Below are positions 1 through 64,000 of a stretch of 64,000 nt of DNA, piece by piece. This DNA comes from Thermoproteus sp. (GTDB taxonomy: Archaea > Thermoproteota > Thermoprotei > Thermoproteales > Thermoproteaceae). Within the stretch, counting starts at the first letter, position 1; every line of letters begins with the position of its first letter. The notes below the pieces were generated by a model. That model saw only the letters and a program-made list of their open reading frames with translations. It ran no database searches and was not told the DNA's origin. Position numbers and translations under genes: made by a program. The stretch is from positions 1,415,824-1,479,823 of the forward strand of contig JAWARJ010000001.1 of NCBI GenBank assembly GCA_038893495.1. The letters run 5' to 3'.

Positions 1-870
1 CGCCTCGCCCCGGGCCCACCTCAAGAGGTTCTCTACGGCCTCCTCCAACATCTTGCGCCAGACCGCCTCGTTCCCGTAGCCGCCTGCGACCCAAGGCGTC
101 GCCACCACGTTGGGCATGGCTATCACGTCGGCGTCTTTGGCGAAGTCGTTCCTCCCCCACCAGACGTCGGACGCGAAGACGAAATTGGGCCGCTCCCTCA
201 ATATCCTCACCACGGCCTCCCTCTCCACGACCTCTGCCCTCCCCACGTTGACGAAGACCCCCGCGGGGTCCATGGCGGCTAGATGCTCGTATTTCACGAG
301 GCCCCTCGTGTGTTTATTTAGGGGGAGGGCCGCCACCGCTATGCCGGCCCCCCTCAGAGCCTCGAGGAGGTCGTTTGTGAAGATCCAAGGCCCCTCCTTC
401 TTGGTCCTAGAGAAGCCGTAGACCCTTGCCCCCAGCGCCGCCAACATTTTGGCGGTCCTGGTCCCTATCTCGCCCAGACCCAGCACCGCCGCCTTGGCGC
501 CGGCCACCATAGGTATCGAGGCGTCTCTCTTGTAGTCGCCTCTCTTCATCTTCTCGTTGTAGTAGAAGGCGCGCTTGTAGGCGGCCAGCGCGAGGGCCAC
601 GGCGAATTCCGCCACGGCGTCGGCGTTGGACCCAGCGTTCCCCGCGACGACCACGTTGGGCGGTATGGCCTCCCAGGGGAGGTGGTCGAGGCCCGCCGTT
701 ATTACCTGTATGAACTTGAGGCGGGGCATGGCCCTTATCTCCTCCTCGGTTATGCGGAAACAGAGGGCCGCCTCGGCCTCGCCCATGGCCTCGCGGCCCA
801 CAGGCTCCACCGCCCGCGCCAGCCGCTCGTATAGGTCTCTGGGCAGGTCCACCGACACGTAGACCTTCAT
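1..870 (-). CDS. D-2-hydroxyacid dehydrogenase family protein (3' end outside window)
   Basis: NAD(P)-dependent D-isomer-specific 2-hydroxyacid dehydrogenase; 290 codons are visible and the reading frame runs off the left edge without a stop. Translation from the ATG at 870 gives MKVYVSVDLP, then a Rossmann segment VLGLGEIG (GxGxxG) and a late region with NVGRAEVV and NVVATPWVAGG, the order seen in the phosphoglycerate/glyoxylate/formate dehydrogenase superfamily. A purine-rich GGAGGGGCC lies just upstream of the ATG. Substrate cannot be told from the sequence; glyoxylate, hydroxypyruvate or phosphoglycerate are all possible. A second member of the family starts at the right end of the window. 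The family call is safe, the substrate is not. Confidence 0.85.
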   Translation of the reverse strand, partial: MKVYVSVDLPRDLYERLARAVEPVGREAMGEAEAALCFRITEEEIRAMPRLKFIQVITAGLDHLPWEAIPPNVVVAGNAGSNADAVAEFAVALALAAYKRAFYYNEKMKRGDYKRDASIPMVAGAKAAVLGLGEIGTRTAKMLAALGARVYGFSRTKKEGPWIFTNDLLEALRGAGIAVAALPLNKHTRGLVKYEHLAAMDPAGVFVNVGRAEVVEREAVVRILRERPNFVFASDVWWGRNDFAKDADVIAMPNVVATPWVAGGYGNEAVWRKMLEEAVENLLRWARGEA

Positions 871-897
871 GTATGCCACTAGGCCCCTCCTTTAAAG

Positions 898-2466
898 CTA
901 TCTCGCCGCGAGCTTCATGCCGGCGCCGCCGTGTTGGGTCAGCCTCTCGCCGACCTTTATGAGGAGGGGCAACGACACAGAGACTCCCGTCACCAACGCC
1001 GCGTCTTCATCGAGGCCCCTCAACTGGTAGGGGTCGTCCAGGTGTTCTGCAACCGCGGCGACGTACTTCAGGTCTAGGGGGTTGATTATCCTCTTGAATA
1101 TTTGGGTCATGCACTGCGAGAGGGCGTCTGGGTCCAGCTTGGTGGGCCTCTGCGATATTAGGCAAAGCCCCAGCCCGAACTTCCTGCCCTCCCTCGCGAT
1201 CTTCACTACATACGGCTTGCTGACCGGCGACTCTCTAGCCGGGACGAAATTGTGGGCCTCTTCTATGACGATCAGGGCGGGCAGGTTGGCCCTCTTGAGT
1301 GCCGTCTTGTACATGCCGTCCAGCGCCACGGCCATGAATATCCTCTGGTCGAAGAGGTCCAGCCCCGAGAGGTCCAGCACCTTTATGCCCCTAGCGGCCA
1401 GGAGCTTGGCCGGGTCGAAGAGCCTCACGGGCTCGCCCCTATAGGTCTCGCCGTACCGCTCCAAAAAGACGGGACTGCCCTTGAAGAGGGCCCTCAGCCT
1501 CCCGGCGAGTCCCCCAAGCGCCATCTCACCGGCGTAGCCGCTGGGCGCCGCGGCCTTGCCTCCCTCCAGCACCTCCTCAACCAGCTGTTCCAAGTCGGTC
1601 AACGGCTGTCTGTCGCCGTAGGCCGTCGCCGCCTGCCAGCCCTCCTCCAATATCCTCCTCTGGGCGTCGGTGAGGCCGTAGGTCGACTCCAGAAGCCTCT
1701 CGAGGACCCTCAAGGGGAGCGACCTGGGGTTCAGGCCGACCCTCTCGTACCTCCTCGCTACGCCGAACTTCGCCTCGAAGGCCTTGTCCTGCGCCGAGAC
1801 GTCGACCTTCCCCACCACGTAGACCTCTACCAGCTCTGACACGGCCTTGCCCCCTTCGGCCCTCGGCACCTGCATGGCCGAATACTCGCCGTGGGGATCG
1901 AAGACCACCACCGAGACGTCCGCGGCGGAGACGAGGCGCTCTATTATCACTCCGGCCAGCCAGGACTTGCCGGCGCCCGTACTGGCAAGTATGGCACAGT
2001 GCTGGGAGACCAGCCTGCTGGCGTCGACGAGAGCCGGGACGTCGTAGCCCCATATACGGCCCAGCTCCAAATAGGGCCCGTCGCCCCTAGGGGCCAAGAG
2101 CCTCGCCACCAGCTCGGGCGGCGCCCTATAGACGTAGTCCAGAGGCCTCAAGGGCTTGAGGGGCCTCGCCAGCCTCTCCCCCCTCAAGGCGCCCAGCACC
2201 ACGGCTCTCGCCTCGGTGAAGTAGAGGAGGGCGTCGACCCCCAAATTCTCCTTGATGTACCTAACGGACTCCACGTCGTCGAGCTGCGCTATGAGGCGGG
2301 AATCCATGACGGCGCTCCTCCGCCTCACCGCGACCACCTTAGCCAAAATCTGCTCGTCGGAGCCCGCCAGGAGCAGAGAGCCGCTCTCCACCTCCACATT
2401 GAGGAAAGTCCTAAATACGAAGTAGTTGGTCGAGGGTGCCTTGACCACAACGCCGATGGGGTCCAC
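898..2466 (-). CDS. HerA-like hexameric DNA-translocase ATPase
   Basis: Predicted cytoplasmic DNA translocase of the HerA/FtsK class, 522 residues from a GTG at 2466. An N-terminal HAS-barrel (starting DPIGVVVKAP) is followed by a RecA-like ATPase with Walker A STGAGKS near residue 163 and Walker B ALIVIEEAHNF about 260 residues later; the C-terminal LGLCLISQRP segment is typical of the family. The frame stays open upstream to 2538, but those codons give an untypical hydrophobic stretch, and a TATA-like TAATATT lies about 23 bases before the GTG, so I use the GTG. HerA acts with the nuclease NurA in end resection; no nurA, mre11 or rad50 is next to it here, so it may be a paralogue with another role. 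Confidence 0.8.
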   Translation of the reverse strand: MDPIGVVVKAPSTNYFVFRTFLNVEVESGSLLLAGSDEQILAKVVAVRRRSAVMDSRLIAQLDDVESVRYIKENLGVDALLYFTEARAVVLGALRGERLARPLKPLRPLDYVYRAPPELVARLLAPRGDGPYLELGRIWGYDVPALVDASRLVSQHCAILASTGAGKSWLAGVIIERLVSAADVSVVVFDPHGEYSAMQVPRAEGGKAVSELVEVYVVGKVDVSAQDKAFEAKFGVARRYERVGLNPRSLPLRVLERLLESTYGLTDAQRRILEEGWQAATAYGDRQPLTDLEQLVEEVLEGGKAAAPSGYAGEMALGGLAGRLRALFKGSPVFLERYGETYRGEPVRLFDPAKLLAARGIKVLDLSGLDLFDQRIFMAVALDGMYKTALKRANLPALIVIEEAHNFVPARESPVSKPYVVKIAREGRKFGLGLCLISQRPTKLDPDALSQCMTQIFKRIINPLDLKYVAAVAEHLDDPYQLRGLDEDAALVTGVSVSLPLLIKVGERLTQHGGAGMKLAAR

Positions 2467-2645
2467 GTAGAGGGCGGCGAGAGGCAATATTAGCGCTACG
2501 GACAATATGGATCGGCTACGCGCCGGCGCTAGAGGCAAGGGAAGGGCATTCGCCGGGTCTACAGCACACAGCCGGCGGAGCCGATCTGGGGATTCGGAAA
2601 GACGGCGCCTCTAAGGACCTGCGGAGCGCGGACGTCGGCCTTACG

Positions 2646-3011
2646 CTATTGGGGCTTATCCTTGGGGGCGCCCGGCTTCAAGACGGCCTCGCCCCTACGT
2701 ATCTTGGGCTCGACGAAGAGTATCTTGAAGACCTGCGCCGCAACCCTAAGCCTCGCCTGGTAGTCCAGGAGGTCCTCCCTCTTGGAGACGGCGTACTCCT
2801 GGAGCATGAGGTCGGCTATCTTGAAGAACTCCTCGATGTCGGCCATCGTGTAATCCTCGGGGTTCTTGTCCAAAAGCTCCCTAAGCCTCCTCTCCACCTC
2901 CTTAGTGTAATACCTGCTGGTGGCGGCTTGCAGGTAAGCCCTCGGGGCCTGCGCCAAGGCCACCCCCTCGGTAGCAGTGAGGACCCCCTTGGCCGCAAAC
3001 ATCTTCAACAA
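2646..3011 (-). CDS. hypothetical protein, helical, 121 aa
   Basis: I do not recognise this protein. It is soluble and mostly helical, with charged segments (TKEVERRLRELLDKNPEDYT, then ADIEEFFKIADLMLQEYAVSKRE) and a basic, proline-containing tail. Codon use matches the GC-rich neighbours, which supports a real gene. It starts 4 bases after the stop of the small membrane gene upstream (3016-3300), so the two are probably co-transcribed, and it lies upstream of the HerA-like gene on the same strand with a gap of about 180 bases. No catalytic motif is visible. Confidence 0.6.
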   Translation of the reverse strand: MLKMFAAKGVLTATEGVALAQAPRAYLQAATSRYYTKEVERRLRELLDKNPEDYTMADIEEFFKIADLMLQEYAVSKREDLLDYQARLRVAAQVFKILFVEPKIRRGEAVLKPGAPKDKPQ

Positions 3012-3015
3012 AAGC

Positions 3016-3300
3016 TTAGGCGTATAGACCCCTCTCCAAGTTGGCGACTCTACTCTCGAGTCTGTCGAGCCTGCCCTCGATATCTTTGAACTTAGATGCG
3101 AGCCAGTACCCCAACGACGCCGAGGACGCGACGATAGTGGCGACTATCGAGACCGTGCTCAACGCCTCGCCCACGAACTTGCCGCGCCTCCCTTTTAAAA
3201 GCTTGTCGGCAACGCGGCGTAGACAACCCCGCGGGCTTGACGTGCGGACATACATTTCGGCATACCTCAACGCCACCATGAGGGCCTGCGGGAAACGCAT
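3016..3300 (-). CDS. small membrane protein with coiled-coil tail, 94 aa
   Basis: Unrecognised small protein. Residues about 1-40 are basic, residues about 45-67 form one hydrophobic helix (STVSIVATIVASSASLGYWLA), and the end is a short coiled coil (DIEGRLDRLESRVANLERG). A TATA-like TTATAT lies about 20 bases before the ATG, consistent with a leaderless start. It precedes the 121-aa gene by 4 bases. The design (one membrane helix plus a short heptad tail) suggests a membrane-anchored oligomerising adaptor; that is inference only. Confidence 0.6.
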   Translation of the reverse strand: MRFPQALMVALRYAEMYVRTSSPRGCLRRVADKLLKGRRGKFVGEALSTVSIVATIVASSASLGYWLASKFKDIEGRLDRLESRVANLERGLYA

Positions 3301-3939
3301 ACAACGTGGACCGACATATAAGGGCGGAGGTTCTCACATCTGCGGCGGAGCGCTTTTGGCGCCGTTGGCGGGAGCCTATATGAGCACGGCCACTTCGTCA
3401 AAGGACATATTGGCCGCAAACGGCTTTATAACGCGGTTAGCGGCCTTCGCCTACTGGAACTCGCTGACGGCGAGGCGTCGTCGGTCTCTTCGACGTCCTA
3501 TTGGGTACAAACGCTGGGAGTCTGCCCCATCGAGCCACCCGCTGATGCCCTACACCGCCACCCTCATAGTGGCCGCAAGCGCCGTCAGGAGGGCCAAGCC
3601 CCAAGGCTCTAGACAAGCCCTTCGAACATAAGTGAGGCGAATCCGCTGGGATGTAGCCCTCGACAAAAGTCGCTACGTCGGCAGAGCCCCGACGGTTCTC
3701 GGCACGGCGTCAGAGGGCGATATCTCTAGAGTATACGTCAAGGGATTGATGTGCAACGTGCGCCTAGCCCCAGGCCTGTAGCTGATAGACCTTTAGGATC
3801 TGGCCGGGGCCCGCCACAAAGCCTATGTGGGTCGGTGGGCTTGGCAACCGTACCTAGACTCTCGGTAGAGTTCCCTGCGGCTATTCACCTAGATCCGACG
3901 GCAGCCTCACCACCTCGCGCGCCGTGCTTAATATTCCCG
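3301..3939. other. intergenic stretch without an intact gene, possibly gene remnants
   Basis: About 640 bases between the small membrane gene and the pilus surface protein. A TATA-like CATATAAGG near 3315-3323 faces away from the minus-strand gene. Short open runs in all plus frames have protein-like composition (for example SVSSTSYWVQTLGVC near 3490-3530) but end quickly, as expected of a decayed gene. I cannot assign a parent family. Confidence 0.35.
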
Positions 3940-6003
3940 TCAAGTGTTGCTACAAGGTTCCGTTATGGCCAGATTTTCCCATTTGACTTGGAGAGCGCCT
4001 TGTGATGAGAAGGAGACAAACGCCACGCCGACCACCCGGCCTTGTGGATATATCTGACGTATAGAGAGCGTATTCCAAGTGCCTCCAGCTATATTAGTGA
4101 AAACACGATAGGCATGTACCGGTAGCGTATATCCGTAAATATATTTAGCTATAGCGGCTGGCGTGGTGCCGCCGCCAGAGCCGTAGTATATTACCTCTAC
4201 GTCCGGCTTCCCGTCTCCATTTAGGTCAATAAAGAAGTTTAGCTGAAAATAATTGTTTTGCCTCACATTTTGTTGTTGGATATATGCTTGTGCCGATAGC
4301 GAAGATGTGGCCGGGATGGGAGAGCCAACCAGTCTAGTTATATTAACGAAGCCAGCTGCAAATTGGTTTTGGACGCCCTTAGTTTCGATGTAACTACCTG
4401 AAACCCAACTATAGCTGGCCGCCGAGCCGTTAGTATAGAAGCGGAGCTCGCCGGAATTGTTGTTGAAGTTGTACGCAATTTTTGGACAGTAAGGCGAGAT
4501 GAATATGAAGGAGACCAAGCCGTTCCCTTGTTGGAATGCCATCACCGAGGCGCCCGGGGTATTGCTGGAGGAGCCGGCCAGTATCTTGAGGACGACCCAG
4601 TTCGCCGGGAGGGCCGGCGAGAAGGTAGGCTGGCCTATAACTCCGCTGACATAGGTGTATCCGTTGTAGGAGGCATTCAGCTTGACGGCCACGGTCGTCT
4701 GGTTCACGTTGAAGAAGGCGCTGGTCGCCGTACATTTATAGGTCCCCACATAGAGGGCGCGGGTCTCGGCTGGGGCCAGGGTGAGGTTGCCTGAACAGAC
4801 GGAGCCCGAACAAGTGAGGTACGGCGGGGCCGAGACGAGGCTACAGCTCAATAGGTTCGTGTTGTAGACGAGGCTGTAGCTGTAGTGGACCGGCGTGTAT
4901 CCGGCCGTCGGGTTTGTGAACATGAGATATAGGTCGAAAGAGGCGCTAGTGACGGTCTTGTTGATGTAGGCCGTAGTCCTGTTAGCCTCGGCCCATATGT
5001 ATAGCCTGCCTATCGAGACAGGGACCGACAGCACAGCGCCTCCAGCAAGGACAGCCCTATAGGTGTAGAAGCCGGGCTGCGCAGGGGGGCACTGGACGGC
5101 CCCGTTGGTGCCTGGAGTCCCGCTTAGGATCGGCGTAGATCCGTTCAACAGGACGTAGTAGAGGGGCTGGGACGTTATGGGCCCTATGTAGCAACTCGAG
5201 CCGGTGTAGTTGAAGTAGCCCCCGACCGTCCGGCTGGAGGACACCGTGGCCACCGGGACGTTTCGTGTAGCCACCGTCAAGCCCCGATATTGGGCTGAGA
5301 CGTTGACGTTAACGGCGAATGGGGGACCTCCGTTTACGTATATATATTTGGTTATGTTCACAGAGCAAAGGAAAGTGCCGACGTTGACGGTGATGGAGCC
5401 CCCTGGAGGCACCACGAAGGCGCCCGCCACCCCGACCTGCGCCGCGCCCGTCGGTGACGTGCAGGAGACGTAGGGGCCGTAGAGAGAGGCAGTTATGTTT
5501 GTGAGCAACGCGTAGCCAGAGGTCGGATTCGTCACGACTACGTAGAGCGACGACGGGAACTTATTGTTGTAGTCGTTGACGACTATGGAGGAGACGTTGA
5601 CGTAGGGCCATATGGCCACTCCGCCCACAGAGACCTCGACTGTGTTGACAGCGCCGTTTGACGACAGGATCCTATAGGTATAGAGGCCGGGTTGCGCCGG
5701 AGGACAGATTGGCGAAGACCCGTTGTAGACGAGACCCCCTGTGGAGTTGGAGACTATGTAGTAGGACCCGCCCTCCTGGACTCTACACGTCAGTCCGTTG
5801 GGCCCGAGGGCCGCCGTGAATACGGCGCCTCCGCTGGTCATAGATGCCTCGCGTGATATAGCCAGATATATGGCCTCCAAGCCCTTCTGCGTCGCTGAGA
5901 GTAGAAAGTTATAAAAGTAAAATACTGAGAGTATAATTACGGCGAAGACCACTATGAATATGGCGAAGGACGCAACTGTTGAGATGCCTCTCAGCCGCGT
6001 CAT
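3940..6003 (-). CDS. large pilin-like secreted surface protein (putative pilus tip/adhesin)
   Basis: About 687 residues. The N-terminus MTRLRG-ISTVASFAIF has the form of an archaeal class III (prepilin) signal: short basic leader, cleavage after Gly, then a hydrophobic helix. The rest is an extracellular beta-rich protein with many N-glycosylation sequons (NSTG, NGSS, NVSS, NITA). Two repeats each contain CPPAQPG(L/F)YTYR, about 190 residues apart, and the C-terminal domain has DLNGDGKPD, a likely calcium site. I chose the ATG at 6003 rather than the in-frame codon at 6018 because it puts the signal at the N-terminus and lies one base after the preceding pilin gene's stop. Lower GC in the 3' third. 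It sits in the pilus locus and is probably a tip or adhesin subunit. Confidence 0.75.
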   Translation of the reverse strand: MTRLRGISTVASFAIFIVVFAVIILSVFYFYNFLLSATQKGLEAIYLAISREASMTSGGAVFTAALGPNGLTCRVQEGGSYYIVSNSTGGLVYNGSSPICPPAQPGLYTYRILSSNGAVNTVEVSVGGVAIWPYVNVSSIVVNDYNNKFPSSLYVVVTNPTSGYALLTNITASLYGPYVSCTSPTGAAQVGVAGAFVVPPGGSITVNVGTFLCSVNITKYIYVNGGPPFAVNVNVSAQYRGLTVATRNVPVATVSSSRTVGGYFNYTGSSCYIGPITSQPLYYVLLNGSTPILSGTPGTNGAVQCPPAQPGFYTYRAVLAGGAVLSVPVSIGRLYIWAEANRTTAYINKTVTSASFDLYLMFTNPTAGYTPVHYSYSLVYNTNLLSCSLVSAPPYLTCSGSVCSGNLTLAPAETRALYVGTYKCTATSAFFNVNQTTVAVKLNASYNGYTYVSGVIGQPTFSPALPANWVVLKILAGSSSNTPGASVMAFQQGNGLVSFIFISPYCPKIAYNFNNNSGELRFYTNGSAASYSWVSGSYIETKGVQNQFAAGFVNITRLVGSPIPATSSLSAQAYIQQQNVRQNNYFQLNFFIDLNGDGKPDVEVIYYGSGGGTTPAAIAKYIYGYTLPVHAYRVFTNIAGGTWNTLSIRQIYPQGRVVGVAFVSFSSQGALQVKWENLAITEPCSNT

Positions 6004-6004
6004 A

Positions 6005-6412
6005 TCAACTCTCCCCAACCGCTACGTCGCCTGTGGGGCCGGTCAGGCGGTAGATATAGCCAGCGCCGTAGGGCAGAGGCGTCTTCACGGCGATAGGCGC
6101 GGGCTCCGGGGGTACCAACACGGTCGAGGGGAGGGCGTCCGCCGCGACGACGGAGCCGTTTTGGATCAAATAGGCCATGTCGAAGCTACAGACCTTCGAG
6201 CCTGGATTCTCCACGTAGAGGACCGCCTTCCCGCTGTCGTTAACCACCGCGACTATCATCGCCGTACATGGCACCTCGGCCTCCTGTAGGGCCAACTGGA
6301 CATGTGAGGGGCCGTAGACCGAGTTGAAGAAGATCGACATCACGAACAGCGAAAGGATGACAGTAGCTAATAAAAGGACCACAGAGGCCACGATCTCTGA
6401 AAGTCCATTCAC
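6005..6412 (-). CDS. type IV pilin-like protein, 135 aa
   Basis: Secreted pilin-like subunit. The leader MNG is followed by LSEIVASVVLLLATVILSLF, matching a minimal prepilin signal with cleavage after Gly3 and a hydrophobic assembly helix. The mature domain is about 100 residues, beta-rich, with two cysteines that could form a disulphide (VPCTAM and SKVCSF). It lies 39 bases after the major pilin-like gene and immediately before the large surface protein, so the three are probably one transcript. Minor pilin or adaptor is the likely role. Confidence 0.75.
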   Translation of the reverse strand: MNGLSEIVASVVLLLATVILSLFVMSIFFNSVYGPSHVQLALQEAEVPCTAMIVAVVNDSGKAVLYVENPGSKVCSFDMAYLIQNGSVVAADALPSTVLVPPEPAPIAVKTPLPYGAGYIYRLTGPTGDVAVGES

Positions 6413-6451
6413 AAAAAGAAGAAGAGATGACCTTTTAAAAACCGTTGGGGA

Positions 6452-6907
6452 TTAACTGGCGACTATTATCGTCGATGCTTGCGTGCCTCTAGACGTCGCC
6501 ACCTGCAGGACGTATTGTTTGCCAGAGGTCAAACCGCAACCGACTGTCCAAGTAGTCGTGCTCACCTTCATTACTGTGCCTGGATTAATAGTGGGCTGGT
6601 TGGTCGTAGGGAAACTATAGTAACATACAACACCCTGGGTGGTTGGATTGATTACATAGATAGCGCTTATGTTAACCGACACATCGCCTACGTTCCTTAT
6701 GTATAATGTAGCGTTCTGGGTAGATGCACTAAGGCTTGCACCTTCTATTTCTATTTTTTCTGTTTGCATCATCTGGCCGGCTTGGGAAGTAGTGCGGGTA
6801 ATATATCCCGCAAACCATAGGTATAGCAATACAGCGCCGACGACGGCCACGACTATTAGCAACACGGCGGCCACAATTGGCTCTAGGCCCTTCGCTTTAG
6901 CCTTCAT
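6452..6907 (-). CDS. archaeal type IV pilin (probable major subunit), 151 aa
   Basis: Structural pilin. The leader MKAKAKG is followed by LEPIVAAVLLIVVAVVGAVLLY, a textbook archaeal prepilin signal (cleavage after Gly7, Glu at mature position 2) and assembly helix. The mature domain is Thr/Ser/Asn rich with sequons (NATL, NISA) and two cysteines (VVCYY, VGCGL). First gene of the minus-strand pilin cluster, with its own TATA box (TATATATAAT near 6932-6942) about 30 bases before the ATG. The assembly genes diverge on the other strand. No prepilin peptidase gene is visible in the window. Confidence 0.85.
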   Translation of the reverse strand: MKAKAKGLEPIVAAVLLIVVAVVGAVLLYLWFAGYITRTTSQAGQMMQTEKIEIEGASLSASTQNATLYIRNVGDVSVNISAIYVINPTTQGVVCYYSFPTTNQPTINPGTVMKVSTTTWTVGCGLTSGKQYVLQVATSRGTQASTIIVAS

Positions 6908-6979
6908 GTCCTCTCTTAAATTCCAAATTATATATATTACGATTAGACTACCCTTAAAAATTGAGACGGTACTGTATAA
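6908..6979. promoter_or_regulatory. divergent promoter region between pilins and pilus assembly genes
   Basis: The 72 AT-rich bases hold a minus-strand TATA box (around 6932-6942) for the pilin gene and a plus-strand box CCTTAAAAA (6952-6960), which lies about 23 bases before the GTG at 6980. Both transcripts would have little or no 5' leader. The arrangement allows the two arms to be co-regulated. Confidence 0.6.
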
Positions 6980-7747
6980 GTGTTCGAGTTCCTTTATGGG
7001 TGGCTTTTGTGGATCGGCGTGGGCGCCGGGGCGGCGTTAATGGCGGTGGGCATCCCCGCATATAGGAGGGCTGTCTTCGTCTATAGGCTTGAGGGCCAGA
7101 TACCGCAGGCGCTCCGCGTGGTCTCAGACGCCGTGGCGGCTGGCATGGACTTGAAGAGCGCCTTCGAGGCCGTGGCCGCCTTGGGCCTCAGCCCCATGAA
7201 CCAAGTCTTCCGGAGGGTTCTGTTGCTCAGCGACTTCGGGGGCCTTACGGCGGAGGAGGCGCTTTGGAGGGTCGCGTCGGAGTTGCCTTCTGCCAACTTC
7301 CGTCGGTTCGCCCTAATTGTGGCCGAGGCCGCGAGGTCAGGGGCCAGACTGCCCGAGGTGCTGGACGTGGCCGCCAGGACTTTCGCCTCCGTGGTAGACT
7401 TCAGGAGGGAGCTCTGGAGCCAATTGAGGCCCTATGTGGCCCTCTTCTACGCGGTCATTTTGGTGTTCGTCGCGCTTTCCGACGTGATAGTCTACCTCCT
7501 CCTGCCCCAATTGGCCCAGCTGTCAGTTCAACTCCCGTCGTTGCCCGCAGGTGGGGGGCTCCAAGTGTCGACGCCGGCTAGAGAGGACGTCTTGTCTATA
7601 TTGTTTTTAACCTCCCTCGTGCAGAGCGTCGTGGGGGGAGCCATCGTGGGGAGGATAGCCTACTTCAGCCCTAGGGCCGGCTTGTTGCACGGCGGGGTGG
7701 CGGCCCTCGTCTCCACAATCGGCCTCTTAATTCCGTCGTGGCTATGA
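6980..7747 (+). CDS. type II/IV secretion system membrane platform protein (TadC/FlaJ-like), 255 aa
   Basis: Integral membrane protein of the T2SSF family, which forms the platform for pilus assembly. It has an N-terminal membrane helix, a cytoplasmic helical domain (residues about 35-145; IPQALRVVSDAVAAGMDLKSA is the characteristic start), then membrane helices to the end. At 255 residues it is about half of a classical archaeal FlaJ; a second half-size platform protein follows the ATPase. GTG start chosen from the TATA box at 6952-6960. Its stop overlaps the ATPase start (ATGA at 7744-7747), so the two are translationally coupled. Confidence 0.8.
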   Translation: MFEFLYGWLLWIGVGAGAALMAVGIPAYRRAVFVYRLEGQIPQALRVVSDAVAAGMDLKSAFEAVAALGLSPMNQVFRRVLLLSDFGGLTAEEALWRVASELPSANFRRFALIVAEAARSGARLPEVLDVAARTFASVVDFRRELWSQLRPYVALFYAVILVFVALSDVIVYLLLPQLAQLSVQLPSLPAGGGLQVSTPAREDVLSILFLTSLVQSVVGGAIVGRIAYFSPRAGLLHGGVAALVSTIGLLIPSWL

Positions 7748-9198
7748 ACATCTTAGACCACTACGAGATCTCCGAGCTCGTACAGGTCGTCGTCTATGTG
7801 GACGAGGCCGGCTTTAGGCGGTACAAGCCCGTGGAGCCGCCTCTAAGCGAGGAGGAGGCCGCCGTCCTCAAGAGGCTTAAGGGGGCCATACAGAACCTCG
7901 GGGACGTAAAGGACGGCGTCTTGCGCCTCGCCAGAGAGAGGAGGGCCGAGTACCTAGAGGAGCTTGCCAAGAGGGCTGCGACGGAGTTTAAAGTCAAGGT
8001 CGATGAGGGGGCTTGGGGCAAGGTGATGTATTTCCTCCGTAGGGACCTCTTGGGATACGGGAAGCTCGACCCCCTCGTGAGGGACCCCTACATAGAGGAC
8101 ATTCACGTCGACGGGCCGGGGCGCGTCTACATATGGCACAGCCGTTGGGAGTCGTTGATGACGGACGTGGAGCTCACCGCCGAGGAGCTCGATGTCTACG
8201 TCCAACGCCTCTCTGCGCTAGTGGGGAAGCCAGTCTCCTACGCTGACCCCATATTGGAGGGGATGCTCCCAGAGGGCTATAGGCTCGAGCTGGCCGTGCC
8301 GCCCATATCGCCTAGAGGCCCCTCCTTCGTCGTCAGGAAGTACTTCGTGTCTCCCATCACGTTGATAGATATGATAAAGATGGGGACCATCTCGGCTGAG
8401 GCGGTGGCGTACCTCTGGCTCATGTTGGACTACGGCCGCAATATAGTCATCGTCGGGCCGACCGGCGCAGGCAAGACCACCCTGCTGAACGCCCTCTTGT
8501 ACCTGGTGAGGCCCGACGCCAAGATACTCACCATAGAGGACACGCGGGAGATAAACCTGGTCCACGAGCACTGGCAGGCCCTGATCACTAGGCCCTCTAG
8601 GGGCGAGGGCGTGAGGGACGTGTCGGCCTTCGACCTCTTGACCATAGCCATGCGCTCCCGCCCCGACTACGTGGTGGTGGGAGAGATAAGGGGGGAGGAG
8701 GCCTACGTCCTCTTCCAAGCCTTCGGCTCCGGCCATTCGGGCGCCACGACGATACACGCCGAGACCATAGAAGACGCCGTCAGGCGGCTCTTGACGAGGC
8801 CCATGTCGGTGCCCCCCATGCTCGTGGGGCTAGCCCACATATTCGTGAGGATACTACGCGTCAAGACGGGGGAGCAAGTCGTCCGGAGGGTCGTAGAGAT
8901 CGCCGAGAATTTAGGCGTCACGAGAGGTGGGAGGCCGAGGCTCCACTATGTATTCCGCTGGGACCCAGACCGCGACGTCTTGATGCGGGTGGAAGAGAGT
9001 AGGCACTTCGAGGTTATATCCAGGGCCCGCTTCGTGCCTCTGGACCGCCTTAAGGCCGAATACGAGCGGAGGAAAAGGCTGATAGCCCTAATGGCCGAGA
9101 GGGGCTATACCTCGCCTTACGTAGTGGCTAAGATATTCACGCAGTACCACTTGGCACCCGACGCGGCCGTCAAGGCCGTAGAGGAGGGCAAGATCTAG
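7744..9198 (+). CDS. type IV pilus assembly ATPase (GspE/FlaI/VirB11 superfamily)
   Basis: Cytoplasmic secretion ATPase that powers pilin polymerisation, 484 residues. After an N-terminal domain there is DYGRNIVIVGPTGAGKTT (Walker A near residue 238-245), an Asp box (LTIEDTREI), Walker B region DYVVVGEIRGEEA, and a His box (SGHSGATTIHAE), all typical of the family. An in-frame GTG lies at 7738, but the ATG at 7744 gives the ATGA overlap with the upstream gene, so I use it. Followed by a second platform protein. Together with the pilins this is a bona fide archaeal type IV pilus system; nothing links it to the archaellum accessory genes. Confidence 0.92.
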   Translation: MNILDHYEISELVQVVVYVDEAGFRRYKPVEPPLSEEEAAVLKRLKGAIQNLGDVKDGVLRLARERRAEYLEELAKRAATEFKVKVDEGAWGKVMYFLRRDLLGYGKLDPLVRDPYIEDIHVDGPGRVYIWHSRWESLMTDVELTAEELDVYVQRLSALVGKPVSYADPILEGMLPEGYRLELAVPPISPRGPSFVVRKYFVSPITLIDMIKMGTISAEAVAYLWLMLDYGRNIVIVGPTGAGKTTLLNALLYLVRPDAKILTIEDTREINLVHEHWQALITRPSRGEGVRDVSAFDLLTIAMRSRPDYVVVGEIRGEEAYVLFQAFGSGHSGATTIHAETIEDAVRRLLTRPMSVPPMLVGLAHIFVRILRVKTGEQVVRRVVEIAENLGVTRGGRPRLHYVFRWDPDRDVLMRVEESRHFEVISRARFVPLDRLKAEYERRKRLIALMAERGYTSPYVVAKIFTQYHLAPDAAVKAVEEGKI

Positions 9199-9233
9199 CC
9201 GCAAGTTTTATATCTAGGCGCGCCCCCGGCCCC

Positions 9234-10019
9234 GTGGAGCTGTTCTTCGAGCTGTATAGACAGAGCGGCATGGCCTTCAGCTACAGGAGGTACCTTTCCC
9301 TCCTGGTCGTGGTCCCTCTGGCCGTCGGGGCGGCGGCCGGCTCCATTGCCCTATTCCTCCTAGGTCCTCTGGGCGCCATCGCCCTAGGCCCTTCGGCAGG
9401 CCTTCTGGCGTTCGCAGGCCTCGTGGCGTATCCCCTTAATCTAGTCACAGCCAGGAAGGCCCACTTCGACAATAACTTCGTCTACACTTTGGGCGTGATG
9501 CTTCCGCTCCTAGCCGCGGGGGTGCCTTTAGGCAGGGCAGTGGCCCGGCTGGCCGAAGTGGAGGAGGACAGATACATAGCGAGGGAGCTGGCGCTAGTAG
9601 TGAGGGAGGCCTTGGTTATGGGCGCCAGCCCCTACGACGCGCTACTCCACAGCGCCGAGCGCGTCCCCAGCAGGGACTACAGGGAGACCGTGAACCTTCT
9701 GGCCAGAGCGGCTAAAATAACCGAACGCGTCGACTTGGTCCTCTCGTCGAGGCTCGAATGGCTCCTGAGGGCTAAACAGATAAGGGCCCAGTCCCTGGTG
9801 AGGTCTCTGGCTCTGCTCTTCGAGATCTACGTAGTGATGGCGATGCTGATGCCCGTCTTGGTCTTCATAGTGGCGCTCTCCCTAAGCCCTCTGGGCTCCC
9901 TACAGTTCGCCGGGCTGACCCTAGACCCGTTGACACTCATGGCCTTCATAGGCCTCATCTACAGCCCTATTATGGGAATTATCTTCTACATAATATTCGA
10001 TTCATCAACAGCTATATAA
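9234..10019 (+). CDS. second T2SSF-family membrane platform protein, 261 aa
   Basis: Integral membrane protein with two N-terminal helices (residues about 20-70), a cytoplasmic domain opening NNFVYTLGVMLPLLAAGVPLGRA that matches the platform fold, and two or three C-terminal helices. It is the partner of the 255-aa platform protein upstream. It starts at GTG 9234; a TATA box TTTATAT at 9207-9213 lies about 24 bases upstream in a 35-base gap, so it can also be transcribed on its own. Most archaeal pili use one or two such proteins, so the pair is within the normal range. Confidence 0.8.
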   Translation: MELFFELYRQSGMAFSYRRYLSLLVVVPLAVGAAAGSIALFLLGPLGAIALGPSAGLLAFAGLVAYPLNLVTARKAHFDNNFVYTLGVMLPLLAAGVPLGRAVARLAEVEEDRYIARELALVVREALVMGASPYDALLHSAERVPSRDYRETVNLLARAAKITERVDLVLSSRLEWLLRAKQIRAQSLVRSLALLFEIYVVMAMLMPVLVFIVALSLSPLGSLQFAGLTLDPLTLMAFIGLIYSPIMGIIFYIIFDSSTAI

Positions 10020-10071
10020 TACAGGGCAATATAACGTAACACTTATATTGTACATCTCGGAGAGATTATAA

Positions 10072-10356
10072 ATGTGCATTACAAAAGACCTATTGGTTAG
10101 ATTCTACGGATCGCTAGACTTCTCCTTGAGGACATTGATACACTATCGGGTACTCACTATGTTCGGGAAGCCCTTCGACTACTTTATATTGGAGGAGCCG
10201 TGGTCTGTATACGACATATTGACGAAAGCCTTAGGGAGGCATAACGCCGATCTATTTGTACATATGTTGAAGAGCTGGCTCGACAAAAATGGATGTAGAC
10301 TATCCATAGAGGAAGTCAAGGTCTTTCTCAGCAACAAAAAGACGTGGAGCACGTAG
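10072..10356 (+). CDS. small hypothetical protein, NitrOD5-like, 94 aa
   Basis: Compact helical protein with no membrane segment. The pattern from residue 36 (FILEEPWSVYDIL followed by ALGRHNADLFVHMLKSWL) resembles the small NitrOD5 output domain that is common in Thermoproteales, but I cannot confirm this by eye. Codon use is more AT-rich than the pilus genes. It lies between the pilus operon and a KaiC-like ATPase on the same strand, a position that would suit a regulator; function is unknown. Confidence 0.55.
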   Translation: MCITKDLLVRFYGSLDFSLRTLIHYRVLTMFGKPFDYFILEEPWSVYDILTKALGRHNADLFVHMLKSWLDKNGCRLSIEEVKVFLSNKKTWST

Positions 10357-10501
10357 GGGCCCCGAGTTGCGAAGGCCAGAAGGCCGCAGAGATGCCTAGG
10401 GCGCAGATATCCCGACCTTCTAGACTTGACAAAAAGATCGTCTCGAAGCAAATTCTCAAAATCCAGCAACAAAGAGTATATAAAATAGCCTCTTCCACCT
10501 T

Positions 10502-11716
10502 ATGGGCTGTAGTCTACACGACATATTTGCCTCTGGTGTTATCGTGATTAAGGGCCTCCCGGGCGCCGGGAAGACCCTCCTGGCCGCTAAAGCCGCCTCG
10601 ACCGCCAAGAATGCGGTGTGGTTCACCTTCTACGAGACCGAGGAGAGGCTTAGGAGGTACCTCGCCTCGGCCAACATAACGCCGCCGGCCCACATATTCG
10701 ACCTTGTGAGCGCTGGCGACATTAAGGCCGCGGTCGAGTTCATAGTGAACAAGGCCGCCGAGCTCAAGCCCGACTTCGTGGTGGTCGACGGGCTGAGCGT
10801 CCTCGGGGCCGAGGGCGAGAGGGAGCTCGTCCACGCCCTTTTCTACCACGGCATATCTAGAGATACGCCGGTTATCCTCATAAAGGAGGGCCTCGACGTG
10901 ACGCCGGCGGACTACATAGCCGACTCCATAATAGAGGTGCACCACCGCATACACGAGGGGGGAGCCTCCTATAGGTATGTGAGGATCGCCAAGGCGCGGG
11001 GGATGTCTATAAGGCATTACCAGCTCCCCTACGTGATATCAGACTCGGGCCCCGTCGTGGTGGCCCCCTCGGAGTCCGCAAGGCCGCCTACAACGGAGAG
11101 ACTCACCACAGGCGCTCCCGAGGTGGACGAGGCCATCGGCGGAGGCGTGTTGAGGGGGAGCCTCGTGGCCGTGGTGGGGCCGGCCGACGGATTGGCTAGC
11201 AAGTTGATGGTCCTCACGGCGTCCGAGCTGGCGAGGAGGGGGTCGAAGGTGTTATACCACCACCATAAGGCCTATCCCACCTTCGTCAAGTTCGCAGAGG
11301 CGCTAGGCGTCAAGTGGCGACGTCAAGGCATAACTTGGTTCTACCACTCCGTGTCGGAGCATAGGAGCTTGGAGTGGTGGTATAAAGCCGCCCGGCTAGT
11401 CGACGAAGGGAGCTTCGACGTACATATGGCGGACCAGTATGAGGCTGTGGTGGCCACGGCGGGCGAGGACGTAGTTGCAGAAGGCGCCAGGATCTATCAG
11501 GAAACCTTGAGGCGGCCTGTCGTGACGGTTCTTGTGGTAAATTCCCACTACATCTGGAGGCGGGCGGCTAGGGGGATAAGGTCGTTGGTCGACTATATAT
11601 TTATATTCAGGCCAGGCTTGCTAAGAGTCTACGCGCCTGAGCTTCCAACCCCGCTGGAGTTTCAGTACGTCGTCGACTGGGCCGGCAGGAGGGTTGTGTT
11701 CAAGAAGTCGGGCTAG
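10502..11716 (+). CDS. KaiC-like double RecA-domain ATPase with degenerate second P-loop
   Basis: Cytoplasmic protein of 404 residues built from two KaiC/RecA-like halves. Half one has an intact Walker A GLPGAGKT (residues 18-25) and Walker B FVVVDGLSVL. Half two begins with the KaiC signature TTGAPEVDEAIGGGVLRG, but the expected P-loop reads GPADGLASK near residue 230, lacking the GxxGxGK pattern, so it probably does not hydrolyse ATP. A TATA box TATATAAAA (10475-10483) about 24 bases before the ATG at 10502 fixes the start. KaiC-like proteins in archaea act as signalling ATPases and have been linked to motility regulation; location beside the pilus genes suggests, but does not prove, a similar role. 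Confidence 0.75.
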   Translation: MGCSLHDIFASGVIVIKGLPGAGKTLLAAKAASTAKNAVWFTFYETEERLRRYLASANITPPAHIFDLVSAGDIKAAVEFIVNKAAELKPDFVVVDGLSVLGAEGERELVHALFYHGISRDTPVILIKEGLDVTPADYIADSIIEVHHRIHEGGASYRYVRIAKARGMSIRHYQLPYVISDSGPVVVAPSESARPPTTERLTTGAPEVDEAIGGGVLRGSLVAVVGPADGLASKLMVLTASELARRGSKVLYHHHKAYPTFVKFAEALGVKWRRQGITWFYHSVSEHRSLEWWYKAARLVDEGSFDVHMADQYEAVVATAGEDVVAEGARIYQETLRRPVVTVLVVNSHYIWRRAARGIRSLVDYIFIFRPGLLRVYAPELPTPLEFQYVVDWAGRRVVFKKSG

Positions 11717-11869
11717 GAACGAGCGTAGCAAGCATCGGCGCCGTCGGGCCCCGCCTCGCTGGCGCATATCGAGAGGCCTCCAATGAGGAGAACAGCCTTC
11801 CCAGCTTCAGACGGGCCTGTGCGGATCTGTGGCCGTTCTTCGACAGAAGGAGAATTCGTTTCGTTTTGA

Positions 11870-11894
11870 AAAATATTAACAATGTTAATATTTT
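11870..11894. promoter_or_regulatory. 11-bp perfect inverted repeat over the ZIP transporter promoter
   Basis: AAAATATTAAC and its exact complement GTTAATATTTT are separated by 3 bases. The right arm coincides with the probable TATA box, about 25-30 bases before the ATG at 11919. A dimeric repressor bound here would block TBP, so a metal-responsive operator is the natural reading given the gene downstream. Confidence 0.55.
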
Positions 11895-11918
11895 AATGTG
11901 GAAGACGGAATTTGGCCC

Positions 11919-12812
11919 ATGAGGAGTGCCATAGCGAGAAGGGCACGTCTCCTGTTGGCAATTGCGCCTCTGGCGTTGGGCGCGTCCGCCTGGGCGCAAC
12001 AGGGGGCCGAGCCGGCCACGTACTGGGCGCTCGCGCCTATAGCTCTAGGCCTTCTGGCCGGCATTACTGTGTTAATTGGGACGTTCCTCACCTATCGTGC
12101 GAGGAGTAGAGCGAGCGGCTCGACGCTTGGAGTCCTCCAGGCGATTGCGGGCGGTATCCTCGCCTATTTGGCTCTCGAGACGGGCCACGCGGCGGAGGAG
12201 TACGTCGAGGATTTGGCCAGTTGGAGCACCCTCAGCGATTTCGCGGTGGCTGCAGTTGCCACCACAGCCGCGTTTCTGGGGACTTTCTTCGCCCTCACGG
12301 CGGCCGAGCGGGCGTCTCTGCGCCGCGGGGCCAGGCAGTCTCTGACTACCGCCTTCGTCATATCGACGGCCCTTGGTGTGCACAACGTGGGCGAGGGCTT
12401 CGCGATAGCGGCGAGCCTGCTCTCGGGCGCCCCCGCGCTGGCTGTGCTCTTCGCGGTGGGCTTCGCCGTACATAACGCCACCGAGGGCTTCGCCATAACG
12501 GGGCCTCTGCTGGCCGATAGAGGCGTCTCGGCGACTCCCTCCACTCTGGCCTCGCTTTCGCTTCTGGCCGGGCTCCCCACGGTGTTGGGCTCGGGGGCCT
12601 ACTACCTGGGCCTCCAGAGCGCCTTGGCCCTCGCGGTCCTCAACGCAGTTGCCAACGCCTCTATAGTCTACGCCATGCTCCACGTGAACCTAAATGCCTT
12701 GTCGCGTCTAGGCGGCGTGTCCAGCCCCAAGTTCTGGGCCGCGCTGACCGCTGGGGTGGCCTTGGCCTTCACGACGGAGAGCATCTTGATGTTAGCCGGC
12801 CTGAACGCATAG
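11919..12812 (+). CDS. ZIP-family divalent metal transporter
   Basis: Membrane transporter of the ZIP (zinc/iron permease) family, 297 residues. A signal-like hydrophobic N-terminus is followed by about eight membrane helices. The family's metal-binding signatures are both present: HNVGEGFAIAA in helix 4 and HNATEGFAI in helix 5. I use the ATG at 11919 rather than the GTG at 11898, because the only TATA-like element overlaps the palindrome at 11870-11894 and would initiate near 11919; the GTG would lie too close to it. The palindrome suggests repression by metal. Substrate is likely zinc, but iron or manganese is not excluded. Confidence 0.82.
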   Translation: MRSAIARRARLLLAIAPLALGASAWAQQGAEPATYWALAPIALGLLAGITVLIGTFLTYRARSRASGSTLGVLQAIAGGILAYLALETGHAAEEYVEDLASWSTLSDFAVAAVATTAAFLGTFFALTAAERASLRRGARQSLTTAFVISTALGVHNVGEGFAIAASLLSGAPALAVLFAVGFAVHNATEGFAITGPLLADRGVSATPSTLASLSLLAGLPTVLGSGAYYLGLQSALALAVLNAVANASIVYAMLHVNLNALSRLGGVSSPKFWAALTAGVALAFTTESILMLAGLNA

Positions 12813-12899
12813 GGGCTACTGGCCCTCGGGCGCCTCTTGTAGGGGGCAAATTACCCGATTTTGCGTGTAGGCTTCATATCCGGCAGGGGCCGGGGAGAC

Positions 12900-13442
12900 G
12901 TGTTGATCGTCATTACGGGGCCTATGTTCTCGGGGAAGACCACGGAGCTCATTAGGATAGTCGAGAGACAGGTCATCGCCGGGAGGAGCGCCGTGGTCTT
13001 CAAGCCCGAGGTGGACGTGAGGTACGACGGGTCGAAGGTGGCGGCCCACAACGGGCTCAGGCTGGAGGCCGTGGCGGTGCCGCCCGACGCGAGGGGTGTG
13101 GCCGAGATAGCCGAGAGGGGGCGGGCCTATGGGGTCATTGGGGTCGACGAGATACAATTCTTCCCGGCGGAGCTGGCCGAGGTCCTGGACGCCCTCGCCG
13201 CGGACCGCCTCGTCGTGGCCGCGGGGCTGAATCTGGACTACGCCGGGAGGCCCTTTGAGACCACCATGAGGGCCATGGCCTACGCCGACAGGGTCATATC
13301 CCTTACGGCGGTCTGTAAGGTCTGCGGGAGGCCGGCCACGAGGACCCAGAGGCTGGCGCCAGGCGGTCCCAGGCTGTTGGTGGGCGGGGCCGAGCTCTAC
13401 GAGGCCCGGTGCAGGAGGCACCACGTAGTGCCGAGGCCCTAG
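12900..13442 (+). CDS. tdk: thymidine kinase (TK1 type)
   Basis: ATP-dependent thymidine kinase of pyrimidine salvage, 180 residues from GTG 12900. Walker A GPMFSGKTTELIR is at residues about 7-19, the Walker B-like VDEIQFF near residue 81, and a C-terminal zinc site with CKVCGRPATRTQR and a late ARCRRHH is visible. The frame is open back to a TTG at 12861, but the family normally starts just before the P-loop (LIVITGPMFSGKT) and a TATA-like CATATC lies about 25 bases before the GTG. Stands alone between the ZIP gene and the nitrate operon. Confidence 0.9.
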   Translation: MLIVITGPMFSGKTTELIRIVERQVIAGRSAVVFKPEVDVRYDGSKVAAHNGLRLEAVAVPPDARGVAEIAERGRAYGVIGVDEIQFFPAELAEVLDALAADRLVVAAGLNLDYAGRPFETTMRAMAYADRVISLTAVCKVCGRPATRTQRLAPGGPRLLVGGAELYEARCRRHHVVPRP

Positions 13443-13456
13443 AGACGGCGGGAGGA

Positions 13457-13489
13457 GGTTAATCTGGTTAACCGGAAAAACTTTATTTT
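13457..13489 (+). promoter_or_regulatory. narK operon promoter with upstream inverted repeat
   Basis: GGTTAA and TTAACC flank 5 bases at 13457-13473, directly upstream of the BRE/TATA region ACTTTATTTT (13480-13489), which lies about 23 bases before the narK ATG. The position fits a regulator that touches the basal factors; the regulator is not in the window. Confidence 0.45.
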
Positions 13490-13506
13490 GAGGGGAACTG
13501 TACGGC

Positions 13507-14796
13507 ATGGGTTCTGGACTTCCTGTTAGGGGAAATCCGGCTCTCGGCCTCATAGCGGGGACTTTGGCGTTTTTCGGCGGCTTTGCGGCCGTGGCGTTGT
13601 TTAACGTGACGGCGCGGACCATAGCGCCCAAGCTGAACCTCTCCATAGTGGAGATCGGCTGGCTGGTGGCCATTCCCACCTTGACGGGCTCCCTCTTGAG
13701 GATCCCCTTCGGCGCGCTTGTGGACAAAATCGGCGGGAGGCGCGTCATATTAACACAATTAGGGATAGCCCTTGTCGGCATGGCGGGCCTCGTGGCGACT
13801 CTAAACGCCATCGAGTCGGGGTCTCTGCTCTCTCCCCTTCTGGCCTACGCCCTCCTCATGTTGTTCGGCGCGGTCGCTGGGACCGGTATATCTGTCTTTT
13901 CCTCCGGCATTGCCTATGTCTCCTATTGGTTCCCCCGCGCTAGGCAGGGCTTCGCGTTGGGCGCATATGCGGGCTTCGGCAACACGGCCCCCGGCATATT
14001 CACGGCGGTCCTCCCCATCGCGTTGGCCTCTCTAGGCCTTATAAACTCCTATGTGGTCTGGGCGGGGATACTCGCCGCCATGTTGGTAGTCTTCGCGGCC
14101 ATAGGCCACGACCCCTATTACTTCCAGTTGGCCAGGCGGATGGACAGAGAGAGGGCCATCGCAGAGGCCAAGAAGCTGGGCCAGGAGCTTTTCCCCACAG
14201 GCTCCCTGGCAGAGAGCTTAAAGATATCGGCGAGGGTCTGGCGCACTTGGCTGTTGGTAGTTATGTATTTCACCTCCTTCGGCGGCTTCTTGGCCCTGAC
14301 CTCTTGGCTCCCCACCTATTGGGGCAACTACCTCGGGCTCAGCACAGCCATGGCCGGCCTCCTTTCGGGCGTCGTCTATTCCCTCCTGGCTTCTCTAGTC
14401 AGAGTGCTGGGCGGGTGGCTCAGCGATAGGGCGGGCGGAGAGCGCATGGCCCTCGCCTCCTACGTCATAATGGCGGCGGGCAGTCTGGTGGTCGCCACAA
14501 GCGCCTCCTTCACACAGAGCGTGGCCGGGGTGTTGATCATGGCGGTCGGCATGGGCATCGCGAACGCCGCCGTCTTTAAGCTCGTGCCTAAATACGTCCC
14601 GGAGGCCGTGGGCGGCGCCACGGGCTGGGTCGGCGGCCTCGGCGCCACGGGCGGCTTGGTGTTGCCTCCGGTGATGGCCTACATAGTTGCCGCAATGGGC
14701 ATTCCGGGCTATGCGGCGGGCTTCTACGTCTTTACGGCCCTCGCCGTGGCCTCTCTGGCCATGTCGTACATATTGTACAGCCATGGCGGCCGCTAG
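13507..14796 (+). CDS. narK: NarK-type nitrate/nitrite MFS transporter
   Basis: Twelve-helix major facilitator protein, 429 residues, which brings nitrate into the cell and/or exports nitrite. Seen are the MFS loop motif PFGALVDKIGGRRV after helix 2, the nitrate signature GTGISVFSSGIAYVSYWFPRARQG, and a second glycine-rich signature near FGNTAPG. It is the first gene of the nitrate operon and overlaps narI by 14 bases. Its presence fits an enzyme whose active site faces the cytoplasm, since nitrate then has to cross the membrane. Confidence 0.9.
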   Translation: MGSGLPVRGNPALGLIAGTLAFFGGFAAVALFNVTARTIAPKLNLSIVEIGWLVAIPTLTGSLLRIPFGALVDKIGGRRVILTQLGIALVGMAGLVATLNAIESGSLLSPLLAYALLMLFGAVAGTGISVFSSGIAYVSYWFPRARQGFALGAYAGFGNTAPGIFTAVLPIALASLGLINSYVVWAGILAAMLVVFAAIGHDPYYFQLARRMDRERAIAEAKKLGQELFPTGSLAESLKISARVWRTWLLVVMYFTSFGGFLALTSWLPTYWGNYLGLSTAMAGLLSGVVYSLLASLVRVLGGWLSDRAGGERMALASYVIMAAGSLVVATSASFTQSVAGVLIMAVGMGIANAAVFKLVPKYVPEAVGGATGWVGGLGATGGLVLPPVMAYIVAAMGIPGYAAGFYVFTALAVASLAMSYILYSHGGR

Positions 14797-15481
14797 CCCC
14801 CTCGCGTTGTTCCTCTGGGTCTCTTTCCCTTACGTGGTCATGTCGGTATTCGTCGTGGGCCACGTCTACCGCTACGCCGTAGACCAATACGCCTGGACCG
14901 CCAAGTCCAGCGAGATATTCGAAAAGGGCGCCTTGAGGCTGGGGAGCCAGCTGTTCCACTGGGGCATGTTGGTGGTGATCGTGGGCCACCTCGCGGGCCT
15001 TCTGATACCGCCCTCGGTCACTTCGGCTATGGGCATAAGCGAGGAGGAGTACCACACGATTGCGATTGCCCTCGGGGGTGCCTCGGGCCTTGCGGCCATG
15101 ATAGGGGCCTTGATACTGTTGGCCAGGAGGCTGGGCGATCCGAGGGTCAGAGCCACTTCGGACCCCTCCGACATATTGGTCTTGGTTCTAATAGTCGCGA
15201 CGGGGCTGGTGGGCCTCTACAACACTCTGGTCTACGACATATTCGTGGGGCCTTTCGACTATAGGCGCACCATAGGGGCGTGGATCAGGTCCCTCCTCGC
15301 CTTCCAGCCAGACCCCGCCTATATGGCGTCGGTCCCAATCACCTTCCAGATACATATAGTGCTGGCCTATTTGGTCTTCTTGATGTGGCCCTTCACGAGG
15401 CTCGTACATGTCTGGAGCTACCCCATCTTCTACCTGGAGAGGGCTTGGATAATATACAGGCGGTTGAGGGCCTATGACTAG
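14783..15481 (+). CDS. narI: respiratory nitrate reductase gamma subunit (cytochrome b)
   Basis: Membrane subunit that takes electrons from quinol and passes them to NarH, 232 residues and five helices. Four haem-ligand histidines can be placed: the pair in FHWGMLVVIVGHL (10 apart) and the pair IH...LVHVW near the C-terminus (18 apart), the same spacing as E. coli NarI. The open frame extends upstream into narK, but the ATG at 14783 gives the correct membrane start. Overlaps narK by 14 bases and narG by 8. Being before narG rather than last is a reordering of the classical GHJI operon. Confidence 0.9.
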   Translation: MAAASPLALFLWVSFPYVVMSVFVVGHVYRYAVDQYAWTAKSSEIFEKGALRLGSQLFHWGMLVVIVGHLAGLLIPPSVTSAMGISEEEYHTIAIALGGASGLAAMIGALILLARRLGDPRVRATSDPSDILVLVLIVATGLVGLYNTLVYDIFVGPFDYRRTIGAWIRSLLAFQPDPAYMASVPITFQIHIVLAYLVFLMWPFTRLVHVWSYPIFYLERAWIIYRRLRAYD

Positions 15482-18400
15482 GGCCAACCCCGTCAGGGAG
15501 GTATTTAGGCACTTCCAGAGGAGGGAGCGCTTCAACGAGGGCTGGAGCGAGATAGACAATGCCGATAGGGCTTGGGAGGAGCTGTATAGGGGCAGATGGC
15601 AGTACGACAAAGTCGTCAGGTCTACCCACGGCGTGAACTGTACTGGCTCCTGTAGCTGGATGGTCTACGTTAAGGACGGGCTGGTGGTGTGGGAACACCA
15701 AGCTGTGGACTACCCCACCAACGGCCCCGACATGCCGGAATACGAGCCCAGAGGATGCCCGAGGGGCGCCTCATTCTCTTGGTATATTTACAGCCCCCTC
15801 CGCGTCAAGTACCCCTACGTGAGGGGGGAGCTGTTGAGGCTTTGGAGGGACGCCCTCGCCAAGACGAAAGACCCCGTCGAGGCCTGGCGGAGCATCGTCG
15901 AGGACCCAGAGCTGTCCAGGAGGTATAAATCCGCTAGGGGCAAGGGCGGCTTCGTCAGAGTCGCTTGGGACGAGGCCCTACAGCTCATATCGGCGGCGCT
16001 GGTCTACACCATAAAGAGGTACGGCCCCGACAGGATATTCGGCTTCACGCCGATACCCGCCATGTCCATGGTGAGCTATTCGGCCGGGGCGAGGTTCATA
16101 GAGCTCATAGGGGGAGTTATGATGAGCTTCTACGACTGGTACGCGGATCTGCCCGCCGCGTCGCCTCAGGTCTGGGGCGAACAGACCGACGTGCCCGAAA
16201 GCGCCGATTGGTACAACTCGACGTACCTCATCGTCTGGGGGACCAATATAGCCATGACGAGGACTCCCGACGCCCACTTCCTGGCCGAGGCGAGGTATAG
16301 GGGGGCCAAAGTCGTCGTCATAACTACAGACTACACCGACGTGACTAAATTCGCGGACGCGTGGCTGGCGCCGAGACCGGGCACCGACGGGGCGCTGGCC
16401 ATGGCCATGCTACACGTCGTGTTGAAGGAATTCTACGTCGACGGACAGGTGCCGTATTTCGTCGACTACGTCAAGAAGTATACGGACCTGCCGTTCCTGG
16501 TGGTGTTGGAGCGGGAGGGAGACGCCTATAGACCCGGCAGGTTCCTAAGGGCGTCCGACTTGGGCCTAGACGTAAAGAACGCCCAGTGGAAGACCGTATT
16601 GCTCGACTCCAAGACCGGGAGGCTTGTCGTCCCCAACGGCAGTATAGGCTTCAGGTGGAGCGGAGAGGGCAGATGGAACTTAAAATTGGAGGACTCGCTG
16701 ACAGGACAGCCCGTGGATCCCGCCTTGACCCTATTGGGCATACACGACGAGGTGGCACAGGTGCGGACTTACGCCTTCGACGAGAGGGGCCCCGTCCCGC
16801 TCCTAAGGGGCGTCCCCGTCAAGAGGATACAGGCGGGCGGGAAGGAGCTCCTCGTGGCCACCGTGTTCGACCTGTTGATGGCCCACGTCGGCGTGCCGCG
16901 GGGCCTCCCCGGAGACTACCCCAACTCCTACGACGACCCCAAGCCCTTCACGCCCGCCTGGCAGGAGGCCATCACCGGCGTGGACCGCAAGGCCGCGATA
17001 AGGATAGCGAGGGAGTTCGCCAGAAACGCCGAGCTCACCCGCGGCAGGTCCATGGTGTTGATAGGGCCGGGCGTGAACCATTGGTTCCACGCGGACTTGG
17101 CGTATAGAGCCATAATATCGATACTGGCCCTGTTGGGCACCATCGGCGTCAACGGCGGCGGGTGGGCCCACTACGTGGGGCAGGAGAAGGTCAGGCCTCT
17201 CGACTCGTGGTCCACTATAGCCTTCGCCCAAGACTGGCAGAGGCCGCCTAGGCTCCAGAACACGCCCTCTTGGATGTATATACACTCGGACCAATACCGC
17301 TATGAGGACCTCTCCGCGAGGGAGATAGGCGTATCTCCCCGCTACGAACATCCCGTGGACTACAACGTGGACGCCGTCAAGAGGGGCTGGCTGCCCTTCT
17401 ATCCGCAACTGCCCGAGAACCCCATTTCGTTGTACCAAAAGCTCGTGGAGGCAGGCGCCAAGACCGACGAGGAGGTCGCCAAGAAGGTCAAGGAGATGTT
17501 GGCCAGAGGAGAGCTTAAGCTCTCCGTGGAGGACCCGGACGCACCGGAGAACTTCCCGAGGGTCCTCTTCATATGGCGCTCCAACCTCCTGGCCTCTAGC
17601 GGCAAGGGCCACGAGTACATATTGAGGCACCTCCTCGGCGCGGACAACTCGGTTATGGCCAAGGAGGGCGCCATGAGGCCGAAGCTCTTGACGTGGCGCG
17701 AGCCCGCGCCGACCGGCAAGTTGGACCTAGTGGTGACTCTAGACTTCAGGATGAGCACCAGCGCGTTGTATTCCGACGTGGTCCTGCCGGCCGCCACTTG
17801 GTACGAGAAACACGACTTGAGCACGACCGACCTACATCCCTTTATACATCCCTTCAATCCCGCCATAGCGCCGCCGTGGGAGGCCAAGCCCGATTGGGAC
17901 ATATTCGTCTCGCTGGCCAAGACCTTCACGGAGCTCGCCTGCAGGCATTTGGGCAAGGTCAAAGACGTGGTGCTGACGCCTCTGTTGCACGACACTCCTG
18001 GCGAGATAGCGGGCTCGGCGGGCCCCAACGTCTCCATAGTCGAGAGGGACTACTGCGACATATACCACAAGATGACCACCTTGGGCCCGCTCACGGCGAA
18101 GTCCATAGGGGTCAAGGGCGTTGCTTGGGACAGCAACGAGGAGTACGTGGGCGTGGGCAAGATCAACGGCGTCGACGAACACGGACATCCGCTTTTGGTG
18201 CGGGACAAACAGGTGGCTGAGGCCATACTCTATATGTCCAGCGTCACCAACGGCAATGCCTCCTATAAGGCCTATAAGGCCCTGGAGGAGAGGACAGGCC
18301 TCAAGCTGGCGCACCTCGGCGAGGAGGCGAGAGAGGTCGTGATACATTTCGACGACATAACGAGACAGCCCAGGAGGGTCTTAAAGAGCCCCGTGTGGAG

Positions 18401-19055
18401 CGGCAAGGAGTCCGAGGATAGGCGCTACACCGCCTTTGCCCTCAACATAGAGGAGATGGTGCCCTTCAGGACCCTCACGGGCAGGATGCACTTCTATATC
18501 GACCACGAGTGGTTCTTGGAGTTCGGCGAGGAGCTACCGACGTACAAGCCGCCTATCTCCAAGCCCCCCTTCATGCCCGGCGAGGAGCCGCAGATAGAGG
18601 GCAAGAAGTTGGTCCTTCGCTACTTGACGCCGCACGGCAAGTGGCAGATCCACTCGACCTATATGGACAACCAGATCATGCTCACGTTGTTCAGAGGGGG
18701 CCCAGTCGTGTGGCTGAACCACAAAGACGCCGAGGAGGCCGGCATAAAGGACAACGACTGGATAGAGGTGGTCAATAGGAACGGCGTGATCGTGGCGAGG
18801 GCCGTGACGACCGTGAGAATACCCAGGGGAGTCGCCGTTATGTACCACGCACAGGAGAGGACTGTCAACGTGGGGAGGTCGAGCCTGACCGGGAAGCCCG
18901 GCGGCGTCCACAACAGCGCCACGAGGGTTAGAGTCAAGCCGACGTTGATGGTCGGCGGATATGCGCAGTTGAGCTGGGCCATCAACTACTACGGCCCCAC
19001 TGGAACCCAAAGGGACGAGGTGGTGATAGTGAGGAAGCTCGCGGGGAGGCCATGA
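15474..19055 (+). CDS. narG: respiratory nitrate reductase alpha subunit
   Basis: Catalytic Mo-bis-MGD subunit reducing nitrate to nitrite, 1193 residues, the usual NarG length. The FS0 cluster ligands are His52, Cys56, Cys60 and Cys95 (THGVNCTGSCSW, then PRGCPRGAS). The SFYDWYADLP segment (about 218-227) holds the Asp that ligates Mo, followed by WGEQTDVPESADW, a NarG hallmark. An in-frame TGA 9 bases before the ATG proves there is no N-terminal extension, and the first 50 residues contain no twin-arginine plus hydrophobic stretch. The enzyme is therefore predicted to be on the cytoplasmic side, unlike the outward-facing form described for other archaea. Overlaps narI and narH by a few bases. 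Confidence 0.95.
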   Translation: MTRANPVREVFRHFQRRERFNEGWSEIDNADRAWEELYRGRWQYDKVVRSTHGVNCTGSCSWMVYVKDGLVVWEHQAVDYPTNGPDMPEYEPRGCPRGASFSWYIYSPLRVKYPYVRGELLRLWRDALAKTKDPVEAWRSIVEDPELSRRYKSARGKGGFVRVAWDEALQLISAALVYTIKRYGPDRIFGFTPIPAMSMVSYSAGARFIELIGGVMMSFYDWYADLPAASPQVWGEQTDVPESADWYNSTYLIVWGTNIAMTRTPDAHFLAEARYRGAKVVVITTDYTDVTKFADAWLAPRPGTDGALAMAMLHVVLKEFYVDGQVPYFVDYVKKYTDLPFLVVLEREGDAYRPGRFLRASDLGLDVKNAQWKTVLLDSKTGRLVVPNGSIGFRWSGEGRWNLKLEDSLTGQPVDPALTLLGIHDEVAQVRTYAFDERGPVPLLRGVPVKRIQAGGKELLVATVFDLLMAHVGVPRGLPGDYPNSYDDPKPFTPAWQEAITGVDRKAAIRIAREFARNAELTRGRSMVLIGPGVNHWFHADLAYRAIISILALLGTIGVNGGGWAHYVGQEKVRPLDSWSTIAFAQDWQRPPRLQNTPSWMYIHSDQYRYEDLSAREIGVSPRYEHPVDYNVDAVKRGWLPFYPQLPENPISLYQKLVEAGAKTDEEVAKKVKEMLARGELKLSVEDPDAPENFPRVLFIWRSNLLASSGKGHEYILRHLLGADNSVMAKEGAMRPKLLTWREPAPTGKLDLVVTLDFRMSTSALYSDVVLPAATWYEKHDLSTTDLHPFIHPFNPAIAPPWEAKPDWDIFVSLAKTFTELACRHLGKVKDVVLTPLLHDTPGEIAGSAGPNVSIVERDYCDIYHKMTTLGPLTAKSIGVKGVAWDSNEEYVGVGKINGVDEHGHPLLVRDKQVAEAILYMSSVTNGNASYKAYKALEERTGLKLAHLGEEAREVVIHFDDITRQPRRVLKSPVWSGKESEDRRYTAFALNIEEMVPFRTLTGRMHFYIDHEWFLEFGEELPTYKPPISKPPFMPGEEPQIEGKKLVLRYLTPHGKWQIHSTYMDNQIMLTLFRGGPVVWLNHKDAEEAGIKDNDWIEVVNRNGVIVARAVTTVRIPRGVAVMYHAQERTVNVGRSSLTGKPGGVHNSATRVRVKPTLMVGGYAQLSWAINYYGPTGTQRDEVVIVRKLAGRP

Positions 19056-20533
19056 GGGTCCGCGCCCACATCTCGATGGCGATGAATTTAGATAAATGTA
19101 TAGGTTGCCATACATGTAGCATCACGTGCAAGAACACTTGGACCAATAGGCGCGGCGCCGAGTACATGTGGTGGAACAACGTGGAGACCAGGCCCGGCGT
19201 GGGCTACCCGAAGCTCTGGGAGGACCAGAACAAATGGAGGGGCGGCTGGGAGCTAAAAGACGGCGAGTTGAGGTTGAGGATAGGCGGGAGGGTCTCGAGG
19301 CTGCTCCGCATATTCTACAACCCCTATCTGCCCACCATAGACGACTACTACGAGCCCTGGACCTACGACTACGAGAAGCTCGTAGAGGCCGAAGGCGGCG
19401 CCGAGCAGCCTGTAGCCAAGCCCTATTCGCAAATAACCAAGAGGGCCATCGAGATCAAGTGGGGCCCCAATTGGGACGACGACCTGGCTGGATCTCCCGA
19501 CATAGCTTCGCTCGACCCCAACTTGGAGAAGGAGATACAGCTGGAGTTCGAACGGGTCTTCATGTTCTATCTGCCGAGGATATGCAACCACTGCCTCAAC
19601 GCCCCCTGCGTGGCCGCATGTCCCTCCGGCGCCATCTACAAGCGGGAGGAAGACGGCATAGTGTTGGTGGACCAAGGGAGGTGTAGAGGCTGGAGGTTCT
19701 GCGTGTCGGCGTGTCCCTACAAGAAGGTCTACTTCAACTGGGCCACCCACAAGGCCGAGAAGTGCACATTCTGCTACCCCAGGATAGAAAACGGACTGCC
19801 CACTGTCTGCTCCGAGACCTGCGTGGGCAGGATTAGATACATAGGCGTGTTGCTCTACGACGCCGACGCTGTCAAGAAGGCCGCGTCCGAGCCCGACCCC
19901 AAGAGGCTAGTAGAGGCGCAACTCTCGGTGATATTGGACCCCGAAGACCCCGAAGTTGTGGAGAAGGCGAGGGAGGCGGGGATATGGGACGACTGGATAG
20001 ACGCCGCCAAGAGGTCGCCGGTCTATAAGCTCTTCAAGAAGTGGAGAGTGGCGTTCCCGCTACATCCGGAGTACAGGACGCTCCCCATGGTCTTCTACGT
20101 CCCGCCGTTGAGCCCAGTCCTCAGGCTGGTAGAAGGCGAACTCGGCGAGGCCGCGCCAGAGGACGTATTCCCCAAGATAGACAACTTGAGGGTGCCCATT
20201 AGGTATCTCGCCAGTATGTTCGCTGCTGGCAACGAGGAGCTCATAAGGACCGCCTTGAAGAAGCTACTGGCCGTGAGGATATATATGAGGAGCGTCGAGT
20301 TGGGGAGCCCCAACGCCGACGCCCTCAAGGAGGTGGGCCTGTCCGAATCCGACGCCAAGGAGATGTACAGACTCCTCGCCATAGCCAAATACGAGGAGAG
20401 ATACGTCATACCGAAGGCCCACAAGGAGTCCGCTGTCGACCCCTACAGTAAGCAGGGGATATGCGGCTACGAGCAATTCGGGGAGGCGGTCCCCGAGCTC
20501 AGGACGAGCGTCAGGATTAGGCTTAAGAAATGA
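19052..20533 (+). CDS. narH: respiratory nitrate reductase beta subunit (iron-sulphur)
   Basis: Electron-transfer subunit, 493 residues. Cysteine groups: CIGCHTCSITCKNTW near the N-terminus, then CNHCLNAPCVAACP, CRGWRFCVSACPYKK (the Trp replacing a Cys marks the [3Fe-4S] cluster, as in NarH), and CTFCYPR...CSETC. This gives three [4Fe-4S] and one [3Fe-4S] cluster. ATG overlaps the narG stop by 4 bases and its stop overlaps the narJ start, so the operon is tightly coupled. No export signal, in line with narG. Confidence 0.95.
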   Translation: MRVRAHISMAMNLDKCIGCHTCSITCKNTWTNRRGAEYMWWNNVETRPGVGYPKLWEDQNKWRGGWELKDGELRLRIGGRVSRLLRIFYNPYLPTIDDYYEPWTYDYEKLVEAEGGAEQPVAKPYSQITKRAIEIKWGPNWDDDLAGSPDIASLDPNLEKEIQLEFERVFMFYLPRICNHCLNAPCVAACPSGAIYKREEDGIVLVDQGRCRGWRFCVSACPYKKVYFNWATHKAEKCTFCYPRIENGLPTVCSETCVGRIRYIGVLLYDADAVKKAASEPDPKRLVEAQLSVILDPEDPEVVEKAREAGIWDDWIDAAKRSPVYKLFKKWRVAFPLHPEYRTLPMVFYVPPLSPVLRLVEGELGEAAPEDVFPKIDNLRVPIRYLASMFAAGNEELIRTALKKLLAVRIYMRSVELGSPNADALKEVGLSESDAKEMYRLLAIAKYEERYVIPKAHKESAVDPYSKQGICGYEQFGEAVPELRTSVRIRLKK

Positions 20534-21015
20534 GGGTCCTCTCAGTCCTAGCCGACTTGTTGAGCTACCCCAATGAGAACTTCCAGAGGGCGCTCGTAGA
20601 GGCGAAGTCGCTCCTCGCCGAGCTTAAGCCAGAGGACGCTGAGCTTTTAAGGCGCTTTATTGACTACGTCGAGGCCGCCGACCCCTACGAGCTACAAGAG
20701 CTCTATGTCAAGACTTTCGACTTCTCCGAGGAGACTACGCTCTACCTCACATACCACCTCTACGGTGACAACCGCGAGAGGGGGCGCGCCCTGGCCGAAC
20801 TGATATCGATATACAGGAGATACGGCGCCTGTCCGCCGACAGGAGACCTACCGGACTATTTGCCCCATCTGCTCAAACTAATGGCCTCGGCGCCGGAGGC
20901 CGCCGCAGAGCTGTCCCACCTCCTTTCCAAGCCTATCGAAAAGATCCTAAAGGGTCTCAACAGCAGTCCATATTTCTATTTAATAAAATTAATACAAAAT
21001 ATAATAGGCTGTTAA
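20530..21015 (+). CDS. narJ: nitrate reductase assembly chaperone
   Basis: Cytoplasmic chaperone of the TorD/DmsD/NarJ family that guides cofactor insertion into NarG, 161 residues. Typical features are the start VLADLLSYPNENF, the LYVKTFDFSEETTLYLTYHLYGD segment and the all-helical composition. ATG overlaps the narH stop (ATGA at 20530-20533). The last 15 or so codons (SSPYFYLIKLIQNIIGC) are sharply more AT-rich than the rest, at the border with the AT-rich block that begins near 21 kb. Confidence 0.9.
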   Translation: MRVLSVLADLLSYPNENFQRALVEAKSLLAELKPEDAELLRRFIDYVEAADPYELQELYVKTFDFSEETTLYLTYHLYGDNRERGRALAELISIYRRYGACPPTGDLPDYLPHLLKLMASAPEAAAELSHLLSKPIEKILKGLNSSPYFYLIKLIQNIIGC

Positions 21016-21062
21016 AAAATTAATTTCTTATTTAATAGATATAAATCTATATATATATTAGT

Positions 21063-22796
21063 TCATAATAAACTAAAAATAGTATTAAATTCGGGAATAT
21101 GTGTTTTTATTATGTTACGTCCGAGCTCACTCGGCTCATTTTCATCATTAAAAGTATGCAATATTCGTTTGACTCTTTTTTTAATTTGTCTTATATTTAA
21201 TCTCCTGATGATGTATTTAATCTTTGGAATAAATAATGGATTCATACTTAAACTAAGTATATCTAGCGATAATAAGATCGGGATTGCCTCCTCCCTTGAA
21301 GCCACCTCTCCACATATATGTAATTCCAATTTATATTTATTAGCAATATTTTTTATTAAATTTATAAATTTTAAAGAAGAAATTGATAATTCATTATATA
21401 AATATTGAACATTCTCATTAGTCCTATCGACAGCCATTAGATACTGAGTTAGATCATTAGTTCCTATGCTTATAAAGTCAATATATCTAGCAACTTTATC
21501 AAGTACTAATACAATACTAGGAACTTCAACCATTATTCCATATTTTATTTCTCCATGTTTTATATTTTTATTTTCAAGTTCTATTTTTGCATCCTCTATT
21601 ATTTTTCTTATCTCCATAACTTCACGTAATGAGCTTACCATGGGTATCATAAATCCAAATATCCCTCCATCGGCAGCGGCCCTTAATGTAGCCTTAACCT
21701 CATCGTATAATATTTCCGGATGTTCTCTAAGTAATAACCGTATCCCTCTAAGTCCAAGAAATGGATTTTCTTCCTTATGCAGTTTTAAATATGGTATCGG
21801 CTTGTCCCCGCCCGCATCGAGGGCCCTTACTATCACTTCTCGCTTATTCATTATCTGAGATATTTTAGATAAAATGTTATATAATTCATCTTCACTTGGC
21901 GGCATTTTTCTATTCATATACATAAATTCTAGTCGTAATAGTCCGATTCCGTCGGCATTATACGACATAGCTAATCGCGCATCTTCAAGAGTATTCACAT
22001 TGGCAAGAACAGAGACTCTTATACCGTCAAGAGTAATAGCCTCTGCGTTTACTTCATTCATAAACTTTTGAATGAGTTTCTTGTTATCTTGTTCAATTTT
22101 TATATATTTATCAACCTCTTCCTTTTCAATTTTTGCTATAATTCCTTTATATCCATCCACTAAAATTATCGAGTCATCACTTATATGAGTCAGGATGTCA
22201 TCAAGGCTTGGATAAACGACATAAGGTATCCCTAAGCTTCTAGCCACAATAGCTGAATGAGAAGTTATGCCTCCATGTGACGAAACAAGGCCGGTTAAAC
22301 CATATGGAAGAGAAAGATATATTTCTATAGGACTTATATAGTCAGATATTAGAATATGCCGATGGCTTTGTTGCAAAAAATCTTTATGAAACAACGAGTA
22401 AAGTAAATAATATATTATATCTACTATATCTTCAACTCTAAAATTAATAAGTTGAGAATTAGAACTACTTAACATACCAATAATATGTTCCATAGCCTTA
22501 ATTAAAGCAACATTAGCACATAATTTTTCATTATTTATAATATATTTAACGTATTCCTCTATCTCATTAATAATTTCTAAATACATATCTAGTAGATCTT
22601 CTCTGGTAGATAAATATACATGCAGGTTTTCAAGTAGAGACTGTATACTATATTTTATTTTATCTAGTTCGCCTTCTACAGTAAATGCATCAGGACACTT
22701 ATTAAATGATTGTAAAATTTTCTCTTTAGATTTTATAATAGGTTTTCCAAATCCTATACCATATGCTATTGATATTCCTTTACCCAATATTATCAT
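21063..22796 (-). CDS. ptsI: PTS enzyme I (phosphoenolpyruvate-protein phosphotransferase)
   Basis: First phosphotransfer enzyme of a PTS: takes phosphate from PEP to its own His, then to HPr. About 577 residues, the usual length. The active-site segment GGITSHSAIVARSLGIPYV (His near 180) and the C-terminal PEP-binding barrel (GIGLLRLEFMY, RALDAGGDKP, ISIGTNDLTQY, LHICGEVAS with the catalytic Cys) are all intact. The frame is open to 22811; I prefer the ATG at 22796, which puts GKGISIAYGIGFGKP at the start as in the family. Overlaps the HPr gene by 17 bases. Very AT-rich, unlike the nitrate operon beside it. The only visible target is the Dha kinase. Confidence 0.9.
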   Translation of the reverse strand: MIILGKGISIAYGIGFGKPIIKSKEKILQSFNKCPDAFTVEGELDKIKYSIQSLLENLHVYLSTREDLLDMYLEIINEIEEYVKYIINNEKLCANVALIKAMEHIIGMLSSSNSQLINFRVEDIVDIIYYLLYSLFHKDFLQQSHRHILISDYISPIEIYLSLPYGLTGLVSSHGGITSHSAIVARSLGIPYVVYPSLDDILTHISDDSIILVDGYKGIIAKIEKEEVDKYIKIEQDNKKLIQKFMNEVNAEAITLDGIRVSVLANVNTLEDARLAMSYNADGIGLLRLEFMYMNRKMPPSEDELYNILSKISQIMNKREVIVRALDAGGDKPIPYLKLHKEENPFLGLRGIRLLLREHPEILYDEVKATLRAAADGGIFGFMIPMVSSLREVMEIRKIIEDAKIELENKNIKHGEIKYGIMVEVPSIVLVLDKVARYIDFISIGTNDLTQYLMAVDRTNENVQYLYNELSISSLKFINLIKNIANKYKLELHICGEVASREEAIPILLSLDILSLSMNPLFIPKIKYIIRRLNIRQIKKRVKRILHTFNDENEPSELGRNIIKTHIPEFNTIFSLL

Positions 22797-23058
22797 ATTT
22801 AGGCAACTCATTATTTATTAGGTCATGTATTCTTTTAAACGCCTCTTCTTCGTCTTCACCTTCTACTATTATAGTTATTCGATCACCATAATCAGCGCCC
22901 AATGATAACACCTCTATCAAATTCTTGCCATTTGCTCTCTTGTCTCCTTTCTCTATTATAACATTTGATTTAAATTTTCTCATTTCTTTAATAAATATTG
23001 TAGCAGGTCTCGCGTGGAGGCCAGCCTTATTAACTAATGTAAATTCGCCGATCTTCAT
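22780..23058 (-). CDS. ptsH: PTS phosphocarrier HPr
   Basis: Small phosphocarrier, 92 residues, that relays phosphate from enzyme I to DhaM. His15 lies in AGLHARPA, the active-site motif. At position 46, where bacterial HPr has the regulatory Ser, this protein has Asn (GKNLIEVLSLGA), so HPr-kinase regulation is not expected. Overlaps dhaM by 4 bases and ptsI by 17, forming one operon. Confidence 0.92.
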   Translation of the reverse strand: MKIGEFTLVNKAGLHARPATIFIKEMRKFKSNVIIEKGDKRANGKNLIEVLSLGADYGDRITIIVEGEDEEEAFKRIHDLINNELPKYDNIG

Positions 23059-23447
23059 ATCTTATGGTAATTACAGACATCCTTAATAGCCTTAAGTACT
23101 TCTGTGGGCGTGGAACCAGCGCTTACCTCAACAGCGGCAACGAAGGCACCCTCAACTATAGGTGCATCAGCGATAACCACTCTACTCGCTAGTTCTTTGG
23201 GTAACATTTTTATGACACTCTTAGCTGCAAGTACAGTACTTCCGAAGTCACAAAAAATAAGTATCATGTCCTCGCTGGCTAATTTGTCTATGGCAACCCT
23301 TAAGCCAAGAGGGTCTGAGCCTAGGGAGGCATCTGACGTGCCGCCGACGGCCTCGATTTTTACCGATCCCTTTGTCATTTGATTTATAATTTCTAACAAA
23401 CCTTCGGCCAGTTTTTTGCTATGAGAAAAAATTATAATTCCTACCAT
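23055..23447 (-). CDS. dhaM: DhaM, PTS EIIA-type phosphocarrier for dihydroxyacetone kinase
   Basis: Mannose-family EIIA domain, 130 residues, that passes phosphate from HPr to the ADP bound on DhaL. His9 in FSHSKKLAEG is the expected phosphorylation site, and GGTSDASLGSDPLG and FCDFGSTVLAAK match the fold. It is a single domain; E. coli DhaM is fused to HPr and part of EI, while here these are separate genes downstream. Overlaps dhaL by one base. Confidence 0.92.
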   Translation of the reverse strand: MVGIIIFSHSKKLAEGLLEIINQMTKGSVKIEAVGGTSDASLGSDPLGLRVAIDKLASEDMILIFCDFGSTVLAAKSVIKMLPKELASRVVIADAPIVEGAFVAAVEVSAGSTPTEVLKAIKDVCNYHKI

Positions 23448-24103
23448 TATTTAACACAATTTTCATATATATAATCACGAAAAGCCTTAATTATGAGATA
23501 ACTACTCGTGGCGCCTGGATCCTGATGTCCTATACTTCTCTCCCCTAGGTAACTTGCACGACCCTTCCTAGCAATCATGTCCTTAGTAGCCAACATACCC
23601 TTTTCTGCCTCTTCCAAGGCCCTTTGAAACATATCTAAAATATTTCTAGCCGAATTGCTAAGCGCATTAATGGCGGGATATAAAGCATCAACCATTGTCT
23701 TTTCTCCGGGCACTGCACCTCCTATGTCTTGTACTCCTTTTAACCCGTTCTTAAACATAGCTATTATAGTATCAATATCAACTTCCCTCTTATTAGATGC
23801 AACCAGGGCCATATTCATAAAGAACATGCCATAAAGTGGACCTGCAGCGCCGCCAACAGTTTCTAACAATGTGGATCCTACTGTATTTAGAATAGTCCCT
23901 ATGTCGGTAGCAGATCTATTTAACGAGTTTAATCGTTTTATGACTTCATTAAATCCTCTGGCCATATTTATTCCATGATCCGCATCGCCTATCGCAGCAT
24001 CTAAGGAAGTTAAATATTCCATATTATCGTTTATGTATATTCTGATTTTATTAATAATATTTATAAAGTCTTCAACATCTAATTTTTCCTTACAATTGGT
24101 CAT
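23447..24103 (-). CDS. dhaL: DhaL, ADP-binding subunit of PTS-dependent dihydroxyacetone kinase
   Basis: Holds ADP as a permanent coenzyme and transfers phosphate to dihydroxyacetone on DhaK; 218 residues. The nucleotide-Mg site IGDADHGINMARG (near residue 40) and GGAAGPLYGMFF are the family's glycine and Asp motifs; the helical-barrel length is normal. Starts 6 bases after the dhaK stop. AT-rich like its neighbours. Confidence 0.92.
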   Translation of the reverse strand: MTNCKEKLDVEDFINIINKIRIYINDNMEYLTSLDAAIGDADHGINMARGFNEVIKRLNSLNRSATDIGTILNTVGSTLLETVGGAAGPLYGMFFMNMALVASNKREVDIDTIIAMFKNGLKGVQDIGGAVPGEKTMVDALYPAINALSNSARNILDMFQRALEEAEKGMLATKDMIARKGRASYLGERSIGHQDPGATSSYLIIKAFRDYIYENCVK

Positions 24104-24109
24104 AACGGT

Positions 24110-25114
24110 CTAAGAAACCACAGGCCCAGGCACTCTGATTGCTATGGTGTGTGCCGGAGCCATTAGATACCTCTTTAGCTCCTCGTCAAGTTTAAGCATT
24201 GCAACTCTAGCGCCTTGCATCTCTAGAGAGGTCATAAATTCACCTATCCAACTTGTAAATATCTTGAGCCCAAGAGATTCCACATACCTTCTAACATCTC
24301 TATAGAATACAAACTTTTCCATATATGGAGTCCCGCCTGTTCCCTGAACTACTAATGCTATTTCATCTCCTTTCTGTAATCTAAGATCTTCCACTATTTT
24401 ATCGACCATGATTTTTGCTAATTCCTTCGAGGGCATATATTTCATCCTTTTTACACCAGGCTCGCCATGAATCCCTATACCAAATTCTATCTCATCCTCA
24501 CTTAACTCGAATGTATACTTACCTGCGGCTGGCACGCTACAAGGAGTCAGCGCTACACCTATATCTCTGCCGTTCTCTATTACCTTCTGTGCAACCTTTT
24601 TGACCTCTTCTAAAGGTCGTCCCTCCTCAGCGGCTGCACCTGCTATTTTGTGGACTAATACTGTTATAGTTGTTCCTCTTCTTCTTTCCTTCTCAGGTAT
24701 TGCTACATCATCATTGACAATAACATAATCTGATTTAATTCCTTGAGCTTGCGCCATCTTTACAGCTGATGTAAAATTCATAACATCTCCTGAATAATTC
24801 TTTATAATTACAAGTACACCTTGTTCTGTTGCCACTTCTTTTATTGCAGCCAGTATCTGAGGCACAGTAGGTGAAGTAAAGGTAGCACCAGCAGCCGCAG
24901 CGTCCAACATGCCGTAACCTACATATCCAGCATGGGCCGGTTCATGACCGCTACCTCCTCCGGAAACCAGCGCCACCTTGTTAAATTTCTTATAAGTTCT
25001 ATATACATTATTCCATTGTGGATCAAGCCTAATAATTTCAGGAAATGCAAGTACCATTCCTTCAAGCATTTCTCTAACCTCTTCGCCGGGAGTATTTATC
25101 AGCTTTTTGATCAT
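24110..25114 (-). CDS. dhaK: DhaK, dihydroxyacetone-binding kinase subunit
   Basis: Binds dihydroxyacetone covalently through a His and receives phosphate from DhaL, giving dihydroxyacetone phosphate; 334 residues. Visible are ALVSGGGSGHEPAHAGYVG near residue 50 and GIGIHGEPGVKR, whose His corresponds to the substrate-binding His of E. coli DhaK. First gene of the dhaKLM-ptsHI operon, with a TATA box (TTTATATAA near 25134-25143) about 24 bases before the ATG. Divergent from glpF. Confidence 0.93.
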   Translation of the reverse strand: MIKKLINTPGEEVREMLEGMVLAFPEIIRLDPQWNNVYRTYKKFNKVALVSGGGSGHEPAHAGYVGYGMLDAAAAGATFTSPTVPQILAAIKEVATEQGVLVIIKNYSGDVMNFTSAVKMAQAQGIKSDYVIVNDDVAIPEKERRRGTTITVLVHKIAGAAAEEGRPLEEVKKVAQKVIENGRDIGVALTPCSVPAAGKYTFELSEDEIEFGIGIHGEPGVKRMKYMPSKELAKIMVDKIVEDLRLQKGDEIALVVQGTGGTPYMEKFVFYRDVRRYVESLGLKIFTSWIGEFMTSLEMQGARVAMLKLDEELKRYLMAPAHTIAIRVPGPVVS

Positions 25115-25379
25115 ATAATTAGAGAAATAATAGTTATATAAATATTACTAGTTTACGAAATTACCAAATAGATAAGATAATTATCTTAGCATTAACCAAC
25201 ATTTACAAAAAAAGTTCTATAACATTTTTAGTAATACACTTCTATATTTTTATAAGAAACATCATAACATATATATATATTTTATTTTATATACATTCCA
25301 TTTGCATCGATATACCTATACTATACCTTTTAACATGTTTAATAATAATTCTTAAATATACATTCAACCCGGAAAAGTT
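25115..25379. promoter_or_regulatory. divergent dhaK / glpF promoter region with 16-bp palindrome
   Basis: 265 AT-rich bases between the two catabolic operons. TATA boxes lie about 24 bases before dhaK (minus strand, near 25138) and before glpF (CTTAAATATA near 25352-25361). A perfect palindrome TAAGATAATTATCTTA at 25173-25188 sits upstream of both, a good candidate for a shared operator responding to glycerol or dihydroxyacetone. No regulator gene is adjacent. Confidence 0.5.
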
Positions 25380-26090
25380 ATGTCGATACAAAATCCATAT
25401 CTGGGTGAATTCATTGGTACTATGATGTTAATACTTTTTGGAGATGGAGTAGTGGCTAACGTAGTCCTCAATAAATCCAAAGGCCAAGGAGGTGGGTGGA
25501 TTGTTATTACTGCGGGTTGGGCTTTTGCCGTAATGGTAGGAGTCGCTTCTGCTATTCTGTTCGGTTCTCCTTGGGCTTCTATAAATCCTGCTGTTACGTT
25601 GGCGCTTGCAATAGACAATAAACTGCCTTGGAGTATGGTACCTGGCTTTATTATAGCCGAAATCGCCGGCGCCTTTGTAGGGGCTATCCTTGTTTATATA
25701 ACATATATAAATCACTTCAGAGCAACTGAAGATTCCACAGCTAAGTTGGCAGTATTTTCAACAATCCCAGCAATTAGAAACTTGCCCTTAAACTTCGTCA
25801 CTGAGGTCATAGGGACTTTCGCTCTTGTTGCCGGTGTATATGCGGTCACTGCGGAGCCCATCGCTAAGTACATACCTGGAGCTATATCTGTTGCATTTCT
25901 TGTCTGGGGCATTGGCTTAAGCCTTGGCGGTCCCACGGGTTATGCGATAAATCCAGCGAGAGACCTCGGACCAAGATTAGCCCATGCCGTACTGCTCAGA
26001 GGAGAGAAGTCCGATTGGACTTATGGCTTAACGGTGCCCATATTCGGCCCGATAGTCGGTGCAATCATAGCCGCATTGTTATTTCTCTGA
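25380..26090 (+). CDS. glpF: glycerol facilitator (MIP/aquaglyceroporin)
   Basis: Six-helix membrane channel, 236 residues, for passive glycerol entry. Both half-helix motifs are present: SINPAVTLALAI and AINPARDLGPR. Asp after the second NPAR is the mark of glycerol-conducting rather than pure water channels. ATG fixed by a TATA box 24 bases upstream. Followed by glpK, so the pair imports glycerol and traps it as glycerol 3-phosphate. Confidence 0.92.
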   Translation: MSIQNPYLGEFIGTMMLILFGDGVVANVVLNKSKGQGGGWIVITAGWAFAVMVGVASAILFGSPWASINPAVTLALAIDNKLPWSMVPGFIIAEIAGAFVGAILVYITYINHFRATEDSTAKLAVFSTIPAIRNLPLNFVTEVIGTFALVAGVYAVTAEPIAKYIPGAISVAFLVWGIGLSLGGPTGYAINPARDLGPRLAHAVLLRGEKSDWTYGLTVPIFGPIVGAIIAALLFL

Positions 26091-26150
26091 GTATAATCGT
26101 TCTTTTTTTAGAGAGAGAAAGCTTAAATACCTACATTATTCATTATAGTA

Positions 26151-27731
26151 ATGAGCGAAAAAAGATATGTATTATCAATAGATCAAGGAACTACAGGCAC
26201 AAGGGCGGCTATATTTGATCAGAGTGGGACTATGGTAGGTTATGCATACCATGAACATACACAAATCTATCCGAAACCAGGTTGGGTTGAGCATAATCCT
26301 ATAGAGATTTGGGAGAAGACAAAGTTAGTTATTAAAGAGGTACTTGAATTTACTAAGGTAAATCCTAAAGAAATCGCCGCAATAGGTGTTACTAATCAAC
26401 GTGAAACTACAGTAATATGGGATCCAAGGAATGGCACACCTGTATATAACGCTATAGTTTGGCAAGATAGGAGAACGTCGCCGATGGTTGATTATCTTAA
26501 GCAACACTATCTATCTACCATCCAAGAAAAAACAGGACTGGTTCCGGACGCGTACTTCTCCGCTACAAAGATATGGTGGCTATTGGACAACGTGCCCGGT
26601 CTTAGGGATAAGGCCAAGAAGGGTGAAGTTATATTTGGGACGATTGATACGTGGATTATCTGGAATTTAACGAGAGGTAATAAGGACGTGTTAACCCCCG
26701 AGAAGTTTGGTGCTCATATTACGGATTACAGCAATGCGTCGAGAACCATGTTGTTTAACATACATAAACTCGATTGGGATGATGAGCTTTTAGAGATCGA
26801 AGGAAAAATACCCAGAGACATACTTCCCTTACCAAGACCGTCAAGTGATAAGAAGATATATGGATATACTGGGCCCGAGGTATCCCAGTTGCTTAATGGC
26901 GTGAGTATTCCTGTTTGTGGCGATGCTGGCGATCAACAGGCTGCATTATTCGGACAAGCTGGATTTGATATTGGGGAAGTTAAGTCCACATATGGAACAG
27001 GTAACTTTATACTGATGAACATAGGCGATAAGCCGATAAAATCTAAGACTAATCTGCTAACTACAGTCTATTACTCTACGGAGGAGGGTAGGGCCGTGTA
27101 CGCACTTGAGGGTAGTATCTTCATCACAGGGGCCGCAGTGCAGTGGTTTAGGGACGGGCTTAAGGCGATTGAGATCTCCGATGAAATAGAGCCGCTTGCA
27201 CAAAGTACCAATGATACTGGCGGCGTGTATTTTGTACCCGCGTTCGTCGGCCTGGGCGCACCCTATTGGGATCAATACGCTAGGGGTCTGATAATAGGCA
27301 TCACCCGTGGTACTCAGAGGAGACATATAGCCAGAGCGATCCTAGAATCTATAGCGTATCTAACTAGAGATGTGCTTGAAGCCATGATGCAAGATGCTGG
27401 CATGAAAATCCCGCGGATAAAAGTGGATGGCGGTGCAACTAAGAACAACTTCCTGATGCAGTTCCAAGCCGACATAACGGGCATAGAAGTATGGAGACCG
27501 GTTGTACTTGAAACTACGGCGCTTGGGGCGGGCTATCTAGCAGGCCTCGCAGTAGGCCTATGGAGAGATCTCAACGACGTTAGACGCAACTGGAAGCTCG
27601 AAAGGGTGTTTACTCCTAAGATGGACGAGAAAACTAGGGAGAGACTTTACAGCGGATGGAAGGCCGCTGTCAAGAGAGCATTAGGATGGGCCAAGGAAGT
27701 CCCTTGGGCTTACGGGCTAGAGGAACAGTAA
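26151..27731 (+). CDS. glpK: glycerol kinase
   Basis: ATP-dependent kinase of the FGGY family making sn-glycerol 3-phosphate; 526 residues. Motifs: [15 protein letters not shown] at the N-terminus, [22 protein letters not shown], and the C-terminal [18 protein letters not shown]. It has its own TATA box (GCTTAAATAC, 26121-26130) about 25 bases before the ATG, in the 60-base gap after glpF. Slightly longer than E. coli GlpK. The last 600 bases are less AT-rich than the first. Confidence 0.95.
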
Positions 27732-27735
27732 TATT

Positions 27736-29061
27736 ATGGCAACAAAATCCTCGTCTTTTGACGTAATTATTATAGGGGGTGGAGCAACTGGGCTTTGGTC
27801 CGCCCTCGATCTAGCCTTAAGAGGCGCCAAGGTGTTAGTCTTAGAGCGGAATTTCATAGGTAGCGGAACCAGCGGGAAATTCCATGGATTACTACACAGC
27901 GGCGCGAGATATGTAGTAACAGATCCTAAATCTGCCAGGGAATGTATAGAAGAGAATACGATATTAAGTAGAATCATACCGCATACAATTGAAGATACGA
28001 GTGGCTATTTTGTCTCTATAACAAAAGAGGATGAGGAATACAAAGAAAAATTCATAGACGGTTTAAAAAAGTCTGGCATACCTTATGAAGAGGTGCCAGT
28101 CGGCGAGGCTTTAAAGGAGGAACCCAAACTGAGCCGAGAAGTCAAGACTGTTATAGAAGTCCCTGACAAAGTCATTTTCGGACTAGATACCTTAGTAACA
28201 ATAGAAGTAGCTGCATACAATTACGGCGCGCTGTTCCTAGAGAATAATGAAGTTATAGAGATAAGGGAGGCCAATGATGTTCTCGAGATAAAAACATATG
28301 ATAAGATCAGCGGAGAGACTCACACGTTCAAGTCTAGCGTTGTAATTAACGCGGCAGGTCCATGGGCGCACAAAGTAGCAAAGGCGGCAGGTATTAAGGT
28401 CGACATGATGCCGACAGCAGGAACTATGGTGATGCTGGCCAGGAGACTTACCAGACGTGTTATAAATCGTATGAGGGTGCCATCAGATGGGGATATACTA
28501 GTACCCTATGACAACGTGTCCATAATGGGCACCACCGCGTTTGTGGTGGAAGATCCTGATAATGTTAGCATACCTGAATCAGATATTGAGTTTTTGATAG
28601 ATGAGGGGGCTACTATGGTACCTGAATTGAAAAAGTTACCAATTATAACTAGTTATATAAGCATTAGACCATTAGTTAAGTTCGAAGAATCGGGGAAACA
28701 CGACATGAAGGCAGAACGATTGGCGACTAGGGATTTCCAGATACACATACATGAGCGTCCCAAAAACTTCATCTCAGTAGTAGGTGGAAAATTTACCACA
28801 GCCAGACTCATGGGTGAAAAGATTGGCGATGTTGTGGCCGAGATATTGGGTATAAATAAGTCAAGCAAAACAAGAGAAACAAGACTGACAGAATATAAAT
28901 TAGATGAACTAAGTAAGAATATAAATATAGATAAAGATATATTAAATAGAGTTTTGTCGATAATATATAATGGTATGGACTACGGAAGAAGTAAGATACT
29001 GAATTATGTACTTGTGCAGTACTATATACAAAAGAATATTAGAAATTTAATATGGAACTGA
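27736..29061 (+). CDS. FAD-dependent glycerol-3-phosphate dehydrogenase, short GlpA type
   Basis: Oxidises glycerol 3-phosphate to dihydroxyacetone phosphate. FAD-binding DVIIIGGGATGLWSALDLA at the N-terminus, GTSGKFHGLLHSGARYV and VVGGKFTTARLMGEKI near the C-terminus are typical of GlpA/GlpD. At 441 residues it lacks the roughly 100-residue C-terminal domain of E. coli GlpA (542 aa), the part that binds GlpB/GlpC-type partners. Starts 4 bases after the glpK stop. The next gene, a CoxG-like protein, overlaps its 3' end, and no glpB or glpC is nearby, so electron transfer to quinone must use another route. Confidence 0.9.
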   Translation: MATKSSSFDVIIIGGGATGLWSALDLALRGAKVLVLERNFIGSGTSGKFHGLLHSGARYVVTDPKSARECIEENTILSRIIPHTIEDTSGYFVSITKEDEEYKEKFIDGLKKSGIPYEEVPVGEALKEEPKLSREVKTVIEVPDKVIFGLDTLVTIEVAAYNYGALFLENNEVIEIREANDVLEIKTYDKISGETHTFKSSVVINAAGPWAHKVAKAAGIKVDMMPTAGTMVMLARRLTRRVINRMRVPSDGDILVPYDNVSIMGTTAFVVEDPDNVSIPESDIEFLIDEGATMVPELKKLPIITSYISIRPLVKFEESGKHDMKAERLATRDFQIHIHERPKNFISVVGGKFTTARLMGEKIGDVVAEILGINKSSKTRETRLTEYKLDELSKNINIDKDILNRVLSIIYNGMDYGRSKILNYVLVQYYIQKNIRNLIWN

Positions 29062-29519
29062 AAGGTATTATTGATGTAAATAAAGATCTAAAACATTGTA
29101 TCGACAAAATTTCTAATTTATCTCATGTAATACCATGTTTACCTAATCTAATAAATTATGAAATTATAAATAGTAATTCCGCCAAGGCCCGTTTCAGGGC
29201 GGAACTGAAAGGGTTACCACCTTTCCTTTCATACTTGTCCCGAATTACTGCTAATGTCATAATTAATATTGATGATATTGATTATAGTAATCACATAGTT
29301 ATCTATTCATTTAGTGGAGATGCCGCTGGTCTAAAATATACAGGTACTATAAATCTTCATCTAAAGGATAATAACAAAGCAACTTTAATAGAATGGTCAG
29401 CGTCAGTTGATCTTGGAAAAATAGCATCAATGTTATCAAAATTTGTAAATATAGATTATATTATAAACAATATTGTTACTGATACAGTTAATTCATTTAA
29501 AAAATGTATAGAATCCTAA
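29052..29519 (+). CDS. CoxG-like SRPBCC-domain protein, possible membrane anchor of the dehydrogenase
   Basis: 155-residue protein of the SRPBCC/START-like fold, CoxG group: opening with a region of alternating beta strands (PCLPNLINYEII, ARFRAELKGLPPF), then GLKYTGTINLHL and ATLIEWSASVDLGKIASML, the typical end with an amphipathic helix. CoxG proteins attach carbon-monoxide dehydrogenase to membranes. Overlaps the glycerol-3-phosphate dehydrogenase stop by 10 bases. A CoxG-like protein has been reported next to the short dehydrogenase of Sulfolobus acidocaldarius as a possible anchor, and the same arrangement here supports that. Confidence 0.75.
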   Translation: MELKGIIDVNKDLKHCIDKISNLSHVIPCLPNLINYEIINSNSAKARFRAELKGLPPFLSYLSRITANVIINIDDIDYSNHIVIYSFSGDAAGLKYTGTINLHLKDNNKATLIEWSASVDLGKIASMLSKFVNIDYIINNIVTDTVNSFKKCIES

Positions 29520-29570
29520 TTTTTAATTAATAATTTATCTTTATATGAGGTTTCTCTATTGACTCTGGGC

Positions 29571-29927
29571 CTAAAGGCTATATCTGGCCTTTAGGTATTC
29601 TCTCAACGCCACCGCGTTGTTCCTCTCGCGGTCTCTAGCCGCATAGAGTAGGGTGACCACGGCGTTGGATCTGACCAAGGCTACTAGCTCCTCCACGGCC
29701 TCCCTCTTTGAGTCCAGCTCCCGCCAGTACCTCTCCTTGAACTCCTCCCACCTCTCGGGGTCGTGTCCGAACCACCGCCTCAACTCGTCGCTGGGCGCCA
29801 CCTCCTTGAGCCAGTAGTCCACCTTAGCCCGCTCTCTGCTCAGACCTCTAGGCCACAGCCTGTCGACGAGGACCCTCACGCCGTCGTCGGGGCTCGGCTC
29901 CTCGTAGACCCTTTTGATCTTGATCAC
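29571..29927 (-). CDS. DUF488 family protein
   Basis: 118-residue protein of unknown function belonging to the DUF488 family; the pattern VRVLVDRLWPRGLSRERAKVDYWLKE and LRRWFGHDPERWEEFKERYW is diagnostic. The longer frame to 29996 is out of line with the family; a GTG at 29927 gives VIKIKRVYEE, the usual start, and overlaps the upstream stop in GTGA. GC content returns to the chromosomal norm here, just outside the AT-rich block. Confidence 0.85.
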   Translation of the reverse strand: MIKIKRVYEEPSPDDGVRVLVDRLWPRGLSRERAKVDYWLKEVAPSDELRRWFGHDPERWEEFKERYWRELDSKREAVEELVALVRSNAVVTLLYAARDRERNNAVALREYLKARYSL

Positions 29928-30214
29928 GGCTCGAAGGCGTAGTAGTCGTACTTCTCCACGACGGGCCTCCTCCGCCTTAGAGACTCGCCGACGCACATGA
30001 GTATCTCCTCGGCTATGGGCTCCGGCGGGGGCAACCTCTTGGAGACCCCTCGGCGCCGCCTAACCACCTCGACCTTCTCCATCTCGTCGTTGAGGACCCC
30101 TATGGTGCAGAGGTAGACGTAGTAGAGCACCTCCTCTACGTCCGCCCCTCCGGCCGACCGCGCCACCTGTCTCGCGAGAGATTTGGCGAATTCGGCAAGC
30201 TCCTCTGGGACCAT
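29924..30214 (-). CDS. hypothetical protein, 96 aa
   Basis: Unrecognised. Helical N-terminal half (MVPEELAEFAKSLARQ) and a basic central run VEVVRRRRGVSKRLPPP, followed by EEILMCVGESLRRRR. Four-base overlap with the DUF488 gene indicates co-transcription. AT-rich promoter-like bases (TATTTATTTTAG on the minus strand) lie about 25-30 bases before the ATG. Confidence 0.6.
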   Translation of the reverse strand: MVPEELAEFAKSLARQVARSAGGADVEEVLYYVYLCTIGVLNDEMEKVEVVRRRRGVSKRLPPPEPIAEEILMCVGESLRRRRPVVEKYDYYAFEP

Positions 30215-30358
30215 TTGCGCATAATATCTCTAAAATAAATACATTTCTTTCCCGAATAACGCCATTTTTTACTAATAGTAAGCTTTATACTCAATAAACA
30301 TATATTTAAAAAGAAATGAAGTGTGTAGATGTGCCTCTAAAAAGAGCGCGGGGGACTT

Positions 30359-30625
30359 CTAGCGTAGTTCTTCTACCCTCAATTTTAACATGTGGTGTAT
30401 ATCGCCGAACCTCATGCGCAGGAGCTCCAGGCCCCTTCTGGTAAGCGCCACCTGCCCGTCTTGGACCTTGAGGGCTCCCAGATTGGCCGCGGCGTCCAGT
30501 ACGTGGTAGAGCTCGTCTAACGTCAAATGTAGGCTCTTCGCGAGGTCGGACAGAGGGGCCCTCCCCCCAAAGTCGAGGACGAGCTTCAACAGCCCTAATA
30601 GGCTATCGGCATCTACGCTTTCCAC
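30359..30625 (-). CDS. orphan AAA-associated C-terminal domain-like protein (winged helix), 88 aa
   Basis: Resembles the AAA-associated domain found at the C-terminus of nitrate/sulphonate-type ABC transporter ATPases: DADSLLGLLKLVLDFGGRAPLSDLAKSLHLTLDELYHVLDAA followed by VALTRRGLELL. Here it stands alone with no ATPase attached. GTG start at 30625, with a TATA-like TTATAAAG about 25 bases upstream on the minus strand. It is divergent from the complex I operon and could be a small winged-helix regulator of it; that is inference. Confidence 0.55.
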   Translation of the reverse strand: MESVDADSLLGLLKLVLDFGGRAPLSDLAKSLHLTLDELYHVLDAAANLGALKVQDGQVALTRRGLELLRMRFGDIHHMLKLRVEELR

Positions 30626-30724
30626 GAGTAGTACTCTTTTCCCCTTTATAAGGTTGACCCCGCTTCGTCGCGGCGGCTTTATGCGGATAGCCGAATCGAT
30701 ATTTTTATAGTGGAGATTTATTTC

Positions 30725-31939
30725 ATGGGCCTTAAGATGGAGCAGTACGGCCTAGTTTTGAGGGAGGTCGAAGGCGGCCCCGGCGGCAAGAAGACTTTGG
30801 AGCTCCTCTTCGGCCCTCAGCACCCCACGTCGGGCCACATCAGGTTTTTCGTGGAGCTCGACGGCGACATAATTGTGGACATCAGGCCGGACCCCGGCTT
30901 CGTCCATAGGACTATGGAGAAGCTCGGCGAGACCCGCCACTTCATAATGAATGTGCCTCTCTTCGAGCGCCTCTCGCTCCCCGACGCCATAAACGTCACT
31001 TGGGCCTACTCCATGGCGGTCGAGAAGATGATGGAGTACGACGTGAGCGAGAGGGCCGAGTACCTCAGGACTCTCTTCGGCGAGATGAGCAGAATCTCGG
31101 TCCACCTATACGACTTGGCGCTACACGCCATAATGATAGGCTCCTCCACGGGCTTTATGTACGGCTTCGGCCTCCGCGACCTCCTCGTGAATCTGTGGGC
31201 CATAGCGACCGGCGCGAGGACTACCCCCACGTGGGTCCTGCCGGGCGGCGTCAGGAGGGCGCCTCCGAAGGCCTTCTACGACAGGCTCCCCGGCTTTTTG
31301 GACTTCCTCGAGAGGAAGCTCGACGAGTTCTACAAGCTGGTAGTCAAAAACCCGGCGGGATATGCGAGGCTTAAGGACGTGGGCTATTTGAGCAAGGAGG
31401 AGGCCGCGGCGTATTTGGCCACAGGCCCCGGCGCGAGGGGCTCCGGCGTTGATTGGGACACAAGGCGCGACATGCCCTACGGCGTCTACAAGCAGGTGGA
31501 GTGGGAAGTCAAGGTCCAAGACGCCGGCGACTCTCTGGCTAGGACCATGGTGAGGATCGAGGAGATCAAGGAGAGCGCCAAGATAATCAGGCAGTTATTG
31601 AAGGTCATGCCCATGGACGGCCCCTTGATAGGCCACGCTGCAGCCCACAAGATACCGCCCAAGGAGAGGGAGATGTTGAACGAGCTCGTGAGGATGAGCG
31701 GCTATTACGTCACGACGACTAATCTCGCCGAGGGGACAGGCATGACTGAAGGCGGGAGGGGCAGATATTTCTTCCAGGTCTTCGGCTCCGGCGGCTCCAA
31801 CCTCTTTAGGGTCAGGATATCCACGCCGTCGTGGCAGAACCTAAGGGCCTTCATGAAGGCCACCATAGGCGCGAGGCTCATGGACCTCCCGGCCATATAC
31901 GGCTCCTTCGGCTTCTTCCCGCCGGAGGCCGACAGGTAG
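30725..31939 (+). CDS. nuoD: complex I subunit NuoD (49 kDa)
   Basis: Peripheral-arm subunit lining the quinone site, 404 residues. FGPQHPTSGHIRFF and DPGFVHRTMEKLGE near the N-terminus and the ending GFFPPEADR match the family. The frame opens at a GTG at 30710, but a TATA box ATATTTTTATAG (30699-30710) lies 20-25 bases before the ATG at 30725, so I start there. It is the first gene of a complex I cluster; nuoA, nuoB and nuoC, which normally precede it, are absent. Confidence 0.93.
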   Translation: MGLKMEQYGLVLREVEGGPGGKKTLELLFGPQHPTSGHIRFFVELDGDIIVDIRPDPGFVHRTMEKLGETRHFIMNVPLFERLSLPDAINVTWAYSMAVEKMMEYDVSERAEYLRTLFGEMSRISVHLYDLALHAIMIGSSTGFMYGFGLRDLLVNLWAIATGARTTPTWVLPGGVRRAPPKAFYDRLPGFLDFLERKLDEFYKLVVKNPAGYARLKDVGYLSKEEAAAYLATGPGARGSGVDWDTRRDMPYGVYKQVEWEVKVQDAGDSLARTMVRIEEIKESAKIIRQLLKVMPMDGPLIGHAAAHKIPPKEREMLNELVRMSGYYVTTTNLAEGTGMTEGGRGRYFFQVFGSGGSNLFRVRISTPSWQNLRAFMKATIGARLMDLPAIYGSFGFFPPEADR

Positions 31940-32136
31940 CCGACGGCGCCCCTCTAGAGGACTTGGACGTGGAGGGCCGAGTTTTGGGCGTGCCCCATTG
32001 GGTCTCCTGGCGGGTCTCGAAGTACCTCCGGAGAGGGCTTGATCGCCGGCGGGGACATTCGCCAACGGGGGCTCGGCCTGTTGCGGGGAGCTCGCGGGCG
32101 GCGGATAACTTTAATAGACAAGTCTTTACGTAGGCT
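31940..32136 (+). other. gap between nuoD and nuoH with possible gene remnant and nuoH promoter
   Basis: In the frame overlapping the end of nuoD there is an open run with protein-like composition (VLGVPHWVSWRVSKYLRRGL near 31980-32040) but no convincing start. It ends at 32133, four bases before nuoH. A TATA element TAACTTTAATAG (32105-32116) lies about 25 bases before the nuoH ATG. Confidence 0.35.
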
Positions 32137-33150
32137 ATGGACCTTCCCTCCTGGCTCCTCTCCCCGAAGCTATGGGACTTTTTGGTCGATGCCGTGATAT
32201 CGATGGTGATCCTCCTCACAATTGTGTGGGCTGAGCGCAAAATAGCTGCGAGAGTCCAGATGCGGGTAGGGCCCTACCACATATCGCCGAAGCTCGGCGG
32301 CTATCTCCAACTGATAGCGGACGCCATTAGGTTCGTCATGCAGGAGGTCATAATCCCCGTCGACGCCAACGCCGTCCTGTTCGTGGCGCTCCCACCCCTC
32401 TTCGTGACCTTGGCCCTACTGCCCTCCTTCTTGGTGCCGCTGTCGCCCTACCTAGCCGTGCTCTCAAGGCCGGCGCTCCACTACGGCTTGGTCATGGCGC
32501 TGGCCCTCCTCTTCTACCTCTTCATAATAGTGGTGGGGATAGGCTGGGCCGTCAACAACCGCTTCGCCTATATAGGCGCCGCTAGGGAGGCCTTAATGAT
32601 CACGGCCTACGAGATACCGCTACTCAGCGCCTTCGCGGCGATGTTCCTGACCTATAGGACCATAGACCCCATAGAGATCGTGTCGAAACAGACCTACATC
32701 GTAGGCGCCATATACAACCCCCTGGCGTTTATAGTCTATATCATCGGCGTGGCCATGGCCACCAGCAGATTCCCCTTCGAGATCGCCGACTACGAGGGCG
32801 ACGTAGCCACAGGCCCCTATAGCGACTTCTCCTCCATATTCCTCGCCTTGACCTACGCCGGCGGCATCTACATAGCCCTATTCTCCTATTCGCTGTTGGG
32901 CGCCTTGGTGTTCCTAGGGGGGTGGGCCCCCATATCGCCCGGCCCCTGGCCCGCCGACGTCATTGGCAACTTCGCCGCCGCGCTTTGGGTGTTGCTTAAG
33001 GCCTTCATCCTCATGCTCTTCTTCGTCTTTCTCCGCGCCGTAATGCCGGTGGCCAGGCTCGACCACACCCTCTCCTTCAGCTGGAAGTGGGTCTTGGCTC
33101 TGGCCCTAGGCGCCACGGCCATCTCGACAGTCGAGTACCTCTTGTTGTGA
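32137..33150 (+). CDS. nuoH: complex I subunit NuoH
   Basis: Membrane subunit at the interface with the quinone-binding arm, 337 residues, eight helices. The characteristic first loop IVWAERKIAARVQMRVGPYHISPKLGG and the acidic loop near TSRFPFEIADYEGDV are intact. Own promoter upstream; nuoI starts two bases after its stop. Confidence 0.93.
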   Translation: MDLPSWLLSPKLWDFLVDAVISMVILLTIVWAERKIAARVQMRVGPYHISPKLGGYLQLIADAIRFVMQEVIIPVDANAVLFVALPPLFVTLALLPSFLVPLSPYLAVLSRPALHYGLVMALALLFYLFIIVVGIGWAVNNRFAYIGAAREALMITAYEIPLLSAFAAMFLTYRTIDPIEIVSKQTYIVGAIYNPLAFIVYIIGVAMATSRFPFEIADYEGDVATGPYSDFSSIFLALTYAGGIYIALFSYSLLGALVFLGGWAPISPGPWPADVIGNFAAALWVLLKAFILMLFFVFLRAVMPVARLDHTLSFSWKWVLALALGATAISTVEYLLL

Positions 33151-33152
33151 CC

Positions 33153-33689
33153 ATGGCGGGCCAGAAGGTCGGCGAGGCCATAAGGGCCGTCCTCGAGGTT
33201 ATAGGCATCGGCCTCAAGTATACAATAAAGCCGGAGAGACTTACGGTGTACTACCCCTACGAGGTTCCGGACTACATGGGCAGAGTTAGGGGGTGGATCG
33301 GGCTGTGGACTGAGAGGTGTACCTCCTGTATGATATGCGCCAGGATATGCCCCACGAACGCCATAAAGATGTATATGGAGAAAAACGGGAGGCGCTACCC
33401 CGGCATAGACTACGGCCGTTGTATAATGTGCCACTACTGTATAGACGCCTGCCCCACCTACGCCCTATATCCCACCGACATCAGAGACTTGGCTTTCTAT
33501 CGCCACGAGGACATGATGTATACGCCGGACATAATGAGAAAGCCCCCGCAGGTGCCCAAGCTCGTCCCCAAGGTGGTCAAGGTGGTCCACGAGTACTCGA
33601 AGGGCAAGGTGGTCAAGGTAGCCGCTGGCGAGTTGGGCGAGCCGAAGCCGCTCCCGCCGGCCCCCTCGGTCCCGGTCGTCGAGAGCTAG
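33153..33689 (+). CDS. nuoI: complex I subunit NuoI (two [4Fe-4S])
   Basis: Ferredoxin-like subunit, 178 residues. Two cysteine sets CTSCMICARICP and CIMCHYCIDACP ligate two [4Fe-4S] clusters between NuoG-side donors and NuoB. The frame reaches back into nuoH, but the ATG at 33153 follows the nuoH stop by two bases and gives the normal length. The C-terminal 40 residues are a Lys/Val/Pro-rich tail without similarity that I can see. Confidence 0.93.
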   Translation: MAGQKVGEAIRAVLEVIGIGLKYTIKPERLTVYYPYEVPDYMGRVRGWIGLWTERCTSCMICARICPTNAIKMYMEKNGRRYPGIDYGRCIMCHYCIDACPTYALYPTDIRDLAFYRHEDMMYTPDIMRKPPQVPKLVPKVVKVVHEYSKGKVVKVAAGELGEPKPLPPAPSVPVVES

Positions 33690-33767
33690 GCCGCTCGATC
33701 CATCATTATATTTATTGTTGCATTCGGCGTAAGAATTATTTAAAAGGGGCTCCTTCTATCACTTTCC

Positions 33768-34196
33768 ATGTTCCTGGAATACCTACTTTTAACCTCTGCC
33801 TTAATATTCGGGATCCTCGCGGTCTTAGTCAAAGACAACGCCATAGCGGCCTTAAACCTCGCCTTCTCGGCCGCCTCTGTTGCGGCCTACTACGCGCTGT
33901 TGGGCTCCATAGTGGGCTCCTTTTTGATCTTCGTGGTCTATATCGGCTCTGTGATACTCATGGTCATAACCACGGCGTCTATGTACGGCGGCTTTTTCGA
34001 CTACCCAAAGAGGTACAAAATAGCAGTGGCGGTGGCGGCCGTGTTGACGGCTGTGCTCCTCTGGAGGCTAGTGCCCCAGTCCCCGCCGCCCCAGATGGGC
34101 CAACCGATACAGCCCAATTACGACCTGTTGGCCCTCATAGCGGCTCTACTCATATCGTCGCTAGTCGTCGCAATAGAGACCGCTAGGAGGCTATGA
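33768..34196 (+). CDS. nuoJ: complex I subunit NuoJ
   Basis: Membrane subunit, 142 residues, five predicted helices. The helix with LLGSIVGSFLIFVVYIGSVILMVI is the conserved core of the family. A TATA box TTATTTAAAAGG (33736-33747) about 27 bases before the ATG gives a second internal promoter in the cluster. Overlaps nuoK by 4 bases. Confidence 0.85.
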   Translation: MFLEYLLLTSALIFGILAVLVKDNAIAALNLAFSAASVAAYYALLGSIVGSFLIFVVYIGSVILMVITTASMYGGFFDYPKRYKIAVAVAAVLTAVLLWRLVPQSPPPQMGQPIQPNYDLLALIAALLISSLVVAIETARRL

Positions 34197-34486
34197 TAGC
34201 GGCAATTGCCGTCGGGCTTGTCCTAGTGGCGATAGGCCTCTACGGGCTTGCGGCGAGTAGGAATATGGTGAGGCTCCTCATCGCCGTGGAGATAGTGGTC
34301 GTAGGCGCCCTCGCGGCCCTCGCCCCCGTGCTCTCGACGGCGCCTTCGGTGGGCCTCTGGGCGTTGGTGTTGTTGATATCGATGGCGGCCGGCGAGGTGG
34401 CCATAATAGGCGCCGTGATATATAGGGCATACGCGGCGGCAAAGACCACAGACCTAGAGGAGTTCAGATCGGGGAGGGAGAAATGA
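34193..34486 (+). CDS. nuoK: complex I subunit NuoK
   Basis: Small three-helix subunit, 97 residues. The conserved acidic residue in the second helix is present (LLIAVEIVVVGALAAL) and a further Glu in the third (MAAGEVAIIGAVIY). ATG overlaps nuoJ by 4 bases, and its stop overlaps the next gene. Confidence 0.88.
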   Translation: MIAAIAVGLVLVAIGLYGLAASRNMVRLLIAVEIVVVGALAALAPVLSTAPSVGLWALVLLISMAAGEVAIIGAVIYRAYAAAKTTDLEEFRSGREK

Positions 34487-35937
34487 CGGGCCTAGAGCTC
34501 TACCTGTCGATACTGTTGCCCATGGCCCTATCGCTGGCCGCATATGTAGCGGCTAGGCGCTCCACAGAGATAGCCGCCTATATAAGCGCCGTCGCGTTGT
34601 TGCCCCTCCTGGCGGTGTCCTCCCTTGTGCTCTTCGTGGGCCGCGGCCTCTCCGGCTACGTGGGGCCCGGCCTCTGGACCATCTTCTCGTTATACCTAGA
34701 GCCCTACAACGCCGCCTATGTCTTCACCGTCGCGCTGGTGGGGGCCTTGGTGGCCGTCTTCTCGGCGCCCTATATGGAACATAGAGCCGAGGAGCTCGGC
34801 GTGAAGAACACCATCTTCTACCTCACCTACGGCTTCTTCTTGGGCGGCCTGGCTGGGGCCTTCATGGCTAGCAACCTCTTCGGCGTATATATCTTCATAG
34901 AGGTGGCGCTAATAGCCTCTCTATTCCAAGTGCTCTACTACGGCTACGGGAATAGGGTTAGGATAACCATAATGTATCTAGTCTGGTCGCACGTCGCGGC
35001 GTTGTTGATGCTGGCGGGCTTTATAGTCCTCTACATGTACGGAATTACGTCGGTGCCCGTGCCCCACGGCGCCTCTCTGCCCATGTCAGTGCTCGAGCTG
35101 GCGGTCCTCTTGGTCCTACTGGGCTCCTTCATCAAGATGGCGGCGCTCGGCGTCCACATGTGGCTCCCCTACGTCCACGCGGAGGCCCCCACTCCCCTCT
35201 CGGCCCTCTTGTCGCCGGTCCTCGTGGGCTTCGGCGGATATGTCATCTCCGTCGTTGCGCTCCCCTTGATGCCCCACAGCTGGCTCATGCCTCTCAGCTG
35301 GTACGGCATAGCCACCGCCATATACGGCGGCATGATGGCCTACGTCCAGAAGGACATAAAGAGGCTCTTCGCCTACTCGACAGTGAGCCAGATGGGCTAT
35401 ATGATACTGGCCCTCTCCCTAAACAACCCCTACGGCCTCACGGCGGCAGCCCTCATATATATCAGCCACGGCCTGGGCAAGGCGGTCCTCTTCATGACTG
35501 CTGGCTACTTCATAATGCACATACACACCCGCGATATAGACAGAATGGGCGGCCTCTACGGCTATAACTCGGCCCTAGCCGGCGCGGCCATAGTGGGCTT
35601 CCTCAACCTGGCCGGGATATTGACTATCGGCATGATATCGGAGATATCTCTCGCCGTGGCCCTAACCAAGGCCTACCTTGGACCAGAATATATAGGGATA
35701 TATATAGCCTTCGCCGCCATGTTGGCGGTGACCGGGGCCTACGCCTTCACCACCATAAAGAACGTCTTCTTTGGCCCGCCCAAAATAGGGGGGACGGGGC
35801 CCTACGACGCGGCGTTGGCGGCCATAGTGGCCACGGCGCTCCTGTCGGTCTTGTTGTTCCTGCCGCCCATGTCGTCTAGCATGTGGACCAACATAAGCGC
35901 ATATGTACAAAACCACCTGGCGTTGGTGGGGCTATGA
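34483..35937 (+). CDS. nuoM: complex I antiporter-like subunit NuoM
   Basis: Proton-pumping membrane subunit, 484 residues, about 14 helices. The conserved run FIKMAALGVHMWLPYVHAEAPTPLSALLSPVLV and the discontinuous-helix region KDIKRLFAYSTVSQMGYMI identify the antiporter family, with the Lys and His of the channel present. The N-terminal half has a Glu in VYIFIEVALIASLF, as in NuoM. MrpD is the main alternative, but the context makes NuoM likely. Confidence 0.82.
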   Translation: MTGLELYLSILLPMALSLAAYVAARRSTEIAAYISAVALLPLLAVSSLVLFVGRGLSGYVGPGLWTIFSLYLEPYNAAYVFTVALVGALVAVFSAPYMEHRAEELGVKNTIFYLTYGFFLGGLAGAFMASNLFGVYIFIEVALIASLFQVLYYGYGNRVRITIMYLVWSHVAALLMLAGFIVLYMYGITSVPVPHGASLPMSVLELAVLLVLLGSFIKMAALGVHMWLPYVHAEAPTPLSALLSPVLVGFGGYVISVVALPLMPHSWLMPLSWYGIATAIYGGMMAYVQKDIKRLFAYSTVSQMGYMILALSLNNPYGLTAAALIYISHGLGKAVLFMTAGYFIMHIHTRDIDRMGGLYGYNSALAGAAIVGFLNLAGILTIGMISEISLAVALTKAYLGPEYIGIYIAFAAMLAVTGAYAFTTIKNVFFGPPKIGGTGPYDAALAAIVATALLSVLLFLPPMSSSMWTNISAYVQNHLALVGL

Positions 35938-37826
35938 ACGCCGAATATATCTTCCTTACTATCTTCCTGCCGCTCATAGCATCGATAATCACGTTGTTCT
36001 TGCCCAAAGAGAAGGCCAAGGCTTGGACCGTCGTGGCCGGCGCCTTCCTGGCGGCTGTGTTCTCCATATTGGCCTACAAGCCCGGCGCCTCTGGGCTCTA
36101 CGCCGAGACCTACTCGATCCCCTGGATACCGCAGTTGGGCCTATACATATCGCTACATTTGGACCAATTCAGCGGCGTCATGGGCATGCTCGTGGCTTGG
36201 CTGGTCTTCTTCATAGTGCTCTACAGCGTCAAGTACATGGAGGGCGACTACAGGCCGGGCTGGTATTGGTTCTTCATGGGCTTCTTCGCGACCTCTATGC
36301 TCATAATCACCTACGCCGACAACCTCTGGTTCCTGCTCGCCGGCTGGGAGGGCGTTGGTCTGGCCTCTTGGGCCTTAATAGGGCATTGGTATAAAGACGA
36401 CGAGCCCGACGTCAAGTGGGTCGGCCACCCCGGCGATAGGGTGGCCCTTGTGGACTACTTCTGGCCGCCCTCCAAGGCAGGGCTGAGGGCCATATTGACC
36501 ATTAGGGTGGGCGACTCGGCCTTCTTGGTGGCGCTGGCCTACATCTTCGCCGCGGCGGGCACGGTCCAGCTGTCGGGCCTCTTCCAGATAGGCGCGAAGG
36601 CGCTGGGCCTCCTGCCCCTCCTCTTCTTCCTCATGGGGCCCCTCACGAAGTCGGCCCAGTTCCCCTTCACGGAGTGGCTTTTGACCGCCATGACCGGCCC
36701 CACTAGCGTCTCCGCGTTGATACACGCCGCGACTATGGTCAACGCCGGCGTCTACCTCTTGATAATCACGGCGCCTATATTCGCCTCGGCGCCCGGCGCG
36801 AGCGTCTACTTCTCCGTCGTGTTGGTAATAGGCGCGTTGACTGCGATACTGTCGTCCATAATCGCCCTGACGGTAGACGAGTTCAAACTGGTCCTGGCCG
36901 GCTCTACGGCGGCCAATTTGGGCATAATCGCGGCCGCGGCGGGGGGCGCCGGCCTCTTGGGCCTTTCAGGCGGCAACGCCGTGCTTATAGCCGCGTTGTG
37001 GGTGGCCTTCCTCCAGATAGTGGGCCACGCCATATCTAAAGCCCCTCTGTTCATGGGCTACGGAGCCGTCATACACGAGACCAACACCAAATACCTAGGC
37101 GCGGTCGGTAGGCTCCGCCACTATATGGGCATAACGTCGATCGCCCTAATTCTAGCCATGTTGTCGCTGGTGGGAACCCCGCCGTTCGCAGGCTTCTTCA
37201 CCAAGGAGGCCGCGGTGGAGAACATAGCGGCTGGCTTCGACGCAATTGGCGTCGCCGGCGCCTTCGTGGCGGGCCTCATAGCCTTCTTGGCGCCTCTATA
37301 CGGCTTGAGGCTCATAGGCCTCTCTCTGATACACGGCCCCGAGCCGAAAGAACACATACATGAGGCCCACCCCATCATGTGGATTCCATACGCCACCCTC
37401 GCGATTGCGACTATAGGCGTGGGCGGATATTTCGCCTATATCTACGCGGACAGGATAGCCGACTTCGTCACCTCGCCGGGCTTTTTGGCGTTTCTAGCGG
37501 GCTTCGTGATCGCCCTCGCGCTCTATGTGGCCAGGCCCGGGGTCAAGTCGAGGGCCTTGACGCCGCTCTGGAAGATAGGCTATAGGAGGTTCTACATCCC
37601 CTGGCTGTACGACGGCCTCGTCTATTGGATATACTACCATCTGGCCAACGCCGTCTATTGGGTCATAGACCGCGGGATCTTCGACAATTTGTACCACGTG
37701 GCGCTCCCCGCGGCCTTCGGCAGGATGTCGGCCGCCTTCAGGAGACTACAGACGGGCAGCCTCAGTTGGTACCTACTCTTCGCCATAGTTGGGACTTTAA
37801 TACTGATCCTCTTGGCGACATCATGA
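35934..37826 (+). CDS. nuoL: complex I antiporter-like subunit NuoL
   Basis: Largest proton channel, 630 residues. LAGWEGVGLASWALIGHWY, KSAQFPFTEWLLTAMTGPTSVSALIHAATMVNAGVYLL and the long C-terminal segment that carries the lateral helix are characteristic. The ATG at 35934 overlaps the nuoM stop (ATGA). Longer open frames upstream are in nuoM and not used. Confidence 0.93.
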   Translation: MNAEYIFLTIFLPLIASIITLFLPKEKAKAWTVVAGAFLAAVFSILAYKPGASGLYAETYSIPWIPQLGLYISLHLDQFSGVMGMLVAWLVFFIVLYSVKYMEGDYRPGWYWFFMGFFATSMLIITYADNLWFLLAGWEGVGLASWALIGHWYKDDEPDVKWVGHPGDRVALVDYFWPPSKAGLRAILTIRVGDSAFLVALAYIFAAAGTVQLSGLFQIGAKALGLLPLLFFLMGPLTKSAQFPFTEWLLTAMTGPTSVSALIHAATMVNAGVYLLIITAPIFASAPGASVYFSVVLVIGALTAILSSIIALTVDEFKLVLAGSTAANLGIIAAAAGGAGLLGLSGGNAVLIAALWVAFLQIVGHAISKAPLFMGYGAVIHETNTKYLGAVGRLRHYMGITSIALILAMLSLVGTPPFAGFFTKEAAVENIAAGFDAIGVAGAFVAGLIAFLAPLYGLRLIGLSLIHGPEPKEHIHEAHPIMWIPYATLAIATIGVGGYFAYIYADRIADFVTSPGFLAFLAGFVIALALYVARPGVKSRALTPLWKIGYRRFYIPWLYDGLVYWIYYHLANAVYWVIDRGIFDNLYHVALPAAFGRMSAAFRRLQTGSLSWYLLFAIVGTLILILLATS

Positions 37827-39082
37827 TCGACCCCTTCTTCCTCGTGGTGTTGATATTCGCCGCGTTGGCGCCGCTCACACTTAAGGTGGACGGCCGCTAC
37901 CTCGCCGCCGCGATGGGCGTAGCCCTCTTCGCCCTGGCCATATTCGTCCCGCAGGCGGCTTTCTTCTTCGCCCTATTTGGAGTTTTAGCCATAGCGCTGG
38001 CTTTGGACTGGCCCTACGGGGGGCTGGGACTCGCCTTGGGCCTATCGGCCACTTCGACCGCGCTGGCCGCCTACGCCTACTATAGGGCCGCCACAGAGCC
38101 GACAAACGCGTTGAACTACGCCTTCGCGGGGCTCGCCGCGTTGGCGCTCGCCACAGCGAGCATATACGGACTTCTGGCCTCGGGGAGGGAGAAGGAGAAC
38201 GTCGAGGGTGCCCTCAAGTACCTCATATTCTCGGCTGTGGGCAAGACCTTGATGGTGCTTGGCTTCGCGTTGGCCGTCTACGTCGCGCCTCTCCTCGGCT
38301 GGATGGTCATGGCCTTCGGCTTCATATTCGAACTGGGCCTAGTGCCGGCCCACCTCTGGATGGTCGACGCCTTCGCGTTGTCGACACCTAGGGGCGTCGC
38401 CGCCTTGGCCATATTCGGCGAGCTCACCCCACTGTTGGTCCTACTGACCTTGATCCAGGTGGTGCCCATGCCCAAGTCTGCGGCCTTCGCCCTCCTGGTC
38501 GTCTCGTTGGCCTCTATGACCTTCGCCAACATAGCGGGCCTCACTGCGAGGACCTTCGGGAGGACTCTAGCCTATTCCTCCATCGCCCATATGTCCTACG
38601 CCATCTCCGCAGTCAGTCTCGTCTACTATTTCGGAAACAAGACGTTGGTATTGCCGCTGGTGGGCACGGCCCCGGCCCTCTACGTGGCCTCCCTCGTGTT
38701 GGTGTTGGAGGGCTTGACGTCTGGCTTGGCCAAGGCCGGCATATTCGGGTCCCTCACAGTTAGGCATGCCGATGTGGTGCCCGAGAGGCGTGTCCTCTCC
38801 AACTCGCTGAATGTGCTCTCGCTCTTGGGCCTCCCGCCGCTTCTAGGCTTCTGGCCCAAACTGCTCCTCATCCTCCTGGCGCTAGCCCTAGGCCAGGTGG
38901 GCGTCGCGGTCGTTATTATACTCAACAGCGCCTTGGCGACCCCCTACTACTTGAGGGTATTGAGACAGCTGGTGGAGGCGGCGGGGCCCTCGGCCGACAA
39001 CGCCACTTCGGTCCTCACGGCAAGTCTCTCCGTCATATTGGGCGTGGCGATACCGGCGGTGCTCCTCGCATTGATTCCTTAA
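37823..39082 (+). CDS. nuoN: complex I antiporter-like subunit NuoN
   Basis: Last gene of the cluster, 419 residues and 12-14 helices. The antiporter core is weaker than in nuoL or nuoM: ELGLVPAHLWMVDAFALSTPRGVAAL, then ARTFGRTLAYSSIAHMSYAI. Shorter than bacterial NuoN (about 480). ATG at 37823 overlaps the nuoL stop. Position and family place it as NuoN. Confidence 0.82.
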   Translation: MIDPFFLVVLIFAALAPLTLKVDGRYLAAAMGVALFALAIFVPQAAFFFALFGVLAIALALDWPYGGLGLALGLSATSTALAAYAYYRAATEPTNALNYAFAGLAALALATASIYGLLASGREKENVEGALKYLIFSAVGKTLMVLGFALAVYVAPLLGWMVMAFGFIFELGLVPAHLWMVDAFALSTPRGVAALAIFGELTPLLVLLTLIQVVPMPKSAAFALLVVSLASMTFANIAGLTARTFGRTLAYSSIAHMSYAISAVSLVYYFGNKTLVLPLVGTAPALYVASLVLVLEGLTSGLAKAGIFGSLTVRHADVVPERRVLSNSLNVLSLLGLPPLLGFWPKLLLILLALALGQVGVAVVIILNSALATPYYLRVLRQLVEAAGPSADNATSVLTASLSVILGVAIPAVLLALIP

Positions 39083-39104
39083 AAACACAACCCTTTTCCT
39101 GCCC

Positions 39105-39656
39105 ATGATCGAAAGGACTCTGGTAATTGTAAAGCCCGACGCCGTCAAGAGGGGCCTCATCGGCGAGATAATTTCCAGACTCGAGAGGGCTGGGCTCAAA
39201 ATAGTGGCGGCTAAGATGGTGTGGGCCACTAGGGAGCAGATGGAGGGGTTCTACCCCAGCGACGAGGGCTGGCTGAGGAGCGTGGGCAACAAGACTCTCA
39301 ACAGCTATAGGGAGATGGGGATAGACGCCAAGGCTGAGCTCGGCACAGACGACCCGGTGGAGATAGGGAAGATGGTCAAGAGGTGGCTTGTGGACTATAT
39401 GACCGAGACGCCGATACTCCTCTTAGTGGTCGAGGGGAACCACGCCGTGAGCGTAGTGAGGAAGCTGGTGGGGGCCACCTTGCCCTATAAGGCGGAGCCC
39501 GGCACGATAAGGGGCGATTTCTCCGCCGACAGTCCCGACCTCGCCAATAGGGAGAAGAGGTCCATTAGGAATTTGGTCCACGCCAGCGACAGCCCCGAGG
39601 AGGCTAGGCGGGAGATAGCCTATTGGTTTAAGGAGTCGGAGATATATAGCTACTAG
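39105..39656 (+). CDS. ndk: nucleoside diphosphate kinase
   Basis: Transfers gamma phosphate between nucleoside triphosphates and diphosphates, 183 residues. TLVIVKPDAVKRGLIGEI at the N-terminus and the active-site His in RNLVHASDSPEEA are clear. It is about 40 residues longer than the usual 140, due to an insertion in the middle (ATREQMEGFYPSDEGWL to AELGTDDPVEIG), as in other crenarchaeal enzymes. A TATA box CCTTAAAAAC (39078-39087) lies 22 bases before the ATG. Confidence 0.95.
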   Translation: MIERTLVIVKPDAVKRGLIGEIISRLERAGLKIVAAKMVWATREQMEGFYPSDEGWLRSVGNKTLNSYREMGIDAKAELGTDDPVEIGKMVKRWLVDYMTETPILLLVVEGNHAVSVVRKLVGATLPYKAEPGTIRGDFSADSPDLANREKRSIRNLVHASDSPEEARREIAYWFKESEIYSY

Positions 39657-39919
39657 GCGGCGAGGTAGCGGTCCAGCCTCTCCGATTTGAGTTCGGCCCT
39701 CTTCGGCGCGAAGCTGTAGCAGAGGTTTCCGGTATAGGGCGATTTGGCCACGGCGAGTCTCGTCGATTTGACCTCCACGACCTCATAGTCCGTAGAGACG
39801 AACGCCTTCCCGACAGCTATGTCGTAGAACCTCAAGGGCCTCTTCACGTATAGTTGGAGGCAGGCATATATAAGGCCGTCAGTCCCGACAGGAATGACCT
39901 CATCGATCGGCGGCGGCAC
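39653..39919 (-). CDS. hypothetical protein, 88 aa
   Basis: Unrecognised beta-rich protein with no membrane segment. GTG start at 39919, with a TATA-like TTTTTATATC about 30 bases upstream on the minus strand. Its end overlaps the end of ndk convergently by 4 bases. Composition is ordinary for the chromosome. Confidence 0.55.
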   Translation of the reverse strand: MPPPIDEVIPVGTDGLIYACLQLYVKRPLRFYDIAVGKAFVSTDYEVVEVKSTRLAVAKSPYTGNLCYSFAPKRAELKSERLDRYLAA

Positions 39920-39957
39920 ACCACATCACCGAGAGGAGTTGTGGGCCGATATAAAAA

Positions 39958-41211
39958 TTAGGCGAGGCTTTTGTCTTTGGTTTCGGGCAGTGCGAATAAC
40001 GCCACGGCGAGGGCGACTAGATAGGTATACAGCGCCACTCCGGCCAGGGGGTTCCCCAAGGCCACGCCAATCGCCTGGACTATAGAGGGGGTGAAGCCCC
40101 CGAAGAAGCCTATGCCCAAATTGAAGGCGGTGGAGAGGCCGCTGTACCTCACCCTAGTGGGGAAGAGCTCCGCCAGCGCCGTGCCCAACATGCTGAAGGT
40201 AAACGCGGTGGCTCCAATTAAGACGAAGACGTAGAGGGAGGCCAACGCGATGTTTTTTGTGGTCGAGAGGAGGACATATAGGGGATAGTAGGTGGCGAGG
40301 CCGATGGCGAGGCCTACCACGTATACGGCCCTCCGGCCCAGCTTGTCGCCGAGCCATGCGGCGAATATGTAGAGAGGCAGTTGGGCCAACGCGGCGGCGC
40401 CCACTATTAGGTTCGCCTCGACGGGGTTCCACTTGGGCACTTGAGCCAAAAAGGTGAAGATATAGCCAGTGGAGGTGTAGGCGAGCACTGCGTGGCCGGC
40501 CGCTATGACGGTCCCCACGACTACCCACTTCCAGTACTTGCCGAATACCTCTAACAGCGGCACTCTGGGCACGTCTCCCCTCTCCTTTATCTGTTTGAAC
40601 AGCGGCGTCTCGTCGAGCTTCCACCTCAAATAGGCGCCGAGCGCCGTCAGGACCAGAGCGAAGAGGAAGGGGACCCTCCAGCCCCAGGCGTTGAAGGCCG
40701 CTTGAGGCAATAGAGACGCCGAGGCCACCACTGTGAAGGAAGAGAGGCCGAGGCCCAACGGCGGTGTCGCCGCGACGAAGCCCGTATAGAAGGCCCTCCT
40801 CCCCTCAGGCACGTGCTCCATGACGTAGGTGACGGCGCCCCCGTACTCGCCGCCTAGAGCCACGCCCTGTAATATCCTGAAGGCCGCGAGGAGGGCCGTG
40901 GCGGCGATTCCTATCTGGGCGTAGGTGGGTATGAGCCCCATGGCGGCTGTGGAGAGGCCCATCAGCACCAAGGTGGCCAGGAAGGTGGACTTACGGCCGG
41001 CCCTATCGCCGAAGTGTCCGAAGAGAAAGGCGCCGATGGGCCTCACGGCGAAGCCCGTGGCGAATACCAGCCAGGTGTATATCAGAGCGGCCACTGGATT
41101 CCCCCTAGGGAAGAACATAGCCGCTATGAAGCTGGAAAGTGAGGCGTAGGCGAAAAAGTCGTACCATTCTATCAACGTGCCTATACTCGAAGCCGCGATT
41201 ACGAACCTCAA
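39958..41211 (-). CDS. MFS transporter, metabolite:H+ symporter type
   Basis: Twelve-helix transporter of 417 residues. The start IGTLIEWYDFFAYA and FGHFGDRAGRKSTFLATL loop are marks of the metabolite:H+ symporter group (shikimate, citrate, proline/betaine transporters); a second loop AWLGDKLGRRAVY follows the central loop. TTG start chosen: no ATG or GTG lies in frame nearby, and a TATA-like TTAAATAG is about 30 bases upstream. Substrate is probably a carboxylate or zwitterion, not determined. Divergent from the next MFS gene. Confidence 0.82.
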   Translation of the reverse strand: MRFVIAASSIGTLIEWYDFFAYASLSSFIAAMFFPRGNPVAALIYTWLVFATGFAVRPIGAFLFGHFGDRAGRKSTFLATLVLMGLSTAAMGLIPTYAQIGIAATALLAAFRILQGVALGGEYGGAVTYVMEHVPEGRRAFYTGFVAATPPLGLGLSSFTVVASASLLPQAAFNAWGWRVPFLFALVLTALGAYLRWKLDETPLFKQIKERGDVPRVPLLEVFGKYWKWVVVGTVIAAGHAVLAYTSTGYIFTFLAQVPKWNPVEANLIVGAAALAQLPLYIFAAWLGDKLGRRAVYVVGLAIGLATYYPLYVLLSTTKNIALASLYVFVLIGATAFTFSMLGTALAELFPTRVRYSGLSTAFNLGIGFFGGFTPSIVQAIGVALGNPLAGVALYTYLVALAVALFALPETKDKSLA

Positions 41212-41345
41212 GGACGTAGGACAAAAAACTATGGCCTATTTAACTGTAATATATGCGGCTTTATGCGGCGTGCGGCTTGGACTTTACGCAAGAAGGACGT
41301 AAATCTTGCACGTAAATATTACCCCTCTAGACGTCTCTAGGCGGC

Positions 41346-42557
41346 ATGGCTCGAGAGGCCAAACTCTTGGCGGCGGCCGGCGTTGGGTGGATGTTAGACG
41401 CCATGGACGTCCTGCTTCTCTCTTACATACTCGCCGCGGCGGCAGCCGAATTAAGACTCACAGCGGCCGACAAGAGCCTAGTGATACTGGCGAACAATCT
41501 GGGGATGTTGGCGGGCGCCTTTATATTCGGGAGGCTGGCCGACGTGGTGGGGAGGCGCCCCGTCTTCATGGCCACCCTCGCCATTTACAGCATAGGCACA
41601 GGCCTCACGGCGCTGGCCAGCTCCGCCCTATACCTAGCCGCAATCCGCGTCATGACGGGGCTGGGCCTCGGCGGCGAGTTGCCGGTAGTCGCCTCTCTGA
41701 TCTCTGAGCTCTCGCCGACTAGACATAGGGGGAGGAACGTAGTGATCCTCGAAAGCTTTTGGTCTGTAGGCTCCATACTTGCGGCCGCCCTGGCCTATTT
41801 CGTATTCACTAGATTCGGCTGGAGGGCCCCCCTCCTATTCCTCTCGGCCACTGCCCTCTACGCCCTCGCCTTGAGGACGACAGTGCCCGAGTCGCCCTAT
41901 TGGCTCTACTATAGAGACCCCCAGAGGGCCCTCGCCATAGCCCAGACCTACGGCGTCTCTCTGGGGCGCCCCGAGAGGCACTCCGTAAAGGAGCTCCTTT
42001 CGAGCTATAGGGCCCAGACTTTGGTGCTCTGGGCCTCTTGGCTACTACTGGCCTTCGGCTACTACGGCGCCTTCCTGTGGCTCCCCTCGATTATAGCCAG
42101 TAGGGGCTACAGCCTCGTGAACACTTTCGAATATACGCTGGTCATGTCTCTGGCGCAACTGCCGGGCTACCTAACCGCCGCATATCTAATTGAGAAGATC
42201 GGGAGGCGCCTCAGCCTCCTCCTCTTCTTCTTGGGCTCAGCCGTATCTGCCGCGGCCTTCGCGACCGCGCAGACGACCCTCTGGCTCCTCGCCGCCGGCG
42301 TCGCCCTCAACTTCTTCAACTTGGGGGTCTGGGGCCTGATATACGCATATACGCCCGAGTCCTACCCCTCAGACCTGCGGGCGACCGGCATGGGCAGTAG
42401 CGGATCTATGGCGAGAATAGGCATGATCGTGGGGCCGTTGCTCCCGCCGCTCCTCAACTTCCAGGGGGCCCTCATGGCCTACTCCGCGGCGTGGCTGGCA
42501 TCCGCCATAATAATATATCTATTTGGAAAAGAAACTAAAAACATAAAAATCGAATAA
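41346..42557 (+). CDS. MFS transporter, sugar/aromatic-acid type
   Basis: Twelve-helix transporter of 403 residues. WMLDAMDVLLLSYILAA, FGRLADVVGRRPVF and GLGLGGELPVVASLISELSP resemble the aromatic-acid:H+ and sugar transporter groups. ATG at 41346, about 30 bases after an AT-rich CGTAAATATTAC. The last codons become AT-rich as the frame runs into the AT-rich intergenic region before gdhA. Substrate unknown. Confidence 0.8.
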   Translation: MAREAKLLAAAGVGWMLDAMDVLLLSYILAAAAAELRLTAADKSLVILANNLGMLAGAFIFGRLADVVGRRPVFMATLAIYSIGTGLTALASSALYLAAIRVMTGLGLGGELPVVASLISELSPTRHRGRNVVILESFWSVGSILAAALAYFVFTRFGWRAPLLFLSATALYALALRTTVPESPYWLYYRDPQRALAIAQTYGVSLGRPERHSVKELLSSYRAQTLVLWASWLLLAFGYYGAFLWLPSIIASRGYSLVNTFEYTLVMSLAQLPGYLTAAYLIEKIGRRLSLLLFFLGSAVSAAAFATAQTTLWLLAAGVALNFFNLGVWGLIYAYTPESYPSDLRATGMGSSGSMARIGMIVGPLLPPLLNFQGALMAYSAAWLASAIIIYLFGKETKNIKIE

Positions 42558-42787
42558 CTCCTTCCCTAAAAACATTTATTATAATTTTTAGGCAGGAAAC
42601 ACAACTAAATTTATTCACTATAAATTTTAGAGAAATTTACATCTTCATAATAATCATTCTATATATACATTAACTTATTTAGCTCTATTAGTTATATCAA
42701 TGATTTTAATTTCTCAAATATATCCTATATTGGGATAAATAGAATATATGTAAAGAAAAGCTTTTAAACGTGCCCCATAGAACCCAC
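42558..42787 (+). promoter_or_regulatory. AT-rich region and gdhA promoter
   Basis: 230 bases, mostly A and T, with no gene. T-rich runs just after the MFS gene may act as its terminator. A TATA box GCTTTTAAAC (42757-42766) lies about 25 bases before the ATG at 42788. The high AT content is in contrast to the GC-rich genes on both sides. Confidence 0.5.
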
Positions 42788-44065
42788 ATGGCGATAACAC
42801 AAATAAATGCATTTTTAGGCAACACGCTCCTTCTCCTACGCCGTAGCGTCGAGCTGGGCGGATTCCCCGAAGAGGTCTACGAGCTCCTATCTCGCCCCAA
42901 GAGGATACTCACCGTCAACATCCCCGTGAAGATGGACAACGGGAAGCTAGCCATATTCGAGGGCTATAGGGTTCAGCATAATGACGCTCTTGGCCCTTTT
43001 AAGGGTGGGATTCGTTTTCATGGTGAGGTGTCTTTGGCTGACGATATTGCTCTTGCTACTCTCATGACTCTTAAGAATAGCCTTGCGGGGATTCCCTATG
43101 GCGGCGCTAAGGGGGCTGTTAGGGTTGACCCTAAGAGGCTTTCGGCTAGAGAGCTTGAGGAGCTGTCGAGGGGATATGTGAGGGCTGTCGCGCCGCTTAT
43201 TGGAGATGAGTTGGACATACCGGCGCCAGACGTAGGGACAGACTCCAGGGTCATGGCCTGGATGGTAGATGAATACTCGAAGATAGCCGGCAGAAACGTC
43301 CCCGGAGTATTCACAGCAAAACCCCCAGAGCTATGGGGAAACCCAGTAAGGGAATACTCCACCGGGCTGGGAGTTGCCGTCACCGCTAGGGAGGTCGCGA
43401 AGATGTTGTGGAACACGGCCGAGGGCAAAACCGCCGCGGTGCAGGGCTTCGGCAACGTGGGGAGATGGACGGCCTACTGGTTAGAGAAAATGGGGATTAG
43501 GGTGGTCGCCATCTCGGACATAAACGGCACTGTGTACAAGAAGGGCGGGCTGACCTTAGCCGAGCTGGTCGAGAAGAATAGAGCCATGAAGGGACCAGAC
43601 CTCCTCAACTCCGTGGCCAAATACAACGACGTCCCCGTGGCGCCCGACCCCAACGCCATATTCGGCGTAGACGCCGATATCCTCGTCCCGGCCGCTCTTG
43701 AGAATGCTATTAATGAGGAGAATGTGGGGCTTGTTAGGGCTAAGCTTATAGTGGAGGGGGCTAATGGGCCCACTACGCCTGAGGCGGAGGCTGAGCTCTA
43801 CAAGAGAGGCGTTGTGGTGGTGCCAGACGTCCTCGCCAACGCCGGCGGCGTAGTGATGTCGTATTTAGAGTGGGTAGAGAACCTCCAGTGGTACTTCTGG
43901 GACGAAGAGGAGACCCGCACGAGACTCGAAAGGATAATGACAGAAAACTTCAAGAGAGTATACCAAAAGTGGATACAGGAAAAAGGATGGACCATGAGAG
44001 ATGCCGCCTTCGTGATGGCGGTCGAGAGGATTTACAAGGCCATGAAGGCGAGAGGCTGGATCTAG
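42788..44065 (+). CDS. gdhA: glutamate dehydrogenase
   Basis: Interconverts glutamate and 2-oxoglutarate plus ammonia, 425 residues. The substrate site [10 protein letters not shown], the catalytic Lys in [13 protein letters not shown], and the cofactor fold [17 protein letters not shown] are visible. The frame opens at GTG 42770, but the TATA box fits the ATG at 42788. Two patches, about 42970-43210 and 43700-43800, switch to T-ending codons (GCT, CTT, GTT, AAT, ATT), while the remainder uses C- and A-ending codons. The protein reads normally throughout, so the DNA is a mosaic of two codon styles, suggesting gene conversion with a diverged copy. Confidence 0.95.
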
Positions 44066-44895
44066 GCCTGTAGCGCCACGGCGCCGGAATGGCTTAGGCG
44101 GAACCGCCGCGTCGGGAGTCCCCTCTCTGAGAGGCAACGGGCGGCTTCGTCCGCCATATCTTCATAGGTCAGAAAGACCAAGACGCCCTTCTTGGCGTAA
44201 TAGCCGTCTCCCCACTTCGAGCAGGGCCTCACGGCGTCCTCCAGCCTTTGGGTCAAAAAGCCGGCCGCGCGGGAGAACTGCGCGCTTAGCTCTAAGAAGG
44301 AGTAGTACGTTGGGTCCCTAAGGAGACGCTCCACGATCCTCCTCCCCTCTCCCGCTAGGAACTCCCCGAGGCGTTGAAGCATGGCCCTCGTGTCTTCGAA
44401 TCCGAAATCGTGGGTCAACACCACTAGGTGGGGCGGATGGGGTATTCTATCCACGACCCCGACGCCGGGGGCGCCCGGCTTGACCCTCACCTCTATGCCC
44501 CCGCCGTAGAACTCCGCAATTACGTCCCCCAGACCCGTCCCCATGGAGACCTCGACCTCGTGGGCGATGCGGGCCGCGTCGAGGAGGGAGGAGCCTCTCG
44601 CCGCCGCGACGCCCAAAGCGGCGCCGAGCGCCACGGCTCCGCTGACTCCGTACCCCACGCCTAGAGGGACCGGCGACCTATAGACAACGCGGGCCGAGAA
44701 GCCCATCCTCCCCAGGACCGCCTCGATGTGGGGAAGCCGAGGCAGAGATGTGGGGCCGGCGGGGCCTATATCTACGACCACGCCTGGCCTCAACACCACG
44801 CCGGCCCCCACCGAGCCCGTAAGGGCGGGGGAGTCAGTGTAGACGGGGAACCACATGGACGTCACGTGTAGCGGCACTAATACTCTGGCCTTCAT
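44062..44895 (-). CDS. pantoate kinase (archaeal CoA pathway, GHMP family)
   Basis: Phosphorylates pantoate to 4-phosphopantoate, the archaeal replacement for bacterial pantothenate kinase. GHMP motif [21 protein letters not shown] (residues about 69-89) and [15 protein letters not shown] are present; 277 residues, normal for the family. Convergent with gdhA, overlapping by 4 bases. Phosphopantothenate synthetase (47.8 kb) and PanB (51.3 kb) lie in the same window and complete the step series. GHMP kinases diverge in substrate, so the assignment rests partly on context. Confidence 0.8.
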
Positions 44896-45043
44896 GGCTC
44901 CCGGCCGGCCGCCGGCCTAGACGCGGAGAGGCGGCTATAGACGGAGCGACCCACGTGGGGAATTGTTGGCCTATTTAAATTGCGGCTCGCCGTACGTCAG
45001 AAGGGCCCCAGTAGGGTTTATAATACGGAAACGCCATTTCCTT

Positions 45044-45481
45044 ATGGACCCAGAGACGGTCCTCGTCAGGTATAGGAAAATAGCGGTGGTGGGGGCCTCG
45101 AGGGACCCCTCAAAGTGGGCCCACGTGGTGCCTAAATACCTTATGCAACACGGCTACGAGATCACGCCTGTCAACCCGACGGCCTCGGAGGTGTTGGGCG
45201 TCAAGGCCTACCCCAACCTGCTGTCTATTCCCCACGAGGTGGAGGTCGTGCAGGTCTTCAGGCCCAGCGAGGAGGTGCCCAAGATAGTGGAGGAGGTCTT
45301 GGAGAGGAAGAAAAGGAGGGGCGACGTGAAGGCGGTCTGGCTCCAGTTGGGCATTAAGGCCCCGCCGGAGGCCAAGAGGAAGCTGGAGGAGGCCGGCATA
45401 TATCTGGTGGAGGACATGTGTATGATGGAGACCCACGCCCGCCTCTTCGGGGAGAAACCCTTGGAGCCGGAGGCGCCGTGA
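45044..45481 (+). CDS. CoA-binding domain protein
   Basis: Rossmann-fold CoA-binding protein of the YccU type, 145 residues. RKIAVVGASRDPSKWAHVVPKYLMQHGYEITPVNP and ITPVNPTASEVLG are diagnostic; exact function of the family is unknown. The frame extends upstream to 44963, but a TATA box GTTTATAATA (45016-45025) lies about 24 bases before the ATG at 45044. A run of CoA-linked genes surrounds it. Confidence 0.85.
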   Translation: MDPETVLVRYRKIAVVGASRDPSKWAHVVPKYLMQHGYEITPVNPTASEVLGVKAYPNLLSIPHEVEVVQVFRPSEEVPKIVEEVLERKKRRGDVKAVWLQLGIKAPPEAKRKLEEAGIYLVEDMCMMETHARLFGEKPLEPEAP

Positions 45482-45647
45482 GGGAGGCGGCCGGGCGCGT
45501 TGTGCCTTGTTGCCATGCGCAAAGGCCGGCCCGCCGCAGAGGCGGCACGTCCTATAGGCTGGGGATGGGCGGCTTGTCCTCTACGCCGCGTAGTTCCGGC
45601 GTCCCCGCCGCGCGTCCGCAATTAAGCGTCGTCGTGGAGGCGTCTAG

Positions 45648-46483
45648 ATGAGGCGCCCGCTAGGGGGACGCAACGCGCCGGAGTTGCGTTGGCCTTGTTC
45701 TCAGTGACCGCGTGGAGCACCAACTATTTGGCGGGCAGATTTCTGGCGCTACACGGCGCCGACCCCCCTCGCCATGTCTCTGGCCAGATTCGCCTTGGCC
45801 ACCCCGACGGTCTTCGCGCTGGCCGGGTTCCCCCGATACAGGGGGACTGCCGGGCAGGCTCCTCCTCGCTGGACTTTTAGGGACCGCCATGTTTAACGCC
45901 GCCCTCTACACCTCGTTGAGGTACATGAGCGTAGCCGCGGCCTCCCTATTCGCGGTGTTAGGGGCCCGTTGACCAACATCCTCGTCTCTCTCCTAGAGGG
46001 GACGCCATTGCGCAGATCTGCGCTTGTAGGCGGCGCGCTGTCCCTCGCGGGGGCCTACCTCATACTCGAGCCGTACGTCTCCGTCAAGTCGCTGGCGGGG
46101 CCGGCCTTGGCGCTGACCGCCACGTTGTCGTGGTTTTTATATATAATATATGTCAAGAAGATCTACAGGGCATATCCTCCGCGGCGGCCTCTGCGTGGAT
46201 AAACCTGGCCGGGACCCTCGCCATGGCTCCCCTCACCGCGTTGGCCCGGTTCTAGACGCTCCACGACGCCGAGGCGCTACTGGCCCTTCTGTACGTGGCT
46301 TTGATGCCCGGCGCCCTGGCCTACACGGCTTGGAACACGGCGGTGAAGAGGGCCGGGCGTCGCCGCATCTACATTGCCCTGATGCCCGTTATTACGTTGA
46401 TTATCTCCACCGCGCTCCTCGGAGAGTACGTATCTGGCGCGCAGGCGCTCGGAATGGCCACGGCGATCGGGGCGTGTACCTAG
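45648..46483 (+). pseudogene. decayed DMT/EamA-family permease
   Basis: Translating successive frames gives pieces of one ten-helix permease in order: ATG at 45648 with a short start, MFNAALYTSLRYMSVAAASLFAVLG near 45890-45965 after a frameshift, then LVSLLEGTPLRRSALVGGALSLAGAYLILEP in another frame (45969-46202), and ALAYTAWNTAVKRAGRR with LIISTALLGEYV (46295-46483). These match helix pairs of EamA drug/metabolite transporters. There are several frameshifts and in-frame stops, so it is not expressed as one protein. Codon use is ordinary. Confidence 0.8.
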
Positions 46484-46772
46484 CCCCGCGGGGATCCGCT
46501 AGCATAAGACTAGGCGAAAGTAGGGCGAATGGAAGAAGTCCGGCGCCGCCGCGACGTGGAGCCCCGCCAGAGCGACCGCATGACGACGTCGCTGAGAAGA
46601 AGTAGGGCGCAACCTGCCGCCCACTGCCAATATTGATTCCCTGGTTACTGAACCGGGGTGTGTACGCCGGCATTGTGGATGTAGGCCCTCCTGAAGGCAA
46701 CCTCTCGGCCCCCTCCATATGAAGTTGATATGAACCTCTAAATTTCTGCTCAAAAATCGAACAGCGTCCCTT

Positions 46773-47267
46773 TTAGCCAGCGCCTGCGTGAGGTTGCTGG
46801 CCGACCCGCCTCCTCACGAACTCCACGACGTCTGCTATATCCTTCTCCACAGCCTCTCTGCTGGCATATCTGGCCACATCGCCGTATGGGTCGAGCCCGT
46901 TGTACTGAAACTCGTGGAGGTCGAGGGCCTTCTCCACGGCCAGCTCCAGCTCTCTATCTCCGAGGAGCTGTGCAACTTCCTTCATCCTGTTCGTGGGCAT
47001 CACCGCAATTATCCAGTCCGCCCTCGCCACCTTCCGCCCGCGCCTCGTGGACTTGACGCCGGGGTAGGCCTCCGCGACGACTTCTCTCCTCCTGGCGGCC
47101 TCGGAGGCGAGATACGCCTTGACCGCCTGGAAGGCCTTGGCCGCGGCGTTTCTCAGAAGGCCGTTTTTTAGAAACCTCTCCGCGAGCTCCGCCTCGTATA
47201 GAGCCTCGGCTAGCCTATCCTCCCTGTATTTCTCCAAGTCCCTCCACGGCCTCTCTACCTCAAGCAC
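46773..47267 (-). CDS. PaREP1/PaREP8-like family protein
   Basis: Helical protein of 164 residues resembling the archaeal PaREP1/PaREP8 family of Pyrobaculum repeats: YEAELAERFLKNGLLRNAAAKAFQAVKAYLAS is the typical HEPN-like core. GTG at 47267 chosen from the TATA element TTATTTAAAAAAC on the minus strand about 25 bases upstream. Function unknown; HEPN-like folds are often nucleotide- or RNA-related. A related gene lies at 49566-49964. Confidence 0.65.
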   Translation of the reverse strand: MLEVERPWRDLEKYREDRLAEALYEAELAERFLKNGLLRNAAAKAFQAVKAYLASEAARRREVVAEAYPGVKSTRRGRKVARADWIIAVMPTNRMKEVAQLLGDRELELAVEKALDLHEFQYNGLDPYGDVARYASREAVEKDIADVVEFVRRRVGQQPHAGAG

Positions 47268-47525
47268 GTACCTCCGGGGGCCGTTTTTTAAATAATTGGC
47301 CCAGACGTCTCCGTGAGGGGCGTAGCGACGGGCCCGCGGCCGCTACAATCACGGGGCTTCTGGCCTACCTAATTCCGTATTCCGAAAGGGTCCCCACCGT
47401 CGGCGTAATGGTAGCGCCAACAAGAGCCGCGTAAGGCGCCATGCGGGACCCCGCGGGGACCTTCTAGAGGTCGCGGCGATGAGTCCTCTATTGCAACGCA
47501 TATAAGGTAGAAACGCCTTATGCCT

Positions 47526-47747
47526 ATGAGCGAGAGAACCAGAGGGATGTTGAAGTCCTTCGGTGTTTCTGTCACTATGTACGAAGAGGCTATGGAGAAG
47601 CTCTTGAGGGAGGGGGACCCCCAGGCCGCGCTGGCCGAGGCGCTACGGCTCAACTTGGAGCTGACGGCGCGCCTCGCCGAGATGGTGAAGTACGTGGCGG
47701 AGCTCCAACAAAAGGCCACCGAGGAGCTCTTGAAGAAGTTGAAATAA
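47526..47747 (+). CDS. small helical hypothetical protein, 73 aa
   Basis: Unrecognised protein with two amphipathic helices, the second coiled-coil like (LELTARLAEMVKYVAELQQKATEELLKKLK). ATG at 47526 preferred over the one at 47520 because the TATA box CATATAAGG (47499-47507) then lies 23 bases away. Precedes phosphopantothenate synthetase by about 30 bases on the same strand. It could be a small regulator; nothing in it says what it binds. Confidence 0.6.
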   Translation: MSERTRGMLKSFGVSVTMYEEAMEKLLREGDPQAALAEALRLNLELTARLAEMVKYVAELQQKATEELLKKLK

Positions 47748-47777
47748 AAGGATATATAGGGGCAGGGCGTCGCCTTC

Positions 47778-48554
47778 GTGATTCCTCCCAACCACCCCAG
47801 GAGGGAGTCCCTTTTGATTAGGGAGAGGCTTGTTGAGGGCTTCAGGGAGGGCTACGTGGCCCCCCAAGGCCTCATCGCGCAGGGGAGGGGCGAGTGTTTC
47901 GACTACCTCATAGGCGAGGCGACCACAGAGGAGGCTTGGGAGGCCGAGAGGGCGGCCGTCGCGGCCTTGCTTCTGGCCAGAAGCCCCGTGATATCGGTCA
48001 ACGGCAATGTGGCCGCGCTGGTGCCCGACGGAGTGGTGAGGCTGGCCAAGGCCGTGGGGGCGAGGCTTGAGGTCAACCTCTTCTACCGCACGAGGGAGAG
48101 GGAGGAGCTTATCGCCGAGGTCTTGAGGAGGCACGGCGCGGAGGAGGTCTTAGGCGTGGGCGAAGACGCCTCTTGCACAATCCCGGAGCTCTTCAGCGAG
48201 AGGAGGAGGGTCTCGTGCCGCGGCATATATGTGGCCGACGTGGTCTTCGTGCCGTTGGAGGACGGCGACAGGACGGAGGCCCTCAGGAAGATGGGCAAGA
48301 CCGTCATAGCCGTGGATCTAAACCCGCTATCCCGCACGGCGAGGGCCGCCTCGATAACCATCGTGGACAACGTGGTCAGAGCGGTGCCCAATATGGTCAA
48401 AATAGCGGAGGAGCTCAAGGGGGCCCCTAGGGGCGAGCTGGAGGGGATAGTCAAGTCCTTCGACAACAATAGGAACTTGGGGAGGGCCGTGAGGCGTATA
48501 GCCGAAAGGCTCCTCAAGCTGGCCGAGGAGGGCCTAACGCTCAGCCGCTTTTAA
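47778..48554 (+). CDS. 4-phosphopantoate--beta-alanine ligase (phosphopantothenate synthetase)
   Basis: Joins 4-phosphopantoate with beta-alanine using ATP, the second archaea-specific step in CoA synthesis; 258 residues. IPPNHPRRESLLIRERLVEGF at the start, then SVNGNVAALVP and NVVRAVPNMV are the conserved family segments. GTG start fixed by the TATA box GATATATAGG (47750-47759) about 23 bases upstream. Works after pantoate kinase. Confidence 0.92.
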   Translation: MIPPNHPRRESLLIRERLVEGFREGYVAPQGLIAQGRGECFDYLIGEATTEEAWEAERAAVAALLLARSPVISVNGNVAALVPDGVVRLAKAVGARLEVNLFYRTREREELIAEVLRRHGAEEVLGVGEDASCTIPELFSERRRVSCRGIYVADVVFVPLEDGDRTEALRKMGKTVIAVDLNPLSRTARAASITIVDNVVRAVPNMVKIAEELKGAPRGELEGIVKSFDNNRNLGRAVRRIAERLLKLAEEGLTLSRF

Positions 48555-48568
48555 GCCTCAAATTATAC

Positions 48569-49207
48569 ATGCCTCTGGAGGCACAAGGCAAGAGGGAAGT
48601 GCTGGAGGCCCTCAGAGAGGCCTTGAGGGAGGGCCTCGGCGTCGAGTCGACTCTCGTCTGCAATTCGGATGACGACTGTAGGCTGTGGGTCTTCGAGCCG
48701 GACGCCCACAAGTTGAACCTCCTCGACGAGAGGCTGGCCGAGGCGGCATACGGCGAGAAGATATTTGACGACGGCCGCCTGAAGATATTCATAAGGGCGC
48801 TGGACAAAAGGAGGGTGGAGGTCACAATAGCCAAGGAGGCCGAGGGGGAGCCCTGGGTCTATCAGGACGTGTATAGGATCGGCACCAAGGCGAGAGGGAT
48901 CAGATGGACCTGTAGGAGGGGGAAATGCCGCCTGCGCATTGGGGACGACTACCTCCTGGCCCTCGTGGCTCAGAGCCGCAAGGCATCTGAGGCGGTCTTC
49001 GGCGTAGTGGTCTACGAGGAGGAGGACTTTCGGGTACATATAGACGAGGACCTAAAGCCGACCTTCGTGATGAGGCGCGGCGGGGCGTGGCGCCCCCTGC
49101 TGGCCGAAAGGGAGGGCGACCGCTTCGTGGTCTATGGAGATAGGGAGGACCTAGAGGAGCTAAGGAGGAGGCTGGAGAGGATGGGGATAGGGCTGGACCC
49201 GCCGTAG
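48569..49207 (+). CDS. hypothetical protein, 212 aa
   Basis: Unrecognised cytoplasmic protein, charged and of mixed alpha/beta composition. An N-terminal LEALREALREGLGV helix precedes a beta-rich stretch with two pairs of cysteines, LVCNSDDDCRLWVF and WTCRRGKCRLR, which could bind a metal or form disulphides. Codon use is normal. It starts 14 bases after the phosphopantothenate synthetase stop, so the two may be co-transcribed. Confidence 0.65.
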   Translation: MPLEAQGKREVLEALREALREGLGVESTLVCNSDDDCRLWVFEPDAHKLNLLDERLAEAAYGEKIFDDGRLKIFIRALDKRRVEVTIAKEAEGEPWVYQDVYRIGTKARGIRWTCRRGKCRLRIGDDYLLALVAQSRKASEAVFGVVVYEEEDFRVHIDEDLKPTFVMRRGGAWRPLLAEREGDRFVVYGDREDLEELRRRLERMGIGLDPP

Positions 49208-49565
49208 GTGCGCCCCCGGCCGACGCGCCGCGGTGCTGGGCCCGACGGCGGTTATACACGGCTGAGGGCACGCCCGCGGCTAGGGTTTTGCCGTGGGCTT
49301 TTTCGAAGTGATGTCGGATATGTCTACGGCGCCTTAATGAGGGCTTTTTCGGAGAAATAGAGGCGCTGGCGCCAGTTTAAGGACGGCCGAGGCGGCCGCA
49401 TCCATTACTTTAAAATGCGCCATATTTATCGGCGGGGCCGTTGCGGGCGTCGACGCGTCTCGGGACGGCGCCTAATCCGCCCCAGACGCTCCGAGGGCTT
49501 TGCTACGTGGCGGGAACCGTGATCCACCGCGATATACGTCCCTGCCGCTTAACTTCCCGCGTCGG
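49208..49565. other. intergenic stretch, no gene seen
   Basis: 358 bases between the 212-aa gene and a minus-strand PaREP-like gene. GC-rich with a few short AT patches (CATTACTTTAAAATG near 49405). No open frame with normal codon use, and no convincing tRNA or C/D-box RNA. Confidence 0.4.
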
Positions 49566-49964
49566 TTAGTACGTCGCCAACTCTTTCAGCCTCTTGACTA
49601 GGTTCAAGACCGCCTCCCTATGTAGCTCGAACTCCTCTCTGTCCATGAAGTTGTGGTAGAAATTGGCGTGTAGTCCCTCCGCCATTCTGAACCAGACGAC
49701 TATCTCTTTTTCGCGCATCTCCTTAAACAGCCTATTTATCAATAGGTTGTAGTCTCTGTGGCTGTGGTGGGGGACGCCTTTCTTCTCGGCGATCGCGTTG
49801 AGCAAGGCGGTGACGGCCCCCCAGTACTTCTCCCCCGCCTGTAGGAGGTCGCCCCTGGAGTAGAGCTCCTCGGCCTCCGCCAGGTACTTTTCGTGGAGTT
49901 TTAAATACGCCTCTACGCTTTCGCGCGGGTCCAAACGAGGCGCCAATACGTCCGGCGGGAACAT
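49566..49964 (-). CDS. PaREP1 family protein
   Basis: 132-residue helical protein of the PaREP1 family: EKYLAEAEELYSRGDLLQAGEKYWGAVTALLNAIAEKKG is the characteristic helical pair, followed by RDYNLLINRLFKE and LHANFYHNFM. Such genes are abundant and variable among Thermoproteales; they have a HEPN-like fold and unknown function. ATG at 49964; the frame is open further upstream without a start codon. Confidence 0.75.
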   Translation of the reverse strand: MFPPDVLAPRLDPRESVEAYLKLHEKYLAEAEELYSRGDLLQAGEKYWGAVTALLNAIAEKKGVPHHSHRDYNLLINRLFKEMREKEIVVWFRMAEGLHANFYHNFMDREEFELHREAVLNLVKRLKELATY

Positions 49965-50109
49965 CTCCCAGCCAGCCTCCTCAAGATCTCTGCAATATGC
50001 GGCGACAGGGTCACGCCCACATGTATCGACATGCCTAAGTTTATAAGCTTGGGAGGCAGACCGCGGCAGTGCTTTAGCCGATGCAGGTCAGGCGTGGTGG
50101 ACGGCCGAC

Positions 50110-50480
50110 GCGACGTAGCCTTCGTCTCTGAGTGGTGTAGATCCGCCTCCTGTCTTCACTCACGCTGATCATGAGGGCCCCGTTTAGCTCCGCCCCTGAG
50201 GGGTGGGCCGCCTTGCGGTATGTCCCGTCCAGCTTGACGACGTTGGCTGGCCTCGGCCTAAACGGGTCTGAGATGTCGTACTGCCTCAGCTCCCCGATGT
50301 CCCAAAGCGACACGTGTCGTCGAGCGATACGTCTATGTTGATGACTGGGGGCGGCGCCATCTTCAGGTCCCTTAAGGCGGCGGAGGAGGCCCCCGAGGGC
50401 TAGGCGTCTATGTCGATGGCCTTCTCAGCCCTCCGCCTGCCGTCTTCAAAGACCAAAGCCGCACGGAGCTGGACCGGGCC
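50110..50480 (-). pseudogene. remnant of a selenium-binding protein (SBP56/methanethiol oxidase family) gene
   Basis: On the minus strand, pieces of SBP56 in order: AEKAIDIDA ending in a TAG near 50402, PPPVINIDVSLDD (50310-50350), then, after a frameshift, GELRQYDISDPFRP, HPSGAELNGALMISVSEDRRRIYTT (50140-50310). The intact family has PPLVTDI-SLDD-GELRQYD-SDPF-HP-LNG in the same order. Only the C-terminal half can be traced; the end is lost. The gene has one in-frame stop and at least one frameshift. Confidence 0.75.
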
Positions 50481-50546
50481 GTTTGTCGCTGGAGGCGTGG
50501 GCGTTGTGTCGCCGATAAGTTTATTAAGTAATACATGTAATACGTC

Positions 50547-50786
50547 GTGGAGGTCGTGAGCTTCCGTGTGAGCCGTGAGTTGAAGAGAAAGATGGAGGAG
50601 CTGAGCCACATAAATTGGAGCGAGGTGGTGAGGCGGGCCATTGCGGAGGAGATAGCGAGGCAGGAGACCTTGCGTATAGACCGGGAGCGCGCCTTACGTG
50701 CGTTGCTGGAGCTTTACTCGCTCCGCCAGGAGGCCAGGGGCTGGGACTCGCTGGCTGAGATAAAGAAATGGCGAGGACGGTCGTAG
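50547..50786 (+). CDS. vapB: VapB-type antitoxin
   Basis: 79-residue antitoxin with an N-terminal ribbon-helix-helix DNA-binding fold (EVVSFRVSRELKRKMEEL then INWSEVVRRAIAEEIAR) and a C-terminal tail that would wrap the toxin. GTG start fixed by TATA element AGTTTATTAAG near 50517-50527, about 25 bases upstream. Overlaps the toxin gene by 19 bases; typically autoregulated by the complex. Confidence 0.88.
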   Translation: MEVVSFRVSRELKRKMEELSHINWSEVVRRAIAEEIARQETLRIDRERALRALLELYSLRQEARGWDSLAEIKKWRGRS

Positions 50787-51190
50787 TGGACGCCTCAGTT
50801 GCGGTGAAGTGGTTTGTCGTGGAGGAGTATTCAGACGCGTCGCTGGACCTTTTGAGGGGACATGTGGCGGGCTCCCTAACGCTCGCCGCGCCGGCCCTCA
50901 TACAGTACGAGGTCCTGAACGCCTTGAGGTATTCCCACGTGTTTGACGTAGAGAAGTTGACGAGAGTTGCGAAGATACTCGACGACCTGCAACTGGCCCT
51001 ATACTCTCTGGCGAGGGAGCTAGCTGTGCTCACGGCGAAAACTGCGTACGAGCTAGACCTCACGATATACGACGCCGCGTATGTCGCCCTGTCGAAACAC
51101 CTCGGCGCCCGCCTAATAACCGCCGACGAGGAGATCACCGCAAAATACCAAGACGCAGTGCACATATCAAAAGCAAAGGACGTCCTATAA
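50768..51190 (+). CDS. vapC: VapC-type PIN-domain toxin ribonuclease
   Basis: 140-residue PIN nuclease that cleaves RNA when free of antitoxin. Acidic active-site residues can be placed: Asp in VVVDASVAVKW, Glu in QYEVLNAL, Asp in TIYDAAYVAL and Asp in LITADEEI. Intact and in the normal order after vapB. It lies next to the SBP56 remnant and upstream of panB, near the integrated element but outside it. Confidence 0.92.
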   Translation: MARTVVVDASVAVKWFVVEEYSDASLDLLRGHVAGSLTLAAPALIQYEVLNALRYSHVFDVEKLTRVAKILDDLQLALYSLARELAVLTAKTAYELDLTIYDAAYVALSKHLGARLITADEEITAKYQDAVHISKAKDVL

Positions 51191-51339
51191 GGCCGCGCAT
51201 CTCCCAAAGCCGCAACGCGACCTGGAGCCGCCTTTCGAGGACCGAGGAGACCATATACGACACCACGCGCGGCAGGCAGCTTGGCCGCATGCGGCCCCGT
51301 TGGCGGTCAAGCTTTTTTAAGCCGTGGCTCTCCTCCCCT

Positions 51340-52134
51340 ATGTCGGAGAAAAAGACCGTGCGCCACTTCCTCGAGGCCAAGGGCAAGAGGAAGCTGGCCA
51401 TGATTACGGCCTACGACTACCCCACGGCGAGGCTTGTAGACGAGGCTGGGGTCGACGGCATATTGGTGGGGGACTCCCTCGGCATGGTGGTCCTGGGCTA
51501 CGAAAACACTTTGAGGGTGACTCTGACCGACATGTTGGTCCACGTGGCCGCGGTGGCGAGGGCGAGGCCCAAGGCGCTGTTGGTCGCAGACCTGCCCTTC
51601 ATGACCTACGAGACCGGCGCGAGGGACGCCTTGAGGGCCGCGGCCAAGCTGATAAGGGCAGGCGCCGAGGCAGTCAAGCCCGAAGGCGGCGTGGAGATCG
51701 CCGCGACGGTGGAGAGGCTGGTTAAAGCCGGGGTCCCCGTCATGGGCCACATAGGCCTCAACCCCCAGAGGGTGTTGGCCACTGGGGGCTTCAGGATGGC
51801 CGGGAGGACCGAAGAGGCCAGGAGGAAGGTGTTGGAGGACGCCAAGGCCCTACAGGAGGCGGGCGCCTTCGCCGTAGTGATAGAGTTCGTCCCGGCCTCC
51901 CTCGCAAAGGAAGTCACCGAGGCCTTGAGGATACCCACCATCTGTATAGGCGCCGGGCCCCACTGCGACGGCCAGATACTCGTCCTCCACGACGTCATAG
52001 GCCTCTCCGAGAGGCCGCCCAGCTTCGCCAAGAAGTACGCAGACGTGGCCACGGCCATAAAGGACGCCGTGGCCGCCTACGCCAACGAGGTGAGGAGCGG
52101 TCAGTTCCCCTCGCCACAGCACTATAGGGACTGA
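51340..52134 (+). CDS. panB: 3-methyl-2-oxobutanoate hydroxymethyltransferase
   Basis: First committed step of pantoate synthesis, using methylene-tetrahydropterin; 264 residues. TAYDYPTARLVDEAGVDGILVGDSLGMVV, GHIGLNPQRVLATGG and CIGAGPHCDGQILVLHD are the conserved segments. The frame opens at 51289, but a TATA box CTTTTTTAAG (51312-51321) about 24 bases upstream supports the ATG at 51340. Its product feeds pantoate kinase, after reduction of ketopantoate by an enzyme not seen here. Confidence 0.95.
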   Translation: MSEKKTVRHFLEAKGKRKLAMITAYDYPTARLVDEAGVDGILVGDSLGMVVLGYENTLRVTLTDMLVHVAAVARARPKALLVADLPFMTYETGARDALRAAAKLIRAGAEAVKPEGGVEIAATVERLVKAGVPVMGHIGLNPQRVLATGGFRMAGRTEEARRKVLEDAKALQEAGAFAVVIEFVPASLAKEVTEALRIPTICIGAGPHCDGQILVLHDVIGLSERPPSFAKKYADVATAIKDAVAAYANEVRSGQFPSPQHYRD

Positions 52135-52177
52135 AACGCCGCGAAAATCTTATAAATCGCCTAGTGTTTTTGGCTTG

Positions 52178-52278
52178 AGCCCGGTCGTCTAGCGGCCAAT
52201 GGGGCCACGGTTGGGCGACCCGGCTAGGGATGCGGGGCTTTGGACCCCGTGGCCCGGGTTCGAATCCCGGCCGGGCTA
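52178..52278 (+). tRNA. tRNA-Gln (anticodon TTG) with an intron of about 28 nt in the D-loop
   Basis: Acceptor AGCCCGG pairs with CCGGGCT, then discriminator A. The anticodon stem CGGGG/CCCCG holds loop CTTTGGA, anticodon TTG. T-stem CCGGG/CCCGG with loop TTCGAAT. The D-arm GTCT/GGAT is separated by about 37 bases, where 8-10 are normal, so an intron of about 28 bases interrupts the D-loop. A TATA box CTTATAAAT (52149-52157) lies about 25 bases upstream. No CCA is encoded. The 3' half is the attachment site of the element that follows. Confidence 0.85.
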
Positions 52279-52282
52279 CTTA
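52238..52282 (+). repeat. attL: 45-bp direct repeat copy within tRNA-Gln
   Basis: The repeat starts in the anticodon loop (CTTTGGACC) and runs four bases past the discriminator (CTTA). It is identical to 61908-61952. Integration has left the tRNA gene whole at this end. Confidence 0.92.
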
Positions 52283-52287
52283 CATTC

Positions 52288-52312
52288 CGCTTTACCTTAA
52301 TAATGTAAAGCG
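52288..52312. repeat. inverted repeat next to attL
   Basis: CGCTTTAC and GTAAAGCG separated by 9 bases, six bases after the direct repeat. The same arms and spacing occur just outside attR (61958-61982), so this may be an arm-binding site for the integrase or a transcription terminator. Confidence 0.6.
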
Positions 52313-52415
52313 ACGCCGTTAAGTGACCATATGGGCTCAACTTAATTCAGCTTAATGTCGACAAATAAAAAAGCTATAAAAAATCTACAAAAAGAGCTTA
52401 AAGACACGGCCGCCA

Positions 52416-53060
52416 TTACCGGCGCCGGAGACCCAATAGGCGTGCTTGCTTTACGGCTTCGAGGTATTCTGCATCTCTGGAGAGCTTCTTCACTGCCGTC
52501 CGGTATGACACGCCGGCCATCTTGGCGGCCTCCTTGAGGGTGAAGCCCCTCCTGACTAGATCCACGATCTTCCGCCTCTTCTCTTCGCTCCAAACAGGCG
52601 GGCGACCCACCCTCTTACCCGCGGCTTTGGCCCTGGCGAGGGCCTCCCTAGTCCTCTCGCGGATGAACTCCCTCTCCATCTCGCCGGCCCAGCCCAGCAC
52701 CGCCACCAGGAAGTCGCGGATCTTCGGGTCGACGTTGGAGAGCCAGTCCTCCCTCACCGAATAGATAGACCAGCCCCTCGCCGCGAACTCTTTGTATACC
52801 GACGCGAGCTCCCAGAGGGAGCGGGCTATCCTGTCTAGGGCATATACAACTACGCCCTGGGCCCTCCCGGCCTCCAGGTCTGCCAGCACCTGCCTCCAGC
52901 CGGGTCTCTCTGTGGGCGGGACTGATCCAGACACTCCCACGTCCTTATAGACCGCGGCGACCCTCATGCCCTTTGTGGCGGCTAGGCGGAGTATGGCGAA
53001 CTCTTGGTTTTCTGGGTTTTCGTCCTCCCTAGAGACCCTGACGTAGCCGACGATGTCCAC
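52416..53060 (-). CDS. serine recombinase (resolvase/invertase type)
   Basis: Site-specific recombinase, 214 residues. The catalytic Ser is in DIVGYVRVSRED (residue 10); the Arg-rich segment YALDRIARSLWEL and the long helix AGEMEREFIRERTREAL follow, and the C-terminal helix-turn-helix TLKEAAKMAGVSYRTAVKKL binds DNA. This order (catalytic first, HTH last) marks the small resolvase/invertase class, not IS607 TnpA. GTG at 53060 chosen: VDIVGYVRV is the usual start, and a TATA box (TTATATATT near 53080-53088) lies about 24 bases upstream. Probably resolves element multimers. Confidence 0.9.
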   Translation of the reverse strand: MDIVGYVRVSREDENPENQEFAILRLAATKGMRVAAVYKDVGVSGSVPPTERPGWRQVLADLEAGRAQGVVVYALDRIARSLWELASVYKEFAARGWSIYSVREDWLSNVDPKIRDFLVAVLGWAGEMEREFIRERTREALARAKAAGKRVGRPPVWSEEKRRKIVDLVRRGFTLKEAAKMAGVSYRTAVKKLSRDAEYLEAVKQARLLGLRRR

Positions 53061-53410
53061 GTATGTAGCGAAAAGGTGGGAATATATAACTATTGCATTG
53101 GGGGGATTAATGCCTCCGAGGCAGAAACCTCCGGAAAGAACGCACAAGTGTAGAAACGGCCGTTTTCTGCACTCGGCCGTCGGTCGGGCAGACGGTAGAG
53201 GTCCGCCCTCTTGAGGAGGGCCCTTCGCGGCTGGGCTCGTCCGGCTGACTCCGCGGCACATCTGCGAGACGTCGCTGGAGACAGCGCTGGGTGGCCGACT
53301 GGGGGCGCAGTTGTGAAATTCGACCGGGGTGCGGCTGAGGGCGTTGGGGGCCGGTTGATGACCTCGTCTCTATGCGGCAACCTTTAAAAGCCGCCTTGGC
53401 ATCGAGGCAC
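53061..53410. other. non-coding stretch between serine recombinase and cargo gene
   Basis: 350 bases. It contains the promoters of the two flanking genes: TTATATATT on the minus strand at 53080-53088 and CTTTAAAAG on the plus strand at 53380-53390. The rest has short G- and C-rich inverted patches (ACGGCCGT at 53156-53163). A resolution (res) site would be expected here, but no clear repeat pair was found. Confidence 0.4.
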
Positions 53411-54496
53411 GTGAGGGTGACGAGGAGGCAGATGTTGGCGCTACTGCCGGCGGCCGCCTTGGCTCTCGCGGCTGGCATATACGTGTTGGAAGGCGTCTTG
53501 GGCCGCACCCAGACAAGCCAAACTGGAACGCCCACAGCCACATCGTATTCACAGCCAATCCCCACAACAACAGCCTCAACACAAACAACACAGGGAAGTG
53601 GGGGATTAAATAGCAACTGTACACAACAGTGGGGAATGTGGTTCTGCTATGGAAATGTTGGCGATGCTATAAGTAAGACCGATGAATTAAAGAACCAAGT
53701 ACATCCGTACTTCTTTTCCACAAAAGACAATTCATTATTCATAAGATATATATTTAGACTTAATGGAATTGACCTAGAAGAAGTAAAAGATCAGAATGTT
53801 CTACAAAGCTTAGAAAATGTAATTGGAGGAGATTGGAAATTATATAGGGTTTATCTATATTTAGATGATGGAAATGGAAATATTTATGAATATGGAGAAG
53901 AAATGTATACAATTTCTGGAAACATCATGCCTAAGATTGATAAACAACAGAATAAAGAATATCAGCTAGAAGATATAGCGAACTTATTTAATTATTATAA
54001 AAATGTAATAGGTATCGATCCGCATATTCTTATAATTACACCACAATTTAGTATAGGGAATGGAAAAATATACGGTGGTGATGTTTTATATCTTTACTAT
54101 CCAATAAGGCCTGATATATTTGGAGATAAATATTCTGATACAAACATACCAGGTTTTCTTCAATTTATGAAGAATATATATTTCTATGCTGGAGATACTT
54201 ATGGGGAAATCCTTTTACTAACATCGAGTTTAAATATATCTAGGCAGGAATTACCTCCCATGTATAATACAGCGAAGTATCAGGAGTTACAATCAAAATT
54301 AGAACAAAGAGGTATACAGAATCCAGCCATTTTCCAAGAAGTAGCTAAAGATAACAATAATAATATAATAAAGGAAGCATATTTCTTTGTGCCTGAAGAA
54401 TTAATATTACCTGTAGACTATGCATATATGGCATTGACACTTGCATTAAAATTAATAAGTAATAGATATGCGGCATTTGCAACATTGCACGGATAA
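53411..54496 (+). CDS. exported protein with Tat-like signal, AT-rich cargo gene of unknown function
   Basis: 361 residues from GTG 53411. The N-terminus VRVTRRQMLALLPAAALALAAG has twin Arg then a hydrophobic run, a likely Tat or uncleaved anchor; next comes a Thr/Ser/Gln-rich linker (about 35-65), then a large domain of unknown fold, rich in Tyr, Asn, Ile and Gln with a few sequons. The first 110 bases are GC-rich like the host; from about 53,520 on the gene is AT-rich, so the signal and body may have different origins. GTG chosen from TATA CTTTAAAAG about 26 bases upstream. T-rich tracts just after the stop may end the transcript. No homologue recognised. Confidence 0.7.
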   Translation: MRVTRRQMLALLPAAALALAAGIYVLEGVLGRTQTSQTGTPTATSYSQPIPTTTASTQTTQGSGGLNSNCTQQWGMWFCYGNVGDAISKTDELKNQVHPYFFSTKDNSLFIRYIFRLNGIDLEEVKDQNVLQSLENVIGGDWKLYRVYLYLDDGNGNIYEYGEEMYTISGNIMPKIDKQQNKEYQLEDIANLFNYYKNVIGIDPHILIITPQFSIGNGKIYGGDVLYLYYPIRPDIFGDKYSDTNIPGFLQFMKNIYFYAGDTYGEILLLTSSLNISRQELPPMYNTAKYQELQSKLEQRGIQNPAIFQEVAKDNNNNIIKEAYFFVPEELILPVDYAYMALTLALKLISNRYAAFATLHG

Positions 54497-54801
54497 TTTT
54501 ATTTATATTTTTTCTAAGCATTTTAATTACTCTATATTCTATTGTAATAAGTAGAGCTTCTCTCTTCATTTACTGCTGAATCCTGGTGGGAATGTATGCC
54601 CGTCACGTCCCGCACAGCGACGGGCTTGATCCGGAGCGGCATCCTCACAGGAGTCGCCATTAGGCGCGCGGCCGGGGCATTTTCGAGACATTCGCGTATT
54701 CTCCCAATATTACAGTTATTAAATAGAAAAGTTATAAGCTACAAAATATAGCTGTTTTTTAAGGGAGGGGGCACAATAAAAACTCACAAAGTTGCCCTTA
54801 T
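54497..54801. other. non-coding stretch with T-rich terminator-like tract and promoter
   Basis: 305 bases. Immediately after the cargo gene, T-rich runs (54497-54516) resemble archaeal terminators. A TATA box CACAATAAAAAC near 54771-54782 lies about 25 bases before the GTG at 54802. In between is GC-rich sequence without a gene; a loose CCCGTC...GACGGG inverted repeat is at 54599-54624. Confidence 0.45.
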
Positions 54802-55164
54802 GTGTCAGAGGACGTAATAAGAGCTCCAATTCCGACAGGTGGCTTACCTGTACGTGCGGTGAAATTCGGCACTGCCGGCTACGTGATAAGTATGGACGGG
54901 AAGCATTGGGCCGCGAGGCTCGACTGCATTGAGGCCGACGTCTACATCGTCGGGCTGAACATGCCGGTCTCCATGAGGTTCTATAAGATAAACGCGCGGG
55001 TGAAAACCCGCGCCTACTTCGCCCCAGCGGGCGGCTACGGGAAAGTAATGAGTTCGCTGGCCGACCGGTATAGAGCCCTGCCGTGGGTCCTGTACAACAT
55101 CAAGCCTTCAGACAACTGCAGGAGGAGAGACAAAGGCGAGGTGTCGACAGGCGGAGGAAAATAG
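54802..55164 (+). CDS. element protein of unknown family, copy A, 120 aa
   Basis: I do not recognise this protein, but it is a diverged paralogue of the one at 60106-60522: WAARLDCIEA matches WIASLDCIEA, GGYGKVMSSLADR matches RGFGKILQYLAER, and PSDNCRRR matches PSDICRR, all in the same order. Two cysteines (LDCIEA, NCRRR) are conserved in both. The core is predicted beta-rich with a C-terminal helix and basic tail. GTG start from a TATA box about 25 bases upstream. It begins the gene run leading to the primase; the 12-base gap to the Sm-like gene suggests an operon. Confidence 0.7.
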   Translation: MSEDVIRAPIPTGGLPVRAVKFGTAGYVISMDGKHWAARLDCIEADVYIVGLNMPVSMRFYKINARVKTRAYFAPAGGYGKVMSSLADRYRALPWVLYNIKPSDNCRRRDKGEVSTGGGK

Positions 55165-55176
55165 AGGAGAGAGGCC

Positions 55177-55410
55177 ATGCAGGGAAACAAGCCAGCCCAA
55201 CAAAGTCCTCAGACTAGCCAGAAGCAGGGAAATAAAAACGTTGTGGATTGGAGGCTCGCCGAGGGCAAAAGGGTCAAGCTCCACCTGGCCAACGGCGAGG
55301 TCGTCGAGGGCGTCGTGCTCAAGAGCTACAAATACACGTACCTCGCGCTAGTCGCCGGGAGGCAGGTGATCGTCAATAAGGCGCACATCGTGAAGGTGGA
55401 GTTGCCATGA
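55177..55410 (+). CDS. Sm/Hfq-like small protein, 77 aa
   Basis: After a Gln/Ser-rich tail (residues 1-24) comes a five-stranded pattern matching the Sm fold: GKRVKLHLANGEVVEGVVLKSYK (Sm1-like: L.NG...G.V) and RQVIVNKAHIVKVEL (Sm2-like, resembling the Hfq KHAI segment). Sm/Hfq proteins form rings that bind RNA. If correct, this element carries its own RNA chaperone, which is unusual. It overlaps the next gene by 4 bases. Other small beta-barrel proteins are an alternative. Confidence 0.55.
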   Translation: MQGNKPAQQSPQTSQKQGNKNVVDWRLAEGKRVKLHLANGEVVEGVVLKSYKYTYLALVAGRQVIVNKAHIVKVELP

Positions 55411-56432
55411 GCGACTTCTTCAAAATTCTCGAGGGCCTGCGCGATAGAGTAGACGTCGCTTATCCCGACGATGTGGATAAGGTAAAGAGGGCGGTGTTGA
55501 AGGTGGCGGAGGGCCTTCAGCCTGGCGATAGGGGTGTGTTGTACGCCTTGCTGAAGGCCTTGGCGGAAGGGAGGATTAAGGACGGCCTCGCGGGGCTCAC
55601 GGCGCTACGCGATTTGGTATACAACACGGAGTTCGTCAAAGAGCTACGCGTAGAGCCCGCCCAGGTCCCCGAGTCTCTCGACCCACAGGCAAGCCGGCAG
55701 GTGCTCGACGCCCTTAAGGCGGAGTTAGAAAAAGACGCGTCGTACAAAATCCCGATCGACGTCCTGCACAAATTCATCGCCTCCGCCCGCTGTGTTAAAG
55801 ACGGCAACAAAATTGTGTACTACATCGCATTCCACACGCCGAGGGGCATAAGCGACGAGATCGCAGTGCCCTACGGCGAGTTCTTCGGCGGGAAGGGAGG
55901 CATCAGGACGCCGTCTACGCTGAAGAGGTTGCTCTTCTACTACAACATAATAGTAGAGAAGGGGGGACCCCTCGCCCTGTTGAACAAACTGAAGGAATTA
56001 CCCTGCGAGAAGAAAATCGACAAAGAGACTGCGGCATTAAAGGCGGCTCTCTTCGAGCTCATCGCGCCTAGACACCCCATGGCGCCCCACTGCGTTAAAG
56101 ACAACGAGAGGGCCCCCGTCTACTACGACGTTGCGGCGGGGGAGCTGTGGGTCTCCGAGAGGAGGGCGTCGCAGGTGTTGGCTAACTATGGCATCAAGAT
56201 GAGGACGGGGGCTCCCTGGAGGAAACTAGAGGAATTGGGCATACTGAAGGGTAGGACTAAGCGCAAGCTGGCGAACGGCGACGCCGAAAACGTCCGCGTC
56301 TTTGACGCAAAGGCGCTTGAGGAGTTCTTGGGCGTGGAGCTCGACTCCATGTGCACTACGTCGTACGTCTCGGCGCTGGCCAGGGCTGTGGAGGAGATCC
56401 TAGACGCCAAGGAGAGGGAAGATGCTCGATAA
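55407..56432 (+). CDS. unknown replication-module protein, 341 aa
   Basis: Not recognised. It has helical N- and C-terminal parts; the C-terminal segment (residues about 240-330) has the look of a winged-helix DNA-binding domain (ERRASQVLANYGIKMRTGAPWRKLEELGILKGRTKRKL). Several single cysteines, but no known catalytic motif. It overlaps the Sm-like gene by 4 bases and the helicase by 11, so it belongs with the replication operon. A plausible role is origin recognition or helicase loading; this is inference. Confidence 0.6.
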   Translation: MSDFFKILEGLRDRVDVAYPDDVDKVKRAVLKVAEGLQPGDRGVLYALLKALAEGRIKDGLAGLTALRDLVYNTEFVKELRVEPAQVPESLDPQASRQVLDALKAELEKDASYKIPIDVLHKFIASARCVKDGNKIVYYIAFHTPRGISDEIAVPYGEFFGGKGGIRTPSTLKRLLFYYNIIVEKGGPLALLNKLKELPCEKKIDKETAALKAALFELIAPRHPMAPHCVKDNERAPVYYDVAAGELWVSERRASQVLANYGIKMRTGAPWRKLEELGILKGRTKRKLANGDAENVRVFDAKALEEFLGVELDSMCTTSYVSALARAVEEILDAKEREDAR

Positions 56433-58032
56433 GGTGCGTCGGGAGGTGGCGGACGCAGTGTGGAGACAAGTCCGCAAGTGGCTTGAGGACAAGGAGGTCT
56501 ATCTGATCTTCGGCCCGCCGGGCACCGGCAAGACGGCGGCGGGCGGCAGACTGGCGTTTGAGGGGCGCGTTGAGGTCGAAGGCGTGGAGTTGCGCATAAA
56601 TTCGGTGTACCCCACGGCGGTCTACTTCAACAGATCCATGGCCGACTCGGCCGCCAGCAGATTTAAGGGGGCGATTAGGGAGAGGTACGGCCTTGCGAAG
56701 TACACAGAACACGCGATCAAGACCGTGGACGGCCTCGCCGTCTCTCTAGCCATAAGGCTGGGCTACAGGCTGTACGCTGGGCAGGGTCTCGAGCGCTGTT
56801 TCAAACTGGAGGAGAGGCTCGAGCCTGAAGTCGCCATAGAGCTGTTGAGGGCGTGCCTTACGCGTGCGGCCGGGCTCCCCTACAGCCTAGACCCCTACGA
56901 GAACCCTGAGCGGGGCAACGAGATCTTCTCCGACTTCGACTACTTCATCAACACCATACCTGTCCCGGGTAGCGACGGCGTGGACTTGTTGATATCCGCA
57001 TTGGTTGAGGAGGGCCGCCTTACTCCCAACGAGGCCTCCGTGTTACGGAAATACGTCGAGTTCCTCCTCCGTGGGGGCAGGGTGGATTTCACCTTGGCCA
57101 AGAGGCTGGCGTTTGAAGGCAATCTGAAGTACACGATCAAGCACCATAAGCTCGGAGAGGTGGAGTCCGACACTGTGTTTATCGACGAGGCGCAAGACCT
57201 CTCGCCACTGATGTGGCTCATGGTGGCGAGGGCGTTTCCAAATGCGTACAACGTGGTGATAGCGGGCGACGACGACCAGACGATATACACGTCGCTTCAC
57301 GGCGCCAAGCCGGACATACTGTTGAGGATTGCGGAGGCGTTAGAGCGTGGAGAGCTGAAAGGCCACAGGCCCGTCGTCCTCAAGCAGAGCCACAGGGTGG
57401 CGGCCCCCGTCGCCGAAGTGGCCAAGTCCGTCATCGCCAAGTTGCCGAACCGCTGGCCTAAGGACTGGCAGGGAAGAGACGTCGTGGCTTCGGTGAAGAA
57501 GATCTCGATCGGCGAGGCCTTGAGCAAAATCGTGGAGATATACGATCAGGCGGCGCACCAGCTTAGACGGAGCGAAATCCCCGAGGCCTTCGTTCTGGCG
57601 CCCACGAACCGCATCGTGCTGGACCTATACTACACCCTGCTGGCCGTGGGCGTGTTGCCGTCTTCGCTTAAACGCAGACTGCCCTATACGATCGAGCGGA
57701 TGATTAAGCACTACATAGAGACCGGCGAGACGCACGTCGAGGTGCTCAAGAAAATGGAGGTGGCTCTGAAGGAAAGGGGGCACGATCCGAAGGCCAGAAT
57801 CGAGAAGATGTTCGAAATGGCGAAAAAGGGGGCCTCGCCGGTTGTAGTCGACACGGCCTACACCGCGAAGGGGCTTGAGTGCCACACCGCATTCCTGATA
57901 AACAGCAACACCGCCGCCAGCCTCGAGGAGAGGATCAGGCTGGCCTACGTCGCGCTGACCAGGGCCAGAGAGAACGTGTACATCGTAGACGCGCCCGCGA
58001 CGCCTTGGACGCCCCTCTGGATCCCCCTATGA
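56422..58032 (+). CDS. SF1 DNA helicase (UvrD/Rep-like)
   Basis: Superfamily 1 helicase, 536 residues. Motif I FGPPGTGKT (about 30-38), motif II VFIDEAQDLS near residue 255, motif III AGDDDQTIYTSLHGA, motif IV KQSHRVAAP, motif V VDTAYTAKGLECHTAF, and motif VI RLAYVALTRARENVYI are all visible. Start at ATG 56422 overlaps the preceding gene. Small plasmid helicases of this class are paired with an AEP primase in the pTN2-type plasmids of Thermococcales; here the same pairing occurs. Confidence 0.92.
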   Translation: MLDKVRREVADAVWRQVRKWLEDKEVYLIFGPPGTGKTAAGGRLAFEGRVEVEGVELRINSVYPTAVYFNRSMADSAASRFKGAIRERYGLAKYTEHAIKTVDGLAVSLAIRLGYRLYAGQGLERCFKLEERLEPEVAIELLRACLTRAAGLPYSLDPYENPERGNEIFSDFDYFINTIPVPGSDGVDLLISALVEEGRLTPNEASVLRKYVEFLLRGGRVDFTLAKRLAFEGNLKYTIKHHKLGEVESDTVFIDEAQDLSPLMWLMVARAFPNAYNVVIAGDDDQTIYTSLHGAKPDILLRIAEALERGELKGHRPVVLKQSHRVAAPVAEVAKSVIAKLPNRWPKDWQGRDVVASVKKISIGEALSKIVEIYDQAAHQLRRSEIPEAFVLAPTNRIVLDLYYTLLAVGVLPSSLKRRLPYTIERMIKHYIETGETHVEVLKKMEVALKERGHDPKARIEKMFEMAKKGASPVVVDTAYTAKGLECHTAFLINSNTAASLEERIRLAYVALTRARENVYIVDAPATPWTPLWIPL

Positions 58033-59144
58033 AGTGGAGCGAAGTCCTCGCCGGCCCCTTCGGGAGGGACTACTGGCTTAGCTACAACAGAGGCGGCAAG
58101 CAGGAGGTCGCCGAGAGGTGGGGCGTAAAGGACCTCCCAGACGTATATGTGAGGAACCTCAGCGTCTACGGCCCCTCGCCGGAGGCCGCCAGGAGCTTGC
58201 CGCCGCCATTTAAATATAGACTGATCAAAAAAGACGGCGACCCGCTCCCGGCCTGTAGGTTCAACTACGCCGTGACTACCGACGAGTACATCCCGAAGGC
58301 GCCTTGGTGGCGCCTCGACGGCATCTACAATATCGCCTTCAGCGACCTGCTCTACGACGGCAACATCTACAGCGGGAAGGAGTGGAAGTGCACGGCCGAG
58401 GGCCTTAAGCCCGCCGTAGCGGACATAATTAGGCTCGACGTCGACCTGCCAGCTCCCAGCGAGCTCGACAACGCCGTCAAGCAGGTGCTCGCCCGCCTCG
58501 AGAAGTTGGGCCTCGACGCGGCGGTGCTGGACAGCGGGGCCAGGGGCTTCCACGTCTGGTTCGTGCCGGAGGTGCCAGTCCCGGCGAAGTTCGTCCCGGC
58601 CCTAAGGCGGGGCCTCGCGGCCAGGCTGGACTTAGAGGTCGACCCTCAGACCGTGGGGGACCCAATGCGTTGTTTCCGTATGCCGTGGACCATAAACCTC
58701 AAAAGCGGGCGTAGGGCGAAGTTCATCCACGGGGGGCCGTGGCCCAAGCCGATAGCCCTAGAGGAGATAAAGGCGCTGATACTGATAGGCATGGAGGTGA
58801 AAATGGCCGACTTGAGGCCTCCGCCTAAGGAGCCTAGGCGGATCCCCCGGTGGGTTCGGCGGCTAATAGAGCACATGTGCCAGACACGTGAGCTATGCCA
58901 CTACGGCAGGGTTGCAATAGCGAGATCCCTCCTGGCGGCCGGCTGGTCTATAGACCAAGTGGTCGAGGTGTTCAAGTGCGTCGAGGACTTCGACGAAAAG
59001 AAGACTAGATACCACGTGGAGTACGAAGCGAAGAGACTAGCCGCAGGGGAGAAACCGTGGCGTTGCGAAACCGTGATCGAGCACTGCGGCGAAAGTATGC
59101 CGCAAGACCTATGTGAAAACTTAAATAGGAAAGAAATAGTATAG
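58029..59144 (+). CDS. AEP-type primase (PriS-like) with PriL-like C-terminal domain
   Basis: Initiates replication by making primers, 371 residues. The archaeo-eukaryotic primase core is seen: catalytic Asp pair in RLDVDLP (D137, D139), DSGARGFHVWF (about 168-178) and FRMPWTINLKSGRRAKF. The C-terminal part has cysteines MCQTRELC...WRCETVIEHCG...DLCEN, which could hold an iron-sulphur cluster as in PriL. The ATG at 58029 overlaps the helicase stop by 4 bases; the open frame further upstream runs through the helicase and is not used. A single-chain PriS-PriL-like fusion is known from archaeal plasmids such as pTN2. Confidence 0.88.
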   Translation: MKWSEVLAGPFGRDYWLSYNRGGKQEVAERWGVKDLPDVYVRNLSVYGPSPEAARSLPPPFKYRLIKKDGDPLPACRFNYAVTTDEYIPKAPWWRLDGIYNIAFSDLLYDGNIYSGKEWKCTAEGLKPAVADIIRLDVDLPAPSELDNAVKQVLARLEKLGLDAAVLDSGARGFHVWFVPEVPVPAKFVPALRRGLAARLDLEVDPQTVGDPMRCFRMPWTINLKSGRRAKFIHGGPWPKPIALEEIKALILIGMEVKMADLRPPPKEPRRIPRWVRRLIEHMCQTRELCHYGRVAIARSLLAAGWSIDQVVEVFKCVEDFDEKKTRYHVEYEAKRLAAGEKPWRCETVIEHCGESMPQDLCENLNRKEIV

Positions 59145-59204
59145 ATCGTCAGAGGCGTGAAACCCCGCTTGACGTTTTCCGTGTGGGGTTTCGACAAAGG
59201 TTGG

Positions 59205-59700
59205 TTTGAGTACGGCGCGAGGTTCGGCAAAAAATGCGCCGTACTCAATGTACTCAATTCTCGGCGGATAGTTTCAGTCTACTCTGAGGATAGTTGAAAG
59301 TAAGACTCGCCGGAATAATTGAAAACAGGGTAATTGGAAGTAAAATAGTTGAAAGCCATTTGTTCTTTACATGTAGAAAGCGGAAAAGCGTTCTAGACAG
59401 ATGTAAACAATGCCGAGTTCGCTGAAACTATTTTTGGTTTTGGGTTTTACTCCAGGTGTTTGAGTACGGCATACAGCGGAATTTACGGCGCGTCTCCCGC
59501 CGTACTCAATGTACTCAAACGCTTTATGCGCGTAAAGCGGTTTTTCGGAGACACAGCCCGCCGTGCTCAAACTACTCAAACTATATGTATATCAAGGGCC
59601 TATACGCCGAGACTCTCCGCCGTGCTCAAACAGCTTTTCAATTATCCCCCCGTACTCAAACCGCTTTGCGCTCCCGCCGAGGGAGCCCCCCGTACTCACT
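59205..59700. repeat. iteron-like repeats, unit CCGCCGTACTCAA
   Basis: Forward copies: 59237 (CGCCGTACTCAA followed by TGTACTCAA), 59497 (same double form), 59557 (CCGTGCTCAA then ACTACTCAAA), 59617 (CCGTGCTCAAA), 59648 (CCCGTACTCAAA) and 59688 (CCCGTACTCACTCAAA). Inverted copies TTTGAGTACGGC at 59205 and 59459. Spacing is uneven and the copies share a core CCGT(A/G)CTCAA. Repeats of this type usually bind the plasmid replication initiator. Confidence 0.75.
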
Positions 59701-59879
59701 CAAAAACCCCCAATTTCTAAAAACGGCGTGGGGGGTCGGCGGAAATTCGGCGCAAAAACGTCAAAAATCATGAATTTTTAGCCAAACTCTCGGCGGCATA
59801 ATGTAAAGAGTAGCCCTATCCACGATAGCGCTATGTAAAGAGGACTTGTTTCGGCGGGATGTCTGCCCTACATTGGAGG

Positions 59880-59980
59880 AGAGAAGTAGAGAGGTGCGCC
59901 TTGAGGCCTTGAGGGGGTTGCCCCTCCTGTGGTGATAAGAAGGCGAGCAAGCTTCGCCCTTTAGGGCGGGGTCAGTTGCG
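59880..59980 (+). other. possible remnant of IS200/IS605-type right end
   Basis: The GC-rich hairpin CGCCCT-TT-AGGGCG at 59955-59968, preceded by AAGGCGAGCAAGCTT and followed by GGGGTCAG, resembles the hairpin near the right end of IS200/IS605 (TnpB) elements of thermophilic archaea. No tnpA or tnpB open frame is left. Weak, by eye only. Confidence 0.3.
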
Positions 59981-60105
59981 ATATTGCGATTACTATATGC
60001 CGTCGCGGGCCTTTGGGCTCGCGTTGGGAGGGCTTTCTGTTAGTTTTGGCTTTCTCCAGCGTGTCGCCGCAGGAGGACAATAAATGCCCCTAAGCTCGGC
60101 CGTAT

Positions 60106-60522
60106 GTGGCCCAAAACGACCAACTGTTGGTGCACACCATCAAGTGGCGGGAGGCATATGCCTTGGCCGTGCCGCGTTCGTCGTGGATCGCGTCGCTAGA
60201 CTGCATAGAGGCCGCACTGCGGATACCCGGCACGCAGGAGCAGGCCGTAGTGGTGCTATATAGGGCCGACTCGTCGAGGTCTTTCATATACTACCTGCCT
60301 AGACGGGGATTCGGCAAAATACTGCAGTATCTAGCCGAACGGAGCAAAATGCTCGACATGGTCTACGCGGCCCCCAGCGACATATGTAGGAGACTGGAGA
60401 GAAATAGGCGCGGCACACAGACGGCAAACCGCAGAGAGCCGACAAGTCGGCCGAACGGCCAAAAGGCGCAGTACGCGGCTAGAGGCGCGAGAGGCCTCCC
60501 ACAGACGCCCTCCCGGCGATAG
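60106..60522 (+). CDS. element protein of unknown family, copy B, 138 aa
   Basis: Diverged paralogue of the 54802-55164 protein, with the same order of conserved segments (SLDCIEA, GFGKILQYLAER, PSDICRR) and a longer, very basic, Arg/Gln/Pro tail. GTG start at 60106, with an AT-rich CAATAAATG box about 24 bases upstream. It stands alone between the probable origin and the integrase. The two copies bracket the replication module. Function unknown; a nucleic-acid-binding role would suit the basic tail, but this is inference. Confidence 0.7.
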   Translation: MAQNDQLLVHTIKWREAYALAVPRSSWIASLDCIEAALRIPGTQEQAVVVLYRADSSRSFIYYLPRRGFGKILQYLAERSKMLDMVYAAPSDICRRLERNRRGTQTANRREPTSRPNGQKAQYAARGARGLPQTPSRR

Positions 60523-60623
60523 CTATTTTTCGCCGCCTGTTTTCCCTCCCGGCCCCTCCCCCCGCCCCGCCTAGACGCGCAAAAATAAGCCCGAGAAAAC
60601 TAGCTGTTTTTCTCGCGGCTCGT

Positions 60624-61847
60624 CTAGCCGCCGTTGGGGAAGACGCGAGGGGCGTGCCTCTCGTAGACCTCGCGTAGGCGCCTCTCATATGTGTAGATGT
60701 AGTGCTCGACGGTGACGTTTAAGCCGCCTTGTAGCGCCCTGCCTTGCAACATAGCGATGTCTGCCAGGTCTACTCCTCTGTCTAGAAGCCACTGGGCGTT
60801 GAATTTACGGAGGAGCGAGGGCTCCAGCCACGGCAGTCCTGCCTTCTCCCTAGCCTCCTTCAGCCAGTTGTATATGTGGTGCTCCTTGCACGGGAAGAGC
60901 TTCTCGGGGCTCCCCGGCGTCTTCCTCAAGTGTTCTTCCCTCCAAGGCAGATATACGTCGCGGAGGTATTTCGCCGCTCCCTCGGTCAAGAAGACCAACG
61001 GCTGTCTCTTGACGCCGGAAGTCTCGCCGAGGACCAACCTCCTCCTCTCCAGGTCGAGCCCGGCTATCTGGGCCTTGAGCAGGTGGTCGAAGCGGACTCC
61101 TGTCTCCGCGAGGAGGCCCCATATGGCGGCGGCGCAAGGCGAGGTCTTGGCGGCCTCCTCCCAGACGCGCCTTACCTCCTCTAGGGACGGGAGTCTCTCC
61201 ACCTTCTTCTTGTTGTTGGACTTCGGTATCTTGAAGGAGGCGTAGAGGGCCGAGGCGAGGTTTAGGTCTTTCGGCTTTACCACCACATCTATGAACTTCT
61301 TGAGGCCTATGGCGGTCTCTTTGGCTATCTTCGGCGTCTCCATGACCTCTTTCACCCTGTTTAGGTTGTCCGGCGTGAGGACCCAGCCGACCCTCTCGAA
61401 GTACCGCGAGAGATAGCGGAGATACCTCTGTAGCTGTCCCGGCGATATCTCGCCCTCAAGCCTCCTCCTGAAGGTCTCCAAGTCGTCGCCGGAGACGTAA
61501 TACGCTATTTCGGCCTTGAGGCCTGGGAATAACGCGGAGAGCCTGTCGGCCACGTACTTCTTCAAGTGGTCGGCCCTAGCGGCCGCGGCTATCACCTCCA
61601 AGGCCTCTTCGACCTCCGCGAGCGTAGGCACCCGCCTCGGCTTGCACCGGGCGGCGTAGTCAGGCACGGCATTGAACAACGCCTCGATCGTCTTGTCCGA
61701 CGGCGCCGTCTTGCCGGATAGCCATTGCGACACGGCCGCCGAGGAGATCCCGGCCGCCTTGGCGATGTCCGCCACCGAGAGGTATCGGGCGAGACACTCC
61801 ACGAAGCTCCGCCGCTCTTCGTCGCCCCAATCGAATTTTAGGGACAT
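60624..61847 (-). CDS. archaeal tyrosine recombinase (integrase) with N-terminal HTH
   Basis: Integrates the element into tRNA-Gln, 407 residues. An N-terminal helix-turn-helix (SVADIAKAAGISSAAVSQWLSGKTAPSD, about 24-51) is followed by a core-binding region and a catalytic domain with Arg in TGVRFDHLLKAQ, a late Arg in SLLRKFNAQWLLDRG, and the probable nucleophile Tyr in VEHYIYTY. The usual His of the HxxR box is Ser here (SLLR), as in some crenarchaeal integrases. Intact and next to attR, thus resembling pNOB8-type rather than split SSV-type integrases. Confidence 0.85.
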   Translation of the reverse strand: MSLKFDWGDEERRSFVECLARYLSVADIAKAAGISSAAVSQWLSGKTAPSDKTIEALFNAVPDYAARCKPRRVPTLAEVEEALEVIAAAARADHLKKYVADRLSALFPGLKAEIAYYVSGDDLETFRRRLEGEISPGQLQRYLRYLSRYFERVGWVLTPDNLNRVKEVMETPKIAKETAIGLKKFIDVVVKPKDLNLASALYASFKIPKSNNKKKVERLPSLEEVRRVWEEAAKTSPCAAAIWGLLAETGVRFDHLLKAQIAGLDLERRRLVLGETSGVKRQPLVFLTEGAAKYLRDVYLPWREEHLRKTPGSPEKLFPCKEHHIYNWLKEAREKAGLPWLEPSLLRKFNAQWLLDRGVDLADIAMLQGRALQGGLNVTVEHYIYTYERRLREVYERHAPRVFPNGG

Positions 61848-61907
61848 ATTAGAGTGTGTTTAAAGTCCCTATTAAGCATTTTCCCCTGAAGACTTAATTA
61901 TATGAGT

Positions 61908-61952
61908 CTTTGGACCCCGTGGCCCGGGTTCGAATCCCGGCCGGGCTACTTA
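61908..61952 (+). repeat. attR: 45-bp direct repeat copy (tRNA-Gln 3' fragment)
   Basis: Exact copy of 52238-52282: anticodon loop to the discriminator base plus CTTA. The bases before it (TATATGAGT) are unrelated to a tRNA 5' half, so this is a truncated tRNA fragment left by integration, not a gene. Confidence 0.92.
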
Positions 61953-61957
61953 TCTCC

Positions 61958-61982
61958 CGCTTTACTTTAGTTTTGTAAAGCG
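61958..61982. repeat. inverted repeat next to attR
   Basis: CGCTTTAC and GTAAAGCG separated by 9 bases, matching the site at 52288-52312 in arms and spacing but not in the spacer sequence. The similarity between both flanks therefore continues beyond the 45-bp repeat. Confidence 0.6.
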
Positions 61983-62233
61983 AGCCATTTAACCACCTCG
62001 GCGGGCTTAGGTAAAAAAGGAGAAATTGGGTAAGAAGAAACCAGAATCTAAATATATGTTAAAGCACCTCATCCGGTCAGGAAGTCGTGCGGCGTGGTGT
62101 GGGCGCGGGCAAACGCTATGAGATAGCGGCCATATGTGACAAGGCGGAATGGACGGCGCGCCCGTGAGGAGGCCGTAGGCCTCTCTATGCGGTTCAGACA
62201 GCATGCGCCGCGTCGAGCGGAGCTGGCGGTTGC

Positions 62234-62623
62234 CTATTGCCTCTGCTTTAGGGCCTCTAGTATCGATCTGTGGATGTCCAGAAGGATCTTTTGGTTCTCC
62301 ACCATCACCTTCTGAAGCTCCATAATCAGCCTGTTGGTTTCGTCTATTCGCTTATTTGTTTCGTCGATACGTTGGCTCAATTGCTGAAATACGTCGTCAA
62401 TACGTTTGTTGGTCTCATCGATGCGCCTATTTATGGCGTTGAGCTGTTCGTACACTGCGTCGATACGCTTATTAGTCTCGTCGATACGCTTGTTCTGCTC
62501 TCTCAGTATGGCGAGAGTCAAGAGGAATAGGTCTTCTGTCTTGAGCTTCTCGCCCTTCTCTACCTTCTTTAGGACTACCTCCAAAGACTTATCGAGGACG
62601 GGGCCCAGCATAGACTCCACCAT
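62234..62623 (-). CDS. coiled-coil protein with RIDETNK heptads, 129 aa
   Basis: Helical throughout. After an N-terminal segment (LDKSLEVVLKKVEKGEKLKTEDLFLLTLAILREQ) comes a long coiled coil of heptads RIDETNK, repeated about six times with variants (RIDAVYEQLNAINR, RIDDVFQQLSQ). ATG at 62623, with a TATA box TTTTTTATATAG on the minus strand about 20 bases upstream. Proteins of this type occur in several Thermoproteales, without known function; they may be scaffolds. The DNA repeats are short (21 bases) and imperfect. Confidence 0.75.
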   Translation of the reverse strand: MVESMLGPVLDKSLEVVLKKVEKGEKLKTEDLFLLTLAILREQNKRIDETNKRIDAVYEQLNAINRRIDETNKRIDDVFQQLSQRIDETNKRIDETNRLIMELQKVMVENQKILLDIHRSILEALKQRQ

Positions 62624-62639
62624 GTAGTATCGCGGTCTA

Positions 62640-63348
62640 TATAAAAAACTGACGTATGTGGCCTCCAGGCGGCGCCTATGGCAGCGTCCTGGGGCTTCGG
62701 CTCGACATGTATCTCGACGAGGCGATATCCGTTACGGTCCTCCAGAACTTCCTCAAGTCTCCATCTCGCAGAGGTGCGTTCTCAACACGACCACGCCGCA
62801 CCTGCAGGCCTCCTCCCTGTTGTATGGAAATAACTTGTCAGGACTCCGGCGTCTTCCTCAAATTCGACGACATCTCGCCCCCCGAACGTATGACGGGCGG
62901 GGACAGGCGGCGCGCTATTGGGTCCTCGACGTGAGGGCGTACACGACGAAGAAAATCGCGCTGAGGACCAGCTCGAGTATCGTCACCTCTAGGAATACCT
63001 TGTCCAGGCTGTACTTCTATCTGCCTATGTAGTAGGCCATTAAGCTCGTCGCGCCCGCTATCAGGAGGCCCACGGCGACGCCCCTAAAATAGTCCGCATT
63101 CATGTCGTCCCTCTAGCCGACCTATTGATGGGTTGCGGCCCCGCTGTGTCCCGGCCCTCGGCCGGCGGTTGGGGCAAGCTGCACGAGCGTTTTGACCTTT
63201 AAGGAGTCTGAATGCGGTATATCTCTAAGTGGCCCTATAAAAATTATTTAATCTATTTTTCTCATATTAATTGGGCCTAATTATTTATATATTTTGATAT
63301 CACATATATTAATGCCTAAAGTTTAATACGTCGCACATTGTGGCAAAT
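62640..63348. other. region without an intact gene, next to a broken membrane gene
   Basis: About 700 bases. It includes the broken two-helix membrane gene (62915-63103, minus). The 62650-62910 part shows only short open runs with no family match. From 63240 to 63330 it is AT-rich and holds the TATA element AGTTTAATACG (63320-63330) for the dehydrogenase gene, about 24 bases before its ATG. Confidence 0.4.
62915..63103 (-). pseudogene. small two-helix membrane protein gene interrupted by TAG
   Basis: From ATG 63103: MNADYFRGVAVGLLIAGATSLMAYYIGR, then TAG at codon 29 (63017-63019), then KYSLDKVFLEVTILELVLSAIFFVVYALTSR and a TAG stop. Both sides read as membrane helices with normal codon use and the same frame, so one base change has probably broken the gene. 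Recoding of TAG (as pyrrolysine) is not expected in this lineage. Parent family unknown. Confidence 0.6.
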
Positions 63349-64000
63349 ATGGCGAAATATAAAGTCGTCGTGCTTTCTCCAATCCCCGAGGCTTTGATTA
63401 GGATGTGGGCCGTGCCTATAGCGCAGAAATATGGGATATCTCTCGAAGATGTAGAGGTCGTCACTTTCTTCGAGCCGAACTACGAGGAGATCGGGAGGCA
63501 GGTGGCCGATGCAGACGTGGTTGTGGGGGACTATACCTTTAGGATAAAGATAGATGCGTCTCTCTGCGAGAAGATGGGCAGGGCGAAGTTAATCCAGCAA
63601 CCTAGCACCGGCTACGACCATATAGACGTGGCCGCTTGCGCCAAGAGGGGCATCCCTGTGGCCAATATCGGCGGGGCTAACGCCATCTCTGTGGCTGAAC
63701 ACACCATAATGCTGGCCTTAATGTTATTAAAGAGGGCTATATATGCCCACAGCAGGCTGGTTGCCGGCCAGTGGGCTCAGGGGGAGCTCATGAACTTGGT
63801 GGGGGAGATATACGGCAAGACTTGGGGGGTATTGGGCATGGGGAGGGTCGGGAGGGAGGTCGCCGTTAGGGCTTTGGCCTTCGGCGCCAAGGTCATTTAC
63901 TACGACGTGGTTAGGCGCGAGGACGTGGAGAGGTTGGGTGTCGAATATAGGCCGTTCAATAGGCTGTTGGCGGAAAGCGATATTTTGAGTATCCACGTCC
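63349..64000 (+). CDS. D-2-hydroxyacid dehydrogenase family protein (truncated by window end)
   Basis: NAD-dependent D-isomer-specific dehydrogenase; the first 217 codons are visible. N-terminal substrate domain, then QQPSTGYDHIDVAACAKRGIPVANIGGANAISVAEHT, and the Rossmann GVLGMGRVGREVAVRAL (GxGxxG). These segments are closest in form to the phosphoglycerate dehydrogenase branch. ATG chosen from the TATA element about 24 bases upstream. It belongs to the same superfamily as the gene at the left end, but the two are clearly different proteins. Confidence 0.87.
   Translation, partial: MAKYKVVVLSPIPEALIRMWAVPIAQKYGISLEDVEVVTFFEPNYEEIGRQVADADVVVGDYTFRIKIDASLCEKMGRAKLIQQPSTGYDHIDVAACAKRGIPVANIGGANAISVAEHTIMLALMLLKRAIYAHSRLVAGQWAQGELMNLVGEIYGKTWGVLGMGRVGREVAVRALAFGAKVIYYDVVRREDVERLGVEYRPFNRLLAESDILSIHV

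Follow-up and report, generated by a model that had tools for sequence, protein, structure and literature searches.

Three groups of described archaeal elements bear on the locus considered here. Plasmids of the Sulfolobales encode pNOB8-type integrases, whose genes are unsplit and adjoin a tRNA attachment site of 40-50 bp; the published criterion for the family asks for 30% identity or more across 60% or more of the protein (PMC8371274). The pTN2-like and pEXT9a-like plasmids of the Thermococcales and Methanocaldococcus, about 10-13 kb in size, carry an SF1 helicase gene beside that for a primase, and Hfq-like proteins have been described for pTN2-like and methanococcal plasmids (PMC3543421). 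Finally, the cryptic integrated elements of the Thaumarchaeota are small, target tRNA genes, some of which contain introns, and combine an integrase with replication genes (PMC6563490). Small integrative plasmids of the Thermoproteales are little described in the literature searched.

The 64-kb stretch of DNA analyzed here, hereafter the window, lies on a complete chromosome of one contig (1,995,394 bases) that contains a single copy of a 9,670-bp unit bounded by a perfect 45-bp repeat. The insertion lies in the 3' half of a tRNA-Gln(TTG) gene that has an intron, and the features of the unit indicate with good confidence a small, non-conjugative integrative plasmid. The repeat, CTTTGGACCCCGTGGCCCGGGTTCGAATCCCGGCCGGGCTACTTA, had been noted in a prior sequence-only reading, and is indeed identical at 45 of 45 positions between 52238-52282 and 61908-61952. 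It is the sole same-strand exact repeat of at least 30 nt in the window. Likewise as first read, the tRNA on the left is intact, with the anticodon TTG according to ARAGORN, and the right copy is a bare tRNA 3' part extending from the anticodon loop to the acceptor. The element proper comprises positions 52238-61907 plus one repeat copy; the earlier outer coordinates, 52178-61982, take in the whole tRNA and ~30 bp of the right flank. The features are as follows.

52178 to 52278, plus strand: tRNA-Gln(TTG), rebuilt by the element, with a D-arm intron in its 5' part; the 3' part, from 52238, is the left attachment site (ARAGORN; Rfam tRNA; alignment with tRNA-Gln(CTG) of the same genome and with relatives).
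52238 to 52282, plus strand: attL, 45-bp repeat copy (exact match).
52416 to 53060, minus strand: serine recombinase of the resolvase/invertase type, with a predicted GTG start, an N-terminal catalytic domain and a C-terminal HTH (Pfam Resolvase 8.3e-35; HTH_23).
53411 to 54496, plus strand: orphan 360-aa protein with a Tat-like/hydrophobic N-terminus, as judged by eye.
54802 to 55164, plus strand: small orphan protein, first gene of the operon, paralogue of 60106-60522.
55177 to 55410, plus strand: Hfq/Sm-fold protein (AlphaFold model, pLDDT 72).
55407 to 56432, plus strand: 341-aa protein with a probable C-terminal winged helix, candidate initiator.
56422 to 58032, plus strand: SF1 (UvrD-like) helicase (Pfam UvrD 1.9e-10; motifs conserved in alignment).
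58029 to 59144, plus strand: primase, an AEP (PriS-like) domain fused to a PriL-like domain (Pfam DNA_primase_lrg 5.3e-7 and LigD_Prim-Pol 4.8e-4; NCBIfam PriL 6.3e-15).
59206 to 59659, no strand assigned: array of CCGTRCTCAA iterons in both orientations and the probable origin of replication.
60106 to 60522, plus strand: small orphan protein, paralogue of 54802-55164.
60624 to 61847, minus strand: tyrosine integrase with an N-terminal XRE-type HTH, its gene unsplit by the att site (Pfam HTH_3 3.5e-8, Phage_integr_3 4.5e-7, Phage_integrase 3.9e-6).
61908 to 61952, plus strand: attR, 45-bp repeat copy representing the tRNA-Gln 3' part (exact match).

As can be seen, the order from left to right is serine resolvase, 360-aa orphan, a five-gene operon, the iteron region, the second copy of the small orphan, and the integrase. 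Within the operon the genes for the orphan, the Hfq-like protein, the 341-aa protein, the SF1 helicase and the primase are separated by gaps of 12, -4, -11 and -4 nt. The reading frames of the tyrosine integrase, the serine recombinase, the helicase and the primase are open and contain their family domains, in keeping with the initial description of them as intact. With both ends, an integrase, replication genes and iterons present, it is reasonable to regard the element as complete on the basis of its sequence. The 371-aa primase displays the motifs DxD, SGxxGFH and RxPxTxNxKSG, recognized by eye. An hhalign comparison of the 341-aa protein gave an E of 3e-4 but a probability of 40%, and its structural model is of low confidence, too poor for a structure search. 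Seven of the eight occurrences of CCGTRCTCAA in the window fall within 59206-59659; the number expected in 64 kb is 0.22. An IS607 origin of the serine recombinase was considered and rejected: IS607 TnpA has an N-terminal HTH and is accompanied by TnpB, whereas here the HTH is C-terminal and no TnpB family was found among the main ORFs.

The replication operon resembles that of the pTN2-like and pEXT9a-like plasmids in that an SF1 helicase lies beside a primase, and its Hfq-like protein is a semi-conserved pTN2-like trait. Direct matches to these plasmids are weak. The helicase shows 33.9% identity to those of pMETVU01 and pIRI33 over 31% of its length only. For the Hfq-like protein, the best PDB match of the model is Hfq from M. 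jannaschii (TM 0.80 on the target, 36% identity), and the closest plasmid matches by tblastn are to M. jannaschii ECE1 (7e-4), Methanocaldococcus pFS01 and Thermococcus pIRI48/pCIR10, E being below 0.001 for ECE1 only. The plasmid names are those of PMC3543421, the ECE1 and pFS01 records having been assigned from organism and size. In pTN2-like plasmids a PolpTN2-type or related prim-pol gene is positioned immediately upstream of the helicase, whereas the primase gene here is downstream and encodes a mere 371 aa, the host is crenarchaeal, and the element is integrative. The primase has no match among archaeal plasmids and none to PolpTN2 even at E 10, and a plasmid tblastn with the primase and the 341-aa protein returned nothing relevant. 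Since the defining primase homologue is missing, the replicon, which probably works like a pTN2-like set, is not a member of that group. The Thaumarchaeota elements differ in replicon and hosts, and their att sites are mostly shorter.

Integrases 53-58% identical to that described here were found in five further Thermoproteaceae elements, located at tRNA ends. The hosts are genome G007 (two), Pyrobaculum sp. WP30 and the metagenome-assembled Thermoproteaceae archaeon Bin S10.

L091: at tRNA-Gln, 8.13 kb, direct repeats.
L092: at tRNA-Ser, 8.12 kb, direct repeats.
L094: at tRNA-Ser, 10.8 kb, direct repeats.
L095: at tRNA-Ser, 10.4 kb, direct repeats.
L093: at tRNA-Glu, 2.5-kb remnant, direct repeats.

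The first four are complete elements. The tRNA-Ser targets are tRNA-Ser(GCT) twice and tRNA-Ser(CGA) once, and in the sister elements, as here, the att site spans the tRNA from its anticodon arm to the 3' end. A serine recombinase is also encoded in L092, L094 and contig L098, the counterparts in sister elements being 60-70% identical, and an AEP-type primase in L091, L092 and L095. The replication modules are swapped among the sisters: L095 has an SF1 helicase with a primase, L091 and L092 have a 697-713-aa orphan with a primase, and L094 has a PolB-like 734-aa protein. The helicase-primase gene order described here is shared with L095, L096, L097 and L099, where a protein is found upstream of the helicase in a position equivalent to that of the 341-aa protein. 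Of the 81 genomes of the class that were searched, 3 encode an SF1 helicase of this type. The element thus appears to belong to a scattered and apparently undescribed Thermoproteaceae family. The gene set had not been recognized in the sequence-only reading; the element is not an isolated case.

The 407-aa integrase reading frame is uninterrupted and ends at 61847, with the att site outside it at 61908. This excludes an SSV-type (suicidal) integrase, the gene of which is split by integration. The protein is homologous to the pNOB8-type integrases of pARN4 (32.7% identity over 71%) and pAH1 (32.0% over 76%), values within the published limits, and it shares with both the same HTH_3, Phage_integrase and Phage_integr_3 architecture. 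Note that pAH1 and pARN4 also carry the N-terminal HTH, which was consequently rejected as a novelty. The conserved residues are R252, K280, R347 and Y383. The signature R...YxxR...Y is absent, however, residues 344-347 being SLLR. At the H/K/Y-xxR position, the residue is serine (S344) here, arginine in four sisters and lysine in one (RLLR or KLLR); YxxR is present in more distant integrase homologues at the level of the order. Because the tyrosine of YxxR is replaced in this way, the integrase is, as judged from the alignments, a divergent relative of the pNOB8 type and not a member. The pNOB8-type plasmids differ further in hosts and cargo. No capsid, conjugation or relaxase genes were recognized in the 9.7-kb element, and family profile searches revealed no T4SS/VirB4 or transfer genes among the nine main ORFs.

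The serine at position 344, where the sisters have arginine or lysine, leaves the activity of the integrase uncertain. It would also fit a decayed or domesticated island, namely an old and now immobile integration that has been kept because its left end completes an essential tRNA. The GC content of the element, 55.3% versus 56.0% for the host, and the 2.5-kb remnant of the same type in Pyrobaculum sp. WP30 point in the same direction. Given that the main genes are all open, the overlapping operon is intact and the repeats are perfect, we regard such decay as unlikely.

Less likely still is a provirus or virus satellite, in which the orphans at 53411-54496, 54802-55164 and 60106-60522 would be virion or packaging proteins, or in which a helper virus would package the element as in pSSVx-type plasmids, for which there is precedent (PMC3543421). 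Three orphan proteins are indeed present, and one of them has a secretion-type N-terminus and a foreign composition. The GC content of its gene (53411-54496) is 36% versus about 60% in the surroundings, and with this composition the gene is presumably cargo or a foreign insert. The two small orphans are 32% identical to each other (E 3e-14), and a search of 81 genomes of the class gave no convincing relatives of the pair. Arguing against a viral origin, no PHROG structural family was matched, and the 360-aa protein matches a protease family at 0.013 only. Phage tblastn searches with the integrase and the 360-aa protein and IMG/VR scans with the integrase alignment and the helicase gave no match, and the 9.7 kb consists mostly of integration and replication genes. 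CRISPR-spacer matches to the element were sought among the whole-genome DNA matches and none was recognized; most of the hits were to P-loop codons or to a repeated hairpin. The hairpin at 59946-59972 may be a relic of a TnpB omega-RNA; it has no Rfam match, and there is no TnpB-size ORF beside two other copies.

When the outer flanks of the element are joined, they match the second tRNA-Gln gene of the genome (CTG) across the junction, continuously over 215 nt with 94.4% identity. On the right of attR the sequence shares 94.7% identity with the DNA downstream of tRNA-Gln(CTG), versus 62% just inside attL, so the right flank is the DNA that natively followed the tRNA. A comparison with relatives at tRNA-Gln had been proposed at the outset. 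The outer genes of the window are not neighbors in congeners and flank synteny is not conserved, so the paralogue in the same genome served as a surrogate for a same-species empty site. The two ends of the element stay alike beyond the repeat (87% over about 85 nt, repeat included), which suggests that attP carries a tRNA 3' end and downstream DNA from a related host. Contrary to what would have counted against the first reading, namely the same 9.7 kb in all relatives, none of the five congeners searched has the helicase or the integrase. That no integration took place, the repeat being chance or a duplicated tRNA fragment near unrelated genes, is scarcely credible in spite of the short tRNA fragments and the second tRNA-Gln copy, for the integrase adjoins the repeat, the joined flanks match tRNA-Gln(CTG), and the same arrangement is seen in five sisters, with a true empty site in genome G016.

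The interpretation of an integrated plasmid-like element in tRNA-Gln, already put forward from the sequence, is well supported by the repeat boundaries, the joined-flank match, the lack of the helicase and the integrase in five congeners, and the sister elements, one of which has a true empty site. Of the general traits of integrative plasmids, att repeats, an integrase, replication genes and origin-like repeats are present. In the integrative plasmid proposed here, the circular form would carry an attP made up of a copy of the 3' half of the tRNA and some downstream DNA. Recombination of this attP with the tRNA-Gln gene of the chromosome, close to the anticodon loop, would be carried out by the HTH-tyrosine integrase and would leave the host with a working tRNA; the same integrase would catalyze excision. 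Replication of the circle would start at the iterons and use the winged-helix candidate initiator, the SF1 helicase, the PriS-PriL-type primase and the Hfq-like protein, and multimers would be resolved by the serine recombinase. Since transfer genes were not recognized, movement from cell to cell would require either DNA uptake by the host or a helper. One may speculate that Ted, a chromosomal DNA-exchange system in the Thermoproteales (PMC9905601), could in principle move such DNA. Against this model, the searched sets contained no circular form and no plasmid, phage or viral-contig relative of the integrase plus primase. The perfect repeats, from which the first reading took the insertion to be recent, do not date it, since they extend over a mere 45 bp and selection on the tRNA acts on one of the copies. 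Neither recency nor present-day mobility is proven.

The true empty site for L091 is found in G016, a close relative, where 4,778 bp on the left (92.8%) and 4,092 bp on the right (94.8%) are contiguous apart from the tRNA. The unoccupied site is a tRNA-Gln(TTG) gene whose variable region is interrupted by a 27-nt intron. In G007 the rebuilt tRNA-Gln lacks an intron, and the G016 gene minus the 27 nt is exactly the G007 tRNA. A closely similar 26-nt intron is carried in attR of L091, stranded at the far end, and the second tRNA-Gln of G007 retains its intron. The simplest account of these sequences is a crossover within the shared CTTTGGACCCCGTGGCCCG, 19 bp, located 5' of the intron. Alternatively, an intron-bearing attP may have crossed over 3' of the intron in a host that was already intronless, but this requires an extra loss. 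We thus consider it probable that integration of these elements replaces the 3' half of the host tRNA gene and can thereby delete tRNA introns, that in L091 an intron-containing tRNA-Gln became intronless, and that introns 3' of the crossover then give no protection. No report of tRNA intron loss by integration was found in the literature searched, which is not proof of absence.

The Thermoproteales are not genetically tractable (PMC9905601), and the element and its sisters supply an integrase from nature, together with att sites and a replicon of compact size, from which a shuttle vector could be developed. They also connect pTN2-style sets of replication genes in different archaeal phyla. 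If the above account is true, integration is a route by which tRNA introns are lost, whereas PMC3293823 proposed the opposite, their gain from an element. Introns 3' of the crossover would then offer no protection from integration, contrary to the hypothesis of Randau and Soll, in the form relayed in PMC3293823 and PMC4090602, that introns shield tRNA genes from integration. That a tRNA intron can be removed by integration is directly supported by comparing the empty site of G016 with the filled one of G007, and this pair makes a standing hypothesis on the role of archaeal tRNA introns testable.

Integration of the sister element L091, which occupies tRNA-Gln in genome G007, has probably removed the intron of that tRNA gene. 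The stranded intron sits in attR of L091, and the unoccupied tRNA-Gln site of the relative G016, which matches the L091 flanks, retains it. Coordinates of this and of further features are:

L091: 4779-4851 and 12934-13008; L114: 10561-10660; L115: 2662, tRNA-Gln intron-loss case
L091: 6795-8888; L092: 8663-10804; L098: 8341-11271, gene for a 697-976-aa protein
L098: 7807-7893, three 23-nt repeats with 32-nt spacing, upstream of the replication genes
Window: 59946-59972, hairpin CAAGCTTCGCCCTTTAGGGCGGGGTCA

In the integrase encoded by the element in the window, the H/K/Y-xxR catalytic position (residues 344-347, 60807-60818) carries Ser. The same position is occupied by Arg (four) or Lys (one) in the close sister integrases and by Tyr in order-level homologues. 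The orphan gene at 53411-54496 has a GC content of 36%, and its N-terminal coding part is GC-rich, matching its surroundings; it looks like an AT-rich insert joined to a host-type signal region. To the right of the element, a coiled-coil protein gene (62234-62623) has ∼10 similar places elsewhere on the same chromosome.

Copies of hairpin CAAGCTTCGCCCTTTAGGGCGGGGTCA at 93-100% occur in >10 Thermoproteales genomes, several per genome in some. No TnpB-size ORF lies beside the two copies inspected, and the hairpin is possibly a transposon end or an RNA relic.

An AEP-type primase adjoins the 697-976-aa protein in L091, L092 (a sister element at tRNA-Ser) and L098 (a contig with a related serine recombinase gene). 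Pfam gives no match for the copies in L091 and L098; the protein is a candidate new replication protein. The three 23-nt repeats at 7807-7893 likely constitute an iteron origin in contig L098 as well.
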